From contig NZ_CP012020.1 in the NCBI RefSeq assembly GCF_001183865.1, positions 992,001-1,056,000 of the forward strand: a stretch of 64,000 bases of DNA. Reading direction: 5' to 3'. Shown here one piece after another: positions 1 through 64,000 of the stretch. The stretch's first letter is position 1. Each line of letters begins with the position of its first letter. The position numbers and the translations under genes are program-made. The stretch is from Methylophilus sp. TWE2 (GTDB taxonomy: Bacteria; Pseudomonadota; Gammaproteobacteria; Burkholderiales; Methylophilaceae). A model generated the notes under the pieces. That model was given only the letters and a program-made list of their open reading frames with translations, was not told where the DNA came from and ran no database searches.

Positions 1-1012
1 CAGACTTCGGTAACCCTGCCGAAATGCTGTCCCCGATAATATGCACATCTGGTTGCAGAGTGGATGCATAGGTCACAAAGTCAACTTCGCACCAGCGGTT
101 ATCGACATTATTAAGCCCGGCCACTTGCGCTACTTTGCCCGCCAACTGTGGTGGGATCACATTGAGAACATCGGCCTTGACTGTTTCAAAGTCGGTTTTG
201 ATGGTTTTGCTGCTGGTGTCGAGTTGTAAAATCTCGCTGTTGTTATGGTATTCAATCATGCCCTGATAAGCCCCATTAAAACTTTGCAGGAATAGTCCTT
301 TTTTCGAGACAATATCGGCGTTCGCATCCAGGATAATCACTTTGCTGCGCGGTTTGCGTTGCTTGAAGTAATGTGCCACTTGGCAGGCACGTTCATAAGG
401 ACCAGGCGGGCAGCGGTAAGCGCCACTGGGGACGGTCATGACAAACACGCCACCATCCGGCATGCTTTCCAGTTGCTGCCGCAATTGCAAGGTTTGCTTC
501 CCTGCTTTCCAGGCATGCGGGATATTCTCTACAGGGGCAGGCATCCCGGGAATCTTGCTGTAGTTGAAATCAACACCGGGCGCCAGTACTAGCCGGTCAT
601 AGCTGAGGCTACCCCGCGTGAGTGTGACCTGCTTGTTCGCCATGTCGACGGCCATCACGCTATCCCGTATCCAGTGCAGATCATGCTGCTTGCGCGCGAT
701 GTCATAGCTGAAGCTCAGCTGGTCCAAGGTGCGGCTACCACCCAGCACCAGATTGCTTTGCGGGCAGGAGATAAATTGCGGATTGGGTTCAATAAGGGTG
801 ACTTTGAGGTTGCCCATACTCCACTCGCGCAGGTATTTGGCTGCGGTCAGACCGGCAAATCCTGCGCCGACCACCACCACGTGGCCCAAAGGCGGTTTGC
901 TGGCACGTGCAAAAGCTGGCAAACCATAAAAAGCGAGTCCGCCATAAATGACTGAACGTACGAATGTCCTGCGAGCAGGAACAGGCTGTCCGGTGATCTT
1001 CTGCATCGCCAT
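1..1012 (-). CDS. Flavocytochrome c sulfide dehydrogenase-type flavoprotein subunit (C-terminus beyond window)
   Basis: FAD-dependent oxidoreductase of the FccB/SoxF type, expected to oxidise sulfide or a related sulfur compound in the periplasm and pass electrons to the cytochrome encoded just upstream. The 337 visible residues show a twin-arginine export motif (RRTFVRS at about 14-20), a dinucleotide-binding motif (VVVVGAGFAG, about 45-54) and the segment FISCPQSN, whose Cys83 matches the cysteine that carries covalent FAD in flavocytochrome c. A second cysteine lies in YRCPPGPYER. The frame is open to the left edge, so roughly the last quarter is missing (family about 420-430 residues). 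The ATG at 1012 overlaps the TAA of the cytochrome gene (TAATG), which points to translational coupling. The family is clear; the physiological substrate is inferred. Confidence 0.87.
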   Translation of the reverse strand, partial: MAMQKITGQPVPARRTFVRSVIYGGLAFYGLPAFARASKPPLGHVVVVGAGFAGLTAAKYLREWSMGNLKVTLIEPNPQFISCPQSNLVLGGSRTLDQLSFSYDIARKQHDLHWIRDSVMAVDMANKQVTLTRGSLSYDRLVLAPGVDFNYSKIPGMPAPVENIPHAWKAGKQTLQLRQQLESMPDGGVFVMTVPSGAYRCPPGPYERACQVAHYFKQRKPRSKVIILDANADIVSKKGLFLQSFNGAYQGMIEYHNNSEILQLDTSSKTIKTDFETVKADVLNVIPPQLAGKVAQVAGLNNVDNRWCEVDFVTYASTLQPDVHIIGDSISAGLPKS

Positions 1013-1368
1013 TATTGTGCTCCCAGAAATGATTGGTGCGGCAAAGGTTGCGGTGTTTGCCTAGGTTGCTGCGCAAAAAAGGCCGCCAGTGCAGTGATTT
1101 CCTCTGTGGTCAAACCTTTGGCGTGATGATGCATCACAGTCGCGCTGACAGAGCCATCTTTAAAGCCCTGCATGCGCTGGATAAAATATTGCTGGTTGAG
1201 CGCAGCCAGCGTCGGGGTGCCACCCAGGCTATTGCCATTGGGGCCATGGCACGCAGCACAAGAGGCTGCCAGGGTGCGGATGCTGGTCATGGCAAGCTCT
1301 TCTGCCTGTGCCGGGAACATGGCCAAGGTAAAACAAACCCATACAAGTGTGACAGTGAAACGTTGCAT
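1012..1368 (-). CDS. Exported single-heme cytochrome c, partner of the flavoprotein (FccA-like)
   Basis: Small periplasmic class I cytochrome c of 118 residues. It has a Sec signal peptide (about 1-22, ending PAQA), one heme c attachment motif CAACH at 37-41, and Met79 in the TVMHHHAKG segment as the likely distal heme ligand. Cytochromes of this size beside an FccB-type flavoprotein normally act as its electron acceptor. The stop codon overlaps the flavoprotein start by one base, so the two subunits are probably made together. A longer diheme FccA exists in some sulfur bacteria; only one CxxCH motif is present here. Confidence 0.85.
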   Translation of the reverse strand: MQRFTVTLVWVCFTLAMFPAQAEELAMTSIRTLAASCAACHGPNGNSLGGTPTLAALNQQYFIQRMQGFKDGSVSATVMHHHAKGLTTEEITALAAFFAQQPRQTPQPLPHQSFLGAQ

Positions 1369-1465
1369 GCTTCCCCCAGATGATTGTTTGAGATGTCACA
1401 TTATTCTAAACAGATGGCAGTGGCGTGCGTGACTATGGTTACATTGATCACGGCAAATTAAAAGA

Positions 1466-1494
1466 AAAACGGCCATGAATCTCATGACCGTTTT
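1466..1494 (-). terminator. Rho-independent terminator after the ankyrin gene
   Basis: Inverted repeat ACGGTCATGA/TCATGGCCGT read on the minus strand, with one mismatch and a short loop, followed by a T-rich run. It lies about 30 bases downstream of the ankyrin gene stop. Confidence 0.7.
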
Positions 1495-1523
1495 GCATTG
1501 ACATCGCTATTACTCACAAGCGA

Positions 1524-2009
1524 TTAAAAGCATTTTTCTTCCTGGCAACCATCATTCTTGGTACCCAGTTGTGTCAGTAAATCTACCATTTTCTGATTGC
1601 CTTCCTCTTTGAAGTAACGCACCAGAGAAACATCGCCTTTAAGTTTGACGTTCACATCGGCGCCTACTGAAGCCAGGTATTTCATGGTTTCGGTGTCGCC
1701 GATAAAGGCGGACATGTGGAAAGCGGTATTGTGACTGGCTGGGTGTACGTAGTTCAGGTCAGCACCTTTGGAAACCAGATATTTCACCACGTCAATCTTT
1801 CCCTTAGAGGCTGCCATTTGTAGCGGTTCCCAGGCAAAGAATTTTTGTTTGACCAGGCTAGGATCGGCCTCGACAAATTTTTTAACCACTTTCACGTTGC
1901 CACCGGTAAGGGCCTCGGTAAACTCCATATATTCCTCATCGGACAATGCAAATGCCTGCAAGGCAAATGACAGTGAGAACAAGGCCACTAAAAACTTAAC
2001 TGATTTCAT
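1524..2009 (-). CDS. Exported ankyrin-repeat protein
   Basis: 161-residue protein with a signal peptide (MKSVKFLVALF onward, cleavage probably after LQAFA) and about three ankyrin repeats. The repeats show as EPLQMAASKGKIDVVKYL and FHMSAFIGDTETMKYLASVG, each followed by the usual GAD-N loop. Ankyrin repeats bind protein partners; no catalytic motif is visible. The C-terminus carries two cysteines (GCQEEKCF). The start was set at the ATG at 2009 because GGAGAG lies five bases upstream; an ATG at 2024 is in frame but has no such site. The gene stands alone with its own terminator. Periplasmic ankyrin proteins are sometimes linked to oxidative-stress defence, but nothing in the neighbourhood tests that. 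Confidence 0.8.
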   Translation of the reverse strand: MKSVKFLVALFSLSFALQAFALSDEEYMEFTEALTGGNVKVVKKFVEADPSLVKQKFFAWEPLQMAASKGKIDVVKYLVSKGADLNYVHPASHNTAFHMSAFIGDTETMKYLASVGADVNVKLKGDVSLVRYFKEEGNQKMVDLLTQLGTKNDGCQEEKCF

Positions 2010-2089
2010 AATCTCTCCAAACACCTGATTTCATTTTTAAAAATAACAACTTTGTTTTAATGGCGAAACCATCAAATCTATGGCTCCGC

Positions 2090-5000
2090 TTAACTCACAA
2101 ACTTGCGTGCGTTACGGAACATGCGCATCCACGGGCCATCTTCTTGCCACCCGTCAGGATGCCAGGAGTGTTGCACCGTCCTGAATACACGTTCCGGATG
2201 CGGCATCATGATGCTGAAACGACCGTCTTGCGTCGTAAAACCAGTCAAGCCTTGAAGTGAGCCATTAGGGTTGAACGGATAAACTTCGGTCGCTTGCGCG
2301 GCATGATCCACATAACGCACAGTTGCCAGTTGCTGTTGTAGCACACTTGTGACCATGCTGGCATCAGTAAATTCCGTAAAACCTTCACCATGAGCCACTG
2401 CAATCGGCATACGGCTACCGGCCATGCCATCAAAGAAGATGGAAGGTGAAGATAAAATCTCAACCAACGCGACACGCGCTTCAAATTGCTCAGACTTGTT
2501 ACGCACAAAATGTGGCCAGTGATCGGCACCTGGAATAATGCTGTGCAGGTTGCTCATCATCTGGCAACCGTTACAGACGCCCAGTGCGAATGTATCAGCG
2601 CGGTTAAAGAACGCGCTGAATTCATCACGTGCACGGCTGTTGAACAGAATGGACTTGGCCCAGCCTTCGCCAGCGCCAAGAACATCCCCGTAAGAGAACC
2701 CACCGCAGGCGACCAGGCCAGCAAAGTCCTTCAGTGACACGCGGCCACTGATCACGTCACTCATATGTACATCTACGCTGTTAAAACCGGCGCGGTCAAA
2801 GGCGGCCGCCATTTCGGTCTGGCCATTGACACCTTGCTCACGCAAAATCGCCATATTCGGACGTTTCCCCGTGTTGATATATGGCGCAGCAATATTGTCG
2901 TTAAGATCAAATGTTAGGTGGGCATGCAGGCCGGCATCGTTTGCATTGAGGATGCGGTCGTATTCCTGCTGTGCGCAAATCGGGTTGTCGCGCAGGCTTT
3001 GCATGCGGTAAGTCGTTTCAGACCACATACGGTGCAAATCAATGCGGGAAGCGTTGTACTGCATATTACCGTGTGTGATGGCAATATCATGGCCGGCATT
3101 GACGTGGCCAATGCGATGGACGCAGGCACCGAGCGCCTGTTCCAGTTGAGCGGTCACTGTGCTTGCATCTTCAGCACGTACTTGTATCACTGCACCCAGT
3201 TCTTCGTTAAACAGGATGCTAATCGTGTCGCCTTTCAGGCTCGATAAGTCAGCATTGAGGCCACAATGACCGGCAAAAGCCATCTCTGCCAAGGTCACGT
3301 AGAGGCCGCCATCAGAGCGATCGTGGTAAGCGAGTAGCTTGCCATCACTGTTAAGTTGCTGGATAGCAGCAAAAAATGCTTTTAGCTGTGCAGGCTGATC
3401 AACGTCAGGCACGGCATTGCCGAGTTGTTTGTAGACCTGTGCCAGTGCCGAGCCGCCCATGCGGTTGCGGCCATTACCAAGGTCGATCAGGATGAGCTCG
3501 CTGTCGCCCAAATCGGTGCGTAGTTGCGGTGTCAATGTCTTGCGCACATCTGGGGTATTGGCAAACGCGGAAATTACCAGCGAGATAGGCGCAGTGACGG
3601 CCTTGTTTTCACCGTTGTCTTGCCACACTGTTTTCATGCTCATGGAGTCTTTGCCGACCGGTATGCTGATCCCAAGTGCTGGACACAACTCCATGCCGAC
3701 AGTTTTGACGGTGGCGTATAAGGCGGCATCCTCACCAGCATGACCGGCGGGGGCCATCCAGTTGGCAGACAGTTTGAGGTTGCCGATGTCGCTAATAGCT
3801 GCAGCGGCAATATTGGTGATGGCTTCACCAATCGCCATGCGGCCGGAAGCCGGTGCATCAATCAGCGCCAGCGGGGCTTTTTCGCCAATGGCAAATGCCT
3901 CGCCGATATTGGTTTCAAACCCGGCACAGGTCACGGCCACGTTGCTGACTGGCACTTGCCAGGGGCCGACCATCTGGTCGCGCGCAATCAGGCCTGTTAC
4001 GCTACGGTCACCAATGGTGATCAGGAAGGTTTTGTCCGCCACGCCAGGCAGGCGCAGGACGCGTGCCACGGCATCGTTCAGGTCGATGTTGCTGGTATCA
4101 AAGGCTGGCAATGCTTTTTGTACTGATTTGACATCACGCAGCATTTTTGGCGGTTTGCCCAGCAGTACTGAGAGTTCCATATCCACTGGTTTATTGTCAA
4201 AGTGCGTGTCTTCCACAGTTAAATGGCGCTCTTTTGTCGTCACACCAACGACCGCGAACGGGCAGCGTTCCCGCTTACAAATCGCCTCAAACAATGGTAA
4301 CTGGTCTTGCGTGACGGCAAGCACATAACGCTCCTGGGCTTCGTTACTCCACAACTCGCGCGGGCTCATGCCAGGCTCTTCGTTATGCACATCACGTAAC
4401 TGGAACACGGCACCGACTTTGGCGTCGTTCACCAGTTCAGGGAAGGCGTTGGAAATACCACCGGCACCGACGTCATGAATGCTCAGGATGGGGTTCTTGT
4501 CGCCCATCTGCCAGCAACGGTCTATCACTTCTTGCGCACGGCGTTGCAGTTCAGGGTTGCCGCGTTGTACTGAATCAAAATCCAGGTTTTCGGTATTGGC
4601 ACCAGTGTCCATACTCGAAGCCGCACCGCCGCCCAGGCCGATCAGCATGGCTGGGCCACCCAGCTGAATCAATGCGGAACCTGGAGGAATACTGTTTTTA
4701 TGACTATGGCTATCGGAAATATTACCGACACCACCGGCCAGCATGATCGGCTTGTGGTAGCCACGCACTTCTGTTTTACCATCGGCACCGGTGGTTTCCA
4801 GTTCAAAGGTGCGGAAATAACCGGCAATATTAGGACGGCCAAATTCATTGTTGTAAGCCGCGCCACCCAGTGGGCCATCTATCATGATTTGCAATGGGCT
4901 GGCGATACGGCCAGGCTTGCCGTAATTGGATTCCCATGGTTGTTTGAAATCTGGCAGGTTGAGGTTGGAGACTGAAAAACCGGTTAAACCTGCTTTAGGC

Positions 5001-6001
5001 TTGGAGCCTATGCCAGTCGCACCTTCATCACGAATCTCGCCACCTGCACCGGTAGCTGCACCGGCAAATGGGGAGATCGCAGTCGGGTGGTTATGCGTTT
5101 CTACCTTCATCAGGTAGTGCATATTGTCTTCTACAAACTGGTAACTCTGGTCGGCAGCAGGGTAAAAGCGTTTGGTTTTCTGGCCTTGCACAATCGAAGA
5201 GTTATCCGAGTAGGCGACCACGGTGCTACCTGGATTCAGTTTGTGTGTGTTGCGGATCATGTTGAACAGTGAGAGCTCTTGCTGTACGCCATCAATCACC
5301 CAGTCGGCATTGAAAATCTTGTGGCGGCAATGCTCGGAGTTAGCCTGGGCAAACATCATGAGTTCCACGTCCGTTGGATTGCGGCCCATCTTGCGGTAGT
5401 TTTCCAACAGGTAATCCACTTCGTCTGGAGACAAAGCCAGCCCCATGTCGTTGTTGGCGGCTTCAAGCGCTGCTTTGCCACCAGCGAGAATGTCAATGCT
5501 GGAGAGTGGTTTGGGATCGGCGTGATGATACAGTTTTTCGGCATCGGCCAGGCTGTAGACGATGGTCTCTGTCATACGGTCCTGGATGGCCGCACGTAAA
5601 GCCTGTTTTTCGCCGTCTGTCAGTGGTGCGCCATTTGTGGTCGTCACGTAGTAAGCAATACCGCGCTCCAAGCGCAGCAAGTTGCCCAATCCACAGTTAT
5701 GGGCAATATCGGTCGCACGTGAGGCCCAGGGGGAAATGGTGCCTATGCGAGGTATGACCAGCAGCAGTTCACCGCTCGGGGATTCAATGTCCGTTTTCGG
5801 GCCGTAAGTCAAGATTTGGCGCAGCGTGTCTTGCTCAGTCGTGCTCAGTGCAGTTTCGCTAAAAGCAAAATGCACAAATTCGGTATAAATATGGGCGATA
5901 TTCGGTGCGCTGGTGTTGAGGACGCTATACAGTTTATCGAGACGGAATTGCGAGAGGGCGGCGCTGCCGCGCAGGCTTAAAAATTGCGCTTGACTGGACA
6001 T
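2090..6001 (-). CDS. purL: Phosphoribosylformylglycinamidine synthase (single-chain PurL)
   Basis: Catalyses the fourth step of purine synthesis, FGAR + ATP + glutamine to FGAM, in the cytosol (EC 6.3.5.3). At 1303 residues it is the large single-chain form of Gram-negative bacteria. It has an N-terminal PurS-like region, two AIRS-type ATP-binding halves (including [14 protein letters not shown] near 300 and PVGKDSMSM near 820) and a C-terminal class I glutamine amidotransferase domain from about 1040. The amidotransferase shows the nucleophile motif GVCNGCQ and the terminal HPE motif ([10 protein letters not shown]). It is monocistronic here. The start at 6001 has no strong ribosome-binding site, but the N-terminus aligns with the family. 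Confidence 0.98.
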
Positions 6002-6092
6002 GAGGCGGTTGGATTTTTCATTGAAAATTCAAACGGCTATTTTAACAGAAAGCGCGTCTGAGATCGAATGCGCTAAAGTGCTCACCCAAATA

Positions 6093-6123
6093 AAAACAGC
6101 AACCCAAAGGTTGCTGTTTTTTT
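6093..6123 (-). terminator. Bidirectional hairpin terminator between PepSY gene and purL
   Basis: Perfect stem AAAACAGCAACC/GGTTGCTGTTTT with a CAAA loop and a T-run on either strand. It lies just downstream of the PepSY gene, so it most likely ends that transcript and insulates purL. Confidence 0.85.
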
Positions 6124-6141
6124 GAGCACCAGATCAAAGAA

Positions 6142-6651
6142 TTAATCTTTTCCGATTTCGTAGACTTCTTCTTCAGTTTCACCGATTTTACCGGTAATGG
6201 CGTCTACTTCTACTTCAACCTCTTTGCCATTGGCTTGCTTGATATCAAATTCATAGACCGGGTTTCCATTTTCCAGCTCATATTCAATGCTCTCGACTTC
6301 ACCTGGGTACTTGTCCAGGGCTGTTTTCTTAGCCTGTTCCATCGTCACTTTGGCTTTGGACTTGAATTCGTCGCTATTGGGATCCACGTCCACTTCTTCT
6401 TCAAACACTTTGCCGGTTTTGGCTTCGCACTCGACTTCCCACTCTTTGCCATCAGTACCTACGATATCAAATTCATATATCGCGCCGCGACCTTTTTCGA
6501 TTTCAGCTTCCAGAGAAATTACTTTGCCGGGGTGTTTGGCAAGAGCCGCTTTCATGCATTTTTCCATCGGACCATTGTGTGCATGATTGTTGGCAAATGC
6601 AGGCATACTGAATAGCGTGGCGAGCGTGACAAGCAGTATTTTTTTATTCAT
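6142..6651 (-). CDS. Exported protein with two PepSY domains
   Basis: 169-residue periplasmic protein with a signal peptide (MNKKILLVTLATLF, ending MPAFA) and two tandem PepSY-type repeats. The repeats show as GAIYEFDIVGTDGKEWEVECEA and NPVYEFDIKQANGKEVEVEVDA, each ending in a TGK turn. PepSY domains are thought to bind or modulate partner proteins; no enzyme motif is present. The protein is very acidic. The start at 6651 has AGGAG nine bases upstream; longer in-frame starts at 6690 and 6660 exist but fit the signal peptide less well. It lies downstream of feoAB on the same strand with about 80 bases between, so a shared transcript is possible but unproven. Confidence 0.8.
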   Translation of the reverse strand: MNKKILLVTLATLFSMPAFANNHAHNGPMEKCMKAALAKHPGKVISLEAEIEKGRGAIYEFDIVGTDGKEWEVECEAKTGKVFEEEVDVDPNSDEFKSKAKVTMEQAKKTALDKYPGEVESIEYELENGNPVYEFDIKQANGKEVEVEVDAITGKIGETEEEVYEIGKD

Positions 6652-6732
6652 GGCAACCATCTCCTTGGGTGAGTAAGGTGAAATTTTCACTTATCAGTAT
6701 AGTATATTATCACGGAGATGGGTTGATGCAGA

Positions 6733-8523
6733 TCAGTAGCCGAGTGCGCGGGCGCTCTGGTAAAACAGGAAGCTGACGATCCACGCCAGCCCCAGTGACC
6801 AGCCAAGTGAGAGCCACATAAATCCACTACTTTTGCTTTCGGATTTAAGTGTGGCAATGGTGGACAGGCAGGGCGTATAAATTAGTGTGAACAGCATAAA
6901 GCTCATGCCTTGCACCCAATCAATATTGGCTGCAATCTGATGACTCAGCGCATCTCCCTGCAAGCCGTAAATTACCGCCAGTGAACCGACAACAATCTCT
7001 TTGGCCACAAAGCCAAAAATCAGGGCAATGGCCAGCTCGGTATCAATGCCTATCGGGTCCAGGACCGGGGCAAAGAAACGGCCTATGCTACCTGCCCAGG
7101 TGTCTGGGCTCGCAGGCACTGCAGTCGTAGGCAAGTGCGTAAGTAGCCAGACCATGATGACGCCAATCACAATAAATTTGGTAGCACGCGCCAGGAAATG
7201 TTTGACTTCTTGCCAGCCACGCATCCAGATTTGTTGCGGCGTCGGAAAGCGGTAGGGCGGGAGTTCCAGCACAAACGGTTCGCGGCTGGAAAATTTGTTT
7301 TTAAACAGGATAGCTGTGATAAAAATAGTCGCAAAGCTCACCATGTAGAGTGAGAACAGTACCAGGGCGGCTTGTGAGGGTGGGAATAGGATGGCAATGA
7401 TAAACAGGAACACCTGCAACCTGGCTGAACACAGCGAGAGTGGGATGGTTAGCATGGTCAGTAGCCGCATGGGGCGGCTACGCATGACGCGGGTGCCCAT
7501 CAGGGCAGGCACGTTGCAGCCGAAGCCCATCAGCATCATGACAAAACCGCGGCCATCCAAGCCCATTTTGGCCATCAGGGTATCCATCAGGAAGGCGGCG
7601 CGTGACAAGTAACCACTGTCTTCCACCATGCTCATGACCAGGAAAAACAGCACGATAATCGGTACAAATGCTGCGACCGTACTAAACCCGGTATACAGGC
7701 CATCCAGCAGCAGGCCGTTTAACCAGCTGGGCAGGCTAGCCAGCACAGGCTCCAGAAATGTGCTACGCAGGGTATCAAACAGCCAGCCCATGCCTTCTTG
7801 TAGCGGCGCGCCAACCGTAAAAATAAACTGGAATAACAGGAATACCGATAACAGGAACAGTGGCAAGCCTAGCCACGGGTGCAACAGTACTTTGTCCAGG
7901 CGGTCGGTCAGGCTGTGATTCAATTGCAGCGGGAAATGCACCGTGCGGTCAATAATCTGGTGCATTTCCTGTTCAATGGCATTGTCCATTTCCAGCTTGC
8001 TGGCGATGGATTCTGGCGTGACGATGTTGGGTTGTTGCAACATCGTTTGTGCTGCCAGTTGCAACGCTTCCGGGCAGCCCTGGCCATATTTGGCGCTGAT
8101 GGTGCGCACGGGGAGGCCTAGCTGTTTGCTCATGGCTTCGGCATTGATGGTAATGCCAGCGCGTTTGGCCTCATCTTCCATATTGAGCAGCAACAAGGCA
8201 GGTAATCTAAGGGCGCGAATCTGTAAGGCGAGCGATAACTGGCGGTCAATCTGCGCGCTGTTGAGGATAATCAGCACCAGATCGACAGCATGATGGCTCA
8301 GGAAATGGCGAACCACGTGCTCGTCATCCGAAAAGCCATGCAGGTCATACAGGCCAGGCAAGTCAACCAGCTCTGCAATATGGCCGCCAAGCAATATTTT
8401 TGCACTCATCAAGTCGACGGTGATGCCGGGCCAGTTACCGACTCGCGCAGAAGCGCCACTTAAGCGATTGAACAGGGTGGATTTGCCCGTGTTGGGCATA
8501 CCTAGCAGGGCAACACGTTTCAT
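6733..8523 (-). CDS. feoB: Ferrous iron transport protein B
   Basis: GTP-dependent inner-membrane Fe(II) permease. The N-terminal G domain shows G1 GMPNTGKST (8-16), G2 Thr35, G3 DLPG (54-57) and G4 NMED (114-117). The rest carries paired Gate segments and a series of membrane helices, with conserved GFGCNVPA and FIYTPC-like (TLIYTPCLST) motifs. It has 596 residues, shorter than the E. coli protein of about 770, mainly through a compact spacer and C-terminus, but no key motif is missing. Its ATG overlaps the feoA stop by four bases (ATGA). Expression is probably Fur-controlled through the site at 8786-8800. Confidence 0.95.
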   Translation of the reverse strand: MKRVALLGMPNTGKSTLFNRLSGASARVGNWPGITVDLMSAKILLGGHIAELVDLPGLYDLHGFSDDEHVVRHFLSHHAVDLVLIILNSAQIDRQLSLALQIRALRLPALLLLNMEDEAKRAGITINAEAMSKQLGLPVRTISAKYGQGCPEALQLAAQTMLQQPNIVTPESIASKLEMDNAIEQEMHQIIDRTVHFPLQLNHSLTDRLDKVLLHPWLGLPLFLLSVFLLFQFIFTVGAPLQEGMGWLFDTLRSTFLEPVLASLPSWLNGLLLDGLYTGFSTVAAFVPIIVLFFLVMSMVEDSGYLSRAAFLMDTLMAKMGLDGRGFVMMLMGFGCNVPALMGTRVMRSRPMRLLTMLTIPLSLCSARLQVFLFIIAILFPPSQAALVLFSLYMVSFATIFITAILFKNKFSSREPFVLELPPYRFPTPQQIWMRGWQEVKHFLARATKFIVIGVIMVWLLTHLPTTAVPASPDTWAGSIGRFFAPVLDPIGIDTELAIALIFGFVAKEIVVGSLAVIYGLQGDALSHQIAANIDWVQGMSFMLFTLIYTPCLSTIATLKSESKSSGFMWLSLGWSLGLAWIVSFLFYQSARALGY

Positions 8524-8771
8524 ACAGTGGTTGATTCTTTTTGATGCGGGAGAGGGTGCAAGTGTATGGCTTTAGCATCTTGCAGACGGATGATCACATC
8601 TGTTGAGCCTATGCGCACATGCAGTGGACCATTAAAAGCCGCTTGGCGGATGACTTCCAGTTGCTTGCCGGACCTGAACCCCAGTGCACTCAAGCGTTGT
8701 GACAGCGCTTGTTCGGCATGGATGCGATCAATGATGGCCGTCTGGCCAGGTTTGAGTGCGTCTAGATGCAT
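8520..8771 (-). CDS. feoA: Ferrous iron transport protein A
   Basis: 83-residue cytosolic SH3-like protein that supports FeoB in Fe(II) uptake. Family features are the LKPGQTAIIDRI start, the LSALGFRSGKQLEV core and the C-terminal VIIRLQDAKAIHL strand. It is first in the feoAB operon and overlaps feoB by four bases. A Fur-box-like palindrome sits 15-29 bases upstream of the start codon. Confidence 0.92.
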   Translation of the reverse strand: MHLDALKPGQTAIIDRIHAEQALSQRLSALGFRSGKQLEVIRQAAFNGPLHVRIGSTDVIIRLQDAKAIHLHPLPHQKESTTV

Positions 8772-8785
8772 GTGGGCGTTACAAA

Positions 8786-8800
8786 TGAGAATAATTCTTG
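8786..8800. promoter_or_regulatory. Probable Fur box of feoAB
   Basis: The sequence TGAGAATAATTCTTG matches the 7-1-7 Fur consensus TGATAATNATTATCA at 11 of the 14 defined positions and is centred on 8793. The core AGAATAATTCT is a perfect palindrome. It is immediately upstream of feoA, where a bound repressor would block transcription when iron is plentiful. The assignment rests on pattern and position only. Confidence 0.65.
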
Positions 8801-8911
8801 ATTTTATCTTAGATTGCCTGGCAAAGAAATGTTTCCGTACTTGAAATATTTCTGTCAGCGATAGATGTGCTTAAACTCGCTTATTGCTTTGGAAGTCAGT
8901 GGGTAGGCAAT

Positions 8912-8939
8912 AAAAAAGCCAGTTGGAACTGGCTTTTTT
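8912..8939 (-). terminator. Bidirectional terminator after the foldase operon
   Basis: Stem AAAAAAGCCAGTT/AACTGGCTTTTTT with a minimal loop and T-runs on both strands, about 25 bases beyond the foldase stop. It separates the foldase operon from feoAB. Confidence 0.85.
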
Positions 8940-8962
8940 ATTGTGTTTGAGTAGTGCCTGGA

Positions 8963-9772
8963 TTATTTCTTCTCGAGGCCAGAGACATCGATTTTGGCTT
9001 TGTCTTTCAGGCTCAACATGTATTTTTCAAGTTTGCGCTGTTGCAATGTCCGCTCAATGCCTTCTTGTACTTTTTCGTAAGGAGGTGCTTGCAGTGCGCG
9101 GGTATCAACCAGTTTGATCACGTGCCAGCCGAATTGAGATTGCACAGGTTCAGGCGTTGTTTCGCCTTTTTTCAGGCCTACCAACGCTTCAGCAAATGGT
9201 TTGACCATGCCAGCCGGAGAGAACCAGCCCAGATCACCGCCTTTGTCTTTAGAACCTGGGTCCTGAGATTTTTCTTTGGCAATTTTGGCAAAGTCTGTGC
9301 CTTTTTTCAGGTCAGCAATAATCGCTTTGGCTTCAGCCTCAGTTTTTACCAGGATGTGACGGGCGTTATACTCTTTGTCGCCCAGTTCTTTTTTATATTG
9401 CTCGTAACCTTCTTTTTTCTCAGCATCGGTCACCGGGTTTTTACGGATGAAGTCAGCCAGGAATGCGTTTACCAGCAACTTGCGGCGGGCCAGTTCTTCG
9501 CTAGCGATAAAATCTGGTTGTTTGTCGATACCGGCTTTTTGCGCTTCCTGGTAGGCCAGTTCAGAACCCACCAGTTCGTTTACAACGGCCGCTTTCATGC
9601 CATCATTGGCTTTCTGGCCTGTACGTGCTTCGGCATCTTTCAAAATGAACTCTACCCAGGATTTCTTGATCGGCTTGCCATTGACTGTGGCAACCGCATC
9701 GGCATCGGCCGCGTATACATGTGGCAATGCGCTAAAGCAAGCAATCGCCAACATTACTTTCAAAAATTTCAT
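8963..9772 (-). CDS. Periplasmic parvulin-type peptidyl-prolyl isomerase (foldase)
   Basis: Exported chaperone and prolyl isomerase of 269 residues, related to PrsA/SurA, that helps fold periplasmic or outer-membrane proteins. It has a signal peptide ending HVYA (about 1-21), an N-terminal helical chaperone region starting VATVNGKPI, and one parvulin domain from about 135. The parvulin domain shows ARHILVKTEAEA, GGDLGWFSPAGMVKPF and QFGWHVIKL. It is the last gene of the yciB-yciI-bolA group, 55 bases beyond bolA, and is followed by a strong terminator. The name prsA or ppiC would be guesswork. Confidence 0.9.
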   Translation of the reverse strand: MKFLKVMLAIACFSALPHVYAADADAVATVNGKPIKKSWVEFILKDAEARTGQKANDGMKAAVVNELVGSELAYQEAQKAGIDKQPDFIASEELARRKLLVNAFLADFIRKNPVTDAEKKEGYEQYKKELGDKEYNARHILVKTEAEAKAIIADLKKGTDFAKIAKEKSQDPGSKDKGGDLGWFSPAGMVKPFAEALVGLKKGETTPEPVQSQFGWHVIKLVDTRALQAPPYEKVQEGIERTLQQRKLEKYMLSLKDKAKIDVSGLEKK

Positions 9773-9827
9773 GCAATATCCTTATATAACGATTTGAATT
9801 GGTGCGATATTAAAAAACAGGATTGTT

Positions 9828-10091
9828 TCAAATAAATGACTCATCAGTCGATAGGGCCTGAATACTGAGCGCGTGTATGCGATGAGGCATTAAATCTTGC
9901 AAACATTGATATACCATGCGATGGCGCATTATCTGTGATTTTCCTGAAAATAGCGAGCTTTTTACCTTGATGGTGAAATGCCCGCCGCCTGTGTTTCCTG
10001 CGTGTCCGCGATGAAGTTCACTGTCATCCTGAATCTCTAGTTGTTCAGGCGCTAGCGCTTGCAAACGCTGTTCAATTTCGGTGTGAAGCAT
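9828..10091 (-). CDS. bolA: BolA family protein
   Basis: 87-residue protein of the BolA/IbaG family, which pairs with monothiol glutaredoxins in Fe-S handling and in E. coli affects cell shape under stress. The family signature is visible: SELHRGHAGN, then the GGGHFTIKV strand and the RHRMVYQCL helix, ending MPHRIHALSIQAL. The start ATG at 10091 directly abuts the yciI stop at 10092. No separate promoter is apparent, so it is probably co-transcribed with yciI and yciB. Confidence 0.92.
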   Translation of the reverse strand: MLHTEIEQRLQALAPEQLEIQDDSELHRGHAGNTGGGHFTIKVKSSLFSGKSQIMRHRMVYQCLQDLMPHRIHALSIQALSTDESFI

Positions 10092-10391
10092 TTATGGCAA
10101 GGTTTTTCTGAACGGTTTGACCAGCACCTGGCCGTATACGCCTGCATGTACAAAAGGATCGTCGTTGACCCAGTCTGTGGCGGCTTGCAATGAATCAAAT
10201 TCTGCCACAATCAGACTGCCGCTAAAACCGGCTTCGCCGGGATCTACGCTGTCTATCGCTGGCAAAGGACCTGCTAGCACCAAACGGCCTTCGCTTTGCA
10301 GTTGTTGCAAGCGCGCCAGGTGTGGTGGACGATGCTCCAAGCGTAATGACAAGCTGTTGGGCGTATCCTGTGCGTAAATCATATAAAGCAT
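10092..10391 (-). CDS. yciI: YciI family protein
   Basis: 99-residue protein with a ferredoxin-like fold of the YciI/YCII family. It shows the conserved N-terminal strand MLYMIYAQD, the [11 protein letters not shown] helix, the GPLP turn and the [10 protein letters not shown] motif with the conserved Asp-Pro-Phe. YciI relatives have been tied to small dehalogenase-like or unknown chemistry; no function can be assigned. It sits 15 bases downstream of yciB and directly before bolA, an order common in Betaproteobacteria. Confidence 0.88.
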
Positions 10392-10406
10392 AGCGTTTTC
10401 TCTTAG

Positions 10407-10952
10407 TCAGGCAGAAGGGGTGTTTTGTTCAATCCAGTGATCTTTTAACATAAACACCTGCGCAATAATAAATATAAACATGAGGCTGGTGGCGCCAAAC
10501 AGTTTGAAGTTGACCCAGTTTTCTTCACTGAAGTGGAATGCGACATATAGGTTTAAAATGCCCATGCCTACCAGGAAAGCAATCCAGCACAGGTTTAGTC
10601 TGTCCCAGATGGCTGATGGTGGCGCCATCAATTTGCCTAACATGCTTTCAATCAGGTTGCGTTTGAAAATATACCGACTGAATAGTAATGCCAGTGCGCC
10701 TATCCAGTAAATAGCGGTGGGTTTCCACATGATGTAGGTTTTGTCATGCAGCAATAGCGTGATGCCGCCTAGTACGGTGATGACTGCACCATTGATCATC
10801 AGCATTTTGTCTATTTTGCCGCGTTTGATCCAGAGTATCAGCATGAGCACCAATGTACTGATCATGGCGACGGCGGTAGCTGTAAAAATCCCGGCTTTTT
10901 TGTAGGCGATGAAAAAGAGGATGACGGGCAATAAATCGGTAATGACTTGCAT
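10407..10952 (-). CDS. yciB: Inner membrane septation protein A (YciB)
   Basis: 181-residue polytopic membrane protein of the YciB/IspZ family, linked to cell division and envelope integrity in enterics. It starts with the family motif DLLPVILFFIAYK and has about five membrane helices. Conserved features include ILWIKRGKID, the WKPTAIYW helix and the C-terminal NWVNFKLFG segment. It is the first gene of a four-gene minus-strand unit (yciB, yciI, bolA, foldase). The intracellular septation name is historical and the molecular role is not settled. Confidence 0.9.
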   Translation of the reverse strand: MQVITDLLPVILFFIAYKKAGIFTATAVAMISTLVLMLILWIKRGKIDKMLMINGAVITVLGGITLLLHDKTYIMWKPTAIYWIGALALLFSRYIFKRNLIESMLGKLMAPPSAIWDRLNLCWIAFLVGMGILNLYVAFHFSEENWVNFKLFGATSLMFIFIIAQVFMLKDHWIEQNTPSA

Positions 10953-11063
10953 GACTGGCTTCAGGCGACTGAATTCCTGCTATCTGTAAGGGCACTATTT
11001 TGCTATGATTTCTGTCGAAATGTAAAGGTTGCCTATTTTATGGCACCTACCCTCTAACCGGCG

Positions 11064-11933
11064 ATGTCATCATTATCCATCATGTCAGTCCCCATCGATT
11101 TGCATTGTCATTCCACCATGTCGGATGGTTTGCTGAGCCCCGAAGACCTGGTCGCGCATGCCGCCAGCAAAGGCGTGCGTGTGCTAGCGCTGACTGACCA
11201 TGATGAAGTGAGTGGGCTGGCGAGGGCCCGTGCCGCCGCCGAGCAGCATGGTATTGCTTTGATCAATGGGGTCGAAATTTCGGTGACATGGAAAAAGCGT
11301 ACATTGCATGTGGTGGGCTTGCGAGTGGATGCGGAAAACTCGGCGTTACTAATGGCTTTTCAACAGGTGAGGGAAGCGCGTGAGGCGCGTGCCCGTGAAA
11401 TTGCCGATGGATTGGCCAAAGCCGGCATCGCAGGGGCATACGAAGGCGCAAAAGACATTGCAGGTAACAGCGTCATGACGCGCAGTCATTTTGCCCAATT
11501 CATGGTGAAACATGGGCATGCCAAAAATATCAAGACCGTGTTCAAGAAATACATGGTGAAAGGCAAGCCTGGCTACGTCAATCACGAGTGGATGAGCCTG
11601 GAGCAGGCATTGCAACTGATACGTGACAGTGGCGGGGTGGCCGTGCTGGCCCATCCTGGCAGGTATGACCTGGGTTTTGTGAACATGCATTTGTTATTAC
11701 ATGAATTCAGGAACCTGGGCGGTGCGGCGATTGAAGTGGTGACTGGCAGTCACCAGCCGCCGCAATATGAGCAGTTTGCCAAGCTGGCACATCGGTTTGA
11801 TTTAAAGGCTTCACAAGGGTCTGATTACCACGGGCCAGGACTATCATTTATGGAGATGGGACGTTTGCCAGCTTTGCCTTCAGGTTGCGTGCCTGTTTGG
11901 CAGGATTGGCCAGAAGCCAGTCAGTTACAATAG
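11064..11933 (+). CDS. PHP-domain phosphoesterase (RNase AM/YciV-like)
   Basis: 289-residue metal-dependent phosphoesterase of the PHP family. The metal-binding motifs are DLHCHSTMSDG at about 10-20, LTDHDE near 47-52, the catalytic GVEIS, AHPGRY near 193 and the terminal QGSDYHGP. This architecture matches E. coli YciV (RnaAM), which acts on 3',5'-nucleoside bisphosphates and trims short RNA 5' ends. The neighbour is yciO, as in E. coli, which strengthens the match. An in-frame ATG at 11082 (MSVPIDLHCHS) could be the true start; neither has a good ribosome-binding site. Confidence 0.88.
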   Translation: MSSLSIMSVPIDLHCHSTMSDGLLSPEDLVAHAASKGVRVLALTDHDEVSGLARARAAAEQHGIALINGVEISVTWKKRTLHVVGLRVDAENSALLMAFQQVREAREARAREIADGLAKAGIAGAYEGAKDIAGNSVMTRSHFAQFMVKHGHAKNIKTVFKKYMVKGKPGYVNHEWMSLEQALQLIRDSGGVAVLAHPGRYDLGFVNMHLLLHEFRNLGGAAIEVVTGSHQPPQYEQFAKLAHRFDLKASQGSDYHGPGLSFMEMGRLPALPSGCVPVWQDWPEASQLQ

Positions 11934-11938
11934 TCGTT

Positions 11939-12550
11939 ATGGCACAGTACTTTATTATTCATGCGGAGAATCCGCAGTCCAGGCTTATCCAGCAAGCGGT
12001 ACAATTGTTGAAGGAGGGAGGTGTGCTGGCCTGTCCCACGGATTCCAGCTATGCACTGGTCTGCCTGATGGAGTTCAAGGACGCGCAAACGCGTATCCGC
12101 CGCTTACGTGGGGTAGATGACGAACATCCTTTTACGCTGATTTGCCGTGACCTGGCAGAGATTGGCACTTACGCTAAGGTCAATAATAGTCAGTTCCGCC
12201 TACTGAAAGCGTTGACGCCCGGCGCTTATACCTTTTTGCTTGAAGCCAGTCGCGAAGTGCCGCGCCGCTTGCAGCATCCCAAACGCAGCACCATTGGCCT
12301 GCGTGTGCCCAAGCATATCGTGACGCAAGCTTTGCTGGAGGCGTTAGACTCGCCCATGCTCAGTATGACCTTGCAGTTGCCAGGGGATGAGACACCGATG
12401 TCTGTAGGCTGGGAAATTCGCGAAACCCTGGAGCATCAGATTGACGCCGTGATAGACAGTGATATTGTGCATGTCGGGGCGACGACTGTATTGGATTTGA
12501 CGCAAGACCCTCCTGAGCTTGTGCGTGCAGGTGTCGCACCCTGGCCTTAA
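11939..12550 (+). CDS. yciO: L-threonylcarbamoyladenylate synthase family protein (YciO-type)
   Basis: 203-residue protein of the Sua5/YciO/YrdC family. It has the conserved PTDSSYALVC motif with the dsRNA-binding-like fold, the RLRGVDDEHPFTLICRDL segment (equivalent to the KR.sKP.PF region) and the TPGAYTFLLEA motif. The start at 11939 is five bases after the PHP gene stop; a longer frame from 11885 would overlap that gene. YciO proteins are paralogues of the tRNA t6A enzyme TsaC, and their own physiological role is less clear, so the enzyme name should be taken as family-level. Confidence 0.88.
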   Translation: MAQYFIIHAENPQSRLIQQAVQLLKEGGVLACPTDSSYALVCLMEFKDAQTRIRRLRGVDDEHPFTLICRDLAEIGTYAKVNNSQFRLLKALTPGAYTFLLEASREVPRRLQHPKRSTIGLRVPKHIVTQALLEALDSPMLSMTLQLPGDETPMSVGWEIRETLEHQIDAVIDSDIVHVGATTVLDLTQDPPELVRAGVAPWP

Positions 12551-12568
12551 TGTTTTTTGGAAGTATGC

Positions 12569-13210
12569 ATGGAAGAACTGACTGTTGTACAAAAAATTGC
12601 CGCGTATGCCTTGCCTATCCTGTTTGCGATTACAGTGCATGAGGCTGCTCACGGCTATGCTGCCAAATATTTTGGTGACCTGACCGCAGAGCGCATGGGC
12701 AGGATTACCCTCAATCCTTTCAAACATATTGATCCGATTGGAACCATTTTGCTCCCCGCATTGAGCATTATGCTCGGGGGTGTTTTGTTTGGCTGGGCCA
12801 AGCCCGTGCCGGTCAATTTTGGCCAGTTAAGGCGTCCTAAACAGGATATGTTGTGGGTGGCGCTTGCAGGGCCTGCTTCCAATTTTGTCATGGCCATAGG
12901 CTGGGGGTTATTGCTGGCCAGAGTGGAGTTGTTTCCTGAGTCTGCACAAGCGTATCTGTCACAAATGAGCGTGGCTGGTATACAGATTAACCTGGTATTG
13001 CTAGTGCTGAATCTGTTTCCATTGCCACCGCTGGATGGTGGCCGGATTGCGGTAAGCTTGCTGCCGATGAAAGCCGCGATCAAATTTGCCCAGATCGAAC
13101 GCTATGGCATGTTTATCCTGATCGCTTTGTTGTTTACCGGCATTCTTGGTATTTTGCTGTCGCCAGTGTTGCGTTTTTTCCAGCAGTTATTGGCGGTCAT
13201 CATCATGTAA
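12569..13210 (+). CDS. Site-2 protease family zinc metalloprotease (M50)
   Basis: 213-residue intramembrane zinc protease of the small S2P type that has only the catalytic core. The HExxH motif is HEAAH near residue 25 in the first helix, and the second zinc-ligand motif is LPPLDGGRI (about 150), where Asp completes the site. About five membrane helices are predicted and there is no PDZ or CBS domain. The ATG at 12569 has GGAAG five bases upstream; a TTG at 12557 is also in frame. It probably shares a transcript with yciO, 18 bases upstream. Its substrate is unknown. Confidence 0.88.
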   Translation: MEELTVVQKIAAYALPILFAITVHEAAHGYAAKYFGDLTAERMGRITLNPFKHIDPIGTILLPALSIMLGGVLFGWAKPVPVNFGQLRRPKQDMLWVALAGPASNFVMAIGWGLLLARVELFPESAQAYLSQMSVAGIQINLVLLVLNLFPLPPLDGGRIAVSLLPMKAAIKFAQIERYGMFILIALLFTGILGILLSPVLRFFQQLLAVIIM

Positions 13211-13245
13211 TTAATCACTTGGGCAGCAGGATTGCTGTTCAAGAT

Positions 13246-16200
13246 TTAATGCTTGATGGCATCTAAAGTCAGTTTGGTCGGCACATGGTCTCGATCTGCT
13301 TTTACGGTTGCTGGATTCGTGATAGCAACGCGCTCCTGGCTAACGCCTGATTCGATAAGCGCTTTTTGAATCGCTGTTGCACGGTCGTGAGCCAGCGTCT
13401 GCAAATCTGCTTCCGATACCTGTATGCTTGTGGTGAGCGTTTCTTGTACTTGCTCATAAAAACCGGCAGGCGTCTTTTCTAATTTCGAAGCCAGACGCTT
13501 CAGCAACCCTTTGTTGGTTAAACGGTCATGCAATGTCTTTATCGCAGACTGGACCTTGGAATTGTTGAGGTCAATCGGCCCAGGGGCCTGCCCTGCTTCC
13601 AGTTTGACGCCAACTTCTTCTGCCACCTGTTTACGCAAGGTGGTTTCCTGAATGGCGCGGGTATCTGCTGCCACGTCATAGCCGGGAACAATGCCCAGCT
13701 TGAGTTGCTGGCGTTTGCCAAGCGCGTTACTCACAGAGTGCAGTTTTTCCAGCTCGGGTGGCGAAACCGTTGAACTGCCAGGGTCAAAGGTAATCGCTTC
13801 GAGTTTTTCACCGCCGCCAAAGAGTTTGCCCAGCGCACTAAATGGCGCCGTCACAATTTTGGTCAACACATTGGTAAATGCTTTCCACATGATCCCACCC
13901 AGGCTGAACTTAGGATCATCCAGGCTGCCGCTGACGGGTAAATCCAGGTCAATCACACCATCACTGTCTTCGAGGATGGCGATCGCCAAATCGAGAGGCA
14001 GGTTGGCGGCATCTTTGCTGTCAACGCGCTCCCCCAAGATTAATTTGTTGATAACAAATTTGTTTTCACCAGCGAGTTTGCGTTGTTTGATTTTGTATTC
14101 CAGATCGACCGATAGTTTGCCGGACTCAATCTTGCGCCCGGCAAATTTGCCGGAGTAGGGCGTCAAGCGGTTCATCTCCAGGTTCGTGAATGCCAGCTTG
14201 ATATCAGTAAATTCGGTGGTCTTGAATGGCTGCAATGAGCCACGGATACGGGCTGCACCGTAGTCATCCACCTTACCATCCATTTCCACCTGGGCGGTCG
14301 ATGTCGGATTGCTGGAAATGCCGTTGATGACGCCACCCAGACTGTGGATGTTTGTGCCAAATGGTTGCGGTAGTGACAGGTCAGCAAATTCCAGTTCTGC
14401 ATTGTGAATGCGCACACTATCGATCCCGACAGGGAAACTGCCTTCTTGAGCATCGTTAGCGGTGTTGGCGACCGCCGGATGTTTGCCTGCTGCTGACGGT
14501 GTGGCAGTCGTGTTTTTATTTGTAGTCGAGCTGGCGACTGGTGCTGGGCTGCGCATTAGCTTGGTAATATTTAAGCTGCGGTCTGGGTAAATAATAAATT
14601 TGGTTTGAGGTTTGCTCAATGACAGTGTGCTAATTTGCAGTTTATTCGGCGCCAACGAAAGCGCTAGCCCGTCGCCCTGCAGTTTCTCCCAGCGTAAGAA
14701 GGGTTGCTTGCTGTCTTCTTCAATAATGGATAATTGGTTGATGCTAAAGCCGCCGTCGAATCTGGTGGCACCATTATTGGTTTGCTGTAATTTGCCCTGG
14801 ACACTGGCGGCGCCGTTTTCAAGCCGTAGCAAAGCGACTTGCTGGAGATAAGGCGCAAACGGTTTCAGTGATAAATCTGTCAGTGAACATTGCATATCGG
14901 TTTTAAACGGGGCCGCAGCCAGCTTGCCTTGCAGATTAAATTGACCGCCTTGCTTAAACTTGAAACCGGCCTTGATCGGCTGCCACCGAGTCAGGTTCTG
15001 GCTGAGGTCTGAGAGCTCAATCTTGCCATCCACCAGATCGAGTACGACAGGTGTGGGCGTAGACTGATCCTCAATATGCACATCTGCCTGTTGTAAAGCC
15101 AACCGTTTCAGAGCAAATCCCCAGGGTTTTGATGCTGGTGCAGTCGTTTGTGATGGCGAAGAGCGTGCCACCGATGTTGTCTCGCCATGGCTTGCATAGG
15201 TTAATATGCTTTGCCAGTTTAGTTGCTGGTTTGCTTGCCGGATGACAGCAGTTTTGAGTCCACTGAGCTGAATGCTGCCAACCTCTATTTTTTGCAGGTC
15301 CAGAGCAAGCTGTCCATGAACAGCTGTCAGTTTGCCAAGTTGTGCGACAGGCTTTTTGTCTGACTGCAGATTGAATTGTGAGGCATCAAGCTGCATATTT
15401 TTCAGTGCCAGCCCTGACTGGTTGTCGATGGCCAGGTTCAGGTTAAGGTCTCCCACGGTCGCCTGCAGGGGGCTGGCGAACTGCTGGTCGGTGTAAGAGA
15501 GCTGCCAGTGCGCAAGGCTGATATCGCCAATAGCAAAATGGAAAGGGATATTGTCCTTATCCTCTGCTTTGGCTACAGGGCTTTGGCTATTGGCAGGCGC
15601 TTTTGCCGCTGGCTCAGCAAATACCTGCTGCCAGTCCAAAGTCCCCACGGAGTTTTGTGTGGCAGATAACTGTCCATTGTTCAACGCGATATTGGCGATA
15701 TTGGCCTGGCGTTCCGCCAAGTTGAGGCTGGCATGGCTAATGGCCAGTTCTGGTAACTGGAGCAAGGTTTTCTGCGCATGTTGAATCTGCAGCTGACGAA
15801 GATTCAAGTCCAGCTTGTCAAAATTAAGTTGCGTTTCTTTGTCTTGTTTAAAAGCAAGTTTAGGCAACTCAAGGTTGCCGCTAGCCATCGACACATCACC
15901 CTGCGGCTTTTGCAGTTTAAACTCATCCAGTTGAATACGGATGTTTTCAGTATCGATGGCTAATTGTTTTTTCTGATTCAAAGCCAGGCGTTTGGCGGTG
16001 ACTTCCAACTGTTTGAGAGCAAGTTTATCGTCTGGCTTCAATGTCCCTTCCAGCGCTTTTAAATGCAAGCGGATGTCAGCCAGCAATAGTTTGGGTTGCT
16101 GGTTAGGCATGGAGAAATCGTAATTGAATTCACTGGAAAACGTCCCTGCCTGTGCCTGAAATGGCAAGGTGCCGGGATTCACCCATTGCATGATTTTGGC

Positions 16201-16908
16201 AATTTGCAATGCTTCAATCGCTAATGTGCCTTGTGAGGCGAGAGGGTTCACACCAAAGTTACCTTTCCATTTCAAGGTGCCGCCTTGGTAAGGCAGTTTT
16301 GCTGCAATCAGGTAATCGCCGCGGTCTTTGGGTAAGGTCGAAAAACCTTCCAGGGTGAAGTCCAGCGGTTTGAGCGAAGCTTGCAATGGCTCGCCATGGT
16401 GTGCATCCAGGTATTCAATATCGCCCCGGCTGATGGTGATGTTTTCAATGATGACGCGCGGCAGGTCCTGGTTTGGCGGTGACGGGTCTTCATTGAGTTT
16501 TGCGATCAGGTCGGCCCAGTTGAGTTTTCCTTGCTTGGAGATATGCACATTGACGCGCGGTGCTTTCAGCGCAATATGTTTGAGTTTCCAGGCCCAGCTA
16601 AACAGCCCGCTGGCTTCCAGGTCAACAACCAGTTTGTCAAACGCGGCTAGCGGGGCACCGTCTTTTTCTGTTAAAGACAGTTTTTCAATGGTTGCTGTCA
16701 GGGTAAAAGGATCAAATGTGACCTTTTCCACCCTGGCCTGACTGGCCAGTTGGCTTTCTGCCAACTTAGGCACTAGCCATTTTGCCAATGGGTTGACCGC
16801 CAGCCAGGCAAATAAAAAATAAAAGACAATGAGTCCGGCGGTAATCTTGAATGCAACAGATTGGCCTAGGTAAGATAGCGTGGGGCGTAGACGATTCAAC
16901 ATAGGCAT
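13246..16908 (-). CDS. Very large AsmA-like DUF748 protein
   Basis: About 1220 residues, anchored by one N-terminal membrane helix (AFKITAGLIVFYFLFAW). It is followed by long beta-rich AsmA-like stretches and a DUF748 core, with many short repeats of the LxLxxLxL kind. A proline/alanine/threonine-rich linker lies around 850-880. The last 190 residues resemble an OmpA-type fold (FDPGSSTVSP through LAHDRATAIQKALIESGV). AsmA-superfamily proteins are thought to bridge the envelope and carry phospholipids to the outer membrane; that role is inferred here. The start is uncertain: ATGs at 16908 and 16902, or a TTG at 16962. The gene stands alone. Confidence 0.85.
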   Translation of the reverse strand: MPMLNRLRPTLSYLGQSVAFKITAGLIVFYFLFAWLAVNPLAKWLVPKLAESQLASQARVEKVTFDPFTLTATIEKLSLTEKDGAPLAAFDKLVVDLEASGLFSWAWKLKHIALKAPRVNVHISKQGKLNWADLIAKLNEDPSPPNQDLPRVIIENITISRGDIEYLDAHHGEPLQASLKPLDFTLEGFSTLPKDRGDYLIAAKLPYQGGTLKWKGNFGVNPLASQGTLAIEALQIAKIMQWVNPGTLPFQAQAGTFSSEFNYDFSMPNQQPKLLLADIRLHLKALEGTLKPDDKLALKQLEVTAKRLALNQKKQLAIDTENIRIQLDEFKLQKPQGDVSMASGNLELPKLAFKQDKETQLNFDKLDLNLRQLQIQHAQKTLLQLPELAISHASLNLAERQANIANIALNNGQLSATQNSVGTLDWQQVFAEPAAKAPANSQSPVAKAEDKDNIPFHFAIGDISLAHWQLSYTDQQFASPLQATVGDLNLNLAIDNQSGLALKNMQLDASQFNLQSDKKPVAQLGKLTAVHGQLALDLQKIEVGSIQLSGLKTAVIRQANQQLNWQSILTYASHGETTSVARSSPSQTTAPASKPWGFALKRLALQQADVHIEDQSTPTPVVLDLVDGKIELSDLSQNLTRWQPIKAGFKFKQGGQFNLQGKLAAAPFKTDMQCSLTDLSLKPFAPYLQQVALLRLENGAASVQGKLQQTNNGATRFDGGFSINQLSIIEEDSKQPFLRWEKLQGDGLALSLAPNKLQISTLSLSKPQTKFIIYPDRSLNITKLMRSPAPVASSTTNKNTTATPSAAGKHPAVANTANDAQEGSFPVGIDSVRIHNAELEFADLSLPQPFGTNIHSLGGVINGISSNPTSTAQVEMDGKVDDYGAARIRGSLQPFKTTEFTDIKLAFTNLEMNRLTPYSGKFAGRKIESGKLSVDLEYKIKQRKLAGENKFVINKLILGERVDSKDAANLPLDLAIAILEDSDGVIDLDLPVSGSLDDPKFSLGGIMWKAFTNVLTKIVTAPFSALGKLFGGGEKLEAITFDPGSSTVSPPELEKLHSVSNALGKRQQLKLGIVPGYDVAADTRAIQETTLRKQVAEEVGVKLEAGQAPGPIDLNNSKVQSAIKTLHDRLTNKGLLKRLASKLEKTPAGFYEQVQETLTTSIQVSEADLQTLAHDRATAIQKALIESGVSQERVAITNPATVKADRDHVPTKLTLDAIKH

Positions 16909-17069
16909 TAATTTAGCAGAATTTAAATGCTTATACTGTGATTGGCACAACCGGTAATACAAATCTTGCTACAAATGAGGCATCTACTGGCTTGAAGGTG
17001 ACATTGCCATCCATTTTCATGTATGCTTAGGTTAACACGTTATACAGGATGCTGGTTTCAGCAGTACAT

Positions 17070-17930
17070 ATGGCTTCAGAGCCGGATAAGTTGTCTCATA
17101 AACCCTCTCTTTTAGAACGATTAAGCCACTTTCTTCTGCGCGAGCCAGAAGATAGGGAGCAACTGGTTGAGTTGCTGCACGGGGCTTACGAAAATCACCT
17201 GATGGACGGCGATTCGCTGGCCATGATTGAAGGTGTCCTGCAGGTCAGTGAAATGCAGGTGCGGGACATCATGATTCCGCGCTCACAAATGGATGTCATT
17301 GACATTGCCCAGCCGCCGGAAAGTTTTTTGCCGTTTGTGATTGAAACTGCGCATTCGCGTTTTCCTGTCATTGAAGATAATAAAAACGATGTGATCGGCA
17401 TCTTGCTGGCCAAGGATTTATTGCGTTATTACGCACATGAAACATTCGAACTGCGTGACATGTTGCGCCCGGCCGTCTTTATTCCCGAGTCCAAACGCCT
17501 GAATGTGTTGCTCAAGGAATTCCGCAGTAACCGTAACCATATCGCCATTGTGGTAGATGAATACGGCGGTGTGGCCGGGATGGTCACGATTGAAGATGTG
17601 CTTGAGCAAATTGTTGGCGACATCGAAGATGAATACGATGATGACGAAGACGAAAGTAATATTATCCAGCAGGAACCTGGTAAATACCGCGTCAAGGCAT
17701 TAACCGAGATTCCAGAGTTTAATGAAGCAATCGGTACTGAATTTAGTGATGAAGAGTTTTCTACCGTAGGCGGTCTGGTCGTTAATCATTTCGGCCATTT
17801 ACCCAAACGCGGTGAGCATATTCGTATTGATAACCTGAGTGTAACAGTCGTGCATGCAGACAGCCGACGCGTACATGTATTGCTGGTCGAACAGTTGCCG
17901 GAAGAGGCGTATCCCATCGAGTCTGTCTAG
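17070..17930 (+). CDS. corC: HlyC/CorC family protein with CBS pair and transporter-associated domain
   Basis: 286-residue cytosolic protein with the CorC layout. An N-terminal helical region (LVELLHGAYENHLMD) leads into the family motif VRDIMIPRSQMDVID. Two CBS domains follow (about 65-185, the second containing the FIPESKRL and HIAIVVDEYGG segments) and then a C-terminal CorC_HlyC domain (about 205-285). In enterics CorC influences magnesium and cobalt efflux; it has no membrane segment and probably regulates a transporter through nucleotide binding. An ATG at 17049 is in frame but its only purine-rich tract touches the start codon. Confidence 0.9.
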   Translation: MASEPDKLSHKPSLLERLSHFLLREPEDREQLVELLHGAYENHLMDGDSLAMIEGVLQVSEMQVRDIMIPRSQMDVIDIAQPPESFLPFVIETAHSRFPVIEDNKNDVIGILLAKDLLRYYAHETFELRDMLRPAVFIPESKRLNVLLKEFRSNRNHIAIVVDEYGGVAGMVTIEDVLEQIVGDIEDEYDDDEDESNIIQQEPGKYRVKALTEIPEFNEAIGTEFSDEEFSTVGGLVVNHFGHLPKRGEHIRIDNLSVTVVHADSRRVHVLLVEQLPEEAYPIESV

Positions 17931-17991
17931 AGATTTCAGGAACCTATCGTCGTTTTAATTGCCACAGTATCAATATAAAAGGAGAGTGATG

Positions 17992-18384
17992 ATGAAAGCA
18001 CAAACTTGGTTGAACGGGTGGTTGGTAGTTGCGTTATTGTCTGTGAGTGGCTCGGTGTTGGCAGAAGGCAGCGCTGGCAAGTTTCCTGAGGATGAGCAGG
18101 GATTTGTTGATGCGGTCGGCAAGCTTAATCGCTCGCAACTGGTCGCTTTGTTAGGTGAGCCGGCACGTGCAGAGGATGTGAAGTTAAAAGACAGTGGACG
18201 TGTGGTGGCTTCGATCTGGCATTACCACAATATTAACAAGGACCCGCAGGGCGCTTATTACCAGACAACTGAGCTTGATCTGATTGATGACCAGGTGAGT
18301 GTGGTGGTATTCCTGAATAACGATGGGTCTGATAACAGTTCAGGTCAGAGCTATGAGGTGCAACCTAATCCTGCCGACCTTTAA
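17992..18384 (+). CDS. Small exported protein of unknown function
   Basis: 130-residue protein with a clear signal peptide ending SVLA (about 1-24). The mature part starts EGSAGKFPEDEQGF and contains QLVALLGEPARAEDVKL and the aromatic patch IWHYHNINKDPQGAYYQTTELDLI. The size and pattern recall small periplasmic proteins of the SmpA/BamE-like kind, in which an LG-P turn precedes a beta sheet, but the match is too weak to name it. AGGAGA lies about seven bases before the ATG at 17992; the adjacent ATG at 17989 is also possible. It follows corC by 61 bases. Confidence 0.75.
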   Translation: MKAQTWLNGWLVVALLSVSGSVLAEGSAGKFPEDEQGFVDAVGKLNRSQLVALLGEPARAEDVKLKDSGRVVASIWHYHNINKDPQGAYYQTTELDLIDDQVSVVVFLNNDGSDNSSGQSYEVQPNPADL

Positions 18385-18434
18385 TTTCGGTCTAGTGAAT
18401 TCCGCACTCCTGAATTCTGGACGCATGATATGAC

Positions 18435-18456
18435 AAAGGGCGCAATGGCGCCCTTT
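18435..18456 (+). terminator. Terminator between the convergent small exported gene and mscL
   Basis: Perfect nine-pair stem AAAGGGCGC/GCGCCCTTT with an AATG loop, followed by ATCTTT. It lies between two convergent genes and could serve both. Confidence 0.8.
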
Positions 18457-18477
18457 ATCTTTAGAACTGCTTGAAAA

Positions 18478-18891
18478 TTATTTTTTCAGGCTGTCACGGA
18501 TTTCACGTAACAACACAATGTCTTCCGGTGTTGCAGCAGGTGGCGGAGGTGGTTCTGCCTGCTTCAGGCTGTTCATGAACTTGACCATCTGGAAGATAAT
18601 GAATGCCAGGATGACGAAGTTCAGCACGATGGTAATAAAGTTGCCGTAGGCCAGAACTGCGCCCAGTTTCTTGGCTTCAGCCAGGGCCAGGTCAGCCGAT
18701 TGCCCGTTGAGCGGTACATATAAATTGCTGAAATCAAAGCCACCAAAAATTTTGCCGACTACCGGCATGATAATGTCGTCGACCAACGAGCCCACGATCT
18801 TGCCAAAGGCACCGCCGATAATGACACCGACTGCCAGATCCATGACATTGCCTTTTAGCGCAAACTGTTTAAATTCAGACATGACACTCAT
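18478..18891 (-). CDS. mscL: Large-conductance mechanosensitive channel
   Basis: 137-residue inner-membrane channel that opens under membrane tension to release solutes during hypo-osmotic shock. It shows the amphipathic N-terminus [18 protein letters not shown], the glycine-rich pore helix [13 protein letters not shown], a periplasmic loop, a second membrane helix ([18 protein letters not shown]) and a C-terminal helix ([13 protein letters not shown]) after a five-proline run. The start at 18891 has GAGGGA upstream; an ATG at 18882 gives the more usual MSEFKQF start. It is monocistronic and convergent with the upstream small gene. Confidence 0.96.
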
Positions 18892-19059
18892 TACACGTTC
18901 CCTCAATTGTTATCGTTAGCAATATTGCAAAAGTGACTATAGGCGTGGATTCACTTGCTTGTCAATTATCGGGTCGACGATATGGCAAGTACCGGCTTAA
19001 AAAATGTCTCTGTGATATATTGCTAGCATCATGGTTTTGATGGATCAAACAGTTAATTC

Positions 19060-19914
19060 ATGCAGTTGTTTCATACCTTGCGCGAATTGCGCACCTTCCT
19101 CGACAGCCGCGCAGATCAGCGGGTTGGATTTGTCCCTACCATGGGTAATTTGCATGCCGGGCATTGCCAGTTGGTCACGCTGGCCAAAAGTCATGCCGAC
19201 TTGGTGGTAGTCAGTATTTTTGTGAACCCGCTGCAATTTGGAGCCAATGAGGATTTTGGCAGTTATCCACGTACATTGCAGTCTGATTGTGAAAAGCTGC
19301 AGTCCGTAGGCGCAGATGCCGTGTTTGCACCAGCCGTAGAGGAAATGTACCCGGATTTTGATGGCAGGGATTTACATCAGCAAATCGTCATCCAGCCGCC
19401 ACCCTTGGCGGATGACCTATGCGGTGCTAGCCGCCCCGGGCATTTTGCCGGCGTGGCGACGGTGGTGGCTAAGTTGTTCAATATGGTCAAGCCCCAGGTG
19501 GCAGTGTTCGGTAAAAAAGATTACCAGCAACTCATGGTGATCCGAGCTTTGGTGCGCCAGCTCAACTTTGACATTGAAATTATCGCCGGGGAGACTGTGC
19601 GTGAGCCTTCCGGGTTGGCCATGAGTTCCAGGAACGGTTATCTGACGGCTGCAGAAAAAAAACAGGCGTCGCAGTTGCAGCAGCAATTGTTGAGTATGAA
19701 AAATGCTTTACTCGTCGGGGAGCGTGATTATGCTGAGTTGTGCGAGCAAGCCAGTTTGCAGTTGAAACAGCAGGGCTGGCAGGTGGATTATGTAGAAATT
19801 CGGCGTCAACATGCATTGACCCTGCCGGATGCACAGACACGGGACTGGGTCATCCTGGCGGCGGCCAGGCTGGGTAAGACACGCCTGATCGATAATTGTG
19901 AAGTCAGTGTGTGA
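19060..19914 (+). CDS. panC: Pantothenate synthetase
   Basis: Joins pantoate and beta-alanine with ATP to give pantothenate, the vitamin B5 precursor of coenzyme A (EC 6.3.2.1). The 284-residue protein shows the HIGH-like PTMGNLHAGH motif near 26-35, FVNPLQFG, the RPGHFAGVATVVAKLFN segment, KKDYQQL and the KMSKS-equivalent MSSRNGYL. panD lies about 105 bases downstream with its own promoter-like sequence, so the pair supplies both steps around beta-alanine. The start ATG at 19060 fits the family N-terminus. Confidence 0.97.
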   Translation: MQLFHTLRELRTFLDSRADQRVGFVPTMGNLHAGHCQLVTLAKSHADLVVVSIFVNPLQFGANEDFGSYPRTLQSDCEKLQSVGADAVFAPAVEEMYPDFDGRDLHQQIVIQPPPLADDLCGASRPGHFAGVATVVAKLFNMVKPQVAVFGKKDYQQLMVIRALVRQLNFDIEIIAGETVREPSGLAMSSRNGYLTAAEKKQASQLQQQLLSMKNALLVGERDYAELCEQASLQLKQQGWQVDYVEIRRQHALTLPDAQTRDWVILAAARLGKTRLIDNCEVSV

Positions 19915-19946
19915 TAAAAAGAGTGCGTGTTTTTTATAAATTTATT

Positions 19947-19975
19947 TTGCGCTAAGCCATTGATAACTTTATAAT
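19947..19975 (+). promoter_or_regulatory. Probable sigma-70 promoter of panD
   Basis: A perfect -10 box TATAAT at 19970-19975 is preceded, after exactly 17 bases, by a weak -35 TTGCGC at 19947-19952. The expected transcript starts about 38 bases before panD. Its leader contains a short CCGC/GCGG hairpin and the site AGGGA before the ATG. Confidence 0.6.
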
Positions 19976-20019
19976 TACGACCTTTTCCGCGCGAGCGGGG
20001 ATTCGACTGAAGGGACGCA

Positions 20020-20400
20020 ATGCAAAGAACCATGTTGAAATCAAAGCTGCATCGGGTGCGTGTGACGCATAGCGAGCTGCACTATGAAGGCAGCTGTGCG
20101 ATTGATGAAGCCTTGCTGGAAGCTGCCAATATTCACGAATATGAGCAAATCCAGATTTACAACATCAACAATGGTGAGCGTTTTACGACTTACGCCATCC
20201 GTGCCGAGCGTCATTCTGGTGTGATTTCAGTCAATGGTGCGGCTGCACATAAAGCCGATCCGGATGATTTAATTATTATTGCCAGTTATTCGCAATATAC
20301 CGAAGCCGAACTGTCCAATTACCATCCGCAACTGGTCTACGTGGATGCGCAAAACCGGATTGTTGAACAGAAAAACCATATTCCCGCGCAAGCCGCCTGA
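20020..20400 (+). CDS. panD: Aspartate 1-decarboxylase (pyruvoyl enzyme)
   Basis: Converts L-aspartate to beta-alanine for pantothenate synthesis (EC 4.1.1.11). It has 126 residues, the same length as the E. coli enzyme. The self-cleavage site is Gly24-Ser25 in YEGSCAID, which generates the pyruvoyl group. Other active-site features are KLHRVRVTH with Lys9, the [13 protein letters not shown] segment and [10 protein letters not shown]. It follows panC. Some Gammaproteobacteria need PanZ to trigger cleavage; no panZ is seen here. Confidence 0.97.
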
Positions 20401-20414
20401 TTTTGAGTACGCCT

Positions 20415-20786
20415 ATGCAACCTAACATTGATGTGTTGTCTCTTGAGGACATGAAGCTGGCCGTTGTTGACGCGCTGGAAGATATTAAGGCTTTTGATAT
20501 TACTGTCATGGATGTGCGTCATATGACGGCAGTGACCAGCTACATGGTTGTCGCTAGCGGTAACTCCACTCGCCAATGCAAGGCGATTGCCGATAACGTG
20601 CGCGAAAGGCTCAAGGAAAAAGGCGTAGATACACGCGGTGTCGAGGGCGAGAAAGAAGGGGAGTGGGTGCTGGTGGACTTGGGCGACATCGTCGTTCATG
20701 TCATGGTGCCAACAACACGCGCCTACTACAATATCGAACAACTGTGGAGCGAGTCTCAGTCTCGCCGTGCGGCCTCTGCTGCTTAA
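20415..20786 (+). CDS. rsfS: Ribosomal silencing factor RsfS
   Basis: 123-residue Iojap/RsfS protein that binds ribosomal protein uL14 and blocks subunit joining when nutrients are scarce. Family features are the DALEDIKAFDITVMDV start, the VASGNSTRQCKAIADNV segment and the EWVLVDLGDIVVHVM strand followed by RAYYNIEQLW. The ATG at 20415 was chosen; an in-frame TTG at 20403 lies three bases after panD. It pairs with rlmH downstream, as in many bacteria, although the usual nadD is absent. Confidence 0.95.
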   Translation: MQPNIDVLSLEDMKLAVVDALEDIKAFDITVMDVRHMTAVTSYMVVASGNSTRQCKAIADNVRERLKEKGVDTRGVEGEKEGEWVLVDLGDIVVHVMVPTTRAYYNIEQLWSESQSRRAASAA

Positions 20787-20808
20787 ACGACTTTTATCTT
20801 TGAAGGTA

Positions 20809-20833
20809 GTGTGCGTGCGGAACGTGCGCACAC
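20809..20833 (+). other. Strong hairpin between rsfS and rlmH
   Basis: An 11-pair stem (two G-T wobbles) closes a GAA triloop, starting GTGTGCG and ending CGCACAC. No T-run follows, so it does not look like an intrinsic terminator. It lies in the 120-base gap between two genes that are usually tightly linked and could be an RNA stabiliser or processing site in a shared transcript. Confidence 0.5.
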
Positions 20834-20906
20834 GTCGCGTAGTCGCCAGTTCTACACTTGGCGGTGTCAATGCTTTCCTCCGCTTTTCTCATGCAATCAT
20901 TACGCC

Positions 20907-21374
20907 ATGAAGCTCAATATTATCTCTGTCGGTCACAAAATGCCCGATTGGGTAGAGTCTGCATGCGCTGAGTATCTCAAGCGCATGCCCCGTGAGCTCG
21001 AAACACGTATCATCGAAATTAAACCTGATAAACGTGCCTCCGGCAAAAACAGCGAAGTGGTGCAAGAAGCAGAAGCCAAACGCATCCTGGAAGTGGCCGG
21101 TAAAGATTACCTGGTTGCGCTGGACGAACGCGGTCAGGCCGTGACCACCTTGCAATTGGCAGAAAAGCTCAAAAGCTGGCAAGAGATGGGGCGCGACGTA
21201 TCATTGGTCATAGGCGGGGCGGATGGCTTGCATGCCCAACTCAAAGCTCAGGCGCAATGGCTATTCAGTTTATCTAAATTGACCATGCCGCATGGCATGG
21301 TACGTGTCATGCTGGCCGAGCAACTTTACCGCGCGCACACTGTTCTAAGCGGTCATCCTTATCACCGGGAATAA
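20907..21374 (+). CDS. rlmH: 23S rRNA (pseudouridine1915-N3)-methyltransferase RlmH
   Basis: 155-residue SPOUT-class methyltransferase that modifies pseudouridine 1915 in helix 69 of 23S rRNA on the 70S ribosome (EC 2.1.1.177). It has the N-terminus MKLNIISVGHKMPDWV, the knot motif LVIGGADG, and the C-terminal LAEQLYRAHTVLSGHPYHRE with the family YHRE ending. The start at 20907 matches the family; upstream in-frame codons are not conserved-looking. It is followed two bases later by the photolyase gene, implying co-transcription. Confidence 0.97.
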   Translation: MKLNIISVGHKMPDWVESACAEYLKRMPRELETRIIEIKPDKRASGKNSEVVQEAEAKRILEVAGKDYLVALDERGQAVTTLQLAEKLKSWQEMGRDVSLVIGGADGLHAQLKAQAQWLFSLSKLTMPHGMVRVMLAEQLYRAHTVLSGHPYHRE

Positions 21375-21376
21375 AT

Positions 21377-22810
21377 ATGTCCACTGCCTTGGTCTGGTTG
21401 CGTCGCGATTTGCGCGATGATGATCATGCGGCGCTTTACCATGCATTGAAGCGCCATACGCAAGTCTATGTCGCTTTCGTGTTTGATACCGATATTCTGG
21501 ATCATCTCGCAGACAAACAGGACCGCAGGGTAGAGTTTATCTGGGAGAGTGTTCGTGAACTCAAACAGTCCCTGCAAGCGCACGGCGCTGACTTGATTGT
21601 GCTGCACGGTCCGGCAAAAGTTGAGATACCGGCGCTGGCGCAAACACTGCAAGTCACCGCAGTGTTTGCCAACAGGGATTACGAGCCAGTCGCTATCGCG
21701 CGTGATGAAGAGGTTGCCAATACTTTATTGGCAACAAATCGGACGCTAGACTTGTTTAAAGACCAGGTCTTGTTTGAGCAGGACGAGGTCATGACGCAAG
21801 CGGGAAAACCCTATGGTGTATTTACCCCTTATAAAAATGCGCACCTCGCCAAATTAAATGCCTTTTATCTCAAGGCTTATCCAGTTAAAAAATATTGGAG
21901 TCATCTTGCGCAGACCAACCCAGAGCCTATGCCGACACTGGAGTCACTAGGTTTTCAGCGCACAAACCTTATAGACTTGCGCTTGCCCACTGGCATGTCT
22001 GGCGCACAGCAGTTGTTTAAAGATTTTTTGCATCGTATAGACCAATACCACGATGCGCGTAACTATCCTGCTGTCAAAGGGGTGTCTTATCTCTCAGTGC
22101 ATTTGCGTTTTGGCACCATTTCCATCCGGCAATTAGGTGCAGCCGCCTGGCAGTTATCTTTGGCAGGTAACGAAGGCGCAGCCACCTGGTTAAGCGAGCT
22201 GATCTGGCGAGACTTTTATTTCCAGGTATTGTTTCACCGCCCAGATTTACAGCAAGGTAAATCTTATAAACCTGAATATGAATCGCTGCCTTTCCCTAAC
22301 GATAAACAGTGGTTTGCAGCATGGTGCGAAGGGCGTACTGGCTTCCCCATTGTGGATGCTGCGATGCGGCAATTGAATCAAACGGGTTACATGCATAATC
22401 GCCTGCGTATGGTGGTGGCCAGTTTCCTAGTCAAGGACCTGCTGATTGACTGGCGCTGGGGTGAGCGTTACTTTGCCGAGAAATTGATTGATTTTGACTT
22501 TGCAGCCAATAATGGGGGGTGGCAATGGGCAGCCTCTACAGGTTGTGACGCACAACCCTATTTCAGGATATTCAATCCGCAATCGCAATCAGAAAAATTT
22601 GATCCGCAAGGTAAATTTATCCGTAAATATTTACCGGAACTTTCAGACCTGGGGGAGCAGCGAATTCATGCGCCATGGGATCCGCGTTTCCATAAAAAAA
22701 GCTTGTTCGATAAGTCATCGGCTATGGATTACCCCATGCCTGTGGTAGATCATGCAGTACAGCGCGAGCTGGCTTTGCGCTTATACAAAAATAATGTGAA
22801 GCAAAGATGA
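21377..22810 (+). CDS. phr: Deoxyribodipyrimidine photolyase (class I CPD photolyase)
   Basis: Light-driven repair enzyme that splits cyclobutane pyrimidine dimers using FADH- and an antenna cofactor (EC 4.1.99.3). The 477 residues comprise an N-terminal antenna domain (LVWLRRDLRDDDHAAL) and a C-terminal FAD-binding domain (about 200-470). The second domain shows LIWRDFYFQVL, FPIVDAAMRQLNQTGYMHNR and DFAANNGGWQWAASTGCDAQPYF, including the Trp residues of the electron-transfer chain. It starts two bases after rlmH. A cryptochrome-type sensor is less likely given the full CPD photolyase active site. Confidence 0.96.
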   Translation: MSTALVWLRRDLRDDDHAALYHALKRHTQVYVAFVFDTDILDHLADKQDRRVEFIWESVRELKQSLQAHGADLIVLHGPAKVEIPALAQTLQVTAVFANRDYEPVAIARDEEVANTLLATNRTLDLFKDQVLFEQDEVMTQAGKPYGVFTPYKNAHLAKLNAFYLKAYPVKKYWSHLAQTNPEPMPTLESLGFQRTNLIDLRLPTGMSGAQQLFKDFLHRIDQYHDARNYPAVKGVSYLSVHLRFGTISIRQLGAAAWQLSLAGNEGAATWLSELIWRDFYFQVLFHRPDLQQGKSYKPEYESLPFPNDKQWFAAWCEGRTGFPIVDAAMRQLNQTGYMHNRLRMVVASFLVKDLLIDWRWGERYFAEKLIDFDFAANNGGWQWAASTGCDAQPYFRIFNPQSQSEKFDPQGKFIRKYLPELSDLGEQRIHAPWDPRFHKKSLFDKSSAMDYPMPVVDHAVQRELALRLYKNNVKQR

Positions 22811-22892
22811 CATTTGATGTAGAATAAAAACGATTTACTTCGTGTTATGGTTAATTTGGGATAAGGCTATGCTGGTATAGTTCACTGACCAT

Positions 22893-22920
22893 TTGACAGA
22901 GATTCCTTCATTTTTAGAAG
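22893..22920 (+). promoter_or_regulatory. Possible promoter upstream of mlaA
   Basis: A perfect -35 box TTGACA (22893-22898) is followed after 16 bases by TAGAAG (22915-22920), a four-of-six match to the -10 consensus. It lies in the 213-base gap before mlaA, about 100 bases upstream of the start; nothing else recognisable occupies that gap. Confidence 0.4.
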
Positions 22921-23023
22921 AAATATCCGTTAACAGTGATGGCAGGTCTTAACGAATTACACACTGCAAGCAACAACGTTGGGGATACAAATTTTAAGTA
23001 CGCTTGAGCAGCTTCTGAATATA

Positions 23024-24109
23024 ATGACTAATATGAAAAAATTAAGAGCGATAGTATTGATTGCAGTCCTGTCTGGTGTCTCTGGTTGTGCAACAACCAA
23101 TAAAGACCCGTTAGAAGGCATTAACCGGGGAATCTATAAATTTAACGACGTGGCTGACCGCTATGCAATGAAGCCAGTCGCAAAAGCCTATAAGGCTGTC
23201 GCGCCTACGCCTGTGCGTACAGGCATCAGCAACTTCTTCAGCAACCTCGGCACATTGACGACCATCGTCAACGACTTGTTGCAGCTGAAGTTTGCCCAGG
23301 CTTTTACGGACGCTGGCCGTTTTGTGATCAACTCTACCTTTGGTATCGCTGGATTTATTGATGTTGCCAGTATGGACAATGTCCCCAAGCACCAGGAAGA
23401 TTTTGGTCAAACGTTGGGTTACTGGGGAGTGGGCTCGGGTGCCTACCTCGTTCTGCCTATCCTCGGGCCAAGCACCGTGCGTGATGCCAGTGGTCTTTTC
23501 ATCGATACTGTGACGTCAGACCCGATCACTTACCTGCATAATACCGGCCAAATCCGCGCCCACAACCAGGTTCGTGCAGTTCAGTTGCTGGACAGACGTA
23601 CCCAATTGCTTGATGCGACTGATTTGGTTGATAACGCATCTATCGATCCTTATGCATTTATGCGCGATGCTTATCTGCAGCGTCGTGCAAGCCTGATTCA
23701 GGATGGGCTGGTTCCTCAAGAACTGTTGCAAGACGAGTTTGAGCCTGCAGATGAGGATGCGCCAGCTCAATCTGACCTGCAGCCATCTTCAAGCGCTGAT
23801 GCTGTGTTGCTGCAATCTGCTGCGCCTATCGAAGAGGCGAACGAAACGACAGAAGTAGTAGAGTCAGCAACTGAAACCGAGTCACTAGCAGAGACCACTG
23901 ATACAACTGTGGCAGTAAAGCCTGCTGCGGAAATCAGTGAGTCAGCCGAAATGACACCTGAAGCTATTGATGAATTGCCGCCATTACTGGAGCAAGCGGA
24001 TCAGTCAGTTGAGGATGTGCCTGCGCTTGAGTCTGACGCAGCGGCACTGGTTGCTGGCGTGGATGAGACGTTGCTCACGGTTGAAGCCGTGACTCCGGCA
24101 GCAAAATAA
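23024..24109 (+). CDS. mlaA: MlaA/VacJ outer-membrane lipid asymmetry lipoprotein with long acidic tail
   Basis: Lipoprotein of the Mla pathway that removes misplaced phospholipids from the outer leaflet of the outer membrane. The signal ends in the lipobox VSGC (lipidated Cys about residue 22). The MlaA domain shows DPLEGINRGIYKFND, NFFSNLGTLTTIVNDLLQ, FVINSTFGIAGFIDVA and YLVLPILGPSTVRD. At 361 residues it is longer than the usual 250: the last 110 residues are low-complexity and rich in Glu, Ala, Thr and Asp. Starts at 23024 and 23033 are equally plausible and neither has a clear ribosome-binding site. The remaining mla genes are not nearby. Confidence 0.93.
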   Translation: MTNMKKLRAIVLIAVLSGVSGCATTNKDPLEGINRGIYKFNDVADRYAMKPVAKAYKAVAPTPVRTGISNFFSNLGTLTTIVNDLLQLKFAQAFTDAGRFVINSTFGIAGFIDVASMDNVPKHQEDFGQTLGYWGVGSGAYLVLPILGPSTVRDASGLFIDTVTSDPITYLHNTGQIRAHNQVRAVQLLDRRTQLLDATDLVDNASIDPYAFMRDAYLQRRASLIQDGLVPQELLQDEFEPADEDAPAQSDLQPSSSADAVLLQSAAPIEEANETTEVVESATETESLAETTDTTVAVKPAAEISESAEMTPEAIDELPPLLEQADQSVEDVPALESDAAALVAGVDETLLTVEAVTPAAK

Positions 24110-24128
24110 TATTTTTACCATCACTAAT

Positions 24129-24159
24129 AAAAAAGGCTTTGCACTGCAAAGCCTTTTTT
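24129..24159 (+). terminator. Bidirectional terminator between mlaA and pmbA
   Basis: Eight-pair GC-containing stem GGCTTTGC/GCAAAGCC with an ACT loop, flanked by an A-run and a T-run. It sits between two convergent genes and can serve both. Confidence 0.88.
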
Positions 24160-24183
24160 ATTGTGTCATCCTTTTAAGATTGA

Positions 24184-25506
24184 TTATTCTCCTGAGGCGA
24201 CGGTCATACGATCCACTAGGATTGAACCAGTTAGCCTGGAACTATGCGGGATATGGTCTGTACCAATCGCAACAATGCCTTTAAGAATCTCTTTCATATT
24301 GCTGGCAATGGTAATTTCTTCGACCGGGTGCATGATTTCTCCATTTTCTACCCAATAGCCTGCTGCGCCCCTGGAGTAATCGCCTGTGACCATATTCATG
24401 CCATGCCCTAGCAATTCTGTCACCAGTAGACCTGTCCCCATGGTTTGCAACAAGTCCGCCAGGGAGTGGCCTGTAGAGCGAACCAGGATATTATGCGCGC
24501 CGCCAGCATTTCCTGTGGATTGCATGCCTAACTTGCGTGCGGAGTAACTGCCGAGTAAATAACCCTGCAATACACCCTTTTCAACCAGCCTACGCGGGCG
24601 GCAAGCAACCCCTTCATTGTCAAAAGGACTGCTGGCTGCGCCTTTGAGTAAAAAAGGATCTTCATCAATCTGCAGCAACGGGCTGGCAATTTGCTGCCCC
24701 AGACTATCAAGCAGGAATGAGGACTTACGGTACAAGTTGCCTCCCGAAATAGCACTGATCAGCGTGCTGATCAACCCGCTAGCCAGGGGTGCTTCGAATA
24801 TCACCGGATATTGTCCGGTTTTGATCGGGCGGGCGCCCAGGCGCCTGACTGTGCGGGAGCCTGCGATCTGCCCCACTTGTTCCGGGGTATCCAAGTCTAG
24901 CACATCACGCGCGCTGCTATACCAGTAGTCGCGCTGCATCAGCCCATTTGCCTCGGCAATGACCGAGCAGCTAATACTATGGCGTGAGCTGGGGTATCCG
25001 CCTATGAACCCATGGCTGTTGGCATAGGCAAATGCACCGCTTTGGCTGTAAATGCTTGCTCCCTCACTATTGCTGATACGTGGGTCGACAGCCAGTGCTG
25101 CTGCTTCACAGCGCTTTGCCAGCGCCAGGGCAGCATCCACATCGATATGCCAGGGATGATGCAGGGATAAATCTGGAAACGCTGTTGCCATCAAGTTGGC
25201 ATCCGCCAGCCCGCAGAAGGGATCTTCCGCCGTGTATTTGGCAATATTGCAAGCAGCTTCAACCGTGTCTTTCAAGGCTTGCGGACTGAGGTCTGAGGTG
25301 CTGGCGTAACCTTTTCTTTGACCGAAATACACCGTGACCGAACAGCCTTTGTCGCGATTGTATTCAATATTTTCAGTCTCGCCCTGTCGGACAGAAACAT
25401 TTTGACCAGTGCCAAAACTGATTTCGGTCTCGGCACTGCTGGCACCGGCTTTACGCGTCAATTGAATGATGTCTTGGGCAATTTGTTGAAGTTGATACTG
25501 TTGCAT
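24184..25506 (-). CDS. pmbA: Metalloprotease-related protein PmbA/TldE
   Basis: 440-residue non-catalytic partner of the TldD/TldE peptidase, which processes peptides such as microcins and the CcdA antitoxin. It shows the TldE N-terminus (QIAQDIIQLTRKAGASSAETEISFG), the GENIEYNRDKG-type strand and the C-terminal blocks NAGGAHNILV and YSRGAAGYWVENGEI. The HExxH motif of TldD is absent, as expected. tldD is not in the window. The ATG at 25506 was chosen because the preceding 84 in-frame codons lie opposite the darP start and look unlike the family. It is divergent from darP, an arrangement also found in E. coli. Confidence 0.95.
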   Translation of the reverse strand: MQQYQLQQIAQDIIQLTRKAGASSAETEISFGTGQNVSVRQGETENIEYNRDKGCSVTVYFGQRKGYASTSDLSPQALKDTVEAACNIAKYTAEDPFCGLADANLMATAFPDLSLHHPWHIDVDAALALAKRCEAAALAVDPRISNSEGASIYSQSGAFAYANSHGFIGGYPSSRHSISCSVIAEANGLMQRDYWYSSARDVLDLDTPEQVGQIAGSRTVRRLGARPIKTGQYPVIFEAPLASGLISTLISAISGGNLYRKSSFLLDSLGQQIASPLLQIDEDPFLLKGAASSPFDNEGVACRPRRLVEKGVLQGYLLGSYSARKLGMQSTGNAGGAHNILVRSTGHSLADLLQTMGTGLLVTELLGHGMNMVTGDYSRGAAGYWVENGEIMHPVEEITIASNMKEILKGIVAIGTDHIPHSSRLTGSILVDRMTVASGE

Positions 25507-25579
25507 GCTGATGCGCTTGTTTTTTGCTTGGCAGTTAAAGCTGTTATCATACCGTGATTTGGCAGAGATTGCTTTCACC

Positions 25580-26137
25580 ATGACATCTGAAACCTTTGAT
25601 GATTCCCAACCCAGTAAAACACGCCTTAAGGCGGAGGCAGACGCCGCGCAAGACATTGGCCGTAAACTCGTTGAACTACCAAAGGACAAGTTAAAAAAGT
25701 TGCAGCTTGAGGAAAGTCTTATGGATGCGATCACAGAAGCTAAGCGCATTACCTCCAATGGGGCGATTCGTCGTCAAATGCAGTATATTGGGCGACTGAT
25801 GCGGGAGACTGATTTGGCGCCTATTGTTGAACAGCTGGAAAAGTGGGAAGGCAAGCATCAAGAGGAAAATGCCCGTTTCCATCATATGGAGCGGTGGCGT
25901 ATCCGGTTATTGGAAGAAGCAAAAGCAATTGAGTTGTTCCTTGCCGAGTTTCCTCAAACCAATGTGCAGCAAATGCGGACCTTAATCCGGAATGCGCAGA
26001 AAGAACATGCTGCTGGAAAGCCGCCTAAAAGTAGCCGTGAGCTATTCAAGATGATAAGGGAAATCATGGAAGGTAAGAGCGTCGTCGCAGACGAGGGGTT
26101 TGACGATGGTGGATTCGAAGACGGAATGTCTGAGTAA
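25580..26137 (+). CDS. darP: Ribosome-associated protein DarP (YjgA/DUF615)
   Basis: 185-residue highly charged helical protein of the YjgA family, which binds late 50S assembly intermediates. Family features are PSKTRLKAEADAAQDIGRKL, LVELPKDKLKKL, the RRQMQYIGRLMR motif and KSSRELFKMIREIM near the C-terminus, which ends in a Gly/Asp-rich tail. The ATG at 25580 matches the family start. It is divergent from pmbA and followed ten bases later by the TusA-like gene, which begins with GGAGG at a good distance. Confidence 0.93.
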   Translation: MTSETFDDSQPSKTRLKAEADAAQDIGRKLVELPKDKLKKLQLEESLMDAITEAKRITSNGAIRRQMQYIGRLMRETDLAPIVEQLEKWEGKHQEENARFHHMERWRIRLLEEAKAIELFLAEFPQTNVQQMRTLIRNAQKEHAAGKPPKSSRELFKMIREIMEGKSVVADEGFDDGGFEDGMSE

Positions 26138-26146
26138 GGAGGAGAT

Positions 26147-26389
26147 ATGCACACCAACATTGATATAGAGCTTGATTTAACCGGTTTGGACAGTCCCTTG
26201 CCGATGTTAAAAACAAAAGAGTTACTGGATAGCCTGTCATCAGGTCAGGTGGTACTTGTGAAAACGACGGCTGCGGGTAGTGAGCAGAACATTCGTAATT
26301 TGATCAATAACCATCCCGTCACCTTATTGTCGCTGCACAAGCAAGATGGCGTATTCAACTTTTTAATTGAAAAAGACGCTGCCCTGTAA
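26147..26389 (+). CDS. TusA/SirA-like protein lacking the catalytic cysteine
   Basis: 80-residue protein with the beta-alpha-beta layout of the TusA/SirA sulfur carrier family. The usual active site (L-x-C-P-x-P) reads LDSPLP here, so the catalytic Cys is Ser16, and the protein has no cysteine at all. The following helix MLKTKELLDSL and the strand GQVVLVKTTAAGSEQNI correspond to the family. It therefore cannot carry persulfide sulfur and may be a regulatory or structural relative. AAGGAGGAG before the start, ten bases after darP, makes an operon with darP likely. The family assignment is from fold pattern only. Confidence 0.72.
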   Translation: MHTNIDIELDLTGLDSPLPMLKTKELLDSLSSGQVVLVKTTAAGSEQNIRNLINNHPVTLLSLHKQDGVFNFLIEKDAAL

Positions 26390-26447
26390 ACCGGGTAATA
26401 GCTATTCTTTGCGATTAGCTATACCGTATGTATAAAGGACACAAGGA

Positions 26448-26570
26448 ATAAGTGGCTGTGCGGGCAAATTGCTGCGTTGCGCGGTACTCGAAACCTCGCT
26501 GTACATCGCGTAATATCTTGGTTTCTGCGTTCCGTGCGCCTTGCACTTTATCCCGCTCGCTCACTTATTC
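26448..26570 (+). repeat. 123-bp imperfect palindromic repeat, copy 1
   Basis: Copy 1 of a dispersed element whose second copy is at 58983-59105. Both are exactly 123 bases long. The right 45 bases are identical, the left 42 differ at five positions, and the middle 36 differ widely. The ends are inverted repeats: here GGACACAAGGAATAAGTG (26437-26454) mirrors 26562-26579 with two mismatches. Near the centre, GAAACC (26490-26495) pairs with GGTTTC (26520-26525). In copy 2 the same positions are ATCACC and GGTGAT, so three base pairs changed on both sides at once. The element lies between the TusA-like gene and the convergent gene ending at 26586. No open reading frame in it looks real. Confidence 0.85.
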
Positions 26571-26585
26571 CGTGTATCCCTAAAC

Positions 26586-28559
26586 TTAATCAACTGGCTT
26601 CTTGGGCGGCAATAAAAATCTGCCTGGGTGGCGATAAAGTGCAGTGAATAATTCCAGCCAAAACGCTTTCCAGTGGCGGTAACGTACTTTTCTTGATTTC
26701 ATCGCGACATAAATGGCCAGGCCAAAACTGGTGATCAGGTTAAGGGTGCCGACCAAGGCAATGCCGAGAATGGCTGTGCCAACAATATATTCGCTGACCT
26801 GGAAGTCTAGCGCAGGGAGAGAATAGCCGGTGAACGCTGCCACAAAAGTCACATGACGGATATCTAGCGGTAATCCCAGCATCACGCCTAAACCTGAGGC
26901 AAAGCCCAATAGGCAGCCAAAGTAAAAGTTTCCGGCCAATGCTCCCAGGTTATGGCGGATATAGTCAGTAATGCGCCACAAGCGTTCTTTACCCAATAAT
27001 TTTTGTAGCCATGTTAAATGGCTTAGCCGCTCGGGGATGCGGTTATACGCTGCCAGGTTGTCGTGATAACCTGCGATCAGGCCAGACAGGAATAAACACA
27101 CTCCAGCCACCGCAGCGTACCAGGCGGTCAAGCTGATTAACGGATTATTGCTATCCAGTAATGCATGCGCTTTTTCTGTCCCGATAAAGTGATGCCCCGT
27201 GGCCTCCATGATCAACCAGTCTATCAGTATTGCTACCGGAATCACCACGACCACATTGCCCAAGATAGCAATGGTTTGGCTACTTGTGGTTTGTGCCACG
27301 ATATTGACCAGGTTGTGTATGTTTTTGCTGTCGTGACCATGATCATCAATGCTCGCCGCAATGGTCGCCGCGGTCATGGCGGGCTGCTTGGTTGCCACTG
27401 TAAAGTGCAGCAGATGAATGATGACAAAGCCCAGGCCATAATTGAGGCTGAATAAAATAGCCTCGGTGAGTGGCGGTAAATGGTAGCTGGCGATGATGAT
27501 TTTAAACATGGCCATGACCGCGATGATGACACCAGCCCCCATGGCCGACCCCATGAGTTTGTAGTATTCGCTACGATGTTGCGCAATATAATGCTCGCCG
27601 GTATGGCTGGCGTTCTCAGTGACGCGTAAAGCCAGCAGTTCGGTATTTTGGCGCCAGTAATCCGACAGGTTGTTTTTCTTGCACTCTGCATTCACTAATT
27701 GTTTCAACAGGCGTGTAATCGCCTGGCTGACATCATGCTTGAGGATGAGTCCATGCAGAATATCCACCACCAGTTGCATACGCTGGATTTGCTGCAAAAT
27801 ACGTTGCATCAATGCGGTCAGGGAGATGCTCGTCCCCGTTTTTGCATTAGCCTTACGGATTTCATAGGTCAGTTGTTCGCAGCGCTTAAGCACGCTGTAC
27901 AGATGCTGCACATCTTCAGCCTGGATACTCGATAAAGCGAGAAACTTCTGGATCTCAATATTTTGGGTAATGAATGGTGAGGAATTCGACTCCAGGTCTT
28001 CGTGTTGCAGAATCAACTCTGGATCCAGTCCCGAGGCTGATAGCCGGAAAGACAGCACTTGCAGCGCGTCTTTCAGCTCCTGAATACAGTTTTGCTGCAG
28101 TTGCCAGTCGCCACGGCTGATATCCAGCGTCAACATGAAGTCTCGCCAAATCTGGTCTGGCATGCCGGTCACCCAGTCGGCATCGTCATTTTGATGAAAA
28201 ATCTGGCCGAACACATCCTTCAGATATTTGGGATCAGGCACATCCGGCAGGATTTTATGCGAAAGTCGGCGATAAATTTCAGTAAAAAAGCCCAGGTCTG
28301 ACTGGATGCCATGATCTGAATAAAGCGAGATCACCGATTTTTCGTTGAGCAGGCGTAACAAACTGTTCCGCAACAGGATGGCAAACTGAGGTTGCTGTTG
28401 CAATAAGAAACACAATGCTTGCAGAGCATTGCTGGCGCTTTCAATATCGGTCGATTCTTTAGGCCGAATGTTGTCGAATAAGGCGCGTATAAATTCAATA
28501 TCATTGATATCGCCAGCCGCTTCTCGGGCAGTCTGGTGATCAAAAATGGGGCGAAACAT
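26586..28559 (-). CDS. Large polytopic membrane protein of the Gcr / COG4389 family (annotated elsewhere as site-specific recombinase)
   Basis: 657-residue protein. The first 330 residues are cytosolic and helical (FALLRNS-like LLRNSLLRLLN and repeated Leu/Gln-rich helices). From about 340 there are roughly seven membrane helices, for example MGAGVIIAVMAMFKIIIASY, YGLGFVIIHLLHF, AILGNVVVVIPVAILIDWLI and GCLLGFASGLGVMLG. It matches the family labelled site-specific recombinase Gcr, but I see no tyrosine-recombinase R-H-R-Y or serine-recombinase motif, and the topology is that of a membrane protein. The ATG at 28559 follows AGAAAG by eight bases; a GTG at 28568 is also in frame. Its function is unknown. 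Confidence 0.8.
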   Translation of the reverse strand: MFRPIFDHQTAREAAGDINDIEFIRALFDNIRPKESTDIESASNALQALCFLLQQQPQFAILLRNSLLRLLNEKSVISLYSDHGIQSDLGFFTEIYRRLSHKILPDVPDPKYLKDVFGQIFHQNDDADWVTGMPDQIWRDFMLTLDISRGDWQLQQNCIQELKDALQVLSFRLSASGLDPELILQHEDLESNSSPFITQNIEIQKFLALSSIQAEDVQHLYSVLKRCEQLTYEIRKANAKTGTSISLTALMQRILQQIQRMQLVVDILHGLILKHDVSQAITRLLKQLVNAECKKNNLSDYWRQNTELLALRVTENASHTGEHYIAQHRSEYYKLMGSAMGAGVIIAVMAMFKIIIASYHLPPLTEAILFSLNYGLGFVIIHLLHFTVATKQPAMTAATIAASIDDHGHDSKNIHNLVNIVAQTTSSQTIAILGNVVVVIPVAILIDWLIMEATGHHFIGTEKAHALLDSNNPLISLTAWYAAVAGVCLFLSGLIAGYHDNLAAYNRIPERLSHLTWLQKLLGKERLWRITDYIRHNLGALAGNFYFGCLLGFASGLGVMLGLPLDIRHVTFVAAFTGYSLPALDFQVSEYIVGTAILGIALVGTLNLITSFGLAIYVAMKSRKVRYRHWKAFWLELFTALYRHPGRFLLPPKKPVD

Positions 28560-28612
28560 GTGAAACACTTTCTTTGATACTGGTTAGGGCAAGGATAACA
28601 TGCGCTGATGTT

Positions 28613-29431
28613 TTAAAGCTGCGCCTCCAGTTGTACAGGCTCATTTTGTCGTTCCAATTGTAATTGAACCAATTTCCCGCGGTATTTGCGTACCAGGTTA
28701 GAGAGTTCGGCGGCATCCTGCACTTTTTCCTGGTTAATGCTTAGTAGCTGGTCACCACGTAGCAGGCCTGCTTTTTCGGCTGCAGAGCCGTGAATGACGG
28801 CAATCACTCGTACGCCATCGCTACTTGCGGGGCGTACTTGTTTGTCATTGTTTTCTGTGGTGGTGGAGCGGGGCACCAGTTTGATCACGTGCACACCTAA
28901 TACAGGCGACGGTAACTTTGCCCAGTAAGTGGCGTAATAGCGATATTTTGTCGGATCGACCGCCATGTCTTTTTCTGTCAGAGCCTTTCCTTTCCTGCTC
29001 GCCTCCTTAATCATTTCCATTTTAGAAGCGGGCGTCGTATTCCCGGCTTTTTTGACATAGACAAGGATACTATCGGCCTGGATGGTGCGCCCATGGCTGA
29101 TTGCTTGCTCGGCCGGGACAACCTCAGCTTCAAAGCTGCTCACTCCCATCAGGTCATAGCCGTTTTCAAGCATGTTGATATTATCCTCGTCTCTACGGGT
29201 GCCGCTGAATATTTTAGGTTCTGGATTTGCCTGCATGGAGTGCAAATTGCCCTGGTTCTGTGCCTGGTAATTACTGGCGTAAGGATTGTCTTCTGCGCGT
29301 GTTGCACGGCTGGTTAGCAGTGTCGCGGCAATGAGTAAAAGCGTTAGCCATAAAAATGATTTTGCCGGTGGCTGATTTCTCCTCAAGCTTGCTGATCTAG
29401 CCAGCTGCTCATGGTTGCACAGTGTATTCAT
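28613..29431 (-). CDS. Exported or membrane-anchored PDZ-domain protein
   Basis: 272-residue protein with an N-terminal hydrophobic segment (FLWLTLLLIAATLLTS, about 25-40) that may be a signal anchor. A low-complexity Asn/Gln-rich stretch (NYQAQNQGN) follows, then a central alpha/beta region (MGVSSFEAEVVPAEQAISHGRTIQADSILVYV), and a PDZ domain at the C-terminus from about 185. The PDZ domain shows LGVHVIKLV, GSAAEKAGLLRGDQLLSINQ and LSNLVRKYRGKLVQL. No protease domain is present, so it probably binds peptides or scaffolds envelope proteins. The start has GGAG upstream. It is divergent from mogA, and its specific role is not recognised. Confidence 0.82.
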   Translation of the reverse strand: MNTLCNHEQLARSASLRRNQPPAKSFLWLTLLLIAATLLTSRATRAEDNPYASNYQAQNQGNLHSMQANPEPKIFSGTRRDEDNINMLENGYDLMGVSSFEAEVVPAEQAISHGRTIQADSILVYVKKAGNTTPASKMEMIKEASRKGKALTEKDMAVDPTKYRYYATYWAKLPSPVLGVHVIKLVPRSTTTENNDKQVRPASSDGVRVIAVIHGSAAEKAGLLRGDQLLSINQEKVQDAAELSNLVRKYRGKLVQLQLERQNEPVQLEAQL

Positions 29432-29510
29432 TAGGTTTCTCCATGATCGAATAACAGTTTGTGATGTTATGATGTACCAGTACATTAACACAGACCCCAT
29501 CTACAAGGTT

Positions 29511-30122
29511 ATGCAAGAAGACATTACGCGTATCGGATTAGTTTCGATCAGCGACCGAGCTTCACAAGGCGTTTATGAGGACAAGGGAATTCCTGCGCTC
29601 ACATCGTGGTTGGCTCAGGCCTTGGTTTCTCCATATACGTTGTCCTCCCGACTGATTGCAGACGATCAGGACACTATCTCAAATACGCTCAAGCAATTAG
29701 TCGACGACGAAGGCTGTCACTTGGTGTTGACCACGGGAGGGACGGGGCCTGCACTCCGCGATGTCACGCCTGAGGCGACATTGGCGGTGGCTGACCGCGA
29801 GATGCCAGGTTTTGGTGAACAAATGCGGCAAATCAGTCTGCGGTTTGTGCCTACCGCTATTTTATCGCGCCAGGTGGCCGTCATCCGCAAGCAGTGCCTG
29901 ATTATCAACTTGCCTGGCCAACCTAAATCTATCCAGGAAACGCTGGAAGGTCTCAAGGATAACCACGGCAATACACTGGTGCCGGGAATCTTTGCAGCAG
30001 TACCATATTGCCTGGATCTGCTCGCCACACCCGATTGCGCCATGCCTTATCTGGAAACGAATGAGGCTCTGGTGAAATCATTTCGGCCCAAGTCTGCCAT
30101 ACGTCAGTCAGCTTCCCGTTAA
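29511..30122 (+). CDS. mogA: Molybdopterin adenylyltransferase MogA
   Basis: Adenylates molybdopterin before molybdate insertion during molybdenum cofactor synthesis (EC 2.7.7.75). The 203 residues show the family blocks RIGLVSISDRASQGVYEDKGIPAL, the TTGGTGPALRDVTPEAT nucleotide-binding signature and LIINLPGQPKSIQETL. The ATG at 29511 matches the family N-terminus; AAGG lies close upstream. It heads a compact plus-strand cluster with vanZ, thiL, pgpA and pncC. No molybdoenzyme or other moa/moe gene is in the window. Confidence 0.94.
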   Translation: MQEDITRIGLVSISDRASQGVYEDKGIPALTSWLAQALVSPYTLSSRLIADDQDTISNTLKQLVDDEGCHLVLTTGGTGPALRDVTPEATLAVADREMPGFGEQMRQISLRFVPTAILSRQVAVIRKQCLIINLPGQPKSIQETLEGLKDNHGNTLVPGIFAAVPYCLDLLATPDCAMPYLETNEALVKSFRPKSAIRQSASR

Positions 30123-30136
30123 CAGAACGGAAATCC

Positions 30137-30493
30137 ATGTTTTACAAAAATACTTATCAGTTTATTTTTATCCTTTGCCTGGTCATATTGACGTATTTGT
30201 TGCTGATGGAAATGGCGCCTGCAAAAGAGGTGTCGCTTTATAAAGATAAACTGCAGCATATCGTCGCATTCGGTGGCGTGACTTTCTGGGGGCTGCTAGC
30301 ATTTCGGCATTACTCTAAAATGATCATGCTGGGTCTGGCGATTTTGGGGGCAGTCATGGAGGTATTACAAGGGGTATTGACGACTACTAGGCAACCAAGT
30401 GTTTATGACTGGTTGGCAGACGTCGTCGGCATTTTGTTAGCCTGGGTGATGTTATTGGTTTGGCAGCGCTGGTGGAACAAGCGACGTGGCTGA
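30137..30493 (+). CDS. VanZ-like membrane protein
   Basis: 118-residue inner-membrane protein with about four helices and the VanZ family motif DKLQHIVAFGGVTFWG near 37-52, ending in VYDWLADVVGILLAWV. VanZ gives low-level teicoplanin resistance in enterococci, but small chromosomal relatives like this one have no assigned function. Its final eight bases overlap the GTG start of thiL, so the genes are translationally coupled. Confidence 0.83.
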   Translation: MFYKNTYQFIFILCLVILTYLLLMEMAPAKEVSLYKDKLQHIVAFGGVTFWGLLAFRHYSKMIMLGLAILGAVMEVLQGVLTTTRQPSVYDWLADVVGILLAWVMLLVWQRWWNKRRG

Positions 30494-31433
30494 GTTTGAT
30501 ATTATCGCTAAATACTTTACCCGACCTGCCCAAGCGGATCTCGGCATTGGGGATGATGCCGCGCTGATCCGTGTCCGTGACGGCCACCAACTTGCCGTGT
30601 CTGCAGATGTGTCAGTCGCTGGCACGCATTTCTTTGCTGACATAGACGCGTTTGCGATTGGCTGGAAGTCCATGGCCGTCAATGTCAGCGATATGGCAGC
30701 CATGGGCGCGGAACCAAAATGGGCGACTTTGTCGATAGCTTTGCCTGAGCTGGATGAATCATGGTTGCAGGACTTTAGCGATGGGCTATTTGCGTGTGCA
30801 GAGACATTTGGTGTGTCGCTGATTGGCGGAGATACCACGCGGGGGCCGTTGAATATCGCCATCAATATCATGGGTGAAGTACCATGCGGGCAGGCGCTGC
30901 AACGTAGTGGTGCGCAAGTTGGGGATGATATCTGGGTCAGTGGCGAGTTGGGGCGTGCCGCCTTGTGGCTTCAGAATCGCTTGGGCCGGATTGTGCTGCA
31001 TGGAGAAGACGTTGCCATGCTGGCCACGGCCATGCATCATCCTCAACCGCGTGTCGCCCTGGGGCAGGCATTGCGTGGTATTGCAACAGCAGCACTGGAT
31101 ATTTCGGATGGCTTGCTGGCGGATTTAGGACATATTTTGAAGGCCTCCAAGGTCGGGGCGATGCTGGATTGGCGAGCGATTTCACCGCCTGTCTTGCAGT
31201 ACTCGCAAGTCAGTGAACGGGTCATGCAGCAGGCTGTATTAACGGGAGGTGATGATTATGAACTGTGTTTTACCGCGCCAGCGACGGAGCGGCAGAGTGT
31301 ACTCGCCCTCTCGTGGCAGTTGGGTTTGCCCTTGAATCGCATCGGGAAAGTTCAGGCTGAGCCAGGGCTGCAAGTCTTTGATGCGAATAACCCCATCCTG
31401 CTGTCGCAGAAAGGATACGACCATTTTGGCTAG
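30486..31433 (+). CDS. thiL: Thiamine-monophosphate kinase
   Basis: Phosphorylates thiamine monophosphate to the active coenzyme thiamine diphosphate (EC 2.7.4.16). The 315-residue AIRS-type enzyme shows the GIGDDAALI motif near 21-29, VSADVSVAGTHFF, MAVNVSDMAAMGAEPKW and GGDDYELCFTA. The GTG at 30486 gives the classic MAEFDIIAKYF start and overlaps the end of the VanZ-like gene by eight bases; no ATG fits. pgpA follows with overlapping or near-overlapping translation, an order (thiL-pgpA) found widely in Proteobacteria. Confidence 0.96.
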   Translation: MAEFDIIAKYFTRPAQADLGIGDDAALIRVRDGHQLAVSADVSVAGTHFFADIDAFAIGWKSMAVNVSDMAAMGAEPKWATLSIALPELDESWLQDFSDGLFACAETFGVSLIGGDTTRGPLNIAINIMGEVPCGQALQRSGAQVGDDIWVSGELGRAALWLQNRLGRIVLHGEDVAMLATAMHHPQPRVALGQALRGIATAALDISDGLLADLGHILKASKVGAMLDWRAISPPVLQYSQVSERVMQQAVLTGGDDYELCFTAPATERQSVLALSWQLGLPLNRIGKVQAEPGLQVFDANNPILLSQKGYDHFG

Positions 31434-31923
31434 TGGAATTCAGCACAAAGTGCAACCCAGTTGGCGGTTATTGTTCGCGCATCCCTTGCATTGCCTGAGT
31501 TTTGGTTTCGGCACTGGGTTGTCACCAAAAGCGCCAGGGACAGTCGGCACCCTATTAGGCTTTCCACTTTATTGGTTGTTGATGGACTTGCCGGTGAGTC
31601 AACAGTGGCTAGTTCTGGTTGGGTTGTTCTTATTTGGTATTTGGTGTTGCGAGTTTACAGGTCGCGCGCTAGGTGTCAGTGACCACGGTGCTATCGTTTG
31701 GGATGAAGTGGTCGCCATGGCCGTCGTATTAATCGCCGTGCCACTGTCTATTGTTTGGGGGTTGGCCGCATTTGCCTGTTTCCGTTTGTTTGATATCTGG
31801 AAACCTTTCCCGATTAGCTGGGCTGACCGTCATGTCAAAGGTGGATTGGGTGTGATGTTGGATGATGCACTGGCCGCCGTCATGGCGATACTTGTTTTGC
31901 AAGTTGTGCAAAGGATAGTGTGA
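31426..31923 (+). CDS. pgpA: Phosphatidylglycerophosphatase A
   Basis: Membrane enzyme that removes phosphate from phosphatidylglycerol phosphate in phospholipid synthesis (EC 3.1.3.27). It shows the family motifs GTGLSPKAPGTVGTL, VWDEVVAM and RLFDIWKPFPISWADRHVKGG followed by MLDDALAA, and has about four membrane helices. The start is uncertain. The TTG at 31426 gives 165 residues, close to the E. coli 172, and overlaps the thiL stop; an ATG at 31381 would add 15 residues inside thiL. The stop overlaps the pncC start by one base (TGATG). Confidence 0.93.
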   Translation: MASGIQHKVQPSWRLLFAHPLHCLSFGFGTGLSPKAPGTVGTLLGFPLYWLLMDLPVSQQWLVLVGLFLFGIWCCEFTGRALGVSDHGAIVWDEVVAMAVVLIAVPLSIVWGLAAFACFRLFDIWKPFPISWADRHVKGGLGVMLDDALAAVMAILVLQVVQRIV

Positions 31924-32429
31924 TGCCATCTTTGCTGGAGTTAAGTGCTGATTTGGGACAGGCGTTGCAGGCGCAAGGTTGGCAATTAGCGCTCGCGGAG
32001 TCTTGTACGGGAGGCATGATTGCAGAATCAGTGACTGCCATTGCGGGCAGCTCTGCCTGGTTTGATCGCGGCTTTGTGACGTACAGTAATGCCGCAAAAA
32101 TTGATATGCTGACTGTGCCTGAGAGGCTGATTGCGGAGCATGGAGCTGTGAGTGAACCCGTAGCAAGAGCAATGGCGATGGGCGCCTTGCAACGTAGTCA
32201 GGCAAATATCAGTGGTGCCGTTACCGGGATTGCTGGGCCAAGTGGCGGCTCAGCATTAAAACCGGTAGGAACAGTATGCTTTGCCTGGGCGATGCGCGAC
32301 GGTGAAAATCAGGACAATCAAATTGTGATCGAAACCCGTCATTTCGAAGGCGACCGCACACAGGTACGGCAACAAGCCGCCAGTCATCTTCTGACGGGCT
32401 TGCTGCGGCTGATCAATCGCTCAGACTAA
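31923..32429 (+). CDS. pncC: Nicotinamide-nucleotide amidohydrolase PncC (CinA C-terminal type)
   Basis: Deamidates nicotinamide mononucleotide for NAD recycling (EC 3.5.1.42). The 168-residue stand-alone CinA C-terminal domain shows LALAESCTGGMIAESVTAIAGSS, FVTYSNAAK, GAVSEPVARAMA and VTGIAGPSGG. The ATG at 31923 shares a base with the pgpA stop and has AAGGA six bases before. No CinA N-terminal domain is present. It is the last gene of the mogA-vanZ-thiL-pgpA-pncC unit. Confidence 0.94.
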   Translation: MPSLLELSADLGQALQAQGWQLALAESCTGGMIAESVTAIAGSSAWFDRGFVTYSNAAKIDMLTVPERLIAEHGAVSEPVARAMAMGALQRSQANISGAVTGIAGPSGGSALKPVGTVCFAWAMRDGENQDNQIVIETRHFEGDRTQVRQQAASHLLTGLLRLINRSD

Positions 32430-32448
32430 TAATCTGGCGTTGATCATG

Positions 32449-32793
32449 CTAGCGGTGGTGATGGTGATGTCCGTGACCACGTCCCCAGTTACCACCGTGA
32501 AAGTTTCTTGGGCCATAGTTGTAACCGCCGTAGCCGCCATTTCCGTATGAAAACTGTATAAACCCAGGCGCTGGGGCAGGATAAGCTACTGCAGGCACAC
32601 CATAAAAGTTACTTTGTGGGTGGCGGTAAACGACGACGGGTGGTGGCGCGTAATAAACGGGTGGTGGTGCATAGTATGCAGGCGGGTAAGGATTACCAAC
32701 CACCACGCCTACAGACCAGTTATCTCCGGCTTGTGCGTTTAAAGCAGCCAGGCTACCCAATGCCAATCCGGTTAAATATTTTACGATTTTCAT
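32449..32793 (-). CDS. Small exported Pro/Tyr/Gly-rich protein with a histidine tail
   Basis: 114-residue secreted protein of unknown function. It has a signal peptide (MKIVKYLTGLALGSLAALNAQA), a tyrosine/proline repeat region (two YYAPPPV units at about 40-56), a Gly/Tyr/Asn-rich segment (NGGYGGYNYGP) and a terminal run RGHGHHHHHR. The His-rich end could bind metal ions, and the composition resembles surface or matrix proteins; both are inferences. GAGGAG lies six bases before the ATG at 32793. It is convergent with pncC. Confidence 0.72.
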   Translation of the reverse strand: MKIVKYLTGLALGSLAALNAQAGDNWSVGVVVGNPYPPAYYAPPPVYYAPPPVVVYRHPQSNFYGVPAVAYPAPAPGFIQFSYGNGGYGGYNYGPRNFHGGNWGRGHGHHHHHR

Positions 32794-32960
32794 AAATTCT
32801 CCTCTCACGGAAAACATAATAATGCTCCCAGATTCCCTTAACGTGTCACCCTGATCAAGGTTGACAAGATTCAGGCCGAATTTTTAAGCCGAAATGACTG
32901 GCTTGAATTCATGGCTTCGCCATTTCACTGATGATCGATTTATGAAATAATTAGAAGTTA

Positions 32961-32989
32961 TTGTTTGGATTATATAGCGTTTGTATAAA
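32961..32989 (+). promoter_or_regulatory. Possible recA promoter
   Basis: TTGTTT (32961-32966) and TATAAA (32984-32989) are separated by exactly 17 bases, about 37 bases upstream of the recA start. No clear CTGT-N8-ACAG LexA box overlaps it, so SOS control is not shown by the sequence. Confidence 0.45.
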
Positions 32990-33026
32990 CAGCGCATTTT
33001 TATCGCTAATAAAGAAGGTAATCAGC

Positions 33027-34055
33027 ATGGATGACAACAAAAGCAAAGCGCTCGCCGCCGCACTTTCCCAAATTGAAAAGCAGTTCGGCAAAGGCTCCAT
33101 TATGCGCATGGGCGATGCTGATATCGGCGAAGACCTGCAAGTGGTTTCCACCGGCTCACTGGGCCTGGATATCGCACTGGGGGTGGGTGGCTTGCCACGT
33201 GGCCGTATTATCGAAATTTATGGCCCTGAATCTTCCGGTAAAACCACATTGACTTTGTCTGCCATTGCCGAAATGCAAAAGCTGGGTGGTGTGGCCGCAT
33301 TTATCGATGCTGAGCATGCCCTGGATCCACAGTACGCGGCCAAGCTGGGCGTAAATGTGCCTGAATTACTGATTTCACAACCTGACACCGGTGAGCAGGC
33401 GCTGGAAATTGCCGATATGCTGGTACGCTCCGGCTCTGTGGATATCGTGGTTGTTGACTCGGTGGCTGCCTTGACCCCACGTGCCGAAATTGAAGGTGAA
33501 ATGGGTGACAGCCACATGGGCTTGCAGGCACGCCTGATGTCACAGGCATTGCGTAAGCTCACTGGTAACATCAAGCGTACCAATACGCTGGTGATCTTTA
33601 TTAACCAGATCCGTATGAAGATCGGTGTCATGTTCGGTAATCCTGAAACGACCACCGGGGGTAACGCGCTCAAGTTTTACTCTTCTGTCCGCCTTGATAT
33701 CCGCCGTACTGGTGCGATTAAAAAAGGCGACGAGGTCATTGGCTCCGAGACCAAGGTGAAGGTGATCAAGAACAAGGTTGCGCCGCCGTTCAAACAGGCT
33801 GAATTCGACATCATGTACGGCGAAGGTATTTCCCGTCTGGGCGAAATCATTGAATTGGGTACGAATTTGAAACTGGTTGAGAAATCAGGTGCGTGGTACA
33901 GCTACAACGGTGAAAAAATCGGCCAGGGTAAAGAAAACGCTAAAGAGTTCCTGCGCGAAAATCCAGCCATTGCGGCCGAAATTGAAGCCAAGATTCGCGA
34001 CAACTCCAATGTGCTGGCAGATAGCATGACTGCGGCCAGAAGTGAGGATGATTAA
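33027..34055 (+). CDS. recA: DNA recombinase RecA
   Basis: 342-residue ATP-dependent strand-exchange protein of homologous recombination, which also acts as the coprotease of the SOS response. It has Walker [10 protein letters not shown] near 68-76, Walker [10 protein letters not shown], the DNA-binding loop L1 region ([21 protein letters not shown]) and the [20 protein letters not shown] motif of loop L2. The ATG at 33027 with AAGGT upstream gives the family N-terminus. recX and alaS follow directly, the classical Proteobacterial order. Confidence 0.99.
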
Positions 34056-34060
34056 ACAGC

Positions 34061-34519
34061 TTGCGCCAGCCGATTGAAAAGTCTCTGCGCCAGCGAGCGC
34101 TGGAATATCTAAGCAAGCGCGAATATTCTGCAGCTGAACTGGCGCAAAAGCTCAAGGGTTATGCGGACGACGCGGATGATATCCCGGCCTTGATTGCTGA
34201 TTTCAGGGCACGTGGCTGGTTAAGTGATGCGCGGTATGCCGAACAAATGGTACATGCGCGCCAGGCCAAGTTCGGTACGGCGCGGGTGGCGCATGAGTTA
34301 CGCGAAAAAGGGGTGGACGACACCCTGATCGCCGAAGCAGTTGCTGGTTTGCAGGACAATGAAGTGGAACGCGCCAGCGAAGTCTGGCGCAAAAAGTTTA
34401 AAGCAGCCCCGATAACACGCGAGGAATGGGCAAAACAGGCCCGTTTTTTACAGAGTCGGGGTTTTACGTTTGAAATCATTAAACAAATTTTGAATAGACA
34501 CTCAGAAGATGACAGTTAA
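34061..34519 (+). CDS. recX: Regulatory protein RecX
   Basis: 152-residue helical protein that binds RecA filaments and limits their growth. Family features are [18 protein letters not shown], the [17 protein letters not shown] motif and the C-terminal [19 protein letters not shown]. It must start at the TTG at 34061, since upstream in-frame codons run into a stop at 34049 and contain no other start. That rare start, five bases after the recA stop, may keep RecX levels low relative to RecA. It overlaps alaS by 11 bases. Confidence 0.92.
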
Positions 34520-37145
34520 GTACGGGCAAAAACCTTCCAGCAAACAAATCCGCCAGGCCTTCCTGGATTTCTTTGCTTCCAAAGGCCACCAGGTGGTGGC
34601 CTCCAGTTCGCTGGTGCCGCATGGTGACCCGACCTTGCTGTTTACCAACGCGGGGATGAACCAGTTTAAAGACGTGTTCCTGGGTTTTGACAAACGTGCC
34701 TACACGCGTGCAGCCACTGCACAAAAATGCGTACGTGCTGGCGGCAAGCATAACGATCTTGAGAATGTCGGCTACACCGCACGTCACCACACCTTTTTCG
34801 AGATGCTGGGTAACTTTAGTTTTGGTGATTATTTCAAGCGTGATGCGATCAAGTATGCCTGGGAGTTGCTGACAGTAGTCTACGCCTTGCCGAAAGAGCG
34901 CCTGATGGTGACGGTGTATGCTGAGGACGACGAAGCATACGATATCTGGAACAAAGAAGTCGGCGTGCCAGCAGACAAGATTGTACGGATTGGCGACAAC
35001 AAAGGTGCGCGTTACGCCTCTGACAACTTTTGGATGATGGGCGATACTGGCCCATGTGGCCCCTGTACCGAGATTTTCTATGACCATGGTGCGCATATTC
35101 CAGGTGGCCCTCCAGGTTCCCCAGACGAAGATGGCGACCGCTTTATCGAAATCTGGAATAACGTGTTCATGCAGTTCAACCGCGATGAAGCGGGGGTGAT
35201 GCATCCTTTGCCTAAGCCATCGGTCGATACCGGCATGGGTTTGGAGCGTATTTCTGCGGTACTGCAAGGCGTGCATGCCAACTACGAAATTGATCTATTC
35301 CAGGCGTTGATTAAAGCCGCCGCGCGTGAAACCAATACGGCTGATCTGGAGAGTCCTTCACTCAAAGTGCTGGCCGACCATATCCGCGCCTGTAGCTTCC
35401 TGATCGCCGATGGCGTGATTCCCGGCAACGAAGGCCGTGGTTATGTGTTACGACGTATTATCCGCCGCGCCATCCGCCATGGTTACAAACTGGGCTGTCG
35501 TGCTGCTTTCTTCCATAAACTGGTGCCAGACCTAGTCGCTGAAATGGGCGAAGCTTATCCTGAGTTGGCCAATAATCAGGCGCGTGTCGCGGACGTGCTC
35601 AAGCAGGAAGAAGACCGTTTTTTTGAAACCATCGAAAACGGCATGCAGATTCTGGAAACCGAATTGGCAACCAAGCCAGCGGTGTTTAATGGCGATTTGG
35701 CCTTCAAATTACACGATACCTTTGGCTTTCCACTGGACCTGACCGCAGATATTTGCCGTGAACGTGGTGTGACGGTGGATACGGTCGGCTTTGACGCCGC
35801 CATGGCGCGCCAGAAAGAGCAGGCGCGTGCTGCAGGTAAATTCAAAATGGCGTTGAATCTCGAGTACGAGGGCGCTGCGACGACCTTCCATGGCTACGAT
35901 AAGCTGGAAGTCCCAGCCAAAGTGCTTGCCCTGTATAAAGATGGCAGTGCCGTACAAACATTGAATGAAGGTGACCTCGGCGTGGTTGTGCTCGACCATA
36001 CGCCTTTTTATGCCGAGTCAGGTGGCCAGATTGGCGACAGCGGTGAACTCAAGTCTGCCAACGGTATTTTTGCCGTGGAAGATACGCAAAAAATTCAGGC
36101 TGCGGTGTTTGGTCATCATGGTGTACTGAAAACCGGCACCCTGTCAGTGGGTGATGATTTGACAGCCAAAGTCAATCTGCAAGCGCGTGCCAGCACTATG
36201 CGTAATCACTCTGCCACGCACCTGATGCACAAAGCCCTGCGCGAAGTGCTGGGTGAACACGTGCAGCAAAAAGGCAGCTTGGTAGATACTGAAAAAACCC
36301 GTTTTGACTTTGTGCACAATGCGCCGATGACGGATGCCCAGATTGCCCAGGTAGAGGCATTGGTGAATGCCGAGATTCTTGCCAATGTGGCGACACAGTC
36401 TCGGTTGATGGATATTGAGTCTGCACAAAAAACCGGAGCCATGATGCTGTTTGGTGAAAAGTACGGTGACGAAGTGCGCGTGCTTGATATCGGTTCCTCA
36501 CGCGAGTTGTGTGGAGGTACCCATGTCAGCCGTACCGGCGATATCGGTCTGTTCAAAATCACGTCTGAGAGTGGCGTGGCTGCAGGTGTGCGTCGCGTAG
36601 AAGCAACCACAGGCGAGGGTGCCCTCAAGTTGGTACAGGCGCAGCAAACGCTGATTAATCAAGTGGCTGGCGAACTCAAGGCACCCGCACATGAACTGCC
36701 TGCCAAAATTGCACAGGTGATGGACAACGTGAAGTCGCTTGAAAAAGAATTGGTACGCCTCAAGTCCAAGCTGGCCTCCTCACAAGGTGATGACCTCGCG
36801 ACGCAAGCGCAGGATGTCAACGGCACCAAAGTGCTGGCAGTCACCCTCGACGGGGCGGATGCCAATGCTTTGCGCGAAACCATGGATAAACTCAAGGATA
36901 AACTCAAGTCTGCCATCATTGTGCTGGCGAGCGTGGCTGACGGTAAAGTCAGCCTGGCGGCAGGCGTCACTACTGACCTGACTGGCAAGGTCAAAGCCGG
37001 CGAGTTGGTCAATCATGTGGCTGGTCAGGTCGGCGGCAAAGGTGGTGGCAAGCCTGATATGGCGATGGCAGGCGGTACTGAACCTGCTAATTTGCCGCAG
37101 GCGTTGGCAAGTGTGAAGGCTTGGGTAGAAACAAAACTAAATTAA
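34509..37145 (+). CDS. alaS: Alanine-tRNA ligase
   Basis: Charges tRNA-Ala with alanine and edits mischarged serine or glycine (EC 6.1.1.7). The 878-residue protein has the class II catalytic core ([31 protein letters not shown]), the editing domain with zinc-type residues [13 protein letters not shown] and CGGTHV, a coiled-coil link and a C-terminal DHHA1 domain ending [15 protein letters not shown]. Its start overlaps recX by 11 bases, so it is in the recA-recX transcript or translationally coupled to it. lysC follows 25 bases later. Confidence 0.99.
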
Positions 37146-37170
37146 TTTAATTGATTAACAGAGCGAAATA

Positions 37171-38400
37171 ATGGCATTAATCGTACAAAAATATGGCGGT
37201 ACCTCGGTGGCTAATCCCGAGCGTATCCGTAATGTGGCCCGTCGTGTGGCGCGTTACAAGGCAATGGGCCACCAGGTGGTGGTTGTGGTATCCGCAATGT
37301 CAGGTGAAACCAACCGGTTGATCTCACTGGCCAAGGAAATCATGCCGGATCCAGACCCACGTGAACTGGATGTGATGGTTTCAACCGGTGAGCAGGTCAC
37401 CATCGGCATGACAGCCCTGGCACTGATGGAGCTTGGCATTAAGGCAAAAAGCTATACCGGTACCCAGGTCAAGATCCTGACTGACGATGCCTTTACTAAA
37501 GCACGTATTCTGGATATCGACGAACATAACCTGAAAAAAGACCTGGATGATGGTTATGTCTGCGTGGTTGCTGGGTTCCAGGGCGTGGATGCCAATGGCA
37601 ATATCACGACCTTGGGCCGTGGTGGTTCAGATACCACTGGTGTTGCACTGGCTGCGGCGTTAAAGGCGGATGAATGCCAGATTTATACCGATGTGGATGG
37701 CGTTTACACCACCGATCCTCGCGTGGTGCCTGAAGCACGCCGCCTGGATAAAATTACCTTTGAAGAAATGCTGGAGCTGGCTTCCCAGGGCTCCAAAGTA
37801 TTGCAAATTCGCTCGGTTGAGTTTGCCGGTAAATACAAAGTCAAATTACGTGTGCTGTCCAGCTTTGAAGAAGAGGGCGACGGTACACTGATTACATTCG
37901 AAGAAAATGAGGAAAACATGGAAGAACCAATTATCTCCGGCATCGCATTTAACCGCGATGAGGCGAAAATTACTGTGACAGGTGTGCCCGACAAACCAGG
38001 CATTGCCTATCAGATTTTGGGCCCGGTGGCAGATGCCAATATTGATGTGGATATGATTATCCAGAACGTAGGTGCGGATGGTACGACTGACTTCACCTTT
38101 ACCGTGCATAAAAATGAGATGAACAAGGCCCTGAGTATTCTTAGAGATAAAGTGCAGGGCCATATCCAGGCACGTGAAATCGGCGGCGACGACAAGATTG
38201 CCAAAGTCTCTGTGGTTGGGGTGGGTATGCGCTCACATGTAGGGATCGCCAGCCAGATGTTCCGTACGCTGGCCGAAGAAGGGATCAATATTCAAATGAT
38301 CTCAACCAGCGAAATTAAAATTGCAGTCGTGATCGAAGAGAAATACATGGAACTGGCTGTACGCGTGTTGCATAAAGCATTCGGCCTCGAAAACGCATAA
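37171..38400 (+). CDS. lysC: Aspartokinase
   Basis: Phosphorylates aspartate in the first step of lysine, threonine and methionine synthesis (EC 2.7.2.4). The 409-residue monofunctional enzyme has the kinase domain (QKYGGTSVANPERI, VSAMSGETNRL, TLGRGGSDTTGVALAA) and two ACT domains from about 265 (ITVTGVPDKPGIAYQIL and VSVVGVGMRSHVGIAS) for amino-acid feedback. Acidic stretches EENEENMEE join the two parts. It follows alaS closely, an order seen in Beta- and Gammaproteobacteria. Confidence 0.97.
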   Translation: MALIVQKYGGTSVANPERIRNVARRVARYKAMGHQVVVVVSAMSGETNRLISLAKEIMPDPDPRELDVMVSTGEQVTIGMTALALMELGIKAKSYTGTQVKILTDDAFTKARILDIDEHNLKKDLDDGYVCVVAGFQGVDANGNITTLGRGGSDTTGVALAAALKADECQIYTDVDGVYTTDPRVVPEARRLDKITFEEMLELASQGSKVLQIRSVEFAGKYKVKLRVLSSFEEEGDGTLITFEENEENMEEPIISGIAFNRDEAKITVTGVPDKPGIAYQILGPVADANIDVDMIIQNVGADGTTDFTFTVHKNEMNKALSILRDKVQGHIQAREIGGDDKIAKVSVVGVGMRSHVGIASQMFRTLAEEGINIQMISTSEIKIAVVIEEKYMELAVRVLHKAFGLENA

Positions 38401-38445
38401 TCGCAAACGGACGAATAAAGAAATAAAACATTCTTCTTTTTTGCG

Positions 38446-38474
38446 TTGATTTTTGAAGGGTTTTCACGTAGTAT
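38446..38474 (+). promoter_or_regulatory. Probable promoter of tRNA-Ser
   Basis: TTGATT (38446-38451) and TAGTAT (38469-38474) are separated by exactly 17 bases. The expected start near 38481 gives a leader of about 77 bases, containing an ACAGC/GCTGT hairpin, before the tRNA. Confidence 0.55.
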
Positions 38475-38557
38475 GGCGCCCTTCGATGCAGTAGCAATGC
38501 TGCAAAGAGAACAGCATGCGCTGTGTTGGTACTATTAGAACTTCATTGTTTTAATAA

Positions 38558-38651
38558 GGTGAGCTGGCCGAGTGGTCGAAGGCACTTCCCTGCTAAGGAA
38601 GCATATGGGCTTAAACCTGTATCGAGGGTTCGAATCCCTCGCTCACCGCCA
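38558..38651 (+). tRNA. tRNA-Ser (anticodon GCT)
   Basis: Cloverleaf with acceptor GGTGAGC/GCTCACC and anticodon stem CTTCC/GGAAG around loop CTGCTAA (anticodon GCT, reading AGC/AGT). It has the long class II variable arm typical of serine tRNAs and T-loop TTCGAAT. The G discriminator is followed by an encoded CCA. Confidence 0.97.
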
Positions 38652-38675
38652 AAAACCTCGCTTTGCGCGGGTTTT
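38652..38675 (+). terminator. Hairpin after tRNA-Ser
   Basis: AAAACC-T-CGC pairs with GCG-C-GGTTTT around a TTT loop and is followed by GTTTTTGG. It may terminate the tRNA-Ser transcript or shape its 3' processing. Confidence 0.55.
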
Positions 38676-38734
38676 GTTTTTGGTAAACTGGTTGCAGAAT
38701 ATGATTTTGCACCGCCACAAAGCGCAAAATAGTG

Positions 38735-38740
38735 TATAAT
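38735..38740 (+). promoter_or_regulatory. -10 box of tRNA-Arg promoter
   Basis: Perfect TATAAT about 30 bases before the tRNA-Arg gene. No good -35 hexamer lies at 16-18 bases; a TTGCAC is present but 22 bases away, so the upstream half is unclear. Confidence 0.5.
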
Positions 38741-38770
38741 GCTGTTTTTGTTGCAAAGCAACAAACCTTG

Positions 38771-38847
38771 GCGCCCGTAGCTCAGTTGGATAGAGTATTT
38801 GGCTACGAACCAAAGGGTCGGGCGTTCGAATCGCTCCGGGCGCGCCA
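38771..38847 (+). tRNA. tRNA-Arg (anticodon ACG)
   Basis: 77-base cloverleaf with acceptor GCGCCCG/CGGGCGC, anticodon stem TTTGG/CCAAA around loop CTACGAA (anticodon ACG, expected A34 to inosine) and T-loop TTCGAAT. CCA is encoded. It reads CGN codons and lies 120 bases after tRNA-Ser. Confidence 0.97.
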
Positions 38848-38852
38848 AAAAT

Positions 38853-38889
38853 AAAAGCCTTGTTTCTACCAAGAAACAAGGCTTTTTTC
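38853..38889 (+). terminator. Terminator after tRNA-Arg
   Basis: Long stem AAAAGCCTTGTTTCT/AGAAACAAGGCTTTT with an ACCA loop, followed by a T-rich run. Confidence 0.9.
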
Positions 38890-39033
38890 TTTTATATTTC
38901 TTTTATAAATGTTGTCGCATATTGAACTGTTTTCTCTGCTGTTGGCGAGTGCTGCACATTCTGATGCGTCGAGCATAGCGAGAGGTATGGCAGGTATGAT
39001 ATGCTTTAACTTTGTTATTTCATTGGTGTTTCA

Positions 39034-40002
39034 GTGTCTTTAAATGCTTGTTTGGCGCGGATTGCAGGCGATATGCAGCAGGTTGATGCCGTTATTCGCC
39101 AGTCTTTGTCATCCCAAGTTCCGCTGATTAATCAAATTTCGGAATACATTATTCATAGTGGTGGCAAACGTTTGCGTCCGGCGCTGGTATTGATGGCAGG
39201 AGATCTGGCTGGAGGGGTGACAAACGCGCATCATCAACTAGCAGCGATTGTCGAGTTTATCCATACTGCAACGCTATTGCACGACGACGTTGTAGATGCT
39301 TCCGAGTTACGCCGCGGAAAGTCTACGGCAAATCATGTCTATGGCAATCCTGCAAGCGTGTTGGTGGGTGACTTCTTATATTCCCGAGCCTTCCAGATGA
39401 TGGTCAAACTACAGAAGATGCGTATTATGGACATCCTGGCTGATGCTACCAATGTGATCTCTGAAGGAGAAGTACTGCAACTACTGAATGTGCGCAATAT
39501 TGGCGTCAGTGAGCAGGATTACCTGCAGGTGATTCACTTTAAAACGGCCAAGTTATTTGAAGCCGCTACCCGCTTGGGCGCTGTTCAATGCCAGTCAAAT
39601 ACCGCGCAGGAGGAAGGCTTGGCCAATTATGGCATGCATTTGGGCACTGCTTTCCAGCTCGTCGATGATGTGCTGGATTTAACAGGTGAGAGTGAAAAAA
39701 TTGGCAAGACGCTAGGCAACGACCTGGCAGAAGGTAAAGTGACCTTGCCTATGCTTTATGCGATACAGCAGGCACCAACGGCGCAAGCTGATCTGGTGAA
39801 ACAGGCCTTGTTGGAGGGGCAGGTCGCGCAGTTGGATAAAGTGCTCGAAATCCTGCACGCTGTGAAAGCTTTTGAGTATGTGCGTGGTGTTGCAGAGAAA
39901 GAAGCGAGACTGGCCTGTGAGGCTTTGTCATTGTTTCCAGATTCACCTGCAAAACAGGCGATGCTTGATCTTGCTCACTTTTCCGTCAGTCGTCAGCAAT
40001 AA
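39034..40002 (+). CDS. ispB: Octaprenyl-diphosphate synthase family (long-chain polyprenyl synthase)
   Basis: Extends farnesyl diphosphate with isopentenyl units to make the ubiquinone side chain (EC 2.5.1.90 type). The 322-residue trans-prenyltransferase has GGKRLRPALVLMAG, the first Asp-rich motif LLHDDVVDAS, the second FQLVDDVLDLTG and the chain-length region upstream of the first motif. The GTG at 39034 is the only sensible start. It stands alone downstream of two tRNA genes; exact product length cannot be read from the sequence. Confidence 0.94.
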   Translation: MSLNACLARIAGDMQQVDAVIRQSLSSQVPLINQISEYIIHSGGKRLRPALVLMAGDLAGGVTNAHHQLAAIVEFIHTATLLHDDVVDASELRRGKSTANHVYGNPASVLVGDFLYSRAFQMMVKLQKMRIMDILADATNVISEGEVLQLLNVRNIGVSEQDYLQVIHFKTAKLFEAATRLGAVQCQSNTAQEEGLANYGMHLGTAFQLVDDVLDLTGESEKIGKTLGNDLAEGKVTLPMLYAIQQAPTAQADLVKQALLEGQVAQLDKVLEILHAVKAFEYVRGVAEKEARLACEALSLFPDSPAKQAMLDLAHFSVSRQQ

Positions 40003-40044
40003 TGTGGCAGCCTGCCATTTGCTGGCAGGCGGTATTGTGTCAGT

Positions 40045-40440
40045 TTAGTTCAGCGCGATAGGCTCACCGCTAATATGGTAGTAGCTGAGTCGAGCACAAT
40101 CATTGGTAGCATGCGTTAATGCGCCATCAAACAGGGATTTTCCATCTACATCTACCACCGCGTAGCCATTGTGATAGAGCGTGACTTCAGCTTGCATGCC
40201 GCCTTCAACTTTGGTTGCCTTCTGCAGACCACGGGTGTGTGATGAGCGCATGGCAAAGCTGATGCAGTTTTCCTCTTCTTCCTCACTGTAGACTTCCCAG
40301 TGCGATTGCCCGGTCAGTTTGGTCAGCCATCCGGGTAAGTCTACCTCTACACGGCAAATCACAGGCTCATCCCAAGCAGGATGCTCAACCTCGTTCAACT
40401 CGACTTCAGTCGGTGGCGTAAATTTGATTTGATCAGACAT
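40045..40440 (-). CDS. Uncharacterised small acidic protein
   Basis: 131-residue cytosolic protein I do not recognise. It is acidic (VELNEVEHPAWDEP near the start, EVYSEEEEENC near 50), with beta-rich stretches (ICRVEVDLPGWLTKL, AEVTLYHNGYAVVDVDG) and a C-terminal LSYYHISGEPIAL. There is no signal peptide, membrane helix or catalytic motif. GGAAG precedes the ATG at 40440 by six bases, which supports expression. It is convergent with ispB and divergent from pilD. Confidence 0.75.
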   Translation of the reverse strand: MSDQIKFTPPTEVELNEVEHPAWDEPVICRVEVDLPGWLTKLTGQSHWEVYSEEEEENCISFAMRSSHTRGLQKATKVEGGMQAEVTLYHNGYAVVDVDGKSLFDGALTHATNDCARLSYYHISGEPIALN

Positions 40441-40638
40441 AGGCAACTTCCTTCACTTAAAAATGGATGCGAAGTCACTCGGCTGGAGTGCTATTCCCAT
40501 CTTACACATAAATGGCGGCATACAAGCGGTTTTCAAGACGGAAAAAGCAGCTTTTAAACAGGTTTTGCCGTTTCTTAGCCTTGCTTACTTGCATTAACGA
40601 TGAGATCATGCAGCAACCTTAACTTTGTTATCGGTATC

Positions 40639-41511
40639 ATGTCAGAAATCCTTGAGCCTGTTTTAAGCTTATTACGTACCCAGCCGCATTTCTTGCAAGC
40701 GGTGTGTTTAGTGCTCGGTTTAGTGGTGGGCAGTTTTCTCAATGTGGTCATACATCGCCTGCCAAAAATGATGGAGCGGGAGTGGCAGGCCAGTTGCCTG
40801 GACTTGCAGGGCCAAACCGCGCCTGAGCTCCCGAAATATAACCTCGTTATACCGCGTTCTGCCTGCCCACATTGTGGACACCAGATTACCGCACTAGAAA
40901 ATATTCCTGTCATCAGTTACCTGTTTTTGCGTGGCCGCTGCAAGGCATGCAAGGCGCCAATTTCTGCCCGTTATCCAATGGTGGAGTTGTTGACGGGTTT
41001 GTTATCACTGGCGGTTGGTGTGCAATATGGTTTTAGCATGTTGACCGTATTTGCTTTGGTGTTTGTATTTGCGCTGGTTGCATTGACTTTTATCGATTTT
41101 GATACCCAATTATTACCCGATGATATAACGCTACCCTTGTTGTGGCTGGGTCTGTTATTGAATACCAAGTATGGTTTCACAGATTTAACTTCAGCCGTGA
41201 TTGGTGCCATGGCGGGTTACCTGGTGTTATGGTCTGTCTACTGGTTGTTCAAACTGATCACAGGTAAAGAAGGCATGGGTTATGGCGACTTTAAGCTCCT
41301 GGCTGCGATTGGTGCCTGGTTTGGCTGGCAGTTATTACCTGCAGTCATCTTGTTGAGTTCAGTGGTTGGCAGCATGATCGGCATAGGCCTGATTCTGATC
41401 AAAGGTAAAACTCGCCAAACGGCTATTCCCTTTGGCCCCTTTCTGGCCTTAGGTGGGATTACTGCCTTATTTTACGGTCAGTCACTGGCTTCTTATTATC
41501 TCGTGCCATGA
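40639..41511 (+). CDS. pilD: Type IV prepilin peptidase / N-methyltransferase PilD
   Basis: Inner-membrane aspartic protease that cuts and N-methylates type IV prepilins. The 290 residues show the N-terminal domain with a zinc-binding pair of CxxC motifs (CPHCG and CKACK, about 73-107), the active-site aspartates in FIDFDTQLLPDD and GYGDFKLLAA, and about eight membrane helices. The ATG at 40639 matches the Pseudomonas protein length; an upstream ATG at 40600 is in frame. Its last four bases overlap coaE (ATGA). pilT and pilU lie 9 kb away, so the species probably has type IV pili. Confidence 0.96.
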   Translation: MSEILEPVLSLLRTQPHFLQAVCLVLGLVVGSFLNVVIHRLPKMMEREWQASCLDLQGQTAPELPKYNLVIPRSACPHCGHQITALENIPVISYLFLRGRCKACKAPISARYPMVELLTGLLSLAVGVQYGFSMLTVFALVFVFALVALTFIDFDTQLLPDDITLPLLWLGLLLNTKYGFTDLTSAVIGAMAGYLVLWSVYWLFKLITGKEGMGYGDFKLLAAIGAWFGWQLLPAVILLSSVVGSMIGIGLILIKGKTRQTAIPFGPFLALGGITALFYGQSLASYYLVP

Positions 41512-42110
41512 GTAAAGTAGTCGCCGTGACGGGCGGTATAGGCAGCGGTAAAACCGAGGTCTGCAAATATTTTTCAATCCTAGGTGTGCCCGTGGTCGAC
41601 CTAGACCAGATTGCACATGAAATGAGCGCGCCTGATAGCGCTGCCATGCAGGCGGTGCGTGCGGCTTTTGGTGATGAAATGTTTGAGGCGGATGGTCGCT
41701 TGAATCGTGCCAGATTGCGGGAATTGGTATTTTCTGAGCCCGATGCACTGGATCAACTAAACCAGATCATGCACCCCGCAATCCGTGCTGAAGCCATGCA
41801 CCAGATTGAACAGCATTCTGCGCATCCTTATGTGGTCTTAGCGATCCCATTGCTCGTTGAGAGCCGTGAAGATTGGCAGAGCGTAGACCATGTGCTGGTG
41901 ATTGATTGTGACGAGCACACGCAGCTCACACGGGTGATACAACGCAGCCAGTTATCTGAAGTGATGGCGCAAGCCATGATTGGGGCACAAAGCAGCCGTG
42001 AAGAGCGTTTATCCATTGCCGACTCAGTCATTGTCAATGACCAAACATTGGATCATTTGCAGGAAAAAGTGCTAGAGTTTCATAAAAACTTCTCTAAAAC
42101 TTGCCAGTGA
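41508..42110 (+). CDS. coaE: Dephospho-CoA kinase
   Basis: Last step of coenzyme A synthesis, phosphorylating the ribose 3'-OH of dephospho-CoA (EC 2.7.1.24). The 200-residue P-loop kinase starts VAVTGGIGSGKTEVC, with VVDLDQIAHE, the LIMHPAIRAE-type segment IMHPAIRAEA and IPLLVESR. It overlaps pilD by four bases and precedes zapD, the common pilD-coaE-zapD-yacG cluster. Confidence 0.97.
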   Translation: MSKVVAVTGGIGSGKTEVCKYFSILGVPVVDLDQIAHEMSAPDSAAMQAVRAAFGDEMFEADGRLNRARLRELVFSEPDALDQLNQIMHPAIRAEAMHQIEQHSAHPYVVLAIPLLVESREDWQSVDHVLVIDCDEHTQLTRVIQRSQLSEVMAQAMIGAQSSREERLSIADSVIVNDQTLDHLQEKVLEFHKNFSKTCQ

Positions 42111-42179
42111 ATGAAAAGGGTTTCATAATCAGGCTTTTATTGCATACTTTTCAAGTATCAGCTGACAGAAAAGGCTGCC

Positions 42180-42953
42180 GTGTCGAGCTACGAGTTTCCA
42201 TTTAACGAGCGCATCAGAACTTATCTCCGCCTGGAAGATTTGTTCGTCAAAATGCTGCACCACATTGAGATTGGCCATGAAATCAGTCACCATGTGGCGC
42301 TGATTTCCATGTTGCAAATCCTTGACCTGATTGATCGGGGCGATCTAAAAGTTGATCTGTTGCAAGAATTGGAAAGGCACAAGGTGCAACTCTCATTTTT
42401 GCAGAATAACCCCAATATTGATCAGCTTGCGTTGGCAACCACCATGTCCAGCCTTGATCGCTGTGCGGTTTCATTACGCTCAGATCATCAAAAACTCGGT
42501 CAATCATTACGCGATAACGACTGGCTAATGAGCGTCAAACAACGGACCAGCATTCCCGGTGGTGTATGCGAGTTTGACTTGCCCTCATACCGTCATTGGC
42601 TCTACCTTGGTGAAGAGCGCCGCAAGAATGATTTTGACCACTGGCTGGCCAAACTCATGCCCATGTACGAGGCTATCCGCCTGATTCTGCAACTGCTGCG
42701 CGGGAGTGGTCAGGTGCTCTCACTGGTTGCCCACAATGGCGCTTACCAACAGCAATTATCCGGTCACAAACCTGCACAATTATTGCGTATTGTGATCGAA
42801 CACGACGAATGTTTCCCTGAGGTCAGTGCCAACAAATATGCCATCAATATTCGTTTCCAGAAGCTGGATTTCGTACAACGACCCAAGGGGTGCGATCAAG
42901 ATATCTCCTTTAAGATGATTATCTGTAACTTTACTGGGGCAGCCCACAATTGA
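42180..42953 (+). CDS. zapD: Cell division protein ZapD
   Basis: 257-residue protein of the ZapD (DUF1342) family that crosslinks FtsZ filaments at the division ring. It shows the typical start YEFPFNERIRTYLRLE, the LLQELERHKVQL helix, the DWLMSVKQRTSIPGGVCEFDLPSYRHWL block and a beta-rich C-terminus ending VQRPKGCDQDISFKMIIC. The GTG at 42180 follows AAAGG by about seven bases. Its stop overlaps the yacG TTG start. Confidence 0.96.
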   Translation: MSSYEFPFNERIRTYLRLEDLFVKMLHHIEIGHEISHHVALISMLQILDLIDRGDLKVDLLQELERHKVQLSFLQNNPNIDQLALATTMSSLDRCAVSLRSDHQKLGQSLRDNDWLMSVKQRTSIPGGVCEFDLPSYRHWLYLGEERRKNDFDHWLAKLMPMYEAIRLILQLLRGSGQVLSLVAHNGAYQQQLSGHKPAQLLRIVIEHDECFPEVSANKYAINIRFQKLDFVQRPKGCDQDISFKMIICNFTGAAHN

Positions 42954-43141
42954 TACAGCCAGCCGTCAAAGCGCGCAAGGTCGCTTGTCCATCTTGCGGT
43001 GAAACCACGGAGTACTCGACTTCGAATCCATACCGGCCCTTTTGCAGTGAGCGCTGCAAATTGGTTGATCTCGGCGATTGGGCCACAGAAAAATTCCGTA
43101 TCCCGGATAGCACACCGCCAGACTTATACGAGCCAGAATAA
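42950..43141 (+). CDS. yacG: DNA gyrase inhibitor YacG
   Basis: 63-residue zinc protein that binds GyrB and inhibits gyrase in E. coli. The four zinc cysteines are Cys13, Cys16 (CPSC), Cys32 and Cys36 (CSERC), followed by the family motif LVDLGDWATEKFRIP. The start is a TTG at 42950 overlapping the zapD stop (TTGA), so translation is probably coupled. Confidence 0.93.
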   Translation: MIQPAVKARKVACPSCGETTEYSTSNPYRPFCSERCKLVDLGDWATEKFRIPDSTPPDLYEPE

Positions 43142-43162
43142 CTGGCTGACAGGATCATGACC

Positions 43163-43606
43163 ATGCATAAAACAGCTTTTCTTTTCCGTTTCGTGACCAG
43201 TATTTGCCTGGCTGGCTGGCTGGGTATCGCCCATGCAGAAGTGAAAATGACCGATGCCTGGGTGCGTGCTTCTAACCCCGGGCAGTCTGTAGGAGCGGCT
43301 TATGTGACCTTATCTAGCACGCAGGAAGTCACCTTGGTATACGTCGAAACAGAGCGCGCTGGCAGCGTGGAAATGCATAGCATGACCATGGAAAATGGCA
43401 TCATGAAAATGCGCAGTATGGAAGAGTTGACTGTGCCTGCGGGCAAACCAGTGAAGTTGGCACCAGGTGGCTTGCATTTAATGTTATTTGAATTGCCAAC
43501 GCCGTTTAAAACAGGTGAGCAGGTGAAGTTCAGGCTGTGCTTTAAAGACAAACAAGGCAAAATCACAGACCAGTTTGTCACCATGCCGGTAAAAGCCGCC
43601 CCCTGA
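43163..43606 (+). CDS. Periplasmic copper chaperone PCu(A)C family protein
   Basis: 147-residue periplasmic protein that delivers Cu(I), probably for cytochrome oxidase CuA assembly. It has a signal peptide ending IAHA and the exact copper motif H-x10-M-x21-H-x-M, formed by His72, Met83, His105 and Met107. The domain begins DAWVRASNPGQSVGAAYVTL. The ATG at 43163 has AGGA eight bases upstream; an ATG at 43157 is also in frame but too near its site. No sco gene is adjacent. It follows yacG by 21 bases. Confidence 0.9.
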   Translation: MHKTAFLFRFVTSICLAGWLGIAHAEVKMTDAWVRASNPGQSVGAAYVTLSSTQEVTLVYVETERAGSVEMHSMTMENGIMKMRSMEELTVPAGKPVKLAPGGLHLMLFELPTPFKTGEQVKFRLCFKDKQGKITDQFVTMPVKAAP

Positions 43607-43644
43607 CTCAACTCCCTGTAGGCAGATTAAGCGGTCACTCGCTG

Positions 43645-43872
43645 TCAATCGCGATTTTTAGCAAAAGTCGCCAGATACAAATTTTCAACTTCTGTTCTCG
43701 CCCAGGGCGTCCTGCGTAAAAACTTCAAGCTAGACCTCACCGAAGGATCGCTTTTAAAACAATTGATATTCACTTTTTGCGCGAGTTTATCCCAGCCGTA
43801 ATGGTCGACCAGGGCAACGACAATTTTCTCAAGCGTGATGGCGTGTAATGGGTTGTTTGCTTGAATGTTCAT
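43645..43872 (-). CDS. VF530 family (DUF2132) protein
   Basis: 75-residue protein of the VF530 family. It carries nearly all of the family signature in order: [20 protein letters not shown], then [20 protein letters not shown] and [15 protein letters not shown]. The family is predicted to bind DNA on structural grounds, but no cellular role is established. The start at 43872 fits the family; a longer frame to 43938 would overlap the next gene. It is the last gene of a minus-strand trio. Confidence 0.87.
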
Positions 43873-43897
43873 GTGATTGGTCTTTAAGTGGTTTAGG

Positions 43898-44851
43898 TTA
43901 AATCCAGCATGCCCGTTGCATGGCGATACCGCGCGCACCCGTAGCGAGCGCGAGGGATAGATGTTCTGCTTGCATGCCTCCTAAAGCATAGACCGGGATT
44001 TCCATTCCACTGAGCGTTTCGCCAAATTTTTCCCATCCCATTCCGCTTGTTTCTAGATGACTTTTTGTCGGTAACACTGGCGAGAGCAGTGCGAAGTCTA
44101 GCTTTAGTGATTGTGCTTGCTCCAACTCCGCGCGGTTGTGACAAGAGGCGCCTACCAATAAATGATTTGGTTTTTGCGTGAGTGTCCCCAGGCGCTCGCT
44201 GTTAAAATGCACGCCGTGGTAGCCGAGTTGCAATGCTTTCTCGGAGCTGCCATTGAGCAGGCAGCGGCAGTCGTAAGGCGCACATAGCTGTAATACTTCC
44301 TCGCTCAATTTGGCGAGTGCTGCGTCATCAAGCTGCGATTCGCGGATTTGCAGCAATTGCAGGCCATGGTCGAGTTGCTTCTTTAACGCTTGCAAGAATG
44401 CGTGTTCACCCATTTCTTGCACATTGCTGATGGCGTAAACGGGCGGCAGGCTGAGTGCTTGCATAATGGGGGCATTGGCAGGTAGCACCGGGCTGACGTT
44501 GAGTTTGCGTGGATGCTGCCAGGCAAATTGCTGGCCTTCGCGCGCTTGTAATTTGCCTTGCCATGCGTGGACAAAAAAGAAGTGCAGCAGTACGGTTTTG
44601 GCCTCGGCATCATGCGTGGCGGGGTAGTCGTAGCGGCGTTTAATCCACGGCTGGATGTGCGTGGGGGTGATGCCGAGCTCTTCTTGTGCTTCGCGGATCA
44701 AGGCGTGTTCTGCCGTTTCGCCAGATTCGATCTTGCCACCAGGAAACTCCCACCAGCCAGCCCAGCCTTTGCCATTGGGGCGGCTGGCGAGCAGGTATTC
44801 ACCATTTGGTTGCATGAGGATGGCAACCGCGACTTGGACGAGTTTGGTCAT
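43898..44851 (-). CDS. Nudix hydrolase fused to a ThiE/TenI-like domain
   Basis: 317-residue fusion. Residues 1-130 are a MutT-type Nudix domain with the box [23 protein letters not shown], expected to hydrolyse oxidised nucleotides such as 8-oxo-dGTP. Residues 140-310 form a ThiE/TenI-like barrel ([43 protein letters not shown]). The ThiE part lacks the usual INDR and GQED motifs, so TMP synthase activity is doubtful. This fusion is common in Betaproteobacteria. The ATG at 44851 was chosen over a TTG at 44860 that overlaps the ATPase gene. Confidence 0.88.
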
Positions 44852-44856
44852 AAGTA

Positions 44857-45714
44857 TCAAGATTTCAGTTGCAGTTGGCCAGCATAGTCTTTGGCGAACT
44901 GGTAAGCGACGCGGCCACTGCGGGCGCCTCGCGTGTGGTAAAACTGCAGGGCGGCATGGCGTGCAGTATCATCCATAGCAATGCCGAAGGTTTGCAGCCA
45001 GTGCTCGGCGATGCTGAGGTATTCGTCCTGGTCAAAACTGTAAAACGATAGCCACAGGCCAAAACGTTCGGCCAGTGCAGTCTTTTCGTCTATGGTGTCG
45101 TTTTGGCGAATCTCGCCTTTGTCGACAATCGGCTGGTTGTCTGCCATGTATTCCGGCATCAGGTTTTTACGGTTGGAGGTGGCATAGACCAGCACGTTGT
45201 CGGAGGCGTGCTCAATTGAGCCATCAAGTATTACCTTAAGCGCCTTGTAGCCCATGTCATTGGCTTCAAACGTGAGGTCATCGCAAAAAATAATAAACTT
45301 TTCAGGCCGCTGGCGGATCAGTTGCGTGATTTGCGGCAGGTCGGTTAAATCCTGTTTTTCCACTTCTATCAGACGCAACCCTCCGGCTGCATAGGCATTG
45401 AGCACCGCTTTGACCAGTGAGGATTTGCCAGTGCCGCGTGCGCCTGTCAGCAAGACGTGGTTGGCTGGCAGACCCTGTAGAAACTGGCGCGTATTACGCA
45501 CGACCTCGTTTTTTTGCCTGTCTATAAAGCGGATATCTTCGAGCAATATGTGGTGAGGATGTTCAACCGCCTGTAACTGGCCCTGGTTGCCGTGCTTGAC
45601 CCAGCGCCAGGCGACAGCTTGCCAATCGGGCTCAGCCGGTGGAGCAGGCAATAAGGTTTCAAGACGCGTGATCAGTTGTTCGGCGCGTTGCAGCAGGTGT
45701 TCGATGGCATTCAT
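44857..45714 (-). CDS. DUF815 family AAA-type ATPase
   Basis: 285-residue P-loop ATPase of the DUF815 family. It has Walker A LLTGARGTGKSSLVKA near 88-103, Walker B KFIIFCDDLTF and the sensor region VLVYATSNRKNL, and ends in a helical domain (GRVAYQFAKDYAGQL). The family is widespread and its substrate is unknown. It directly precedes the Nudix/ThiE-like gene (six bases apart), which suggests a shared transcript but not a shared function. Confidence 0.88.
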   Translation of the reverse strand: MNAIEHLLQRAEQLITRLETLLPAPPAEPDWQAVAWRWVKHGNQGQLQAVEHPHHILLEDIRFIDRQKNEVVRNTRQFLQGLPANHVLLTGARGTGKSSLVKAVLNAYAAGGLRLIEVEKQDLTDLPQITQLIRQRPEKFIIFCDDLTFEANDMGYKALKVILDGSIEHASDNVLVYATSNRKNLMPEYMADNQPIVDKGEIRQNDTIDEKTALAERFGLWLSFYSFDQDEYLSIAEHWLQTFGIAMDDTARHAALQFYHTRGARSGRVAYQFAKDYAGQLQLKS

Positions 45715-45872
45715 GCGGAATTGTCAGGTGAGAAAATCAAACGAAAAGGTATTGTACACAATGAGGAAGCGACCGCTAGTATAAGTTGGGACGCAAGTTG
45801 GACTGCTATTAACGCAAAACTCCCTGCGTTTGTGTTACCTTGTCGGCCTAGGTTGAAATAGACATCGCGATA

Positions 45873-46445
45873 ATGAATATGCAACAACGAAAAATTATAT
45901 TGGCTTCACGCAGCCCGCGCCGGGTAGAGCTATTAGCGCAGTTAGGCGTGCAATGTGACATCCTGCCGGCAGATATTGATGAATCCTGTTTACCGGGGGA
46001 GGATCCCGCGCTGTATGTACAGCGGCTGGCCACTGCCAAAGCCATGGCGATTGCCGAGGCGCATGCCGCTAAAGGCTTGCCGATTCTTGCTGCAGATACC
46101 ACAGTGGCCCTGGGGCAAGACATTCTGGGCAAGCCTGCCGATGCCAAAGAGGCGCTAGAGATGCTTTCCCGCTTGAGTGGCAGCGTGCATCTAGTGCATA
46201 CGGCAGTGGCGGTCTACTATGCGGGCGAAGTGCGTTGCCTACTCAATACGACCGAGGTTGAAATGATGCAGGTGCCGTTGGCTAGTTTGCAAGACTACAT
46301 TGCCTCGGGCGAACCGATGGATAAAGCAGGTGCCTATGGCATACAGGGGCGCGCTGGCGCCTGGATCGTGCGCATAAAAGGTAGCTACAGTGGCGTGATG
46401 GGATTACCGCTGCACGAGACGGCGCAGTTACTGCACGCATGGTAA
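45873..46445 (+). CDS. maf: Maf-type nucleoside triphosphate pyrophosphatase
   Basis: 190-residue Maf protein, a house-cleaning pyrophosphatase acting on dTTP, UTP and related modified nucleotides. It shows ILASRSPRRVELL, the DTTVALGQDILGKP motif with the catalytic Asp, and the GAYGIQGRAG C-terminal motif of the YhdE branch. An ATG six bases later could also be the start. rng follows 35 bases on, as in many Proteobacteria. Confidence 0.95.
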   Translation: MNMQQRKIILASRSPRRVELLAQLGVQCDILPADIDESCLPGEDPALYVQRLATAKAMAIAEAHAAKGLPILAADTTVALGQDILGKPADAKEALEMLSRLSGSVHLVHTAVAVYYAGEVRCLLNTTEVEMMQVPLASLQDYIASGEPMDKAGAYGIQGRAGAWIVRIKGSYSGVMGLPLHETAQLLHAW

Positions 46446-46480
46446 ACTTTGCATAAAAAATGATAGAGATCGGGTAAAGC

Positions 46481-47953
46481 ATGTCATTGGCGCAGGAAGT
46501 ATTGATTAACGTCACGCCGCAGGAGACGCGCGTGGCGATTCTGGAGCAAGGGATTGTCCAGGAGCTACACATAGAACGGGCCTCATCGCTGGGTATTGTA
46601 GGAAATATTTACCGTGGCACCGTTGTTCGCGTGTTACCAGGCATGCAATCAGCGTTTGTCGAAATCGGCTTGCAACGCGCGGCTTTTTTGCATGCGGCAG
46701 ACATCATGGAATGCCATGCTGAAGAAGGCGATATCAAGAAAGAGCGCCCGATTCAGGAGGTCTTGCATGAAGGCCAGTCCATCATCGTGCAGGTGATTAA
46801 AGAGGCCATAGGCACCAAGGGTGCCCGCCTGACCACTGAAATCAGTATTGCAGGACGTTTTTTAGTTTACCTGCCTTACCAGAAACATATTGGCGTTTCG
46901 CAACGCATTGATATCGAAGAAGAACGCGAATTCTTGCGTAACCGGTTGCTGGGATTGCTGCCAGAAGAACGCGAGGGCGGCTACATTATCCGTACCATGT
47001 CGGAAAATGCGACTGATCAAGAGCTGCTGGCTGATATCGAATATTTGCGCAAAGTGTGGAGCAAGATCCAGGCTGAAAGTAAAAAAGTCGGTGAACGATC
47101 ACTGATTTTTTATGACCTGAGCCTGCCTCGACGTATTTTGCGCGATGTCGTGTGTACTGAAACCACCAGCATCCGCGTCGATTCGCGCGAGATGTTTGAG
47201 CGCCTCAAAGAGTTTGCCGAGCTGTATGTCTCGCATGCGGTGAAGCCGCTGACCCATTACAAGGGCGAGCGGGCGCTGTTTGAGTTTTACGATATTGAAA
47301 ACGAAATTGAAAAAGCCCTGGCACGTAAAGTCGAGCTGAAATCTGGCGGCTACCTGATTTTTGACCAGACCGAAGCATTGACCACGGTGGACGTGAATAC
47401 TGGTAGTTTTGTCAGCGGCAAAAACCTGTCTGATACCATTTTCAAAACCAATCTGGAAGCGGCACAGGCGATTGCACGGCAACTGCGCTTGCGTAATCTG
47501 GGTGGCATTATCATTATCGATTTTATCGATATGGATGAAGATGCCCAGCGCGAAGCGGTGCTGGAAGAGTTACGCAAGGCAGTGACGCTGGATAGGGCGC
47601 GTATTAATGTAAATGGTTTTTCGGCATTGGGCCTGGTGGAGCTGACACGCAAGCGCACCCGTGAGAGTCTGGCACATTTGCTATGTGAGTCTTGTCAGGT
47701 ATGCCAGGGTCGTGGCGAGCTGAAAACAGCGCAAACCATTTGCTATGAAATCATGCGTGAGTTGTTACGCGAGTCAAAACAGTTTAGAAACGCCAATGAA
47801 TTCAAGATATTGGCATCCCCTGAAGTGATTAATATGCTGGGCGACGAAGAGTCGCAAAGCCTGGCAAACCTGTCAGACTTTATTAAAAAACCGGTGTCGT
47901 TACACCCGGATACCCAGTACGGGCGCGAAGAATTTGATATTGTCTGGATTTAA
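46481..47953 (+). CDS. rng: Ribonuclease G
   Basis: 490-residue endoribonuclease of the RNase E/G family that matures the 5' end of 16S rRNA and cleaves some mRNAs. It has an S1 domain (about 35-125: NIYRGTVVRVLPGMQSAFVEIGL), the 5'-sensor region and the DNase I-like catalytic centre with aspartates in TTVDVNTGSFVSG and IDFIDMDED. The zinc-link cysteines follow in CESCQVCQGRG. There is no RNase E-type scaffold tail. It is followed by a good terminator. Confidence 0.97.
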   Translation: MSLAQEVLINVTPQETRVAILEQGIVQELHIERASSLGIVGNIYRGTVVRVLPGMQSAFVEIGLQRAAFLHAADIMECHAEEGDIKKERPIQEVLHEGQSIIVQVIKEAIGTKGARLTTEISIAGRFLVYLPYQKHIGVSQRIDIEEEREFLRNRLLGLLPEEREGGYIIRTMSENATDQELLADIEYLRKVWSKIQAESKKVGERSLIFYDLSLPRRILRDVVCTETTSIRVDSREMFERLKEFAELYVSHAVKPLTHYKGERALFEFYDIENEIEKALARKVELKSGGYLIFDQTEALTTVDVNTGSFVSGKNLSDTIFKTNLEAAQAIARQLRLRNLGGIIIIDFIDMDEDAQREAVLEELRKAVTLDRARINVNGFSALGLVELTRKRTRESLAHLLCESCQVCQGRGELKTAQTICYEIMRELLRESKQFRNANEFKILASPEVINMLGDEESQSLANLSDFIKKPVSLHPDTQYGREEFDIVWI

Positions 47954-47984
47954 AACAATAGGGCAATGTTTGCCCTATTGTTTT
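47952..47984 (+). terminator. Terminator of rng (bidirectional)
   Basis: Stem AAAACAATAGGGCA/TGCCCTATTGTTTT starting just before the end of the rng stop region, with T-runs on both strands. It also lies at the yggT stop on the opposite strand. Confidence 0.88.
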
Positions 47985-48531
47985 AAATAATCCCCATTGC
48001 CAGGCTGGGCAATACAATACGGCTGATCATCTGCAGTAAAAGCAGCGCCACCAGTGCCGAAAAATCAAAGCCTTGAATCGCGGGTAATACGCGGCGCAAC
48101 GGATCAAGAATGGGCGAGGATAGCTGGTTCAACACGCCATAAATCGGGCTGTAAGGATTGACCCAGCTTAATATCGCCATCAGCAAGATCGCATAGAAAA
48201 ATACATCTACCATCTGCCCCAATACCCCAAATACGGCTTGCCATACCCAAAACACAGGCGAAACGGGCGCGCCTGCCAACAATGTTAACAGCGCAAATAA
48301 AACAATCTGCATCAGTAATGCCAGCAATAGCGTAGAGAGGTCCCATTGCCTGACCGGCCGGATGATTTTGCGTGCTGGTTTCACCATAAAGTCAGTCAGT
48401 GCCATGGTCATCTGCCCTAGCGGATTCTGAAATGAAGTGCGTGTCCACTGCATTAAAAAGCGCAGTACCAGCAGAAAGGTGAGAATGCCAAAGGCGGCAT
48501 TCAGTAAAAAGGTGGTCATGTTTTGCAGCAT
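47983..48531 (-). CDS. yggT: YggT family membrane protein
   Basis: 182-residue inner-membrane protein with two YggT repeats and about four helices. Each repeat carries a proline-containing turn: SFQNPLGQMTMALTDFMVKPARKIIRP in the first and VNPYSPIYGVLNQLSSPILDPLRRVLP in the second. The family has been linked to osmotic stress and membrane integrity but has no defined biochemistry. The ATG at 48531 overlaps the proC stop (TAATG). Confidence 0.92.
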   Translation of the reverse strand: MLQNMTTFLLNAAFGILTFLLVLRFLMQWTRTSFQNPLGQMTMALTDFMVKPARKIIRPVRQWDLSTLLLALLMQIVLFALLTLLAGAPVSPVFWVWQAVFGVLGQMVDVFFYAILLMAILSWVNPYSPIYGVLNQLSSPILDPLRRVLPAIQGFDFSALVALLLLQMISRIVLPSLAMGII

Positions 48532-49364
48532 TATGCTTGGGCTCCCAGTTGATCGCCGAGTTCTTTGGCGCGACGTGCAGCCTGTTCGGCCGCATGTCGC
48601 ATCATGCCATGAATATCGTGTTGGCGCATACTGAGCAAGCCTTGCTCGGTAGTGCCGCCCTTGGAGGTCACTTGCTCACGCAAGGTCGCGACGGGGGTTG
48701 CACTGCCTGCTGCCAACAGGCTGGTGCCTTTAAAGGTGGCCAGACTGAGTTTGAGTGACTGTGCTTCAGTCAGGCCCAAAGCCACGCCTGCTGCCGTTAG
48801 GGCCTCTATCATCAAAAACACATAGGCCGGGCCGCTCCCGGAAATCGCAGTGACCGCGTCCAGTTGCGCTTCATCATCCAGCCAGACCACCTCCCCGGCA
48901 GCTTGCAACAGTGAATCTGCCAGTGTGCGTTGTGCCGCAGACACGGCTGCCAGGGCATAAGCCCCGGTGATCCCTGCCTGGATTTGCGCAGGCGTGTTGG
49001 GCATGGTGCGGACCATGGTTTGGTAACCGCCCAGCCAGCGGCTCAAGTCGGCGGTACGTATCCCCGCCGCGACCGAAATCAGCAATTGCGATTGTAGAAA
49101 AGGCGCCAGCGCTTGCGCCACGCTTTGGAGCTGTTGAGGTTTGACTGCCAAAACAATCACATCGGCAGTCAGCGAATGTGTATCCAGGCTGGCACTGGTG
49201 TTGACACCTAGCGTGCCTTGTAAGTGCTCGTGTTTGGCTGTGTCCGGGTCAATGACGGTGATATTCTGCATGGCAAAAGCACGTTGTTGCAGCCCTATCA
49301 TGAGCGCCTGCGCCATATTGCCGCCGCCAATAAAGGCGATGCGTGTGGCTGAGAGTGATTGCAT
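48531..49364 (-). CDS. proC: Pyrroline-5-carboxylate reductase
   Basis: Last step of proline synthesis, reducing pyrroline-5-carboxylate with NAD(P)H (EC 1.5.1.2). The 277-residue enzyme has the N-terminal dinucleotide motif IAFIGGGNMAQAL, VKPQQL, the MPNTPAQI block and the C-terminal signature (ISGSGPAYVFLMIEAL, TSKGGTTEQGL). It lies between yggS and yggT with four bases on one side and one base of overlap on the other. Confidence 0.97.
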   Translation of the reverse strand: MQSLSATRIAFIGGGNMAQALMIGLQQRAFAMQNITVIDPDTAKHEHLQGTLGVNTSASLDTHSLTADVIVLAVKPQQLQSVAQALAPFLQSQLLISVAAGIRTADLSRWLGGYQTMVRTMPNTPAQIQAGITGAYALAAVSAAQRTLADSLLQAAGEVVWLDDEAQLDAVTAISGSGPAYVFLMIEALTAAGVALGLTEAQSLKLSLATFKGTSLLAAGSATPVATLREQVTSKGGTTEQGLLSMRQHDIHGMMRHAAEQAARRAKELGDQLGAQA

Positions 49365-49368
49365 TTAA

Positions 49369-50085
49369 TTAGTTTCCTTCTGTCGCTGAATCTGGTTGAG
49401 GTTTAGGCGGGCGTGCGCCAAAAATAGCCGAGCCAACACGCACCAGCGTGGCGCCTTCGGCAATCGCGGCGGCAAAATCACCGCTCATGCCCATGGATAA
49501 AGTATCCAGTTGCAGGCCATGGCTGTTCAATTGATCAAACAGCGCGCGTACCTGCCGAAATTGGTCACGCTGTTGCTCAAAATCACTGCTTGGGGCCGGA
49601 ATCGCCATCAAGCCGCGCAGTTGCAGGCGCGGCAACTGTTTGATATTTAAGGCGAGTTCCAATACTTCCTGTCCACTGGCACCACTTTTGCTTGCCTCTT
49701 CGCTAATGTTCACTTGCAGGCAAATATTCAGCGGTGCCGCTTCTGGAGGCCGAGCATCTGATAGTCGTTGCGCAATTTTAAGGCGGTCTACCGAATGTAC
49801 CCAGTCGAAATGACGGGCAATTGGCTGTGTTTTATTGCTTTGAATCGGGCCGATAAAGTGCCATGCTATTGCACAGTCTTGTAGTTGCGCCTGCTTTGTG
49901 AGGGCTTCTTGCAGATAGTTTTCGCCAAATACGGTTTGACCGGCTTGGTAGGCAGCACGGATCGCCTCAGCAGGTTGCGCTTTGCTTACCGCGCAGAGCG
50001 TGACCGTTTGTGTTGCATGAAAACGGTTCTGTGCATCAGCAATTTGCTGGCTGATTAAGGCAATGTTGTCAGAAATAGCGGTCAT
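49369..50085 (-). CDS. yggS: PLP homeostasis protein YggS
   Basis: 238-residue single-domain alanine-racemase-like barrel that binds pyridoxal phosphate and keeps its level balanced; it has no known enzyme activity. The PLP lysine is in LCAVSKAQP (about 35), followed by FGENYLQEAL, HFIGPIQSNK, SVDRLKIAQRL and the SMGMSGDFAAAI phosphate-binding loop. The ATG at 50085 was chosen because the extra 168 in-frame codons upstream lie opposite pilT and are unlike the family. It is divergent from pilT, as in Pseudomonas. Confidence 0.95.
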   Translation of the reverse strand: MTAISDNIALISQQIADAQNRFHATQTVTLCAVSKAQPAEAIRAAYQAGQTVFGENYLQEALTKQAQLQDCAIAWHFIGPIQSNKTQPIARHFDWVHSVDRLKIAQRLSDARPPEAAPLNICLQVNISEEASKSGASGQEVLELALNIKQLPRLQLRGLMAIPAPSSDFEQQRDQFRQVRALFDQLNSHGLQLDTLSMGMSGDFAAAIAEGATLVRVGSAIFGARPPKPQPDSATEGN

Positions 50086-50173
50086 AGCGACTGTGTGGCA
50101 AAAGCAAGTGGATAAATACTCGGAATATAAAAAAACCAAAGCAACATTATATAAATAATCACTGGAGTCGATT

Positions 50174-51217
50174 GTGGATATTTCAGATTTATTGGCATTT
50201 TCAGTTAAAAACAAAGCCTCGGACTTGCATTTGTCCTCCGGTTTGCCGCCGATGATTCGCGTACATGGCGATGTGCGTAAAATCAATTTACCTGCCATGG
50301 AGCATGCTGAAGTACACCGCATGCTGTATGACATCATGAACGACAGCCAGCGCAAGGTGTATGAAGAAACACTGGAATGCGACTTTTCGTTTGAAATTCC
50401 TGACCTCGCACGCTTCCGGGTTAACGCGTTTAACCAGCAACGCGGTGCCGGTGCGGTATTCCGTACCATTCCAAGCAAAGTGCTAACACTGGATGAGCTA
50501 AATGCCCCCAAGGTGTTCAAGGACATTGCGGATACGCCACGCGGGATTGTACTGGTGACCGGTCCGACTGGTTCTGGTAAGTCCACCACATTGGCGGCGA
50601 TGATTGATTACATCAATGAAACGCAGATGTCGCACGTGCTGACTGTGGAAGACCCGATTGAATTTGTGCATACCTCGAAAAAGTCATTGATTAACCAGCG
50701 CGAAGTCGGTCCGCATACGCAATCGTTTGAAAATGCGCTGCGCTCTGCCTTGCGTGAAGACCCGGACGTGATCCTGGTGGGTGAGATGCGTGACCTGGAA
50801 ACCATCCGCCTGGCACTGACCGCTGCGGAAACCGGCCACCTGGTGTTTGGTACCTTGCATACCAGCTCCGCCGCCAAAACCATAGACCGGGTGGTGGACG
50901 TGTTCCCGGCTGCTGAAAAAGAAATGGTACGTTCCATGTTATCTGAGTCTTTGCGCGCCGTTATTTCACAAACCCTGTGTAAAACCAAAGATGAGCAGGG
51001 TCGTGTGGCTGCACATGAAATCATGATGGGTACACCCGCCATCCGTAACCTGATTCGTGAAAACAAGATTGCACAGATGTATTCAGCCATCCAGACCGGG
51101 CAGAGCATGGGTATGCAAACCCTGGACCAGAACCTGCAAGACCTGGTGAAACGAAATGTGATCAGCGCTGCTGAAGCACGCACCAAGGCCGCCAACCGTG
51201 ACGCTATCATCGGCTAA
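50174..51217 (+). CDS. pilT: Type IV pilus retraction ATPase PilT
   Basis: 347-residue hexameric ATPase that depolymerises type IV pili and drives twitching motility and DNA uptake. It has the N-terminal PAS-like fold (KASDLHLSSGLPPMIRVHG), Walker A VTGPTGSGKST near 130-140, the Asp box and Walker B (REDPDVILVGEMRDLETI), the His box GTLHTSSA and the AIRNLIRE C-terminal retraction motif. The GTG at 50174 has TGGAG six bases upstream. pilU follows four bases later. Confidence 0.97.
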   Translation: MDISDLLAFSVKNKASDLHLSSGLPPMIRVHGDVRKINLPAMEHAEVHRMLYDIMNDSQRKVYEETLECDFSFEIPDLARFRVNAFNQQRGAGAVFRTIPSKVLTLDELNAPKVFKDIADTPRGIVLVTGPTGSGKSTTLAAMIDYINETQMSHVLTVEDPIEFVHTSKKSLINQREVGPHTQSFENALRSALREDPDVILVGEMRDLETIRLALTAAETGHLVFGTLHTSSAAKTIDRVVDVFPAAEKEMVRSMLSESLRAVISQTLCKTKDEQGRVAAHEIMMGTPAIRNLIRENKIAQMYSAIQTGQSMGMQTLDQNLQDLVKRNVISAAEARTKAANRDAIIG

Positions 51218-51221
51218 CAAT

Positions 51222-52382
51222 ATGGAGAGCACGCAAACCGTGGGCGATCACGCCCAGACGGAAAAATTCGTCAATGACTTGCTCAAGCTCATGATCACGC
51301 GCAAGGCCTCTGACTTGTTCATCACGGCGGGTTTCCCACCAGCCATGAAGATAGACGGCAAGCTGACCCCCGTCTCATCGCAAATGCTCAATACACAGCA
51401 AACCGCAGAAATTGCGCGTACTGTCATGAACGACAAGCAGGCGCAGGAGTTCAAGGAGACACTGGAGTGTAACTTTGCCATCAGCATGCCTTCTGTAGGC
51501 CGCTTCCGCGTTAATGCTTTTATCCAGCGCAGTGCAGTCGGCCTGGTGTTCCGCGTCATTAATACCAACATCCCCAAATTTGACGACCTCAAGCTGCCGC
51601 CCATCCTCAAGGATGTGGTCATGGCCAAGCGTGGCCTGATCATTTTTGTGGGTGGCACCGGCTCCGGTAAGTCGACCTCCATGGCTGCGATGCTAGGTCA
51701 CCGCAATGAAAGCAGTTACGGCCATATTATTACGATTGAAGACCCGGTCGAATTTATTCATGGCCACAAAAATTGCATTGTGACGCAGCGTGAAGTCGGA
51801 GTGGATACCGAGAGCTGGCATGCTGCGCTCAAGAACACTTTGCGTCAGGCGCCGGATGTGATCATGATCGGCGAGATCCGCGACCGTGAAACCATGGATT
51901 ACGCGATTGCTTTCTCTGAGACTGGGCATTTGTGCCTGGCAACCCTGCATGCCAACAGCACCAACCAGGCACTGGACCGGATTATCAACTTTTTCCCCGA
52001 AGAGCGCCGCCAGCAGTTACTCATGGATTTGTCGCTTAACCTGCGTTGTATCGCTTCACAACGCCTTATTCCCAAACTGGATAGCAGTGGCCGTGTGGCG
52101 GCAGTAGAAGTGTTACTGCATTCGCCACTGATCTCAGACCTGATTTACAAGGGGGATGTGCATGCCATCAAGGAAATCATGGCCAAATCCCGTGAGCTGG
52201 GCATGCAAACCTTTGATCAGGCCTTGTTTGATTTATTTGAGTCTGGCCAGATCAGTTATGACGATGCTTTGCGTAACGCAGACTCGGTCAACGACTTGCG
52301 GCTTAAATTCAAGCTGAACAGCAAGCTGATGAACCCTGAAAACCAGGAACGCGGGCAGATTTCTAACCTGGATATCCTGTAA
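51222..52382 (+). CDS. pilU: Type IV pilus accessory retraction ATPase PilU
   Basis: 386-residue PilT paralogue that works with PilT in pilus retraction. It has KASDLFITAGFPPAMKIDG, Walker A VGGTGSGKST, the Asp box/Walker B (APDVIMIGEIRDRETMDY) and the ATLHANSTNQALDRI block typical of PilU. A Pro/Asn-rich tail (MNPENQERGQISNLDIL) extends beyond the PilT length. The ATG at 51222 is preferred; a GTG at 51198 overlaps pilT. A terminator follows. Confidence 0.95.
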   Translation: MESTQTVGDHAQTEKFVNDLLKLMITRKASDLFITAGFPPAMKIDGKLTPVSSQMLNTQQTAEIARTVMNDKQAQEFKETLECNFAISMPSVGRFRVNAFIQRSAVGLVFRVINTNIPKFDDLKLPPILKDVVMAKRGLIIFVGGTGSGKSTSMAAMLGHRNESSYGHIITIEDPVEFIHGHKNCIVTQREVGVDTESWHAALKNTLRQAPDVIMIGEIRDRETMDYAIAFSETGHLCLATLHANSTNQALDRIINFFPEERRQQLLMDLSLNLRCIASQRLIPKLDSSGRVAAVEVLLHSPLISDLIYKGDVHAIKEIMAKSRELGMQTFDQALFDLFESGQISYDDALRNADSVNDLRLKFKLNSKLMNPENQERGQISNLDIL

Positions 52383-52402
52383 GCAAGGCAGTGGACCATG
52401 AA

Positions 52403-52435
52403 AAACGCCTGCGATGAGATGTCGCAGGCGTTTTG
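52403..52435 (+). terminator. Terminator between pilU and pyrC'
   Basis: Stem AAAACGCCTGCGA/TCGCAGGCGTTTT with a seven-base loop and T-rich flank. It lies between convergent genes and can act in both directions. Confidence 0.9.
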
Positions 52436-52448
52436 TTTTGGCAACTGA

Positions 52449-53741
52449 TTAACCCAGTAGCAAAGTTTCCTGCTGGAATACCAGATTGCCCTGTGTGAGC
52501 GTGGCAGAGACCTTGCCAGTGACCGCATGATTCACAAAAGGCGTATTCTTGCCCTGGCTCATCAATGCGCGGCCATCGACACGCCATTCCATTTCCGGGT
52601 CGTAAACAACCACATCGGCAGTCGCCCCAACCTGCAAATTGCCAGCGCCAATGCCAAGAATATCTGCAGGAATCTGAGTGATTTTCGCCAGGGCCTGGCT
52701 AGGCGCCAATTTGGCTTGCGCGGCCCATTTCAATGCCAGGGGTAATAGTAATTCAAGCGCAGAGGCACCAGGGTGAGACTCAGCAAAAGGTAGAGCTTTG
52801 GCGTCATCATCGACCGGCGTATGGTCAGAGCAAATAGCGTCCAGCGTACCATCCAGCAGGCCTGCACGTAAAGCATCACGGTCACGTTGTGTACGCACCG
52901 GCGGTTGCAAATGCACCATGCTGTCAAAGAACCCGATATCCATATCGGTGAGGTGCAAGTGCTGGATGCTGACATCCGCGGTCACCTGCATGCCGGATTG
53001 CTTGGCCTGGCGGATCAACTCAACTGCCTCAGCCGTGGAAACACGGGCAATATGCAGTTTGGCGCCGGTGGCCTGGGCAATGCGCAACATGGTTTGCAGA
53101 GCGATACTTTCTGCGGCAGAAGGGATCCCTTTTAAACCTAATCTGGAGGCCACTTCACCATCATGTGCCACACCATTCCTCGCCAGGTAAGGATCTTCGG
53201 CACGCATAAACAAGGTGTAGCCAAAGGTCGCGGCATATTCAAATGCACGCCACAATACCTGGGTGTCGACAATGGCGGTATCCGCCTGTGAGAAGCCGAC
53301 GCAGCCAGCAGCCGTCAGGGCATACATTTCCGTGAGCAGCTGGCCTTGCAACTGGCGAGTGACCGCACCCAGCGGATACACATGCGCCAGAGCCTGTGAT
53401 TTGGCGCGGTGCTTGAGCATTTCAACCAGGCCCGGTTCGTCTAGCACCGGGTCTGTGTCTGGCGGGCAGGCCAGGCTGGTGACGCCGCCAGCCATGGCAG
53501 CACGCAGTTCACTCAGCAACGTGGCTTTGTATTCACTGCCAGGTTCACGCAGGCGGGCACATAAATCCACTAGTCCTGGCAATACCCATTTGCCGCTGGC
53601 GTCCAGTGTTTGGTCAGCCTTGAATCCTGCGGGCGCATCTCCAATCGCCACAATCTTGCCGCCGCTGATATACAGGTCTTTGACCTGATCCAGCTGCTGG
53701 CTGGCATCCATCAGGCGGCCTTGTTTAATCACGATATTCAT
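52449..53741 (-). CDS. Inactive dihydroorotase homologue PyrC' (PyrX-type), partner of aspartate carbamoyltransferase
   Basis: 430-residue protein with the class I dihydroorotase fold, but the metal site is destroyed. The usual H-x-H after VDL is Cys61-Ala-Arg63 ([10 protein letters not shown]). The His of the HAED motif is Arg180 (MRAED), the His of HVST is Arg233 (IARVST), and PHH reads IQH. Asp306 in CSDHTP remains. In Pseudomonas such PyrC' proteins have no activity and form a complex with PyrB, and the genes overlap by four bases, exactly as here (ATGA at 53738-53741). The role is therefore most likely structural, and an active dihydroorotase must be encoded elsewhere. Confidence 0.9.
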
Positions 53742-54694
53742 GCGGCGTTGCCCCCTCCCAAAATTGCCATCACCGCCATGCGGACTGCGATACCATAAGT
53801 GACTTGCGGCAGAATGACCGATTGTTTGCCATCTGCCACGGCCGAATCAATTTCCACACCACGATTCATGGGGCCGGGATGCATGACGATTGCATCTGGC
53901 CTTGCCAGCGCCAGCCGCTCAGGCGTCAAGCCGAAGGTCTGGAAGAACTCCTGTGAACTCGGTAGCAGGGCGCCAGACATGCGTTCGTTTTGCAGGCGCA
54001 GCATCATGACGACATCGACGTCTTTGAGGCCTTGTTCCATATTGTGGAAGACTTGTACGCCGAGCTTTTCCACATCTGAAGGCAGCAGGGTGCGCGGTGC
54101 AATCACTCGGATTTCAGGCACACCCAGTGTCGTCAGCGCATGAATTTCACTGCGGGCGACGCGGGAGTGCAGTACATCGCCGACAATGGCCACGCGCAGG
54201 TTGTGCATCTCCGGCTTGTATTTGCGGATGGTAAACACATCAAGCAGGCCCTGAGTCGGGTGTGCATGACGGCCATCACCGGCATTGATGACGCTGATGT
54301 GAGGTGGCACATGTTGCGCAATAAAATGTGCGGCGCCACTCTGCTGGTGGCGCACCACAAACATATCGGCGTGCATGGCAATCAGGTTGTTCACCGTATC
54401 AAGGATGGTTTCGCCCTTGGATTGCGAGGAGGTGCTGACATTCAGGTTAAGCACATCGGCTGACAAGCGTTTGGCCGCAATTTCAAAGGTAGTGCGCGTA
54501 CGGGTGCTGTTCTCAAAAAAGATATTGCATACGGTTTTGCCGCGCAGCAATGGCACTTTTTTCACTTCACGCTCGGCCACGCCGACAAAATTCTCGGCGG
54601 TATCGAGAATGTCAGTCAGGATGCGTTTGGGCAATCCTTCAATACTGAGCAGGTGTTGCAGTTGCCCCTGTGCGTTGAGTTGCGGGTTATACAT
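53738..54694 (-). CDS. pyrB: Aspartate carbamoyltransferase catalytic chain
   Basis: Commits carbamoyl phosphate and aspartate to pyrimidine synthesis (EC 2.1.3.2). The 318-residue enzyme shows the carbamoyl-phosphate motif [12 protein letters not shown], the [10 protein letters not shown] block, the SRVARSEI segment and [10 protein letters not shown]. The ATG at 54694 overlaps the pyrR end by eight bases and has GGAG nine bases upstream; a GTG at 54709 is in frame. It probably assembles with the inactive PyrC' downstream. No regulatory chain PyrI is present. Confidence 0.97.
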
Positions 54695-55244
54695 TGGCGT
54701 CAGCTCCACTATTCGAAGACGGGTTGGTTGCAGACGGGTCAGATTCCGAGATGCTCAGGCTCAGGCGTCCCAGTGTATTCATGGACAGTTCAAATGCTTG
54801 ATGGGCCTGTAATGGCAGCTCTGCACCCACCATGTCAGGCCGGATAGGTAATTCAGCGCCGCCACGGTTGATCAGCGCTGCCAGTTTGACCGAGGCAGGG
54901 CGCCCGTAATCAAACAATTCATTCATGACGGCACGTGTCGTACGGCCGGTATAAAAAATGTCATCAATGAGGATGATATGTTTGCCATTGACATCGAACG
55001 GGATATGGGCCGGTTGGGCGGCAGTTTTAAGCCCGCGTTTTGCATAGTCATCGCGGTACATGGCCGCGTCCATTTTGCCGTGGTCAATTTCACGTCCCAA
55101 ATCCTGCTGCAGGCGCTGTAGCAGTTTTTCCATGAGCCAGACACCGCCAGTATATATGCCAACCAGGGCTGTATTGTCCTGTATCTGTGGTTTGAGCTGG
55201 TCGTATAAACGATCCATGAGTTGTTCGGGGTCTGGTAATCTCAT
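54687..55244 (-). CDS. pyrR: PyrR: pyrimidine regulatory protein / uracil phosphoribosyltransferase
   Basis: 185-residue phosphoribosyltransferase-fold protein with the PRPP loop [16 protein letters not shown] near 90-105. It contains [14 protein letters not shown] and [18 protein letters not shown] blocks typical of PyrR. In Gram-positive bacteria PyrR binds mRNA attenuators; in Pseudomonas it sits upstream of pyrB-pyrC' as here and regulates that operon by a less clear route. No obvious attenuator precedes it. The C-terminus has a Ser/Asn-rich extension ([15 protein letters not shown]). Confidence 0.93.
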
Positions 55245-55256
55245 ATGGGTTCTGTG

Positions 55257-55760
55257 CTATGCACGTCCGTGATAGGCGTCAAAATAAGATTGTAATATAG
55301 TTTGTGCGGCAACCTGGTCCAGAAATGTCTTTTGCGCGCGGCCTCTTACCCCTGCCTCGCGTAGCGATTGAGAGGCTTCTGCAGAGGACAGGCGTTCGTC
55401 CACCATCATCACCGGCAAGTTAAACCGGCCTTCCAGGCGTTGGGCAAACTTTTGTGCCAGCGCAGTCATAGCATGCGCCTCACCGTCCAGAGACATTGGT
55501 AAACCAACAATCAGCAGCGCAGGTTGCCATTCATTGAGTAGTGCTTCGATTTGCGCAAATTTTGCAGCATTTTCCTCTGTATCTATGGTGAGTAGTGGGT
55601 GCGCCAGTTTGAGCAGCGTGTCGCCGACAGCCACACCTATCCGTTTTTCACCAAAATCAAAACCAAGCACTGTGCCAGTGATATCAGGATAACGGCGCTG
55701 GGTAATCGGTAAATGGCTTTGGTTGAGGGGCTGTTTGCCGGGCTTGGCCGCATCAGGCAT
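55257..55760 (-). CDS. ruvX: Putative pre-16S rRNA nuclease RuvX (YqgF)
   Basis: 167-residue RNase H-fold protein involved in 5' maturation of 16S rRNA in E. coli. It has the catalytic-strand motif GFDFGEKRIGVAVGD (about 34-48), the VGLPMSLDGEAHAMT block and VDERLSSAEA. The ATG at 55760 overlaps the yqgE stop by eight bases; the preceding in-frame codons lie inside yqgE. An N-terminal extension of about 30 residues precedes the usual start of the fold. yqgE-ruvX is a widespread pair. Confidence 0.94.
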   Translation of the reverse strand: MPDAAKPGKQPLNQSHLPITQRRYPDITGTVLGFDFGEKRIGVAVGDTLLKLAHPLLTIDTEENAAKFAQIEALLNEWQPALLIVGLPMSLDGEAHAMTALAQKFAQRLEGRFNLPVMMVDERLSSAEASQSLREAGVRGRAQKTFLDQVAAQTILQSYFDAYHGRA

Positions 55761-56358
55761 GACCAGCCACCTCAGACAGGGTAGCGAAGTCCACGCCCAG
55801 TTGTTGCATGGCCCAGGTGAGCTTGTCGTCATTGGGCAGCCTGAAAATCAGTTTGTGCAATTGCTGGTCATCCGCCAGTGGCAAGGTCAGCCAGGTATTG
55901 GCCTGAATTTCTTCTTCCAGTTGGCCCGCTGACCAACCCGTATAGCCAAGTGCGATAAACATGTCCTGTGGTGCTTCGTCACGTGCGGCGGCTTCCAGAA
56001 TATCTTTGGAAGAAGTCATGGCAAGCCCCTCAGACAGGTCCAGTGTGGTATTGAATTCGGTCGCCGGGGTATGTAATACAAAACCGCGCTCAACCTGGAC
56101 GGGACCGCCAAAATGGACCTGGCGCTCCTGTTGCTGCGGCACATGACATTCCATATCCAATTGTTCAAACAGGTCGCCGACATTGAGTTGCAAAGGGTGG
56201 TTAAGGATCATGCCCATGGCACCATCCTGGTCATGATTGCAAATCAGGATCACGCTTTTGCTGAAATAAGGGTCTTCCAAGGCTGGCATGGCAATGAGAA
56301 TCTGGCCGGTCAGGTTTAGGCGTGTCTCTTCGGTATTCAAGCTTAACTTTTCAGTCAT
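55753..56358 (-). CDS. yqgE: YqgE/AlgH family protein
   Basis: 201-residue cytosolic protein of the YqgE (AlgH) family. Family blocks are LNLTGQILIAMPALEDPYF, VILICNHDQDGAMGMILNHP, VHFGGPVQVERGFVLH and ALGYTGWSAGQLEEEI. The family has a known fold but no settled function, and AlgH was once called a transcriptional regulator. The ATG at 56358 shares a base with the ribBA stop (TGATG), and it overlaps ruvX. Confidence 0.93.
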   Translation of the reverse strand: MTEKLSLNTEETRLNLTGQILIAMPALEDPYFSKSVILICNHDQDGAMGMILNHPLQLNVGDLFEQLDMECHVPQQQERQVHFGGPVQVERGFVLHTPATEFNTTLDLSEGLAMTSSKDILEAAARDEAPQDMFIALGYTGWSAGQLEEEIQANTWLTLPLADDQQLHKLIFRLPNDDKLTWAMQQLGVDFATLSEVAGHA

Positions 56359-57464
56359 CACGCGCTGGCTTCTTCTGCACTCAAATACCCGGTAATTTCC
56401 AGACCAAACCCATCCATGCTAGGCATTTTGCGCGGAGCGGCCATCAGACGCATCTTTTTCACGCCCAGGTCGAGCAGGATCTGCGAACCGATACCATAGT
56501 TACGCAGTTCCTGGTTTAGCACCATCTTCTGGTCTGCACGCAGGATGCGGTCAGTCAGCGCCAGGCCATCTTCGTCATGGTTGATCAGCACCATCACACC
56601 GCAGGGTGCAGAGTTGATCACGCGCATGGCATGCAACAGGTTCCAGCTGTGTGCCTGATGGCTTTTATCGAGCAGGTCTATCATGGAAAGTGGCTCGTGG
56701 ACACGCACCAGTACTTCATCATTGGCTTGCAGGTCGCCTTTGACCAATACCAGGTGGGTTTCCTGTGCGATATTGTCACGGTAGGCGATTAGGCGCATTG
56801 GGCCATACACAGTTTCAATATTGCGTTCGGCGCTGCGTTCAATGAGGGTTTCATGCGCAGCACGGTAATGGATCAGGTCAGCAATAGTGCCGATTTTGAT
56901 ATCGTGTTCAGCGGCCACCTGCATCAGGTCAGGCAGGCGCGCCATTTCGCCATCATCCTTAAGTATCTCGCATATCACGCTGGCTGGCTCACAACCAGCG
57001 AGCTGTGCCAGGTCGCAACCGGCTTCGGTATGCCCGGCGCGTACCAGGACGCCACCATTCATGGCGGATAGCGGAAAAATATGGCCGGGACTAACGATGC
57101 TGTTGGCATTAGCCTGTTTGGCAATCGCAGCGCGTATGGTGGTGGCACGGTCAGCAGCAGAAATGCCGGTCGTCACGCCCTCGGCGGCTTCAATGGAAAC
57201 GGTGAAATTGGTCCCAAGACGGGTGCCATTTTTTTGTACCATGGGAGGTAAGTTCAATTGTCGGCAGCGTTGTTCGGTCAGGGTCAGGCAGATCAGGCCA
57301 CGGCCATATTTGGCCATGAAATTGATATGTTCTGCGGTGACGAACTCTGCGGCAATCACAAAATCACCTTCATTTTCCCGGTGCTCGTCATCGACCAGAA
57401 TCACCATTTTACCGGCACGAATATCGGCGACAATCGCTTCGATAGGGCTAATTTGCGCCGACAT
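56358..57464 (-). CDS. ribBA: 3,4-dihydroxy-2-butanone-4-phosphate synthase with degenerate GTP cyclohydrolase II domain (RibBA/RibBX)
   Basis: 368 residues. The first 205 form RibB, which makes the four-carbon unit of riboflavin (EC 4.1.99.12), with DDEHRENEGDFVIAAE, HIFPLSAMNGGVLVRAGHTEAGCDLA and the ICEIL segment. The second half resembles GTP cyclohydrolase II (ETVYGPMRLIAYRD, LRNYGIGSQILLDLGVKKMRL). It lacks the zinc cysteines (the C-x10-C-x-C motif) and the REGR catalytic arginine; the corresponding place reads NHDEDG. GTP cyclohydrolase activity must come from elsewhere. The ATG at 57464 overlaps the ribE stop (TAATG). Confidence 0.92.
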   Translation of the reverse strand: MSAQISPIEAIVADIRAGKMVILVDDEHRENEGDFVIAAEFVTAEHINFMAKYGRGLICLTLTEQRCRQLNLPPMVQKNGTRLGTNFTVSIEAAEGVTTGISAADRATTIRAAIAKQANANSIVSPGHIFPLSAMNGGVLVRAGHTEAGCDLAQLAGCEPASVICEILKDDGEMARLPDLMQVAAEHDIKIGTIADLIHYRAAHETLIERSAERNIETVYGPMRLIAYRDNIAQETHLVLVKGDLQANDEVLVRVHEPLSMIDLLDKSHQAHSWNLLHAMRVINSAPCGVMVLINHDEDGLALTDRILRADQKMVLNQELRNYGIGSQILLDLGVKKMRLMAAPRKMPSMDGFGLEITGYLSAEEASA

Positions 57465-58057
57465 TACTCTTGCTCCCAAGCTTGCATGCGCTCGACATAA
57501 CGCGCAATCAGGTCTATTTCGAGGTTGACGGGGTCGCCGGTTTTGGCGAACTGCATCATGGTGTGTTGCATGGTGTGAGGGATCAGGTTAATGCTGACTT
57601 CGTCCTGTACAATTTCGTTTACGGTCAGGCTAATGCCATTGACGCACAGAGAGCCTTTTTTCGCAACATACCTGCTAATGGCGTGCGGCAGCTGAACCTT
57701 CAATAACCAGCATTCACTCTCTTCTTGTAGGGTAGTGATGGTGCCAATCCCATCGACATGCCCAGTCACTAGGTGACCACCCAGCCTGTCAGAAAGGCGC
57801 AAGGCTTTTTCGAGGTTAACAGGGCCAGGTTGGTGCAAACCAGTCGTCACGTCCAGCGTGGCTTTGGATACCATGACCTGAAAGCTTTGTGAGTTAAAAT
57901 CAGTGACCGTGAGGCAAACCCCATTCACGGCAATGCTGTCACCCAATTGAACATCTTCCATTCCCAATTCGGTTGCTTCAATGCGTAATGCGCAATCTTC
58001 ACCATGAGGAACGACTTCGGCAATCCTGCCGACGGTTTGAATAATCCCAGTAAACAT
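57464..58057 (-). CDS. ribE: Riboflavin synthase, alpha chain
   Basis: Final step of riboflavin synthesis by dismutation of lumazine derivatives (EC 2.5.1.9). The 197-residue protein has two homologous lumazine-binding barrels: MFTGIIQTVGRI with SIAVNGVCLTV, and GGHLVTGHVDGIG with GSLCVNGISLTVN. It is the first gene of a minus-strand operon with ribBA, yqgE, ruvX, pyrR, pyrB and pyrC'. I see no FMN riboswitch in the 80 bases upstream. Confidence 0.97.
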   Translation of the reverse strand: MFTGIIQTVGRIAEVVPHGEDCALRIEATELGMEDVQLGDSIAVNGVCLTVTDFNSQSFQVMVSKATLDVTTGLHQPGPVNLEKALRLSDRLGGHLVTGHVDGIGTITTLQEESECWLLKVQLPHAISRYVAKKGSLCVNGISLTVNEIVQDEVSINLIPHTMQHTMMQFAKTGDPVNLEIDLIARYVERMQAWEQE

Positions 58058-58137
58058 GGTGTGATTTTATCAGTGCTGCATGCTAAAGTAATCACATTCC
58101 CTCAACATTTTTCATTCGTACTGATCCGGAGATAATT

Positions 58138-58986
58138 GTGCGCCTGGATGACTTGGAAGAAAGCGGGCATGTCGAAGACAGTCGCGGCAGCGGTTTGATC
58201 GGTGGCCGCAGTATTGGTATTGGTACCATTGCGATTGCGCTGGTCGCCATGTATTTTGGCGTGGACCCTAATTTGGTGCTCAATATTGCTCAACAGGCCC
58301 AGCCTCCCGAACGTTCCCAGACGGCACCAGCAGATAATAATGATCCCAACGTAAAATTTGTCTCGCGTGTGTTGTGGAGTACCGAGCAAGTGTGGCAAGG
58401 CCTGTTTTCAGCTGCAGGGCGGCAGTACGCGCCACCCAACCTGGAGATTTTTGGAGGCGCTACCCAAACAGCGTGTGGGCAAGGCCAGGCAGCCATGGGC
58501 CCGTTTTATTGTCCGGCCGACCAAAAGGTCTATATCGATTTGAGTTTTTACCAGGAGTTGCAAGAGCGATTTAAAGCTCCGGGGGATTTCGCCCAGGCGT
58601 ATGTGATTGCACACGAAGTCGGGCATCATGTACAAAACCTGCTGGGCACGTCCGAGAAAGTACAGCAGGCCAGGCAGCAGGCACCTTCTGAGGCGGCCGC
58701 TAATGCCTATTCAGTGCGTCTGGAGTTGCAAGCCGATTGTTACGCTGGTGTGTGGGCGCATCATGCGGACCAGCAGTTTCGCATTTTGGAAGCGGGCGAT
58801 ATTGAAGAGGCCTTGCGTGCGGCAACGGCAATCGGTGATGATGCCTTGCAAAAGCAGGCGCAAGGCTATGTGGTCCCAGATAGTTTTACGCATGGCAGTT
58901 CAGAGCAGCGCGTGCACTGGTTCAAGCAAGGGTTGCAGTCAGGCCAAGTGAATGAGTGCAATACATTTAAAGGATTTGTGTCATAA
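58138..58986 (+). CDS. ypfJ: Membrane-anchored zinc metallopeptidase YpfJ
   Basis: 282-residue protein with one N-terminal membrane helix (GIGTIAIALVAMYFGV, about 27-42) and an external metallopeptidase domain. The zinc motif is HEVGHH near 160, the third ligand block is ELQADCYAGVW, and YCPADQKVYIDLSF precedes it. The family role is unclear. The GTG at 58138 has CGGAG upstream by about seven bases. Its TAA stop lies within the first bases of repeat copy 2, so the element may have supplied the stop. It is divergent from ribE. Confidence 0.93.
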   Translation: MRLDDLEESGHVEDSRGSGLIGGRSIGIGTIAIALVAMYFGVDPNLVLNIAQQAQPPERSQTAPADNNDPNVKFVSRVLWSTEQVWQGLFSAAGRQYAPPNLEIFGGATQTACGQGQAAMGPFYCPADQKVYIDLSFYQELQERFKAPGDFAQAYVIAHEVGHHVQNLLGTSEKVQQARQQAPSEAAANAYSVRLELQADCYAGVWAHHADQQFRILEAGDIEEALRAATAIGDDALQKQAQGYVVPDSFTHGSSEQRVHWFKQGLQSGQVNECNTFKGFVS

Positions 58987-59105
58987 GTGGCTACGCGGGA
59001 AAATTGCAGCGTTGCGCGATACTCATCACCTTGCCATTCTTCGTGTACTGTCTCGGTGATTGCGTTCCGTGCGCCTTGCACTTTATCCCGCTCGCTCACT
59101 TATTC
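58983..59105 (+). repeat. 123-bp imperfect palindromic repeat, copy 2
   Basis: Second copy of the element at 26448-26570, in the same orientation and of identical length. It shares the last 45 bases exactly and 37 of the first 42. The inner stem is ATCACC (59025-59030) with GGTGAT (59055-59060), fully complementary but different in sequence from copy 1. It begins at the ypfJ stop codon (58984-58986) and occupies most of the 158-base gap to the Nudix gene, downstream of a plus-strand gene as in copy 1. The outer arms pair imperfectly over about 50 bases. Confidence 0.85.
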
Positions 59106-59144
59106 GGTGATTTTTAAAATCAGTTTAGGCAATAGATTTAAGGC

Positions 59145-59744
59145 ATGACAGAAGAAAAAGCAATATCACACTCAAATGATGACCAGCATCTGGTTGAAAC
59201 AACCGTCTCCAGTGAAATCATGGCGCAGGGCAAAATGCTTACAGTGCGTTACGATGAAGCCCGCTTGCCCAATGGCGTGATCAGTGGGCGCGAATATGTG
59301 ACGCATCCGGGAGCCGTGGTCGTGATTGCGCTCACGCAAACCGGTGGCGTAGTGCTCGAGCGGCAGTTTCGCTATCCTCTCAAGCAGGTATTTATTGAAT
59401 TGCCCGCAGGCAAGATAGACGCTGGTGAGCCCGTATTGACGACAGGCCAGCGTGAGTTGCTCGAAGAGACCGGTTATACAGCGCAAGATTGGGTCAAATT
59501 AGGCATACAACATCCCTGTATTGGCTATTCTAACGAAGTCATTCATATTTACCTGGCTACTGGTCTGTCACAAGGCGAGCATGCCAGGGATAATGATGAA
59601 GCGATGGATGTCTTTACCTGGCCGTTCGAGCGCGTCATGCAGGCCATAGAAGCTGGAGAGATTACCGATAGCAAAACCATGTCTGCCATGTTGCTTGCCG
59701 AGCGCCATCTGCGTAAGCATCCGTTGCCAGGTGTGCAGGTTTAA
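59145..59744 (+). CDS. Nudix hydrolase, ADP-ribose pyrophosphatase type
   Basis: 199-residue Nudix enzyme, probably hydrolysing ADP-ribose or related nucleoside diphosphate sugars. The Nudix box runs from GKIDAGEP to RELLEETGY (about 90-110), and FRYPLKQVFIELPAGKID precedes it as in NudF/ADP-ribose pyrophosphatases. HPCIGYSNEVIHIYLA is the conserved block downstream. The SDR gene follows two bases after the stop. Confidence 0.92.
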   Translation: MTEEKAISHSNDDQHLVETTVSSEIMAQGKMLTVRYDEARLPNGVISGREYVTHPGAVVVIALTQTGGVVLERQFRYPLKQVFIELPAGKIDAGEPVLTTGQRELLEETGYTAQDWVKLGIQHPCIGYSNEVIHIYLATGLSQGEHARDNDEAMDVFTWPFERVMQAIEAGEITDSKTMSAMLLAERHLRKHPLPGVQV

Positions 59745-59746
59745 AT

Positions 59747-60577
59747 ATGCGGATATTGCAAGTGGGGTGTGGTGGTTTAGGGGCCTTGATTGCAGAGGCG
59801 ACGCTCGCACAAGGCCATGAATTAACGATTGTAAGGCGTTCGCATAAAGCGGTGCCACCAGGGGCGCAGGCGCTTTATCTGGATGTCGTTGCCGGAGAAT
59901 GTCTGTCTACCTTGCATACGATAAAAGCCGATATTCTGCTCTATTGTCTGGCACCGGTAGATGGACAAAGTTACCAGCAAACGTATGTGGAAGGCCTGCG
60001 CCATGTGTTGGCGCATGTTTCACTGAGTCAACTAAAGCACGTATTTTTTATTTCCAGTACAGGGGTTTATGGCGAGCAACAGGGGGAATGGATAGATGAC
60101 GCCACGCCAGCTATCCCTGTAGACGCTGAGGGGCAAGTCATACTAGAGGCGGAGCGTTTGCTGGATGAGCTGGATTGCGGCCATAGTGCACTGCGGGTGT
60201 CCGGCATTTACGGGCCCAAGCGATTATATCTGTTGCGACTTTTGCAGAATCCGGCACGTTGGCCAACAAAAACGCACTGGACCAACCGTATCCATGAGTT
60301 GGATGTTGCGGCCGCAGTCGTGCATTTATATCAACATTTGGCGGATGGTAAGTCATTGCCGGGCCATTGCATACTGACCGATGGAGTGCCCACGGCGCAA
60401 CACGAAGTATTACAATGGTTAGCAGCCCAACAGAATTTGCCAGCACCGGAAACGCCGCCATTACAGCCACAATCCGGTAAACGTATCCGTAATGGATTTT
60501 TACAGCAAACCGGATTCAAATTGCAGTTTGCAGATTATCGGGCAGGCTATGCCTCGATTTTATCCAGTCTAAAGTAG
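59747..60577 (+). CDS. NAD(P)-dependent epimerase/dehydratase-like protein (YeeZ type)
   Basis: 276-residue extended short-chain dehydrogenase-like protein. It has the N-terminal nucleotide motif RILQVGCGGLGALIAE, the FFISSTGVYGEQQGEW block with Ser and Tyr of the active site, SALRVSGIYGPKRL and NRIHELDVAAAVVHL. YeeZ relatives have no known substrate. It follows the Nudix gene by two bases and is followed directly by mltB, whose GTG alternative start overlaps its stop. Confidence 0.87.
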   Translation: MRILQVGCGGLGALIAEATLAQGHELTIVRRSHKAVPPGAQALYLDVVAGECLSTLHTIKADILLYCLAPVDGQSYQQTYVEGLRHVLAHVSLSQLKHVFFISSTGVYGEQQGEWIDDATPAIPVDAEGQVILEAERLLDELDCGHSALRVSGIYGPKRLYLLRLLQNPARWPTKTHWTNRIHELDVAAAVVHLYQHLADGKSLPGHCILTDGVPTAQHEVLQWLAAQQNLPAPETPPLQPQSGKRIRNGFLQQTGFKLQFADYRAGYASILSSLK

Positions 60578-60588
60578 TGGATCACAGT

Positions 60589-61809
60589 ATGAAAAAAAAC
60601 GGTAAGTGGCAGGCAGCGGTAAGTACCTTAATGATGACTGGCTTGATGATTGTTGGCATGATGAGCCATGCCGATGAGGTGGAGGGTTTTCAGTCGTGGC
60701 TGGGGATTGTGCGTCAGGAAGCCATTGATCTGCAGATTGCGCCAGAAGCCGTCGATGTGACCTTGAGACAAGCTATTTATCTGCCGCGCGTGATCGAGCT
60801 GGATCGCAAACAACCCGAATTTGTTACCAGCTTTTCTGCTTACGTCAATCGCCGCATTAATCCGCGCGTGGTTGGCAAAGGCAAGCAGATGATGCAGGAT
60901 TACCAGGGCGTGCTCTATGTGGTCGAAGAGTTATATCAGGTACCCAGAGAAGTGCTCGTTGCCTTTTGGGGGCTAGAAACCAATTTTGGCGGCTTTATGG
61001 GCGATATCCCGCTGGCCTCTGCACTGGCAACGCTGTCATATGAAGGGCGGCGTGCAGAATTTTTCAAGCGTGAACTATTCAACTTGATGCGTGTGGTCGA
61101 GCGCGATCAGCGCTATGACAGCCCGGTGGTGGGTTCGTGGGCGGGGGCGACTGGACATATGCAGTTTATGCCGACGACCTTGCTTAAATATGGTGTAGAT
61201 GCGGATGCAGATGGCAAAATTGATATCTGGAGTTCTTATCCTGACATCTTTAGTTCGGCCGCCAATTATCTGGCACAAGCTGGATGGCAACCCGGCAAAC
61301 CAGTGAGTTTTCAAGTGTCTTTGCCAGCTGGTTTTGATTACAGCCAGGCACAGTGGCAGCATAACAAGCCAGTGAGCGAGTGGGTGAAAGCAGGGGTGGC
61401 TGGCGTGCCTGATAGTGCCTTGAATTTACCACAGGCAGCCATATTGTTGCCTCAGGGTTATGATGGTCCGGCTTATATGGTATTCCCCAATTTTGATGTG
61501 ATTATGCAGTGGAACCGCTCAGTCAATTATGCATTGGCGGTGGGTTTGCTGAGCCAGCAATTACGCCAGGATACCTATACCTTGCAGATGCCGCCCGAAC
61601 CGCCCGCACTCAGTTATCAGCAAATGTGGAGCTTGCAGGAAGCACTCAATGCCAGGGGGTTTGATTGCGGTACCCCGGACGGATTTCCTGGCGCCAAGAC
61701 GCAGGCTGCTATCCGGCGCTATCAGGCCAGCAAAGGATTGCCGCAAGACGGCTATGCTGGCGCAGACATCTATAGCCGCCTGACTGCTCAGATTCAGTCT
61801 GCGCAGTAA
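60589..61809 (+). CDS. Lytic murein transglycosylase MltB family with peptidoglycan-binding domain
   Basis: 406-residue periplasmic enzyme that cuts the glycan strand to form 1,6-anhydro-muramic ends. It has a signal peptide (about 1-30, ending SHA), the SLT2/MltB domain with catalytic Glu in FWGLETNFGGFMGDIPL (about 130), and SWAGATGHMQFMPTTLLKYGVDADADGKIDIWSS. The C-terminal peptidoglycan-binding domain runs from about 345 (MWSLQEALNARGFDCGTPDGFPGAKTQAAI). It lacks a lipobox. The ATG at 60589 was chosen over a GTG at 60577. Confidence 0.94.
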   Translation: MKKNGKWQAAVSTLMMTGLMIVGMMSHADEVEGFQSWLGIVRQEAIDLQIAPEAVDVTLRQAIYLPRVIELDRKQPEFVTSFSAYVNRRINPRVVGKGKQMMQDYQGVLYVVEELYQVPREVLVAFWGLETNFGGFMGDIPLASALATLSYEGRRAEFFKRELFNLMRVVERDQRYDSPVVGSWAGATGHMQFMPTTLLKYGVDADADGKIDIWSSYPDIFSSAANYLAQAGWQPGKPVSFQVSLPAGFDYSQAQWQHNKPVSEWVKAGVAGVPDSALNLPQAAILLPQGYDGPAYMVFPNFDVIMQWNRSVNYALAVGLLSQQLRQDTYTLQMPPEPPALSYQQMWSLQEALNARGFDCGTPDGFPGAKTQAAIRRYQASKGLPQDGYAGADIYSRLTAQIQSAQ

Positions 61810-61812
61810 TCG

Positions 61813-62439
61813 CTAGCGGGTTTTAAACCAGCCTGTGACGCTGATGCGTGGCAGGTTCGCTGGCCGTACCTCATGCCAGAACCTGGCCGCTAAAAACAAT
61901 ACCAGCCTGCCGCCTAGCGGCGCAATGTCCAGGTGGCTCTCGGTCGAGGCTGGTTTTTCGTAATGCTCATCCAGGTATAAACGCAGTTCGCCGCCGGCAT
62001 CTTCTGGCCATTGATCGTTCAAGTAAATAATTGAGGTCAGTGTCCGTGCGCCAGGCACGGGCTGTTGCCTATGCTGGCGAAACTGGTCAATATGGGTAGC
62101 GTAGCCGACAGAGCCAGCCGGATAAATGGCAAAATGGGTTTCAAATTCATCAAGTCCCATCATCAAATGCCTGTTTGCGGCTTGTTGCACCTCTTGTAAT
62201 AACCCTAGGTATTGCTGAATGGCGGGATGTGGGTCATCCTTTTTCAGCCAGGCGATCTGGTCGCCGCGTAAATTGGGGTTGGTAATGGCTGATCGGCTGG
62301 TGCCTGCCTGGTGCATCTGGCCTTGTTGTTGTCGTTCCAGGGCAATGGTGCGCAAAGCAAGCGTTAATTCAGCAGGTAAAAAGTCATCTATGACGCAATA
62401 TGCTTGCGTTGCCAGGGTGTCTATCATGGCATCAAGCAT
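61813..62439 (-). CDS. 2-oxoglutarate/Fe(II)-dependent oxygenase (prolyl-hydroxylase-like)
   Basis: 208-residue cytosolic oxygenase of the 2OG-Fe(II) (P4H/PKHD) kind. The iron ligands are His and Asp in ATHIDQF (about 130) and His in RFWHEVRP (about 190), and the 2-oxoglutarate arginine is in RISVTGWF near the C-terminus. The N-terminal region [14 protein letters not shown] is typical of the family. The start is uncertain: 62439 was chosen, with 62475, 62481 and 62553 also in frame. The substrate is unknown. It is convergent with mltB and lies just upstream of tRNA-Val on the other strand. Confidence 0.85.
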
Positions 62440-62570
62440 GCCGTCTGGGAGTAAAATGGCGCGGAGGCTGGTCATTCGCATATTATAAGCGGGATACCAT
62501 TGCTTAACAGAAGGCTTTCGGATAGAATGCGCAACCTTATTGATGTGCAGCAATAAGCAACCAATACTTT

Positions 62571-62647
62571 AGTCGCGTAGCTCAGCTGGTTAGAGCACCA
62601 CCTTGACATGGTGGGGGTCGATGGTTCGAGTCCATTCGCGACTACCA
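62571..62647 (+). tRNA. tRNA-Val (anticodon GAC)
   Basis: 77-base cloverleaf with acceptor AGTCGCG/CGCGACT, anticodon stem CCACC/GGTGG around loop TTGACAT (anticodon GAC, reading GTC/GTT), T-loop TTCGAGT, discriminator A and encoded CCA. Confidence 0.97.
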
Positions 62648-62658
62648 ATTAAATTTAA

Positions 62659-62684
62659 AAAAGCCGTTATAATTAACGGCTTTT
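62659..62684 (+). terminator. Terminator after tRNA-Val
   Basis: GCCGTTA/TAACGGC stem with a TAAT loop, preceded by an A-run and followed by TTTTATTATTT. It separates the tRNA from thrS. Confidence 0.85.
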
Positions 62685-62736
62685 ATTATTTGTGCCGTTT
62701 GCAAGGCACGTGATTGATCATTTTGACGGATTAGGC

Positions 62737-64000
62737 ATGCCAAATATTCGATTACCCGATGGGTCTGTAAGACAGTTTGAACAAGCCGTGACAGTGGCAG
62801 ATGTCGCCGCCAATATTGGTACGGGATTGGCAAAAGCTGCCTTGGCTGGCAAGGTCACGCACCCCGGGCAAGAGGCTAAACTGGTCGACACTAGCTATTT
62901 GATTGAGCAGGATGTCGACCTCGCCATCATTACCGATAAAAACGATGAAGGCCTGGAGGTGATCCGTCACTCCACGGCGCACTTGCTGGCCTATGCCGTA
63001 AAAGAATTGTTCCCCGATGCGCAAGTGACGATTGGCCCGGTCATTGAAAACGGTTTTTACTATGACTTCAGCTACAAGCGCCCGTTTACGCCGGATGACC
63101 TGCTAGCCATTGAAAAGAAAATGGCAGAACTGGCGAAAAAAGACGAAAAAGTCGAACGCAAAGTCCTGCCGCGTGATGAAGCCGTGGCTTACTTCAAAAG
63201 CATCAACGAGCATTACAAAGCCGAGATTATTGCCAGTATTCCTAGTAATGAAGATGTGTCTTTGTATTCTGAAGGAAACTTCACCGATTTGTGTCGTGGT
63301 CCGCACGTGCCGAATACCGGCAAGCTGAAGGCATTTAAGTTGATGAAATTGGCTGGTGCTTACTGGCGTGGCGACAGTAATAATGAAATGCTGCAACGTG
63401 TGTACGGCACTGCCTGGCGTAACAAGGATGAGCTGGAAGCTTATTTGCACATGCTGGAAGAAGCGGAAAAGCGCGACCACCGTAAACTGGGTAAGCAACT
63501 CGATTTCTTCCATATGCAAGACGATGCGCCTGGTATGGTGTTCTGGCACCCTAAAGGCTGGAGCATCTGGCAAGAGGTTGAGCAGTATATGCGCAACAAG
63601 TTTAAAGAATACGGTTACGACGAAGTACGCACGCCAACGGTGATGGACAAGACACTGTGGGAGAAGTCAGGTCACTGGCAGAACTACCATGACAATATGT
63701 TCACTACTAAATCGGAAAACCGCGATTACGCCGTCAAGCCGATGAACTGTCCTGGCCATATCCAGATTTTTAACAGCACATTGCATAGTTATCGCGATTT
63801 GCCGTTGCGACTGGCTGAATTTGGTTCCTGTCACCGTAATGAGCCTTCTGGTTCCCTGCATGGCCTTATGCGCGTGCGTGGTTTTACGCAGGATGATGCG
63901 CATATTTTCTGTACCGAAAACCAGGTCGAAGCCGAAGTGGCGGATTTCATCAAGATGCTGTATTCGGTCTACCAGGATTTTGGTTTTAACGATGTACTGG
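62737..64000 (+). CDS. thrS: Threonine-tRNA ligase (3' end beyond window)
   Basis: Charges tRNA-Thr and edits serine mischarging (EC 6.1.1.3). The 421 visible residues run from the TGS domain ([20 protein letters not shown]) through the editing domain ([17 protein letters not shown], the conserved HxxxH type site, and [14 protein letters not shown]). They continue into the class II catalytic core ([32 protein letters not shown]). The frame is open at the right edge; about a third is missing. The ATG at 62737 follows tRNA-Val. In many Proteobacteria infC, rpmI and rplT come next. Confidence 0.97.

Follow-up and report, generated by a model that had tools for sequence, protein, structure and literature searches.

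The window analysed here is a 64,000-nt stretch of Methylophilus sp. TWE2 (contig NZ_CP012020.1, positions 992,001 to 1,056,000). It contains two copies of a short palindromic element. Copy 1 is located in the gap between two convergent open reading frames (ORFs), and copy 2 overlaps the end of the upstream ORF 58138-58986, taking in its stop codon (58984-58986). The features of both copies are as follows.

26147-26389 (+ strand) and 26586-28568 (- strand): convergent ORFs enclosing the gap of copy 1
26437-26579, + strand: element copy 1, 143 bp
26437-26454, + strand: left terminal inverted repeat of copy 1, pairing with the right repeat at 16 of 18 positions
26562-26579, - strand: right terminal inverted repeat of copy 1, complementary to the left at 16 of 18 positions
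26474-26544, + strand: core of copy 1, 71 bp, with 37 bp to the left end and 35 bp to the right end
26490-26495, + strand: inner stem of copy 1, left strand GAAACC, whose first pair covaries (columns 55-88)
26520-26525, + strand: inner stem of copy 1, right strand GGTTTC, fully complementary to GAAACC
58968-58971, + strand: target duplication TAAA, left of copy 2
58972-59114, + strand: element copy 2, 143 bp, with decayed termini (9 of 18 matching)
59009-59079, + strand: core of copy 2, 71 bp
59025-59030, + strand: inner stem of copy 2, left strand ATCACC
59055-59060, + strand: inner stem of copy 2, right strand GGTGAT, fully complementary to ATCACC
59115-59118, + strand: target duplication TAAA, right of copy 2

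An earlier note, made from the sequence of this DNA, had given the element a length of 123 bp. That figure corresponds to the element minus the outer 10 bp on each side, and the length is really 143 bp. The note was right that the two copies are equally long, that they have an identical 45-nt right arm (26526-26570 and 59061-59105), and that their inner stems differ in three pairs while each remains fully complementary; the terminal inverted repeats of copy 1 are also near-perfect over 18 bases, as it had described. A 44-base pattern from the right arm, allowing up to 3 mismatches, matched twice in the window and never in 100 shuffles. Both strands of both copies folded better than all of 200 shuffles, with z between -4.0 and -7.4. 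No T-run, the sign of an intrinsic terminator, was seen by eye after the stem of the element.

The element is inserted precisely, with a 4-bp target duplication. Copy 2 lies between exact TAAA duplications; the flanks of copy 1 are TAAA and CTAA, with no exact duplication. Target-site duplications and empty sites had been proposed in the earlier note as a check, and both were found, the empty site for one copy outside the window. This copy (G000:2883881-2884023, in the window's own genome) is absent from a relative (G004), in which the flanks join at a single CTAA, and the filled site has exactly 143 bp between two CTAA. The corresponding gap of nine relatives lacks window copy 1 (10 loci were tried and one, L335, was unalignable), and its footprint was not readable there, the flanks being too diverged. 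We then read the edges of 149 copies selected by an exact core pattern, 148 of which have cores of 69-72 bp. Arm pairing was 59-91% over distances 21-37 and 36% at 38. Exact 4-bp repeats were present at this pairing edge in 40 of the 149 copies, compared with 0-3 for edges moved by -5 to -1 or by +1 to +6, and 15 at a shift of -6, which is inside the terminus. Among 65 copies with well-kept ends, 32 had the 4-bp duplication (shuffle mean 1.9, maximum 7 in 1000 shuffles) and five had a 5-bp duplication (0.16 expected by shuffle), while exact 3-bp duplications (3 of 65 versus 2.3) were not above chance. YTAR is the 4-bp target rule of IS5-type elements, and 16 of the 40 exact 4-bp duplications conform to it. 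The element has no transposase of its own, since 143 bp is too short to hold one. Terminal repeats, target duplications and the empty site favour a DDE-type transposon, and the element is almost certainly a MITE (a non-autonomous DNA transposon of the miniature inverted-repeat kind).

These results also bear on the suggestion of a REP/MITE-type family mobilised in trans, of which the dispersed MITE part stands, mobility in trans holds as far as can be judged from sequence, and the REP part fails. Like REP/BIME sequences with their RAYT (tyrosine) transposases, the repeat is a dispersed palindrome, and the genome does have a RAYT gene, the only one found (NF047646, 192.7 bits, L056 1934-2482). 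However, the linkage that the earlier note had envisaged was not seen, as no copy lies in the 4.5 kb fetched around this gene. Moreover, the clean empty site, the 4-bp duplications and the terminal repeats are traits of DDE transposons, and the element is several times longer than a REP sequence, for which a published abstract gives 20-40 bp. We rejected a REP/RAYT identity on the terminal repeats, the target duplications and the absence of copies near the RAYT gene; that RAYT moves this repeat is extremely improbable.

The earlier note had made its reading depend on further copies in the genome. There are 18 matching pieces, corresponding to about 16 elements, two of which are split in two pieces. 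Pattern search of 41 genomes gave a match in 22, and inside the genus in 19 of 22. We built a covariance model from 42 chosen copies, the first alignment consisting of 13 of the about 16 elements of the own genome with three interrupted ones omitted. In the order, this model found the element in 57 of 158 genera (118 of 399 genomes), and in the class in 48 of 272 genera (59 of 369 genomes); scoring covered 8 or 9 candidates in each genome, and copies per genome are thus a lower bound. The strict core pattern matched at least 118 stretches in named genomes. The matches listed include Halomonas, Billgrantia, Pseudomonas, Marinobacterium, Gallionella, Tepidiphilus, Methylotenera and Polaromonas, as well as metagenome-assembled genomes (MAGs) labelled Troglogloeales and Geobacteraceae. 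Among 72,556 plasmid records one matched, the same with each of two queries; none of 50,697 phage records matched the one query used, and one stretch was matched by the strict pattern in viral contigs. The element is thus widespread in chromosomes yet hardly present in plasmid, phage and viral collections.

Some copies depart from the common form. In one contig of G103 (L123, L124, L186) the element is repeated head to tail, in arrays whose periods are close to 142 and 122 bp. Longer forms have extra hairpin modules at two sites of the core: G067 (L293-L304) has forms of 173-258 bp and a single one of 370 bp, and the own genome has one of 197 bp (L016 1491-1687; also L014 and L017). The extra module may itself be a mobile repeat nested in the first, because it also occurs by itself in L133 (3765) and on the minus strand of L185, and in L070 it sits within the gene for RNase P RNA.

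The ends of the element are far more diverse than its core. Ends in register (at least 10 of 15 matching) were present in 99 of the 149 copies, the other 50 being without matching ends, and the 99 fell into 29 terminus clusters by a crude threshold; some clusters are related, and 16 hold a single copy. The CAGGCCGTTGAAAAA, GGGCACCTCTAAAAA and GAAACCCCTGCGAAA types are plainly unlike one another. The spacing of the 71-bp core to the ends is constant across terminus types. Copies of the CAGGCCGTTGAAAAA (CAGGCC) type have an exact 4-bp duplication in 9 of 11 cases, eight of them YTAR; copies of the GGGCACCTCTAAAAA (GGGCACC) type have one in 9 of 14, none of them YTAR. Both GGGCACCTC and GAAACCCC are terminus types found on copies of the element, and in the GAAACCCC cluster 3 of 11 copies have a 5-bp duplication. 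For the GAAACCCCTGCGAAA end, of which G174 has about ten copies, three of the four copies read there with exactly this end have a 5-bp duplication. Identical cores occur with unlike ends. One core is bounded by CAGGCC termini with 4-bp duplications and by GAAACCCC termini with 5-bp duplications, and a second by GGAAACGCTG and AGAGCTTGTG-type termini. Eight identical-core groups were found and these two were counted as clean, since the rest involve copies in tandem, ends that have decayed or less marked differences; in one of the clean groups, the second terminus type (L119, L121) is out of exact register, with a 3-bp duplication by eye. Because the 149 copies had been pre-selected by an exact core pattern, conservation of the core was measured on 29 copies found by the covariance model (29 of 31 alignment rows, the two dropped being the reverse strand of the same elements). 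Mean identity to the majority was 0.94 and 0.89 for the two core arms, 0.61-0.72 for the inner stem and loop, and 0.54-0.57 for the terminal parts within the model. Many unlike terminal repeats are found at a fixed distance from one 71-bp core with conserved arms.

Pairing of the two strands is kept by coordinated changes, as the note had proposed for the hairpin. Covariation was assessed with a test modelled on R-scape, in which substitutions were redistributed over the tree in 60 replicates, on 172 of 219 sequences remaining after a 95% identity filter (one long-core copy was removed beforehand). Nine column pairs were significant at E≤0.05. Seven are base pairs of the palindrome, 83-97% canonical (16-128, 30-113, 31-112, 34-109, 50-94, 55-88 and 64-79), and two are non-pairs, which we put down to the two core types; their significance indicates that the null leaves some subfamily structure. 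Covariation is real, exceeding the tree-based null. The note had named two outcomes that would refute its proposal, a lack of further copies and a lack of covariation above chance, and neither was observed. It had placed this covariation in the inner stem, where of five pairs the first (55-88) alone is significant by itself.

Several departures from Watson-Crick pairing recur at fixed places. T-G at columns 41-102 is present in 166 of the 172 copies and in 46 of 52 copies outside the pattern selection, T-T at columns 49-95 in 36 of these 52, and four core G-T pairs in 34-46 of them. These bear on the explanation that matched changes arise when one arm is copied from the other, by template switching at the hairpin, without selection for pairing. 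The arms may be near enough to template each other, and three adjacent pairs do differ together between the window copies. However, the same mismatches and wobbles (T-G 41-102, T-T 49-95) recur at the same places, which simple copying would erase, and Halomonas-type copies keep the same differences between left and right terminus, by eye. Arm-to-arm copying is for these reasons quite unlikely to account for the matched changes. At the mostly Watson-Crick positions G-T barely outnumbers A-C (375 versus 330), and selection on one RNA strand is therefore unsupported.

Insertions are in excess exactly at the ends of genes. Gene context was taken from naive ORF calls. By a first, cruder rule 28 of 90 copies were inside ORFs; by the rule used, which discards ORFs covering the element, the count is 1 of 85 and is low by construction. 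For 100 genes ending at an element (84 gaps), the stop codon lies -16 to +6 bp from the element edge in 46 cases, compared with 32, and at most 43, when positions were drawn at random 2000 times within these gaps, most of which are short. In 16 cases the gene ends exactly at the element edge, while random placement gave 1.4, with a maximum of 6 in 2000 trials. Relative to all gaps of these loci, convergent ones are enriched (25 of 84 versus 49 of 280, p=0.02) and divergent ones depleted (9 of 84 versus 61 of 280, p=0.027), both p values ignoring the kinship of loci. There is no bias of orientation to the genes (48 sense versus 52 antisense). In the gap between nrdA and nrdB, a copy is present at the same place in six alignable species, among seven loci chosen for holding copies (L051 was unalignable); its identity is 0.84 with a gap fraction of 0.18, compared with 0.87-0.89 in the coding flanks and 0.79 in the rest of the gap. 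G003 has another core type at this place. The own genome (L048) has copies on both sides of nrdB, at 3771-3913 and 5096-5242, and several relatives also have one or both of these positions occupied.

The element was also compared with Rfam. One family matched repeatedly, RF02228 (sX9, a Xanthomonas sRNA), on the 3' half of the element; a first guess, sRNA-Xcc1, was not what the scan returned. The scores were 44.1 bits in L141 against a cut-off of 44, the single one of 18 related loci at the cut-off, and 40.8 in L081. One element of the own genome (seen in L008 and L009) scored 24.4 bits. In the window, the scan found no family at its cut-off on either copy, the three hits being tRNAs.

The earlier note had offered a structured RNA 3' element as its other candidate. 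The excess at stop codons and the likeness of the 3' half to sX9 agree with it, while the lack of orientation bias does not. Put more strongly, the element could be a structured RNA first, either a 3'-UTR hairpin or a small RNA of the sX9 kind, selected by the host and only secondarily mobile. Covariation, the sX9 matches, the nrdA-nrdB copy kept in six species, the gene-end excess with few divergent gaps, and G-T pairs that recur even outside the pattern selection would all fit. A host-selected RNA does not fit so well with equal numbers of sense and antisense copies, the absence of copy 1 from nine relatives, the near equality of G-T and A-C, or precise insertions with target duplications, and we regard it as unlikely.

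Possible helper transposases were searched for by terminus type. In G174 and G044, which belong to one genus, CAGGCC termini occur in pairs about 1.32 kb apart. The two such elements whose ORFs were read encode IS5-family transposases (NF033581, 318.6 and 305.3 bits). By eye, they have about 15-16 terminal bases in common with the local short copies, and nothing beyond these in the ends compared. They are without exact 4-bp duplications (TTAG/CTAG in L290, none in L292). With about 15 terminal bp in common, the IS5-family transposase probably moves the local copies in trans; the idea that the element is an internal-deletion derivative of this IS5-family element was rejected, as only those about 15 bp are common by eye. 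Termini in common with an autonomous element were found for the CAGGCCGTTGAAAAA type in these two genomes, and not for the window's own type or the GAAACCCC type in the genomes searched. Copy-rich G067 has no CAGGCC-terminus pair of about 1.3 kb among the matches listed. For GAAACCCC termini no helper was found in four genomes, a lone end in L383 adjoining another copy. In the own genome there is no match to PF01609, the DDE family searched, and a search of 22 genomes of the genus, allowing up to 2 mismatches, gave no long element bounded by termini of the window's type. The copies of the window's genome are thus probably stranded.

Taken together, we consider it probable that the repeat is a MITE of fixed length, about 143 bp, consisting almost wholly of one imperfect palindrome, whose core is kept and which is moved in trans. 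An IS5-family transposase of one other genus would probably mobilise the local CAGGCC-type copies. Elsewhere, transposases of other specificities may have moved the element, as its copies vary in their termini, in the target sequence and in whether 4 or 5 bp are duplicated. The genome of the window would have lost its helper. The core may be retained as a single-strand hairpin, in RNA or in replicating DNA, which in transcript tails would be nearly harmless or even of some benefit. The termini, the target sequence and the length of the duplication make it plausible that unrelated transposases serve one core. More tentatively, and with the balance somewhat against it, the core may have repeatedly swapped its termini in register across the Gammaproteobacteria (in the GTDB sense), with unrelated transposases carrying it and the hairpin kept for a function of its own. 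If so, it would be a non-autonomous element that switches between transposases, with one part of it entered in Rfam as an sRNA, and a core outliving its termini would amount to a longer-lived parasite of parasites.

A literature search, with most subscription journals outside its scope, found no account of this repeat family. It may resemble ERIC. The review by Delihas (PMC2229807) describes ERIC, RUP, Correia/NEMIS and YPAL as repeats of 100-200 bp with terminal repeats or target duplications, whose transcripts form long stem-loops. Each of these, as given there, belongs to one organism or group and has one set of ends, whereas the present element has many. With sX9, the full 76 positions of the model align with the 3' half of some copies; however, the model covers half of the element, and the window copies are below the cut-off. 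According to a review (PMC9029176), sX9 is among the 20 most prevalent annotated bacterial sRNAs when all instances are counted. Such counts may partly be counts of mobile-element copies.

The closest likeness is to MITEs, which are likewise short, non-coding and multicopy, with terminal repeats and a target duplication. As in MITEs with IS5-family termini, the ends are in common with an insertion sequence, for one terminus type in one other genus. MITEs are usually regarded as the remains of one insertion sequence, bound to one transposase. In contrast, a single core is combined here with many types of terminus in fixed register, and the interior does not resemble a deletion derivative of the IS5-family insertion sequence. 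A core with changing ends would provide a direct test of how non-autonomous elements change their helper.
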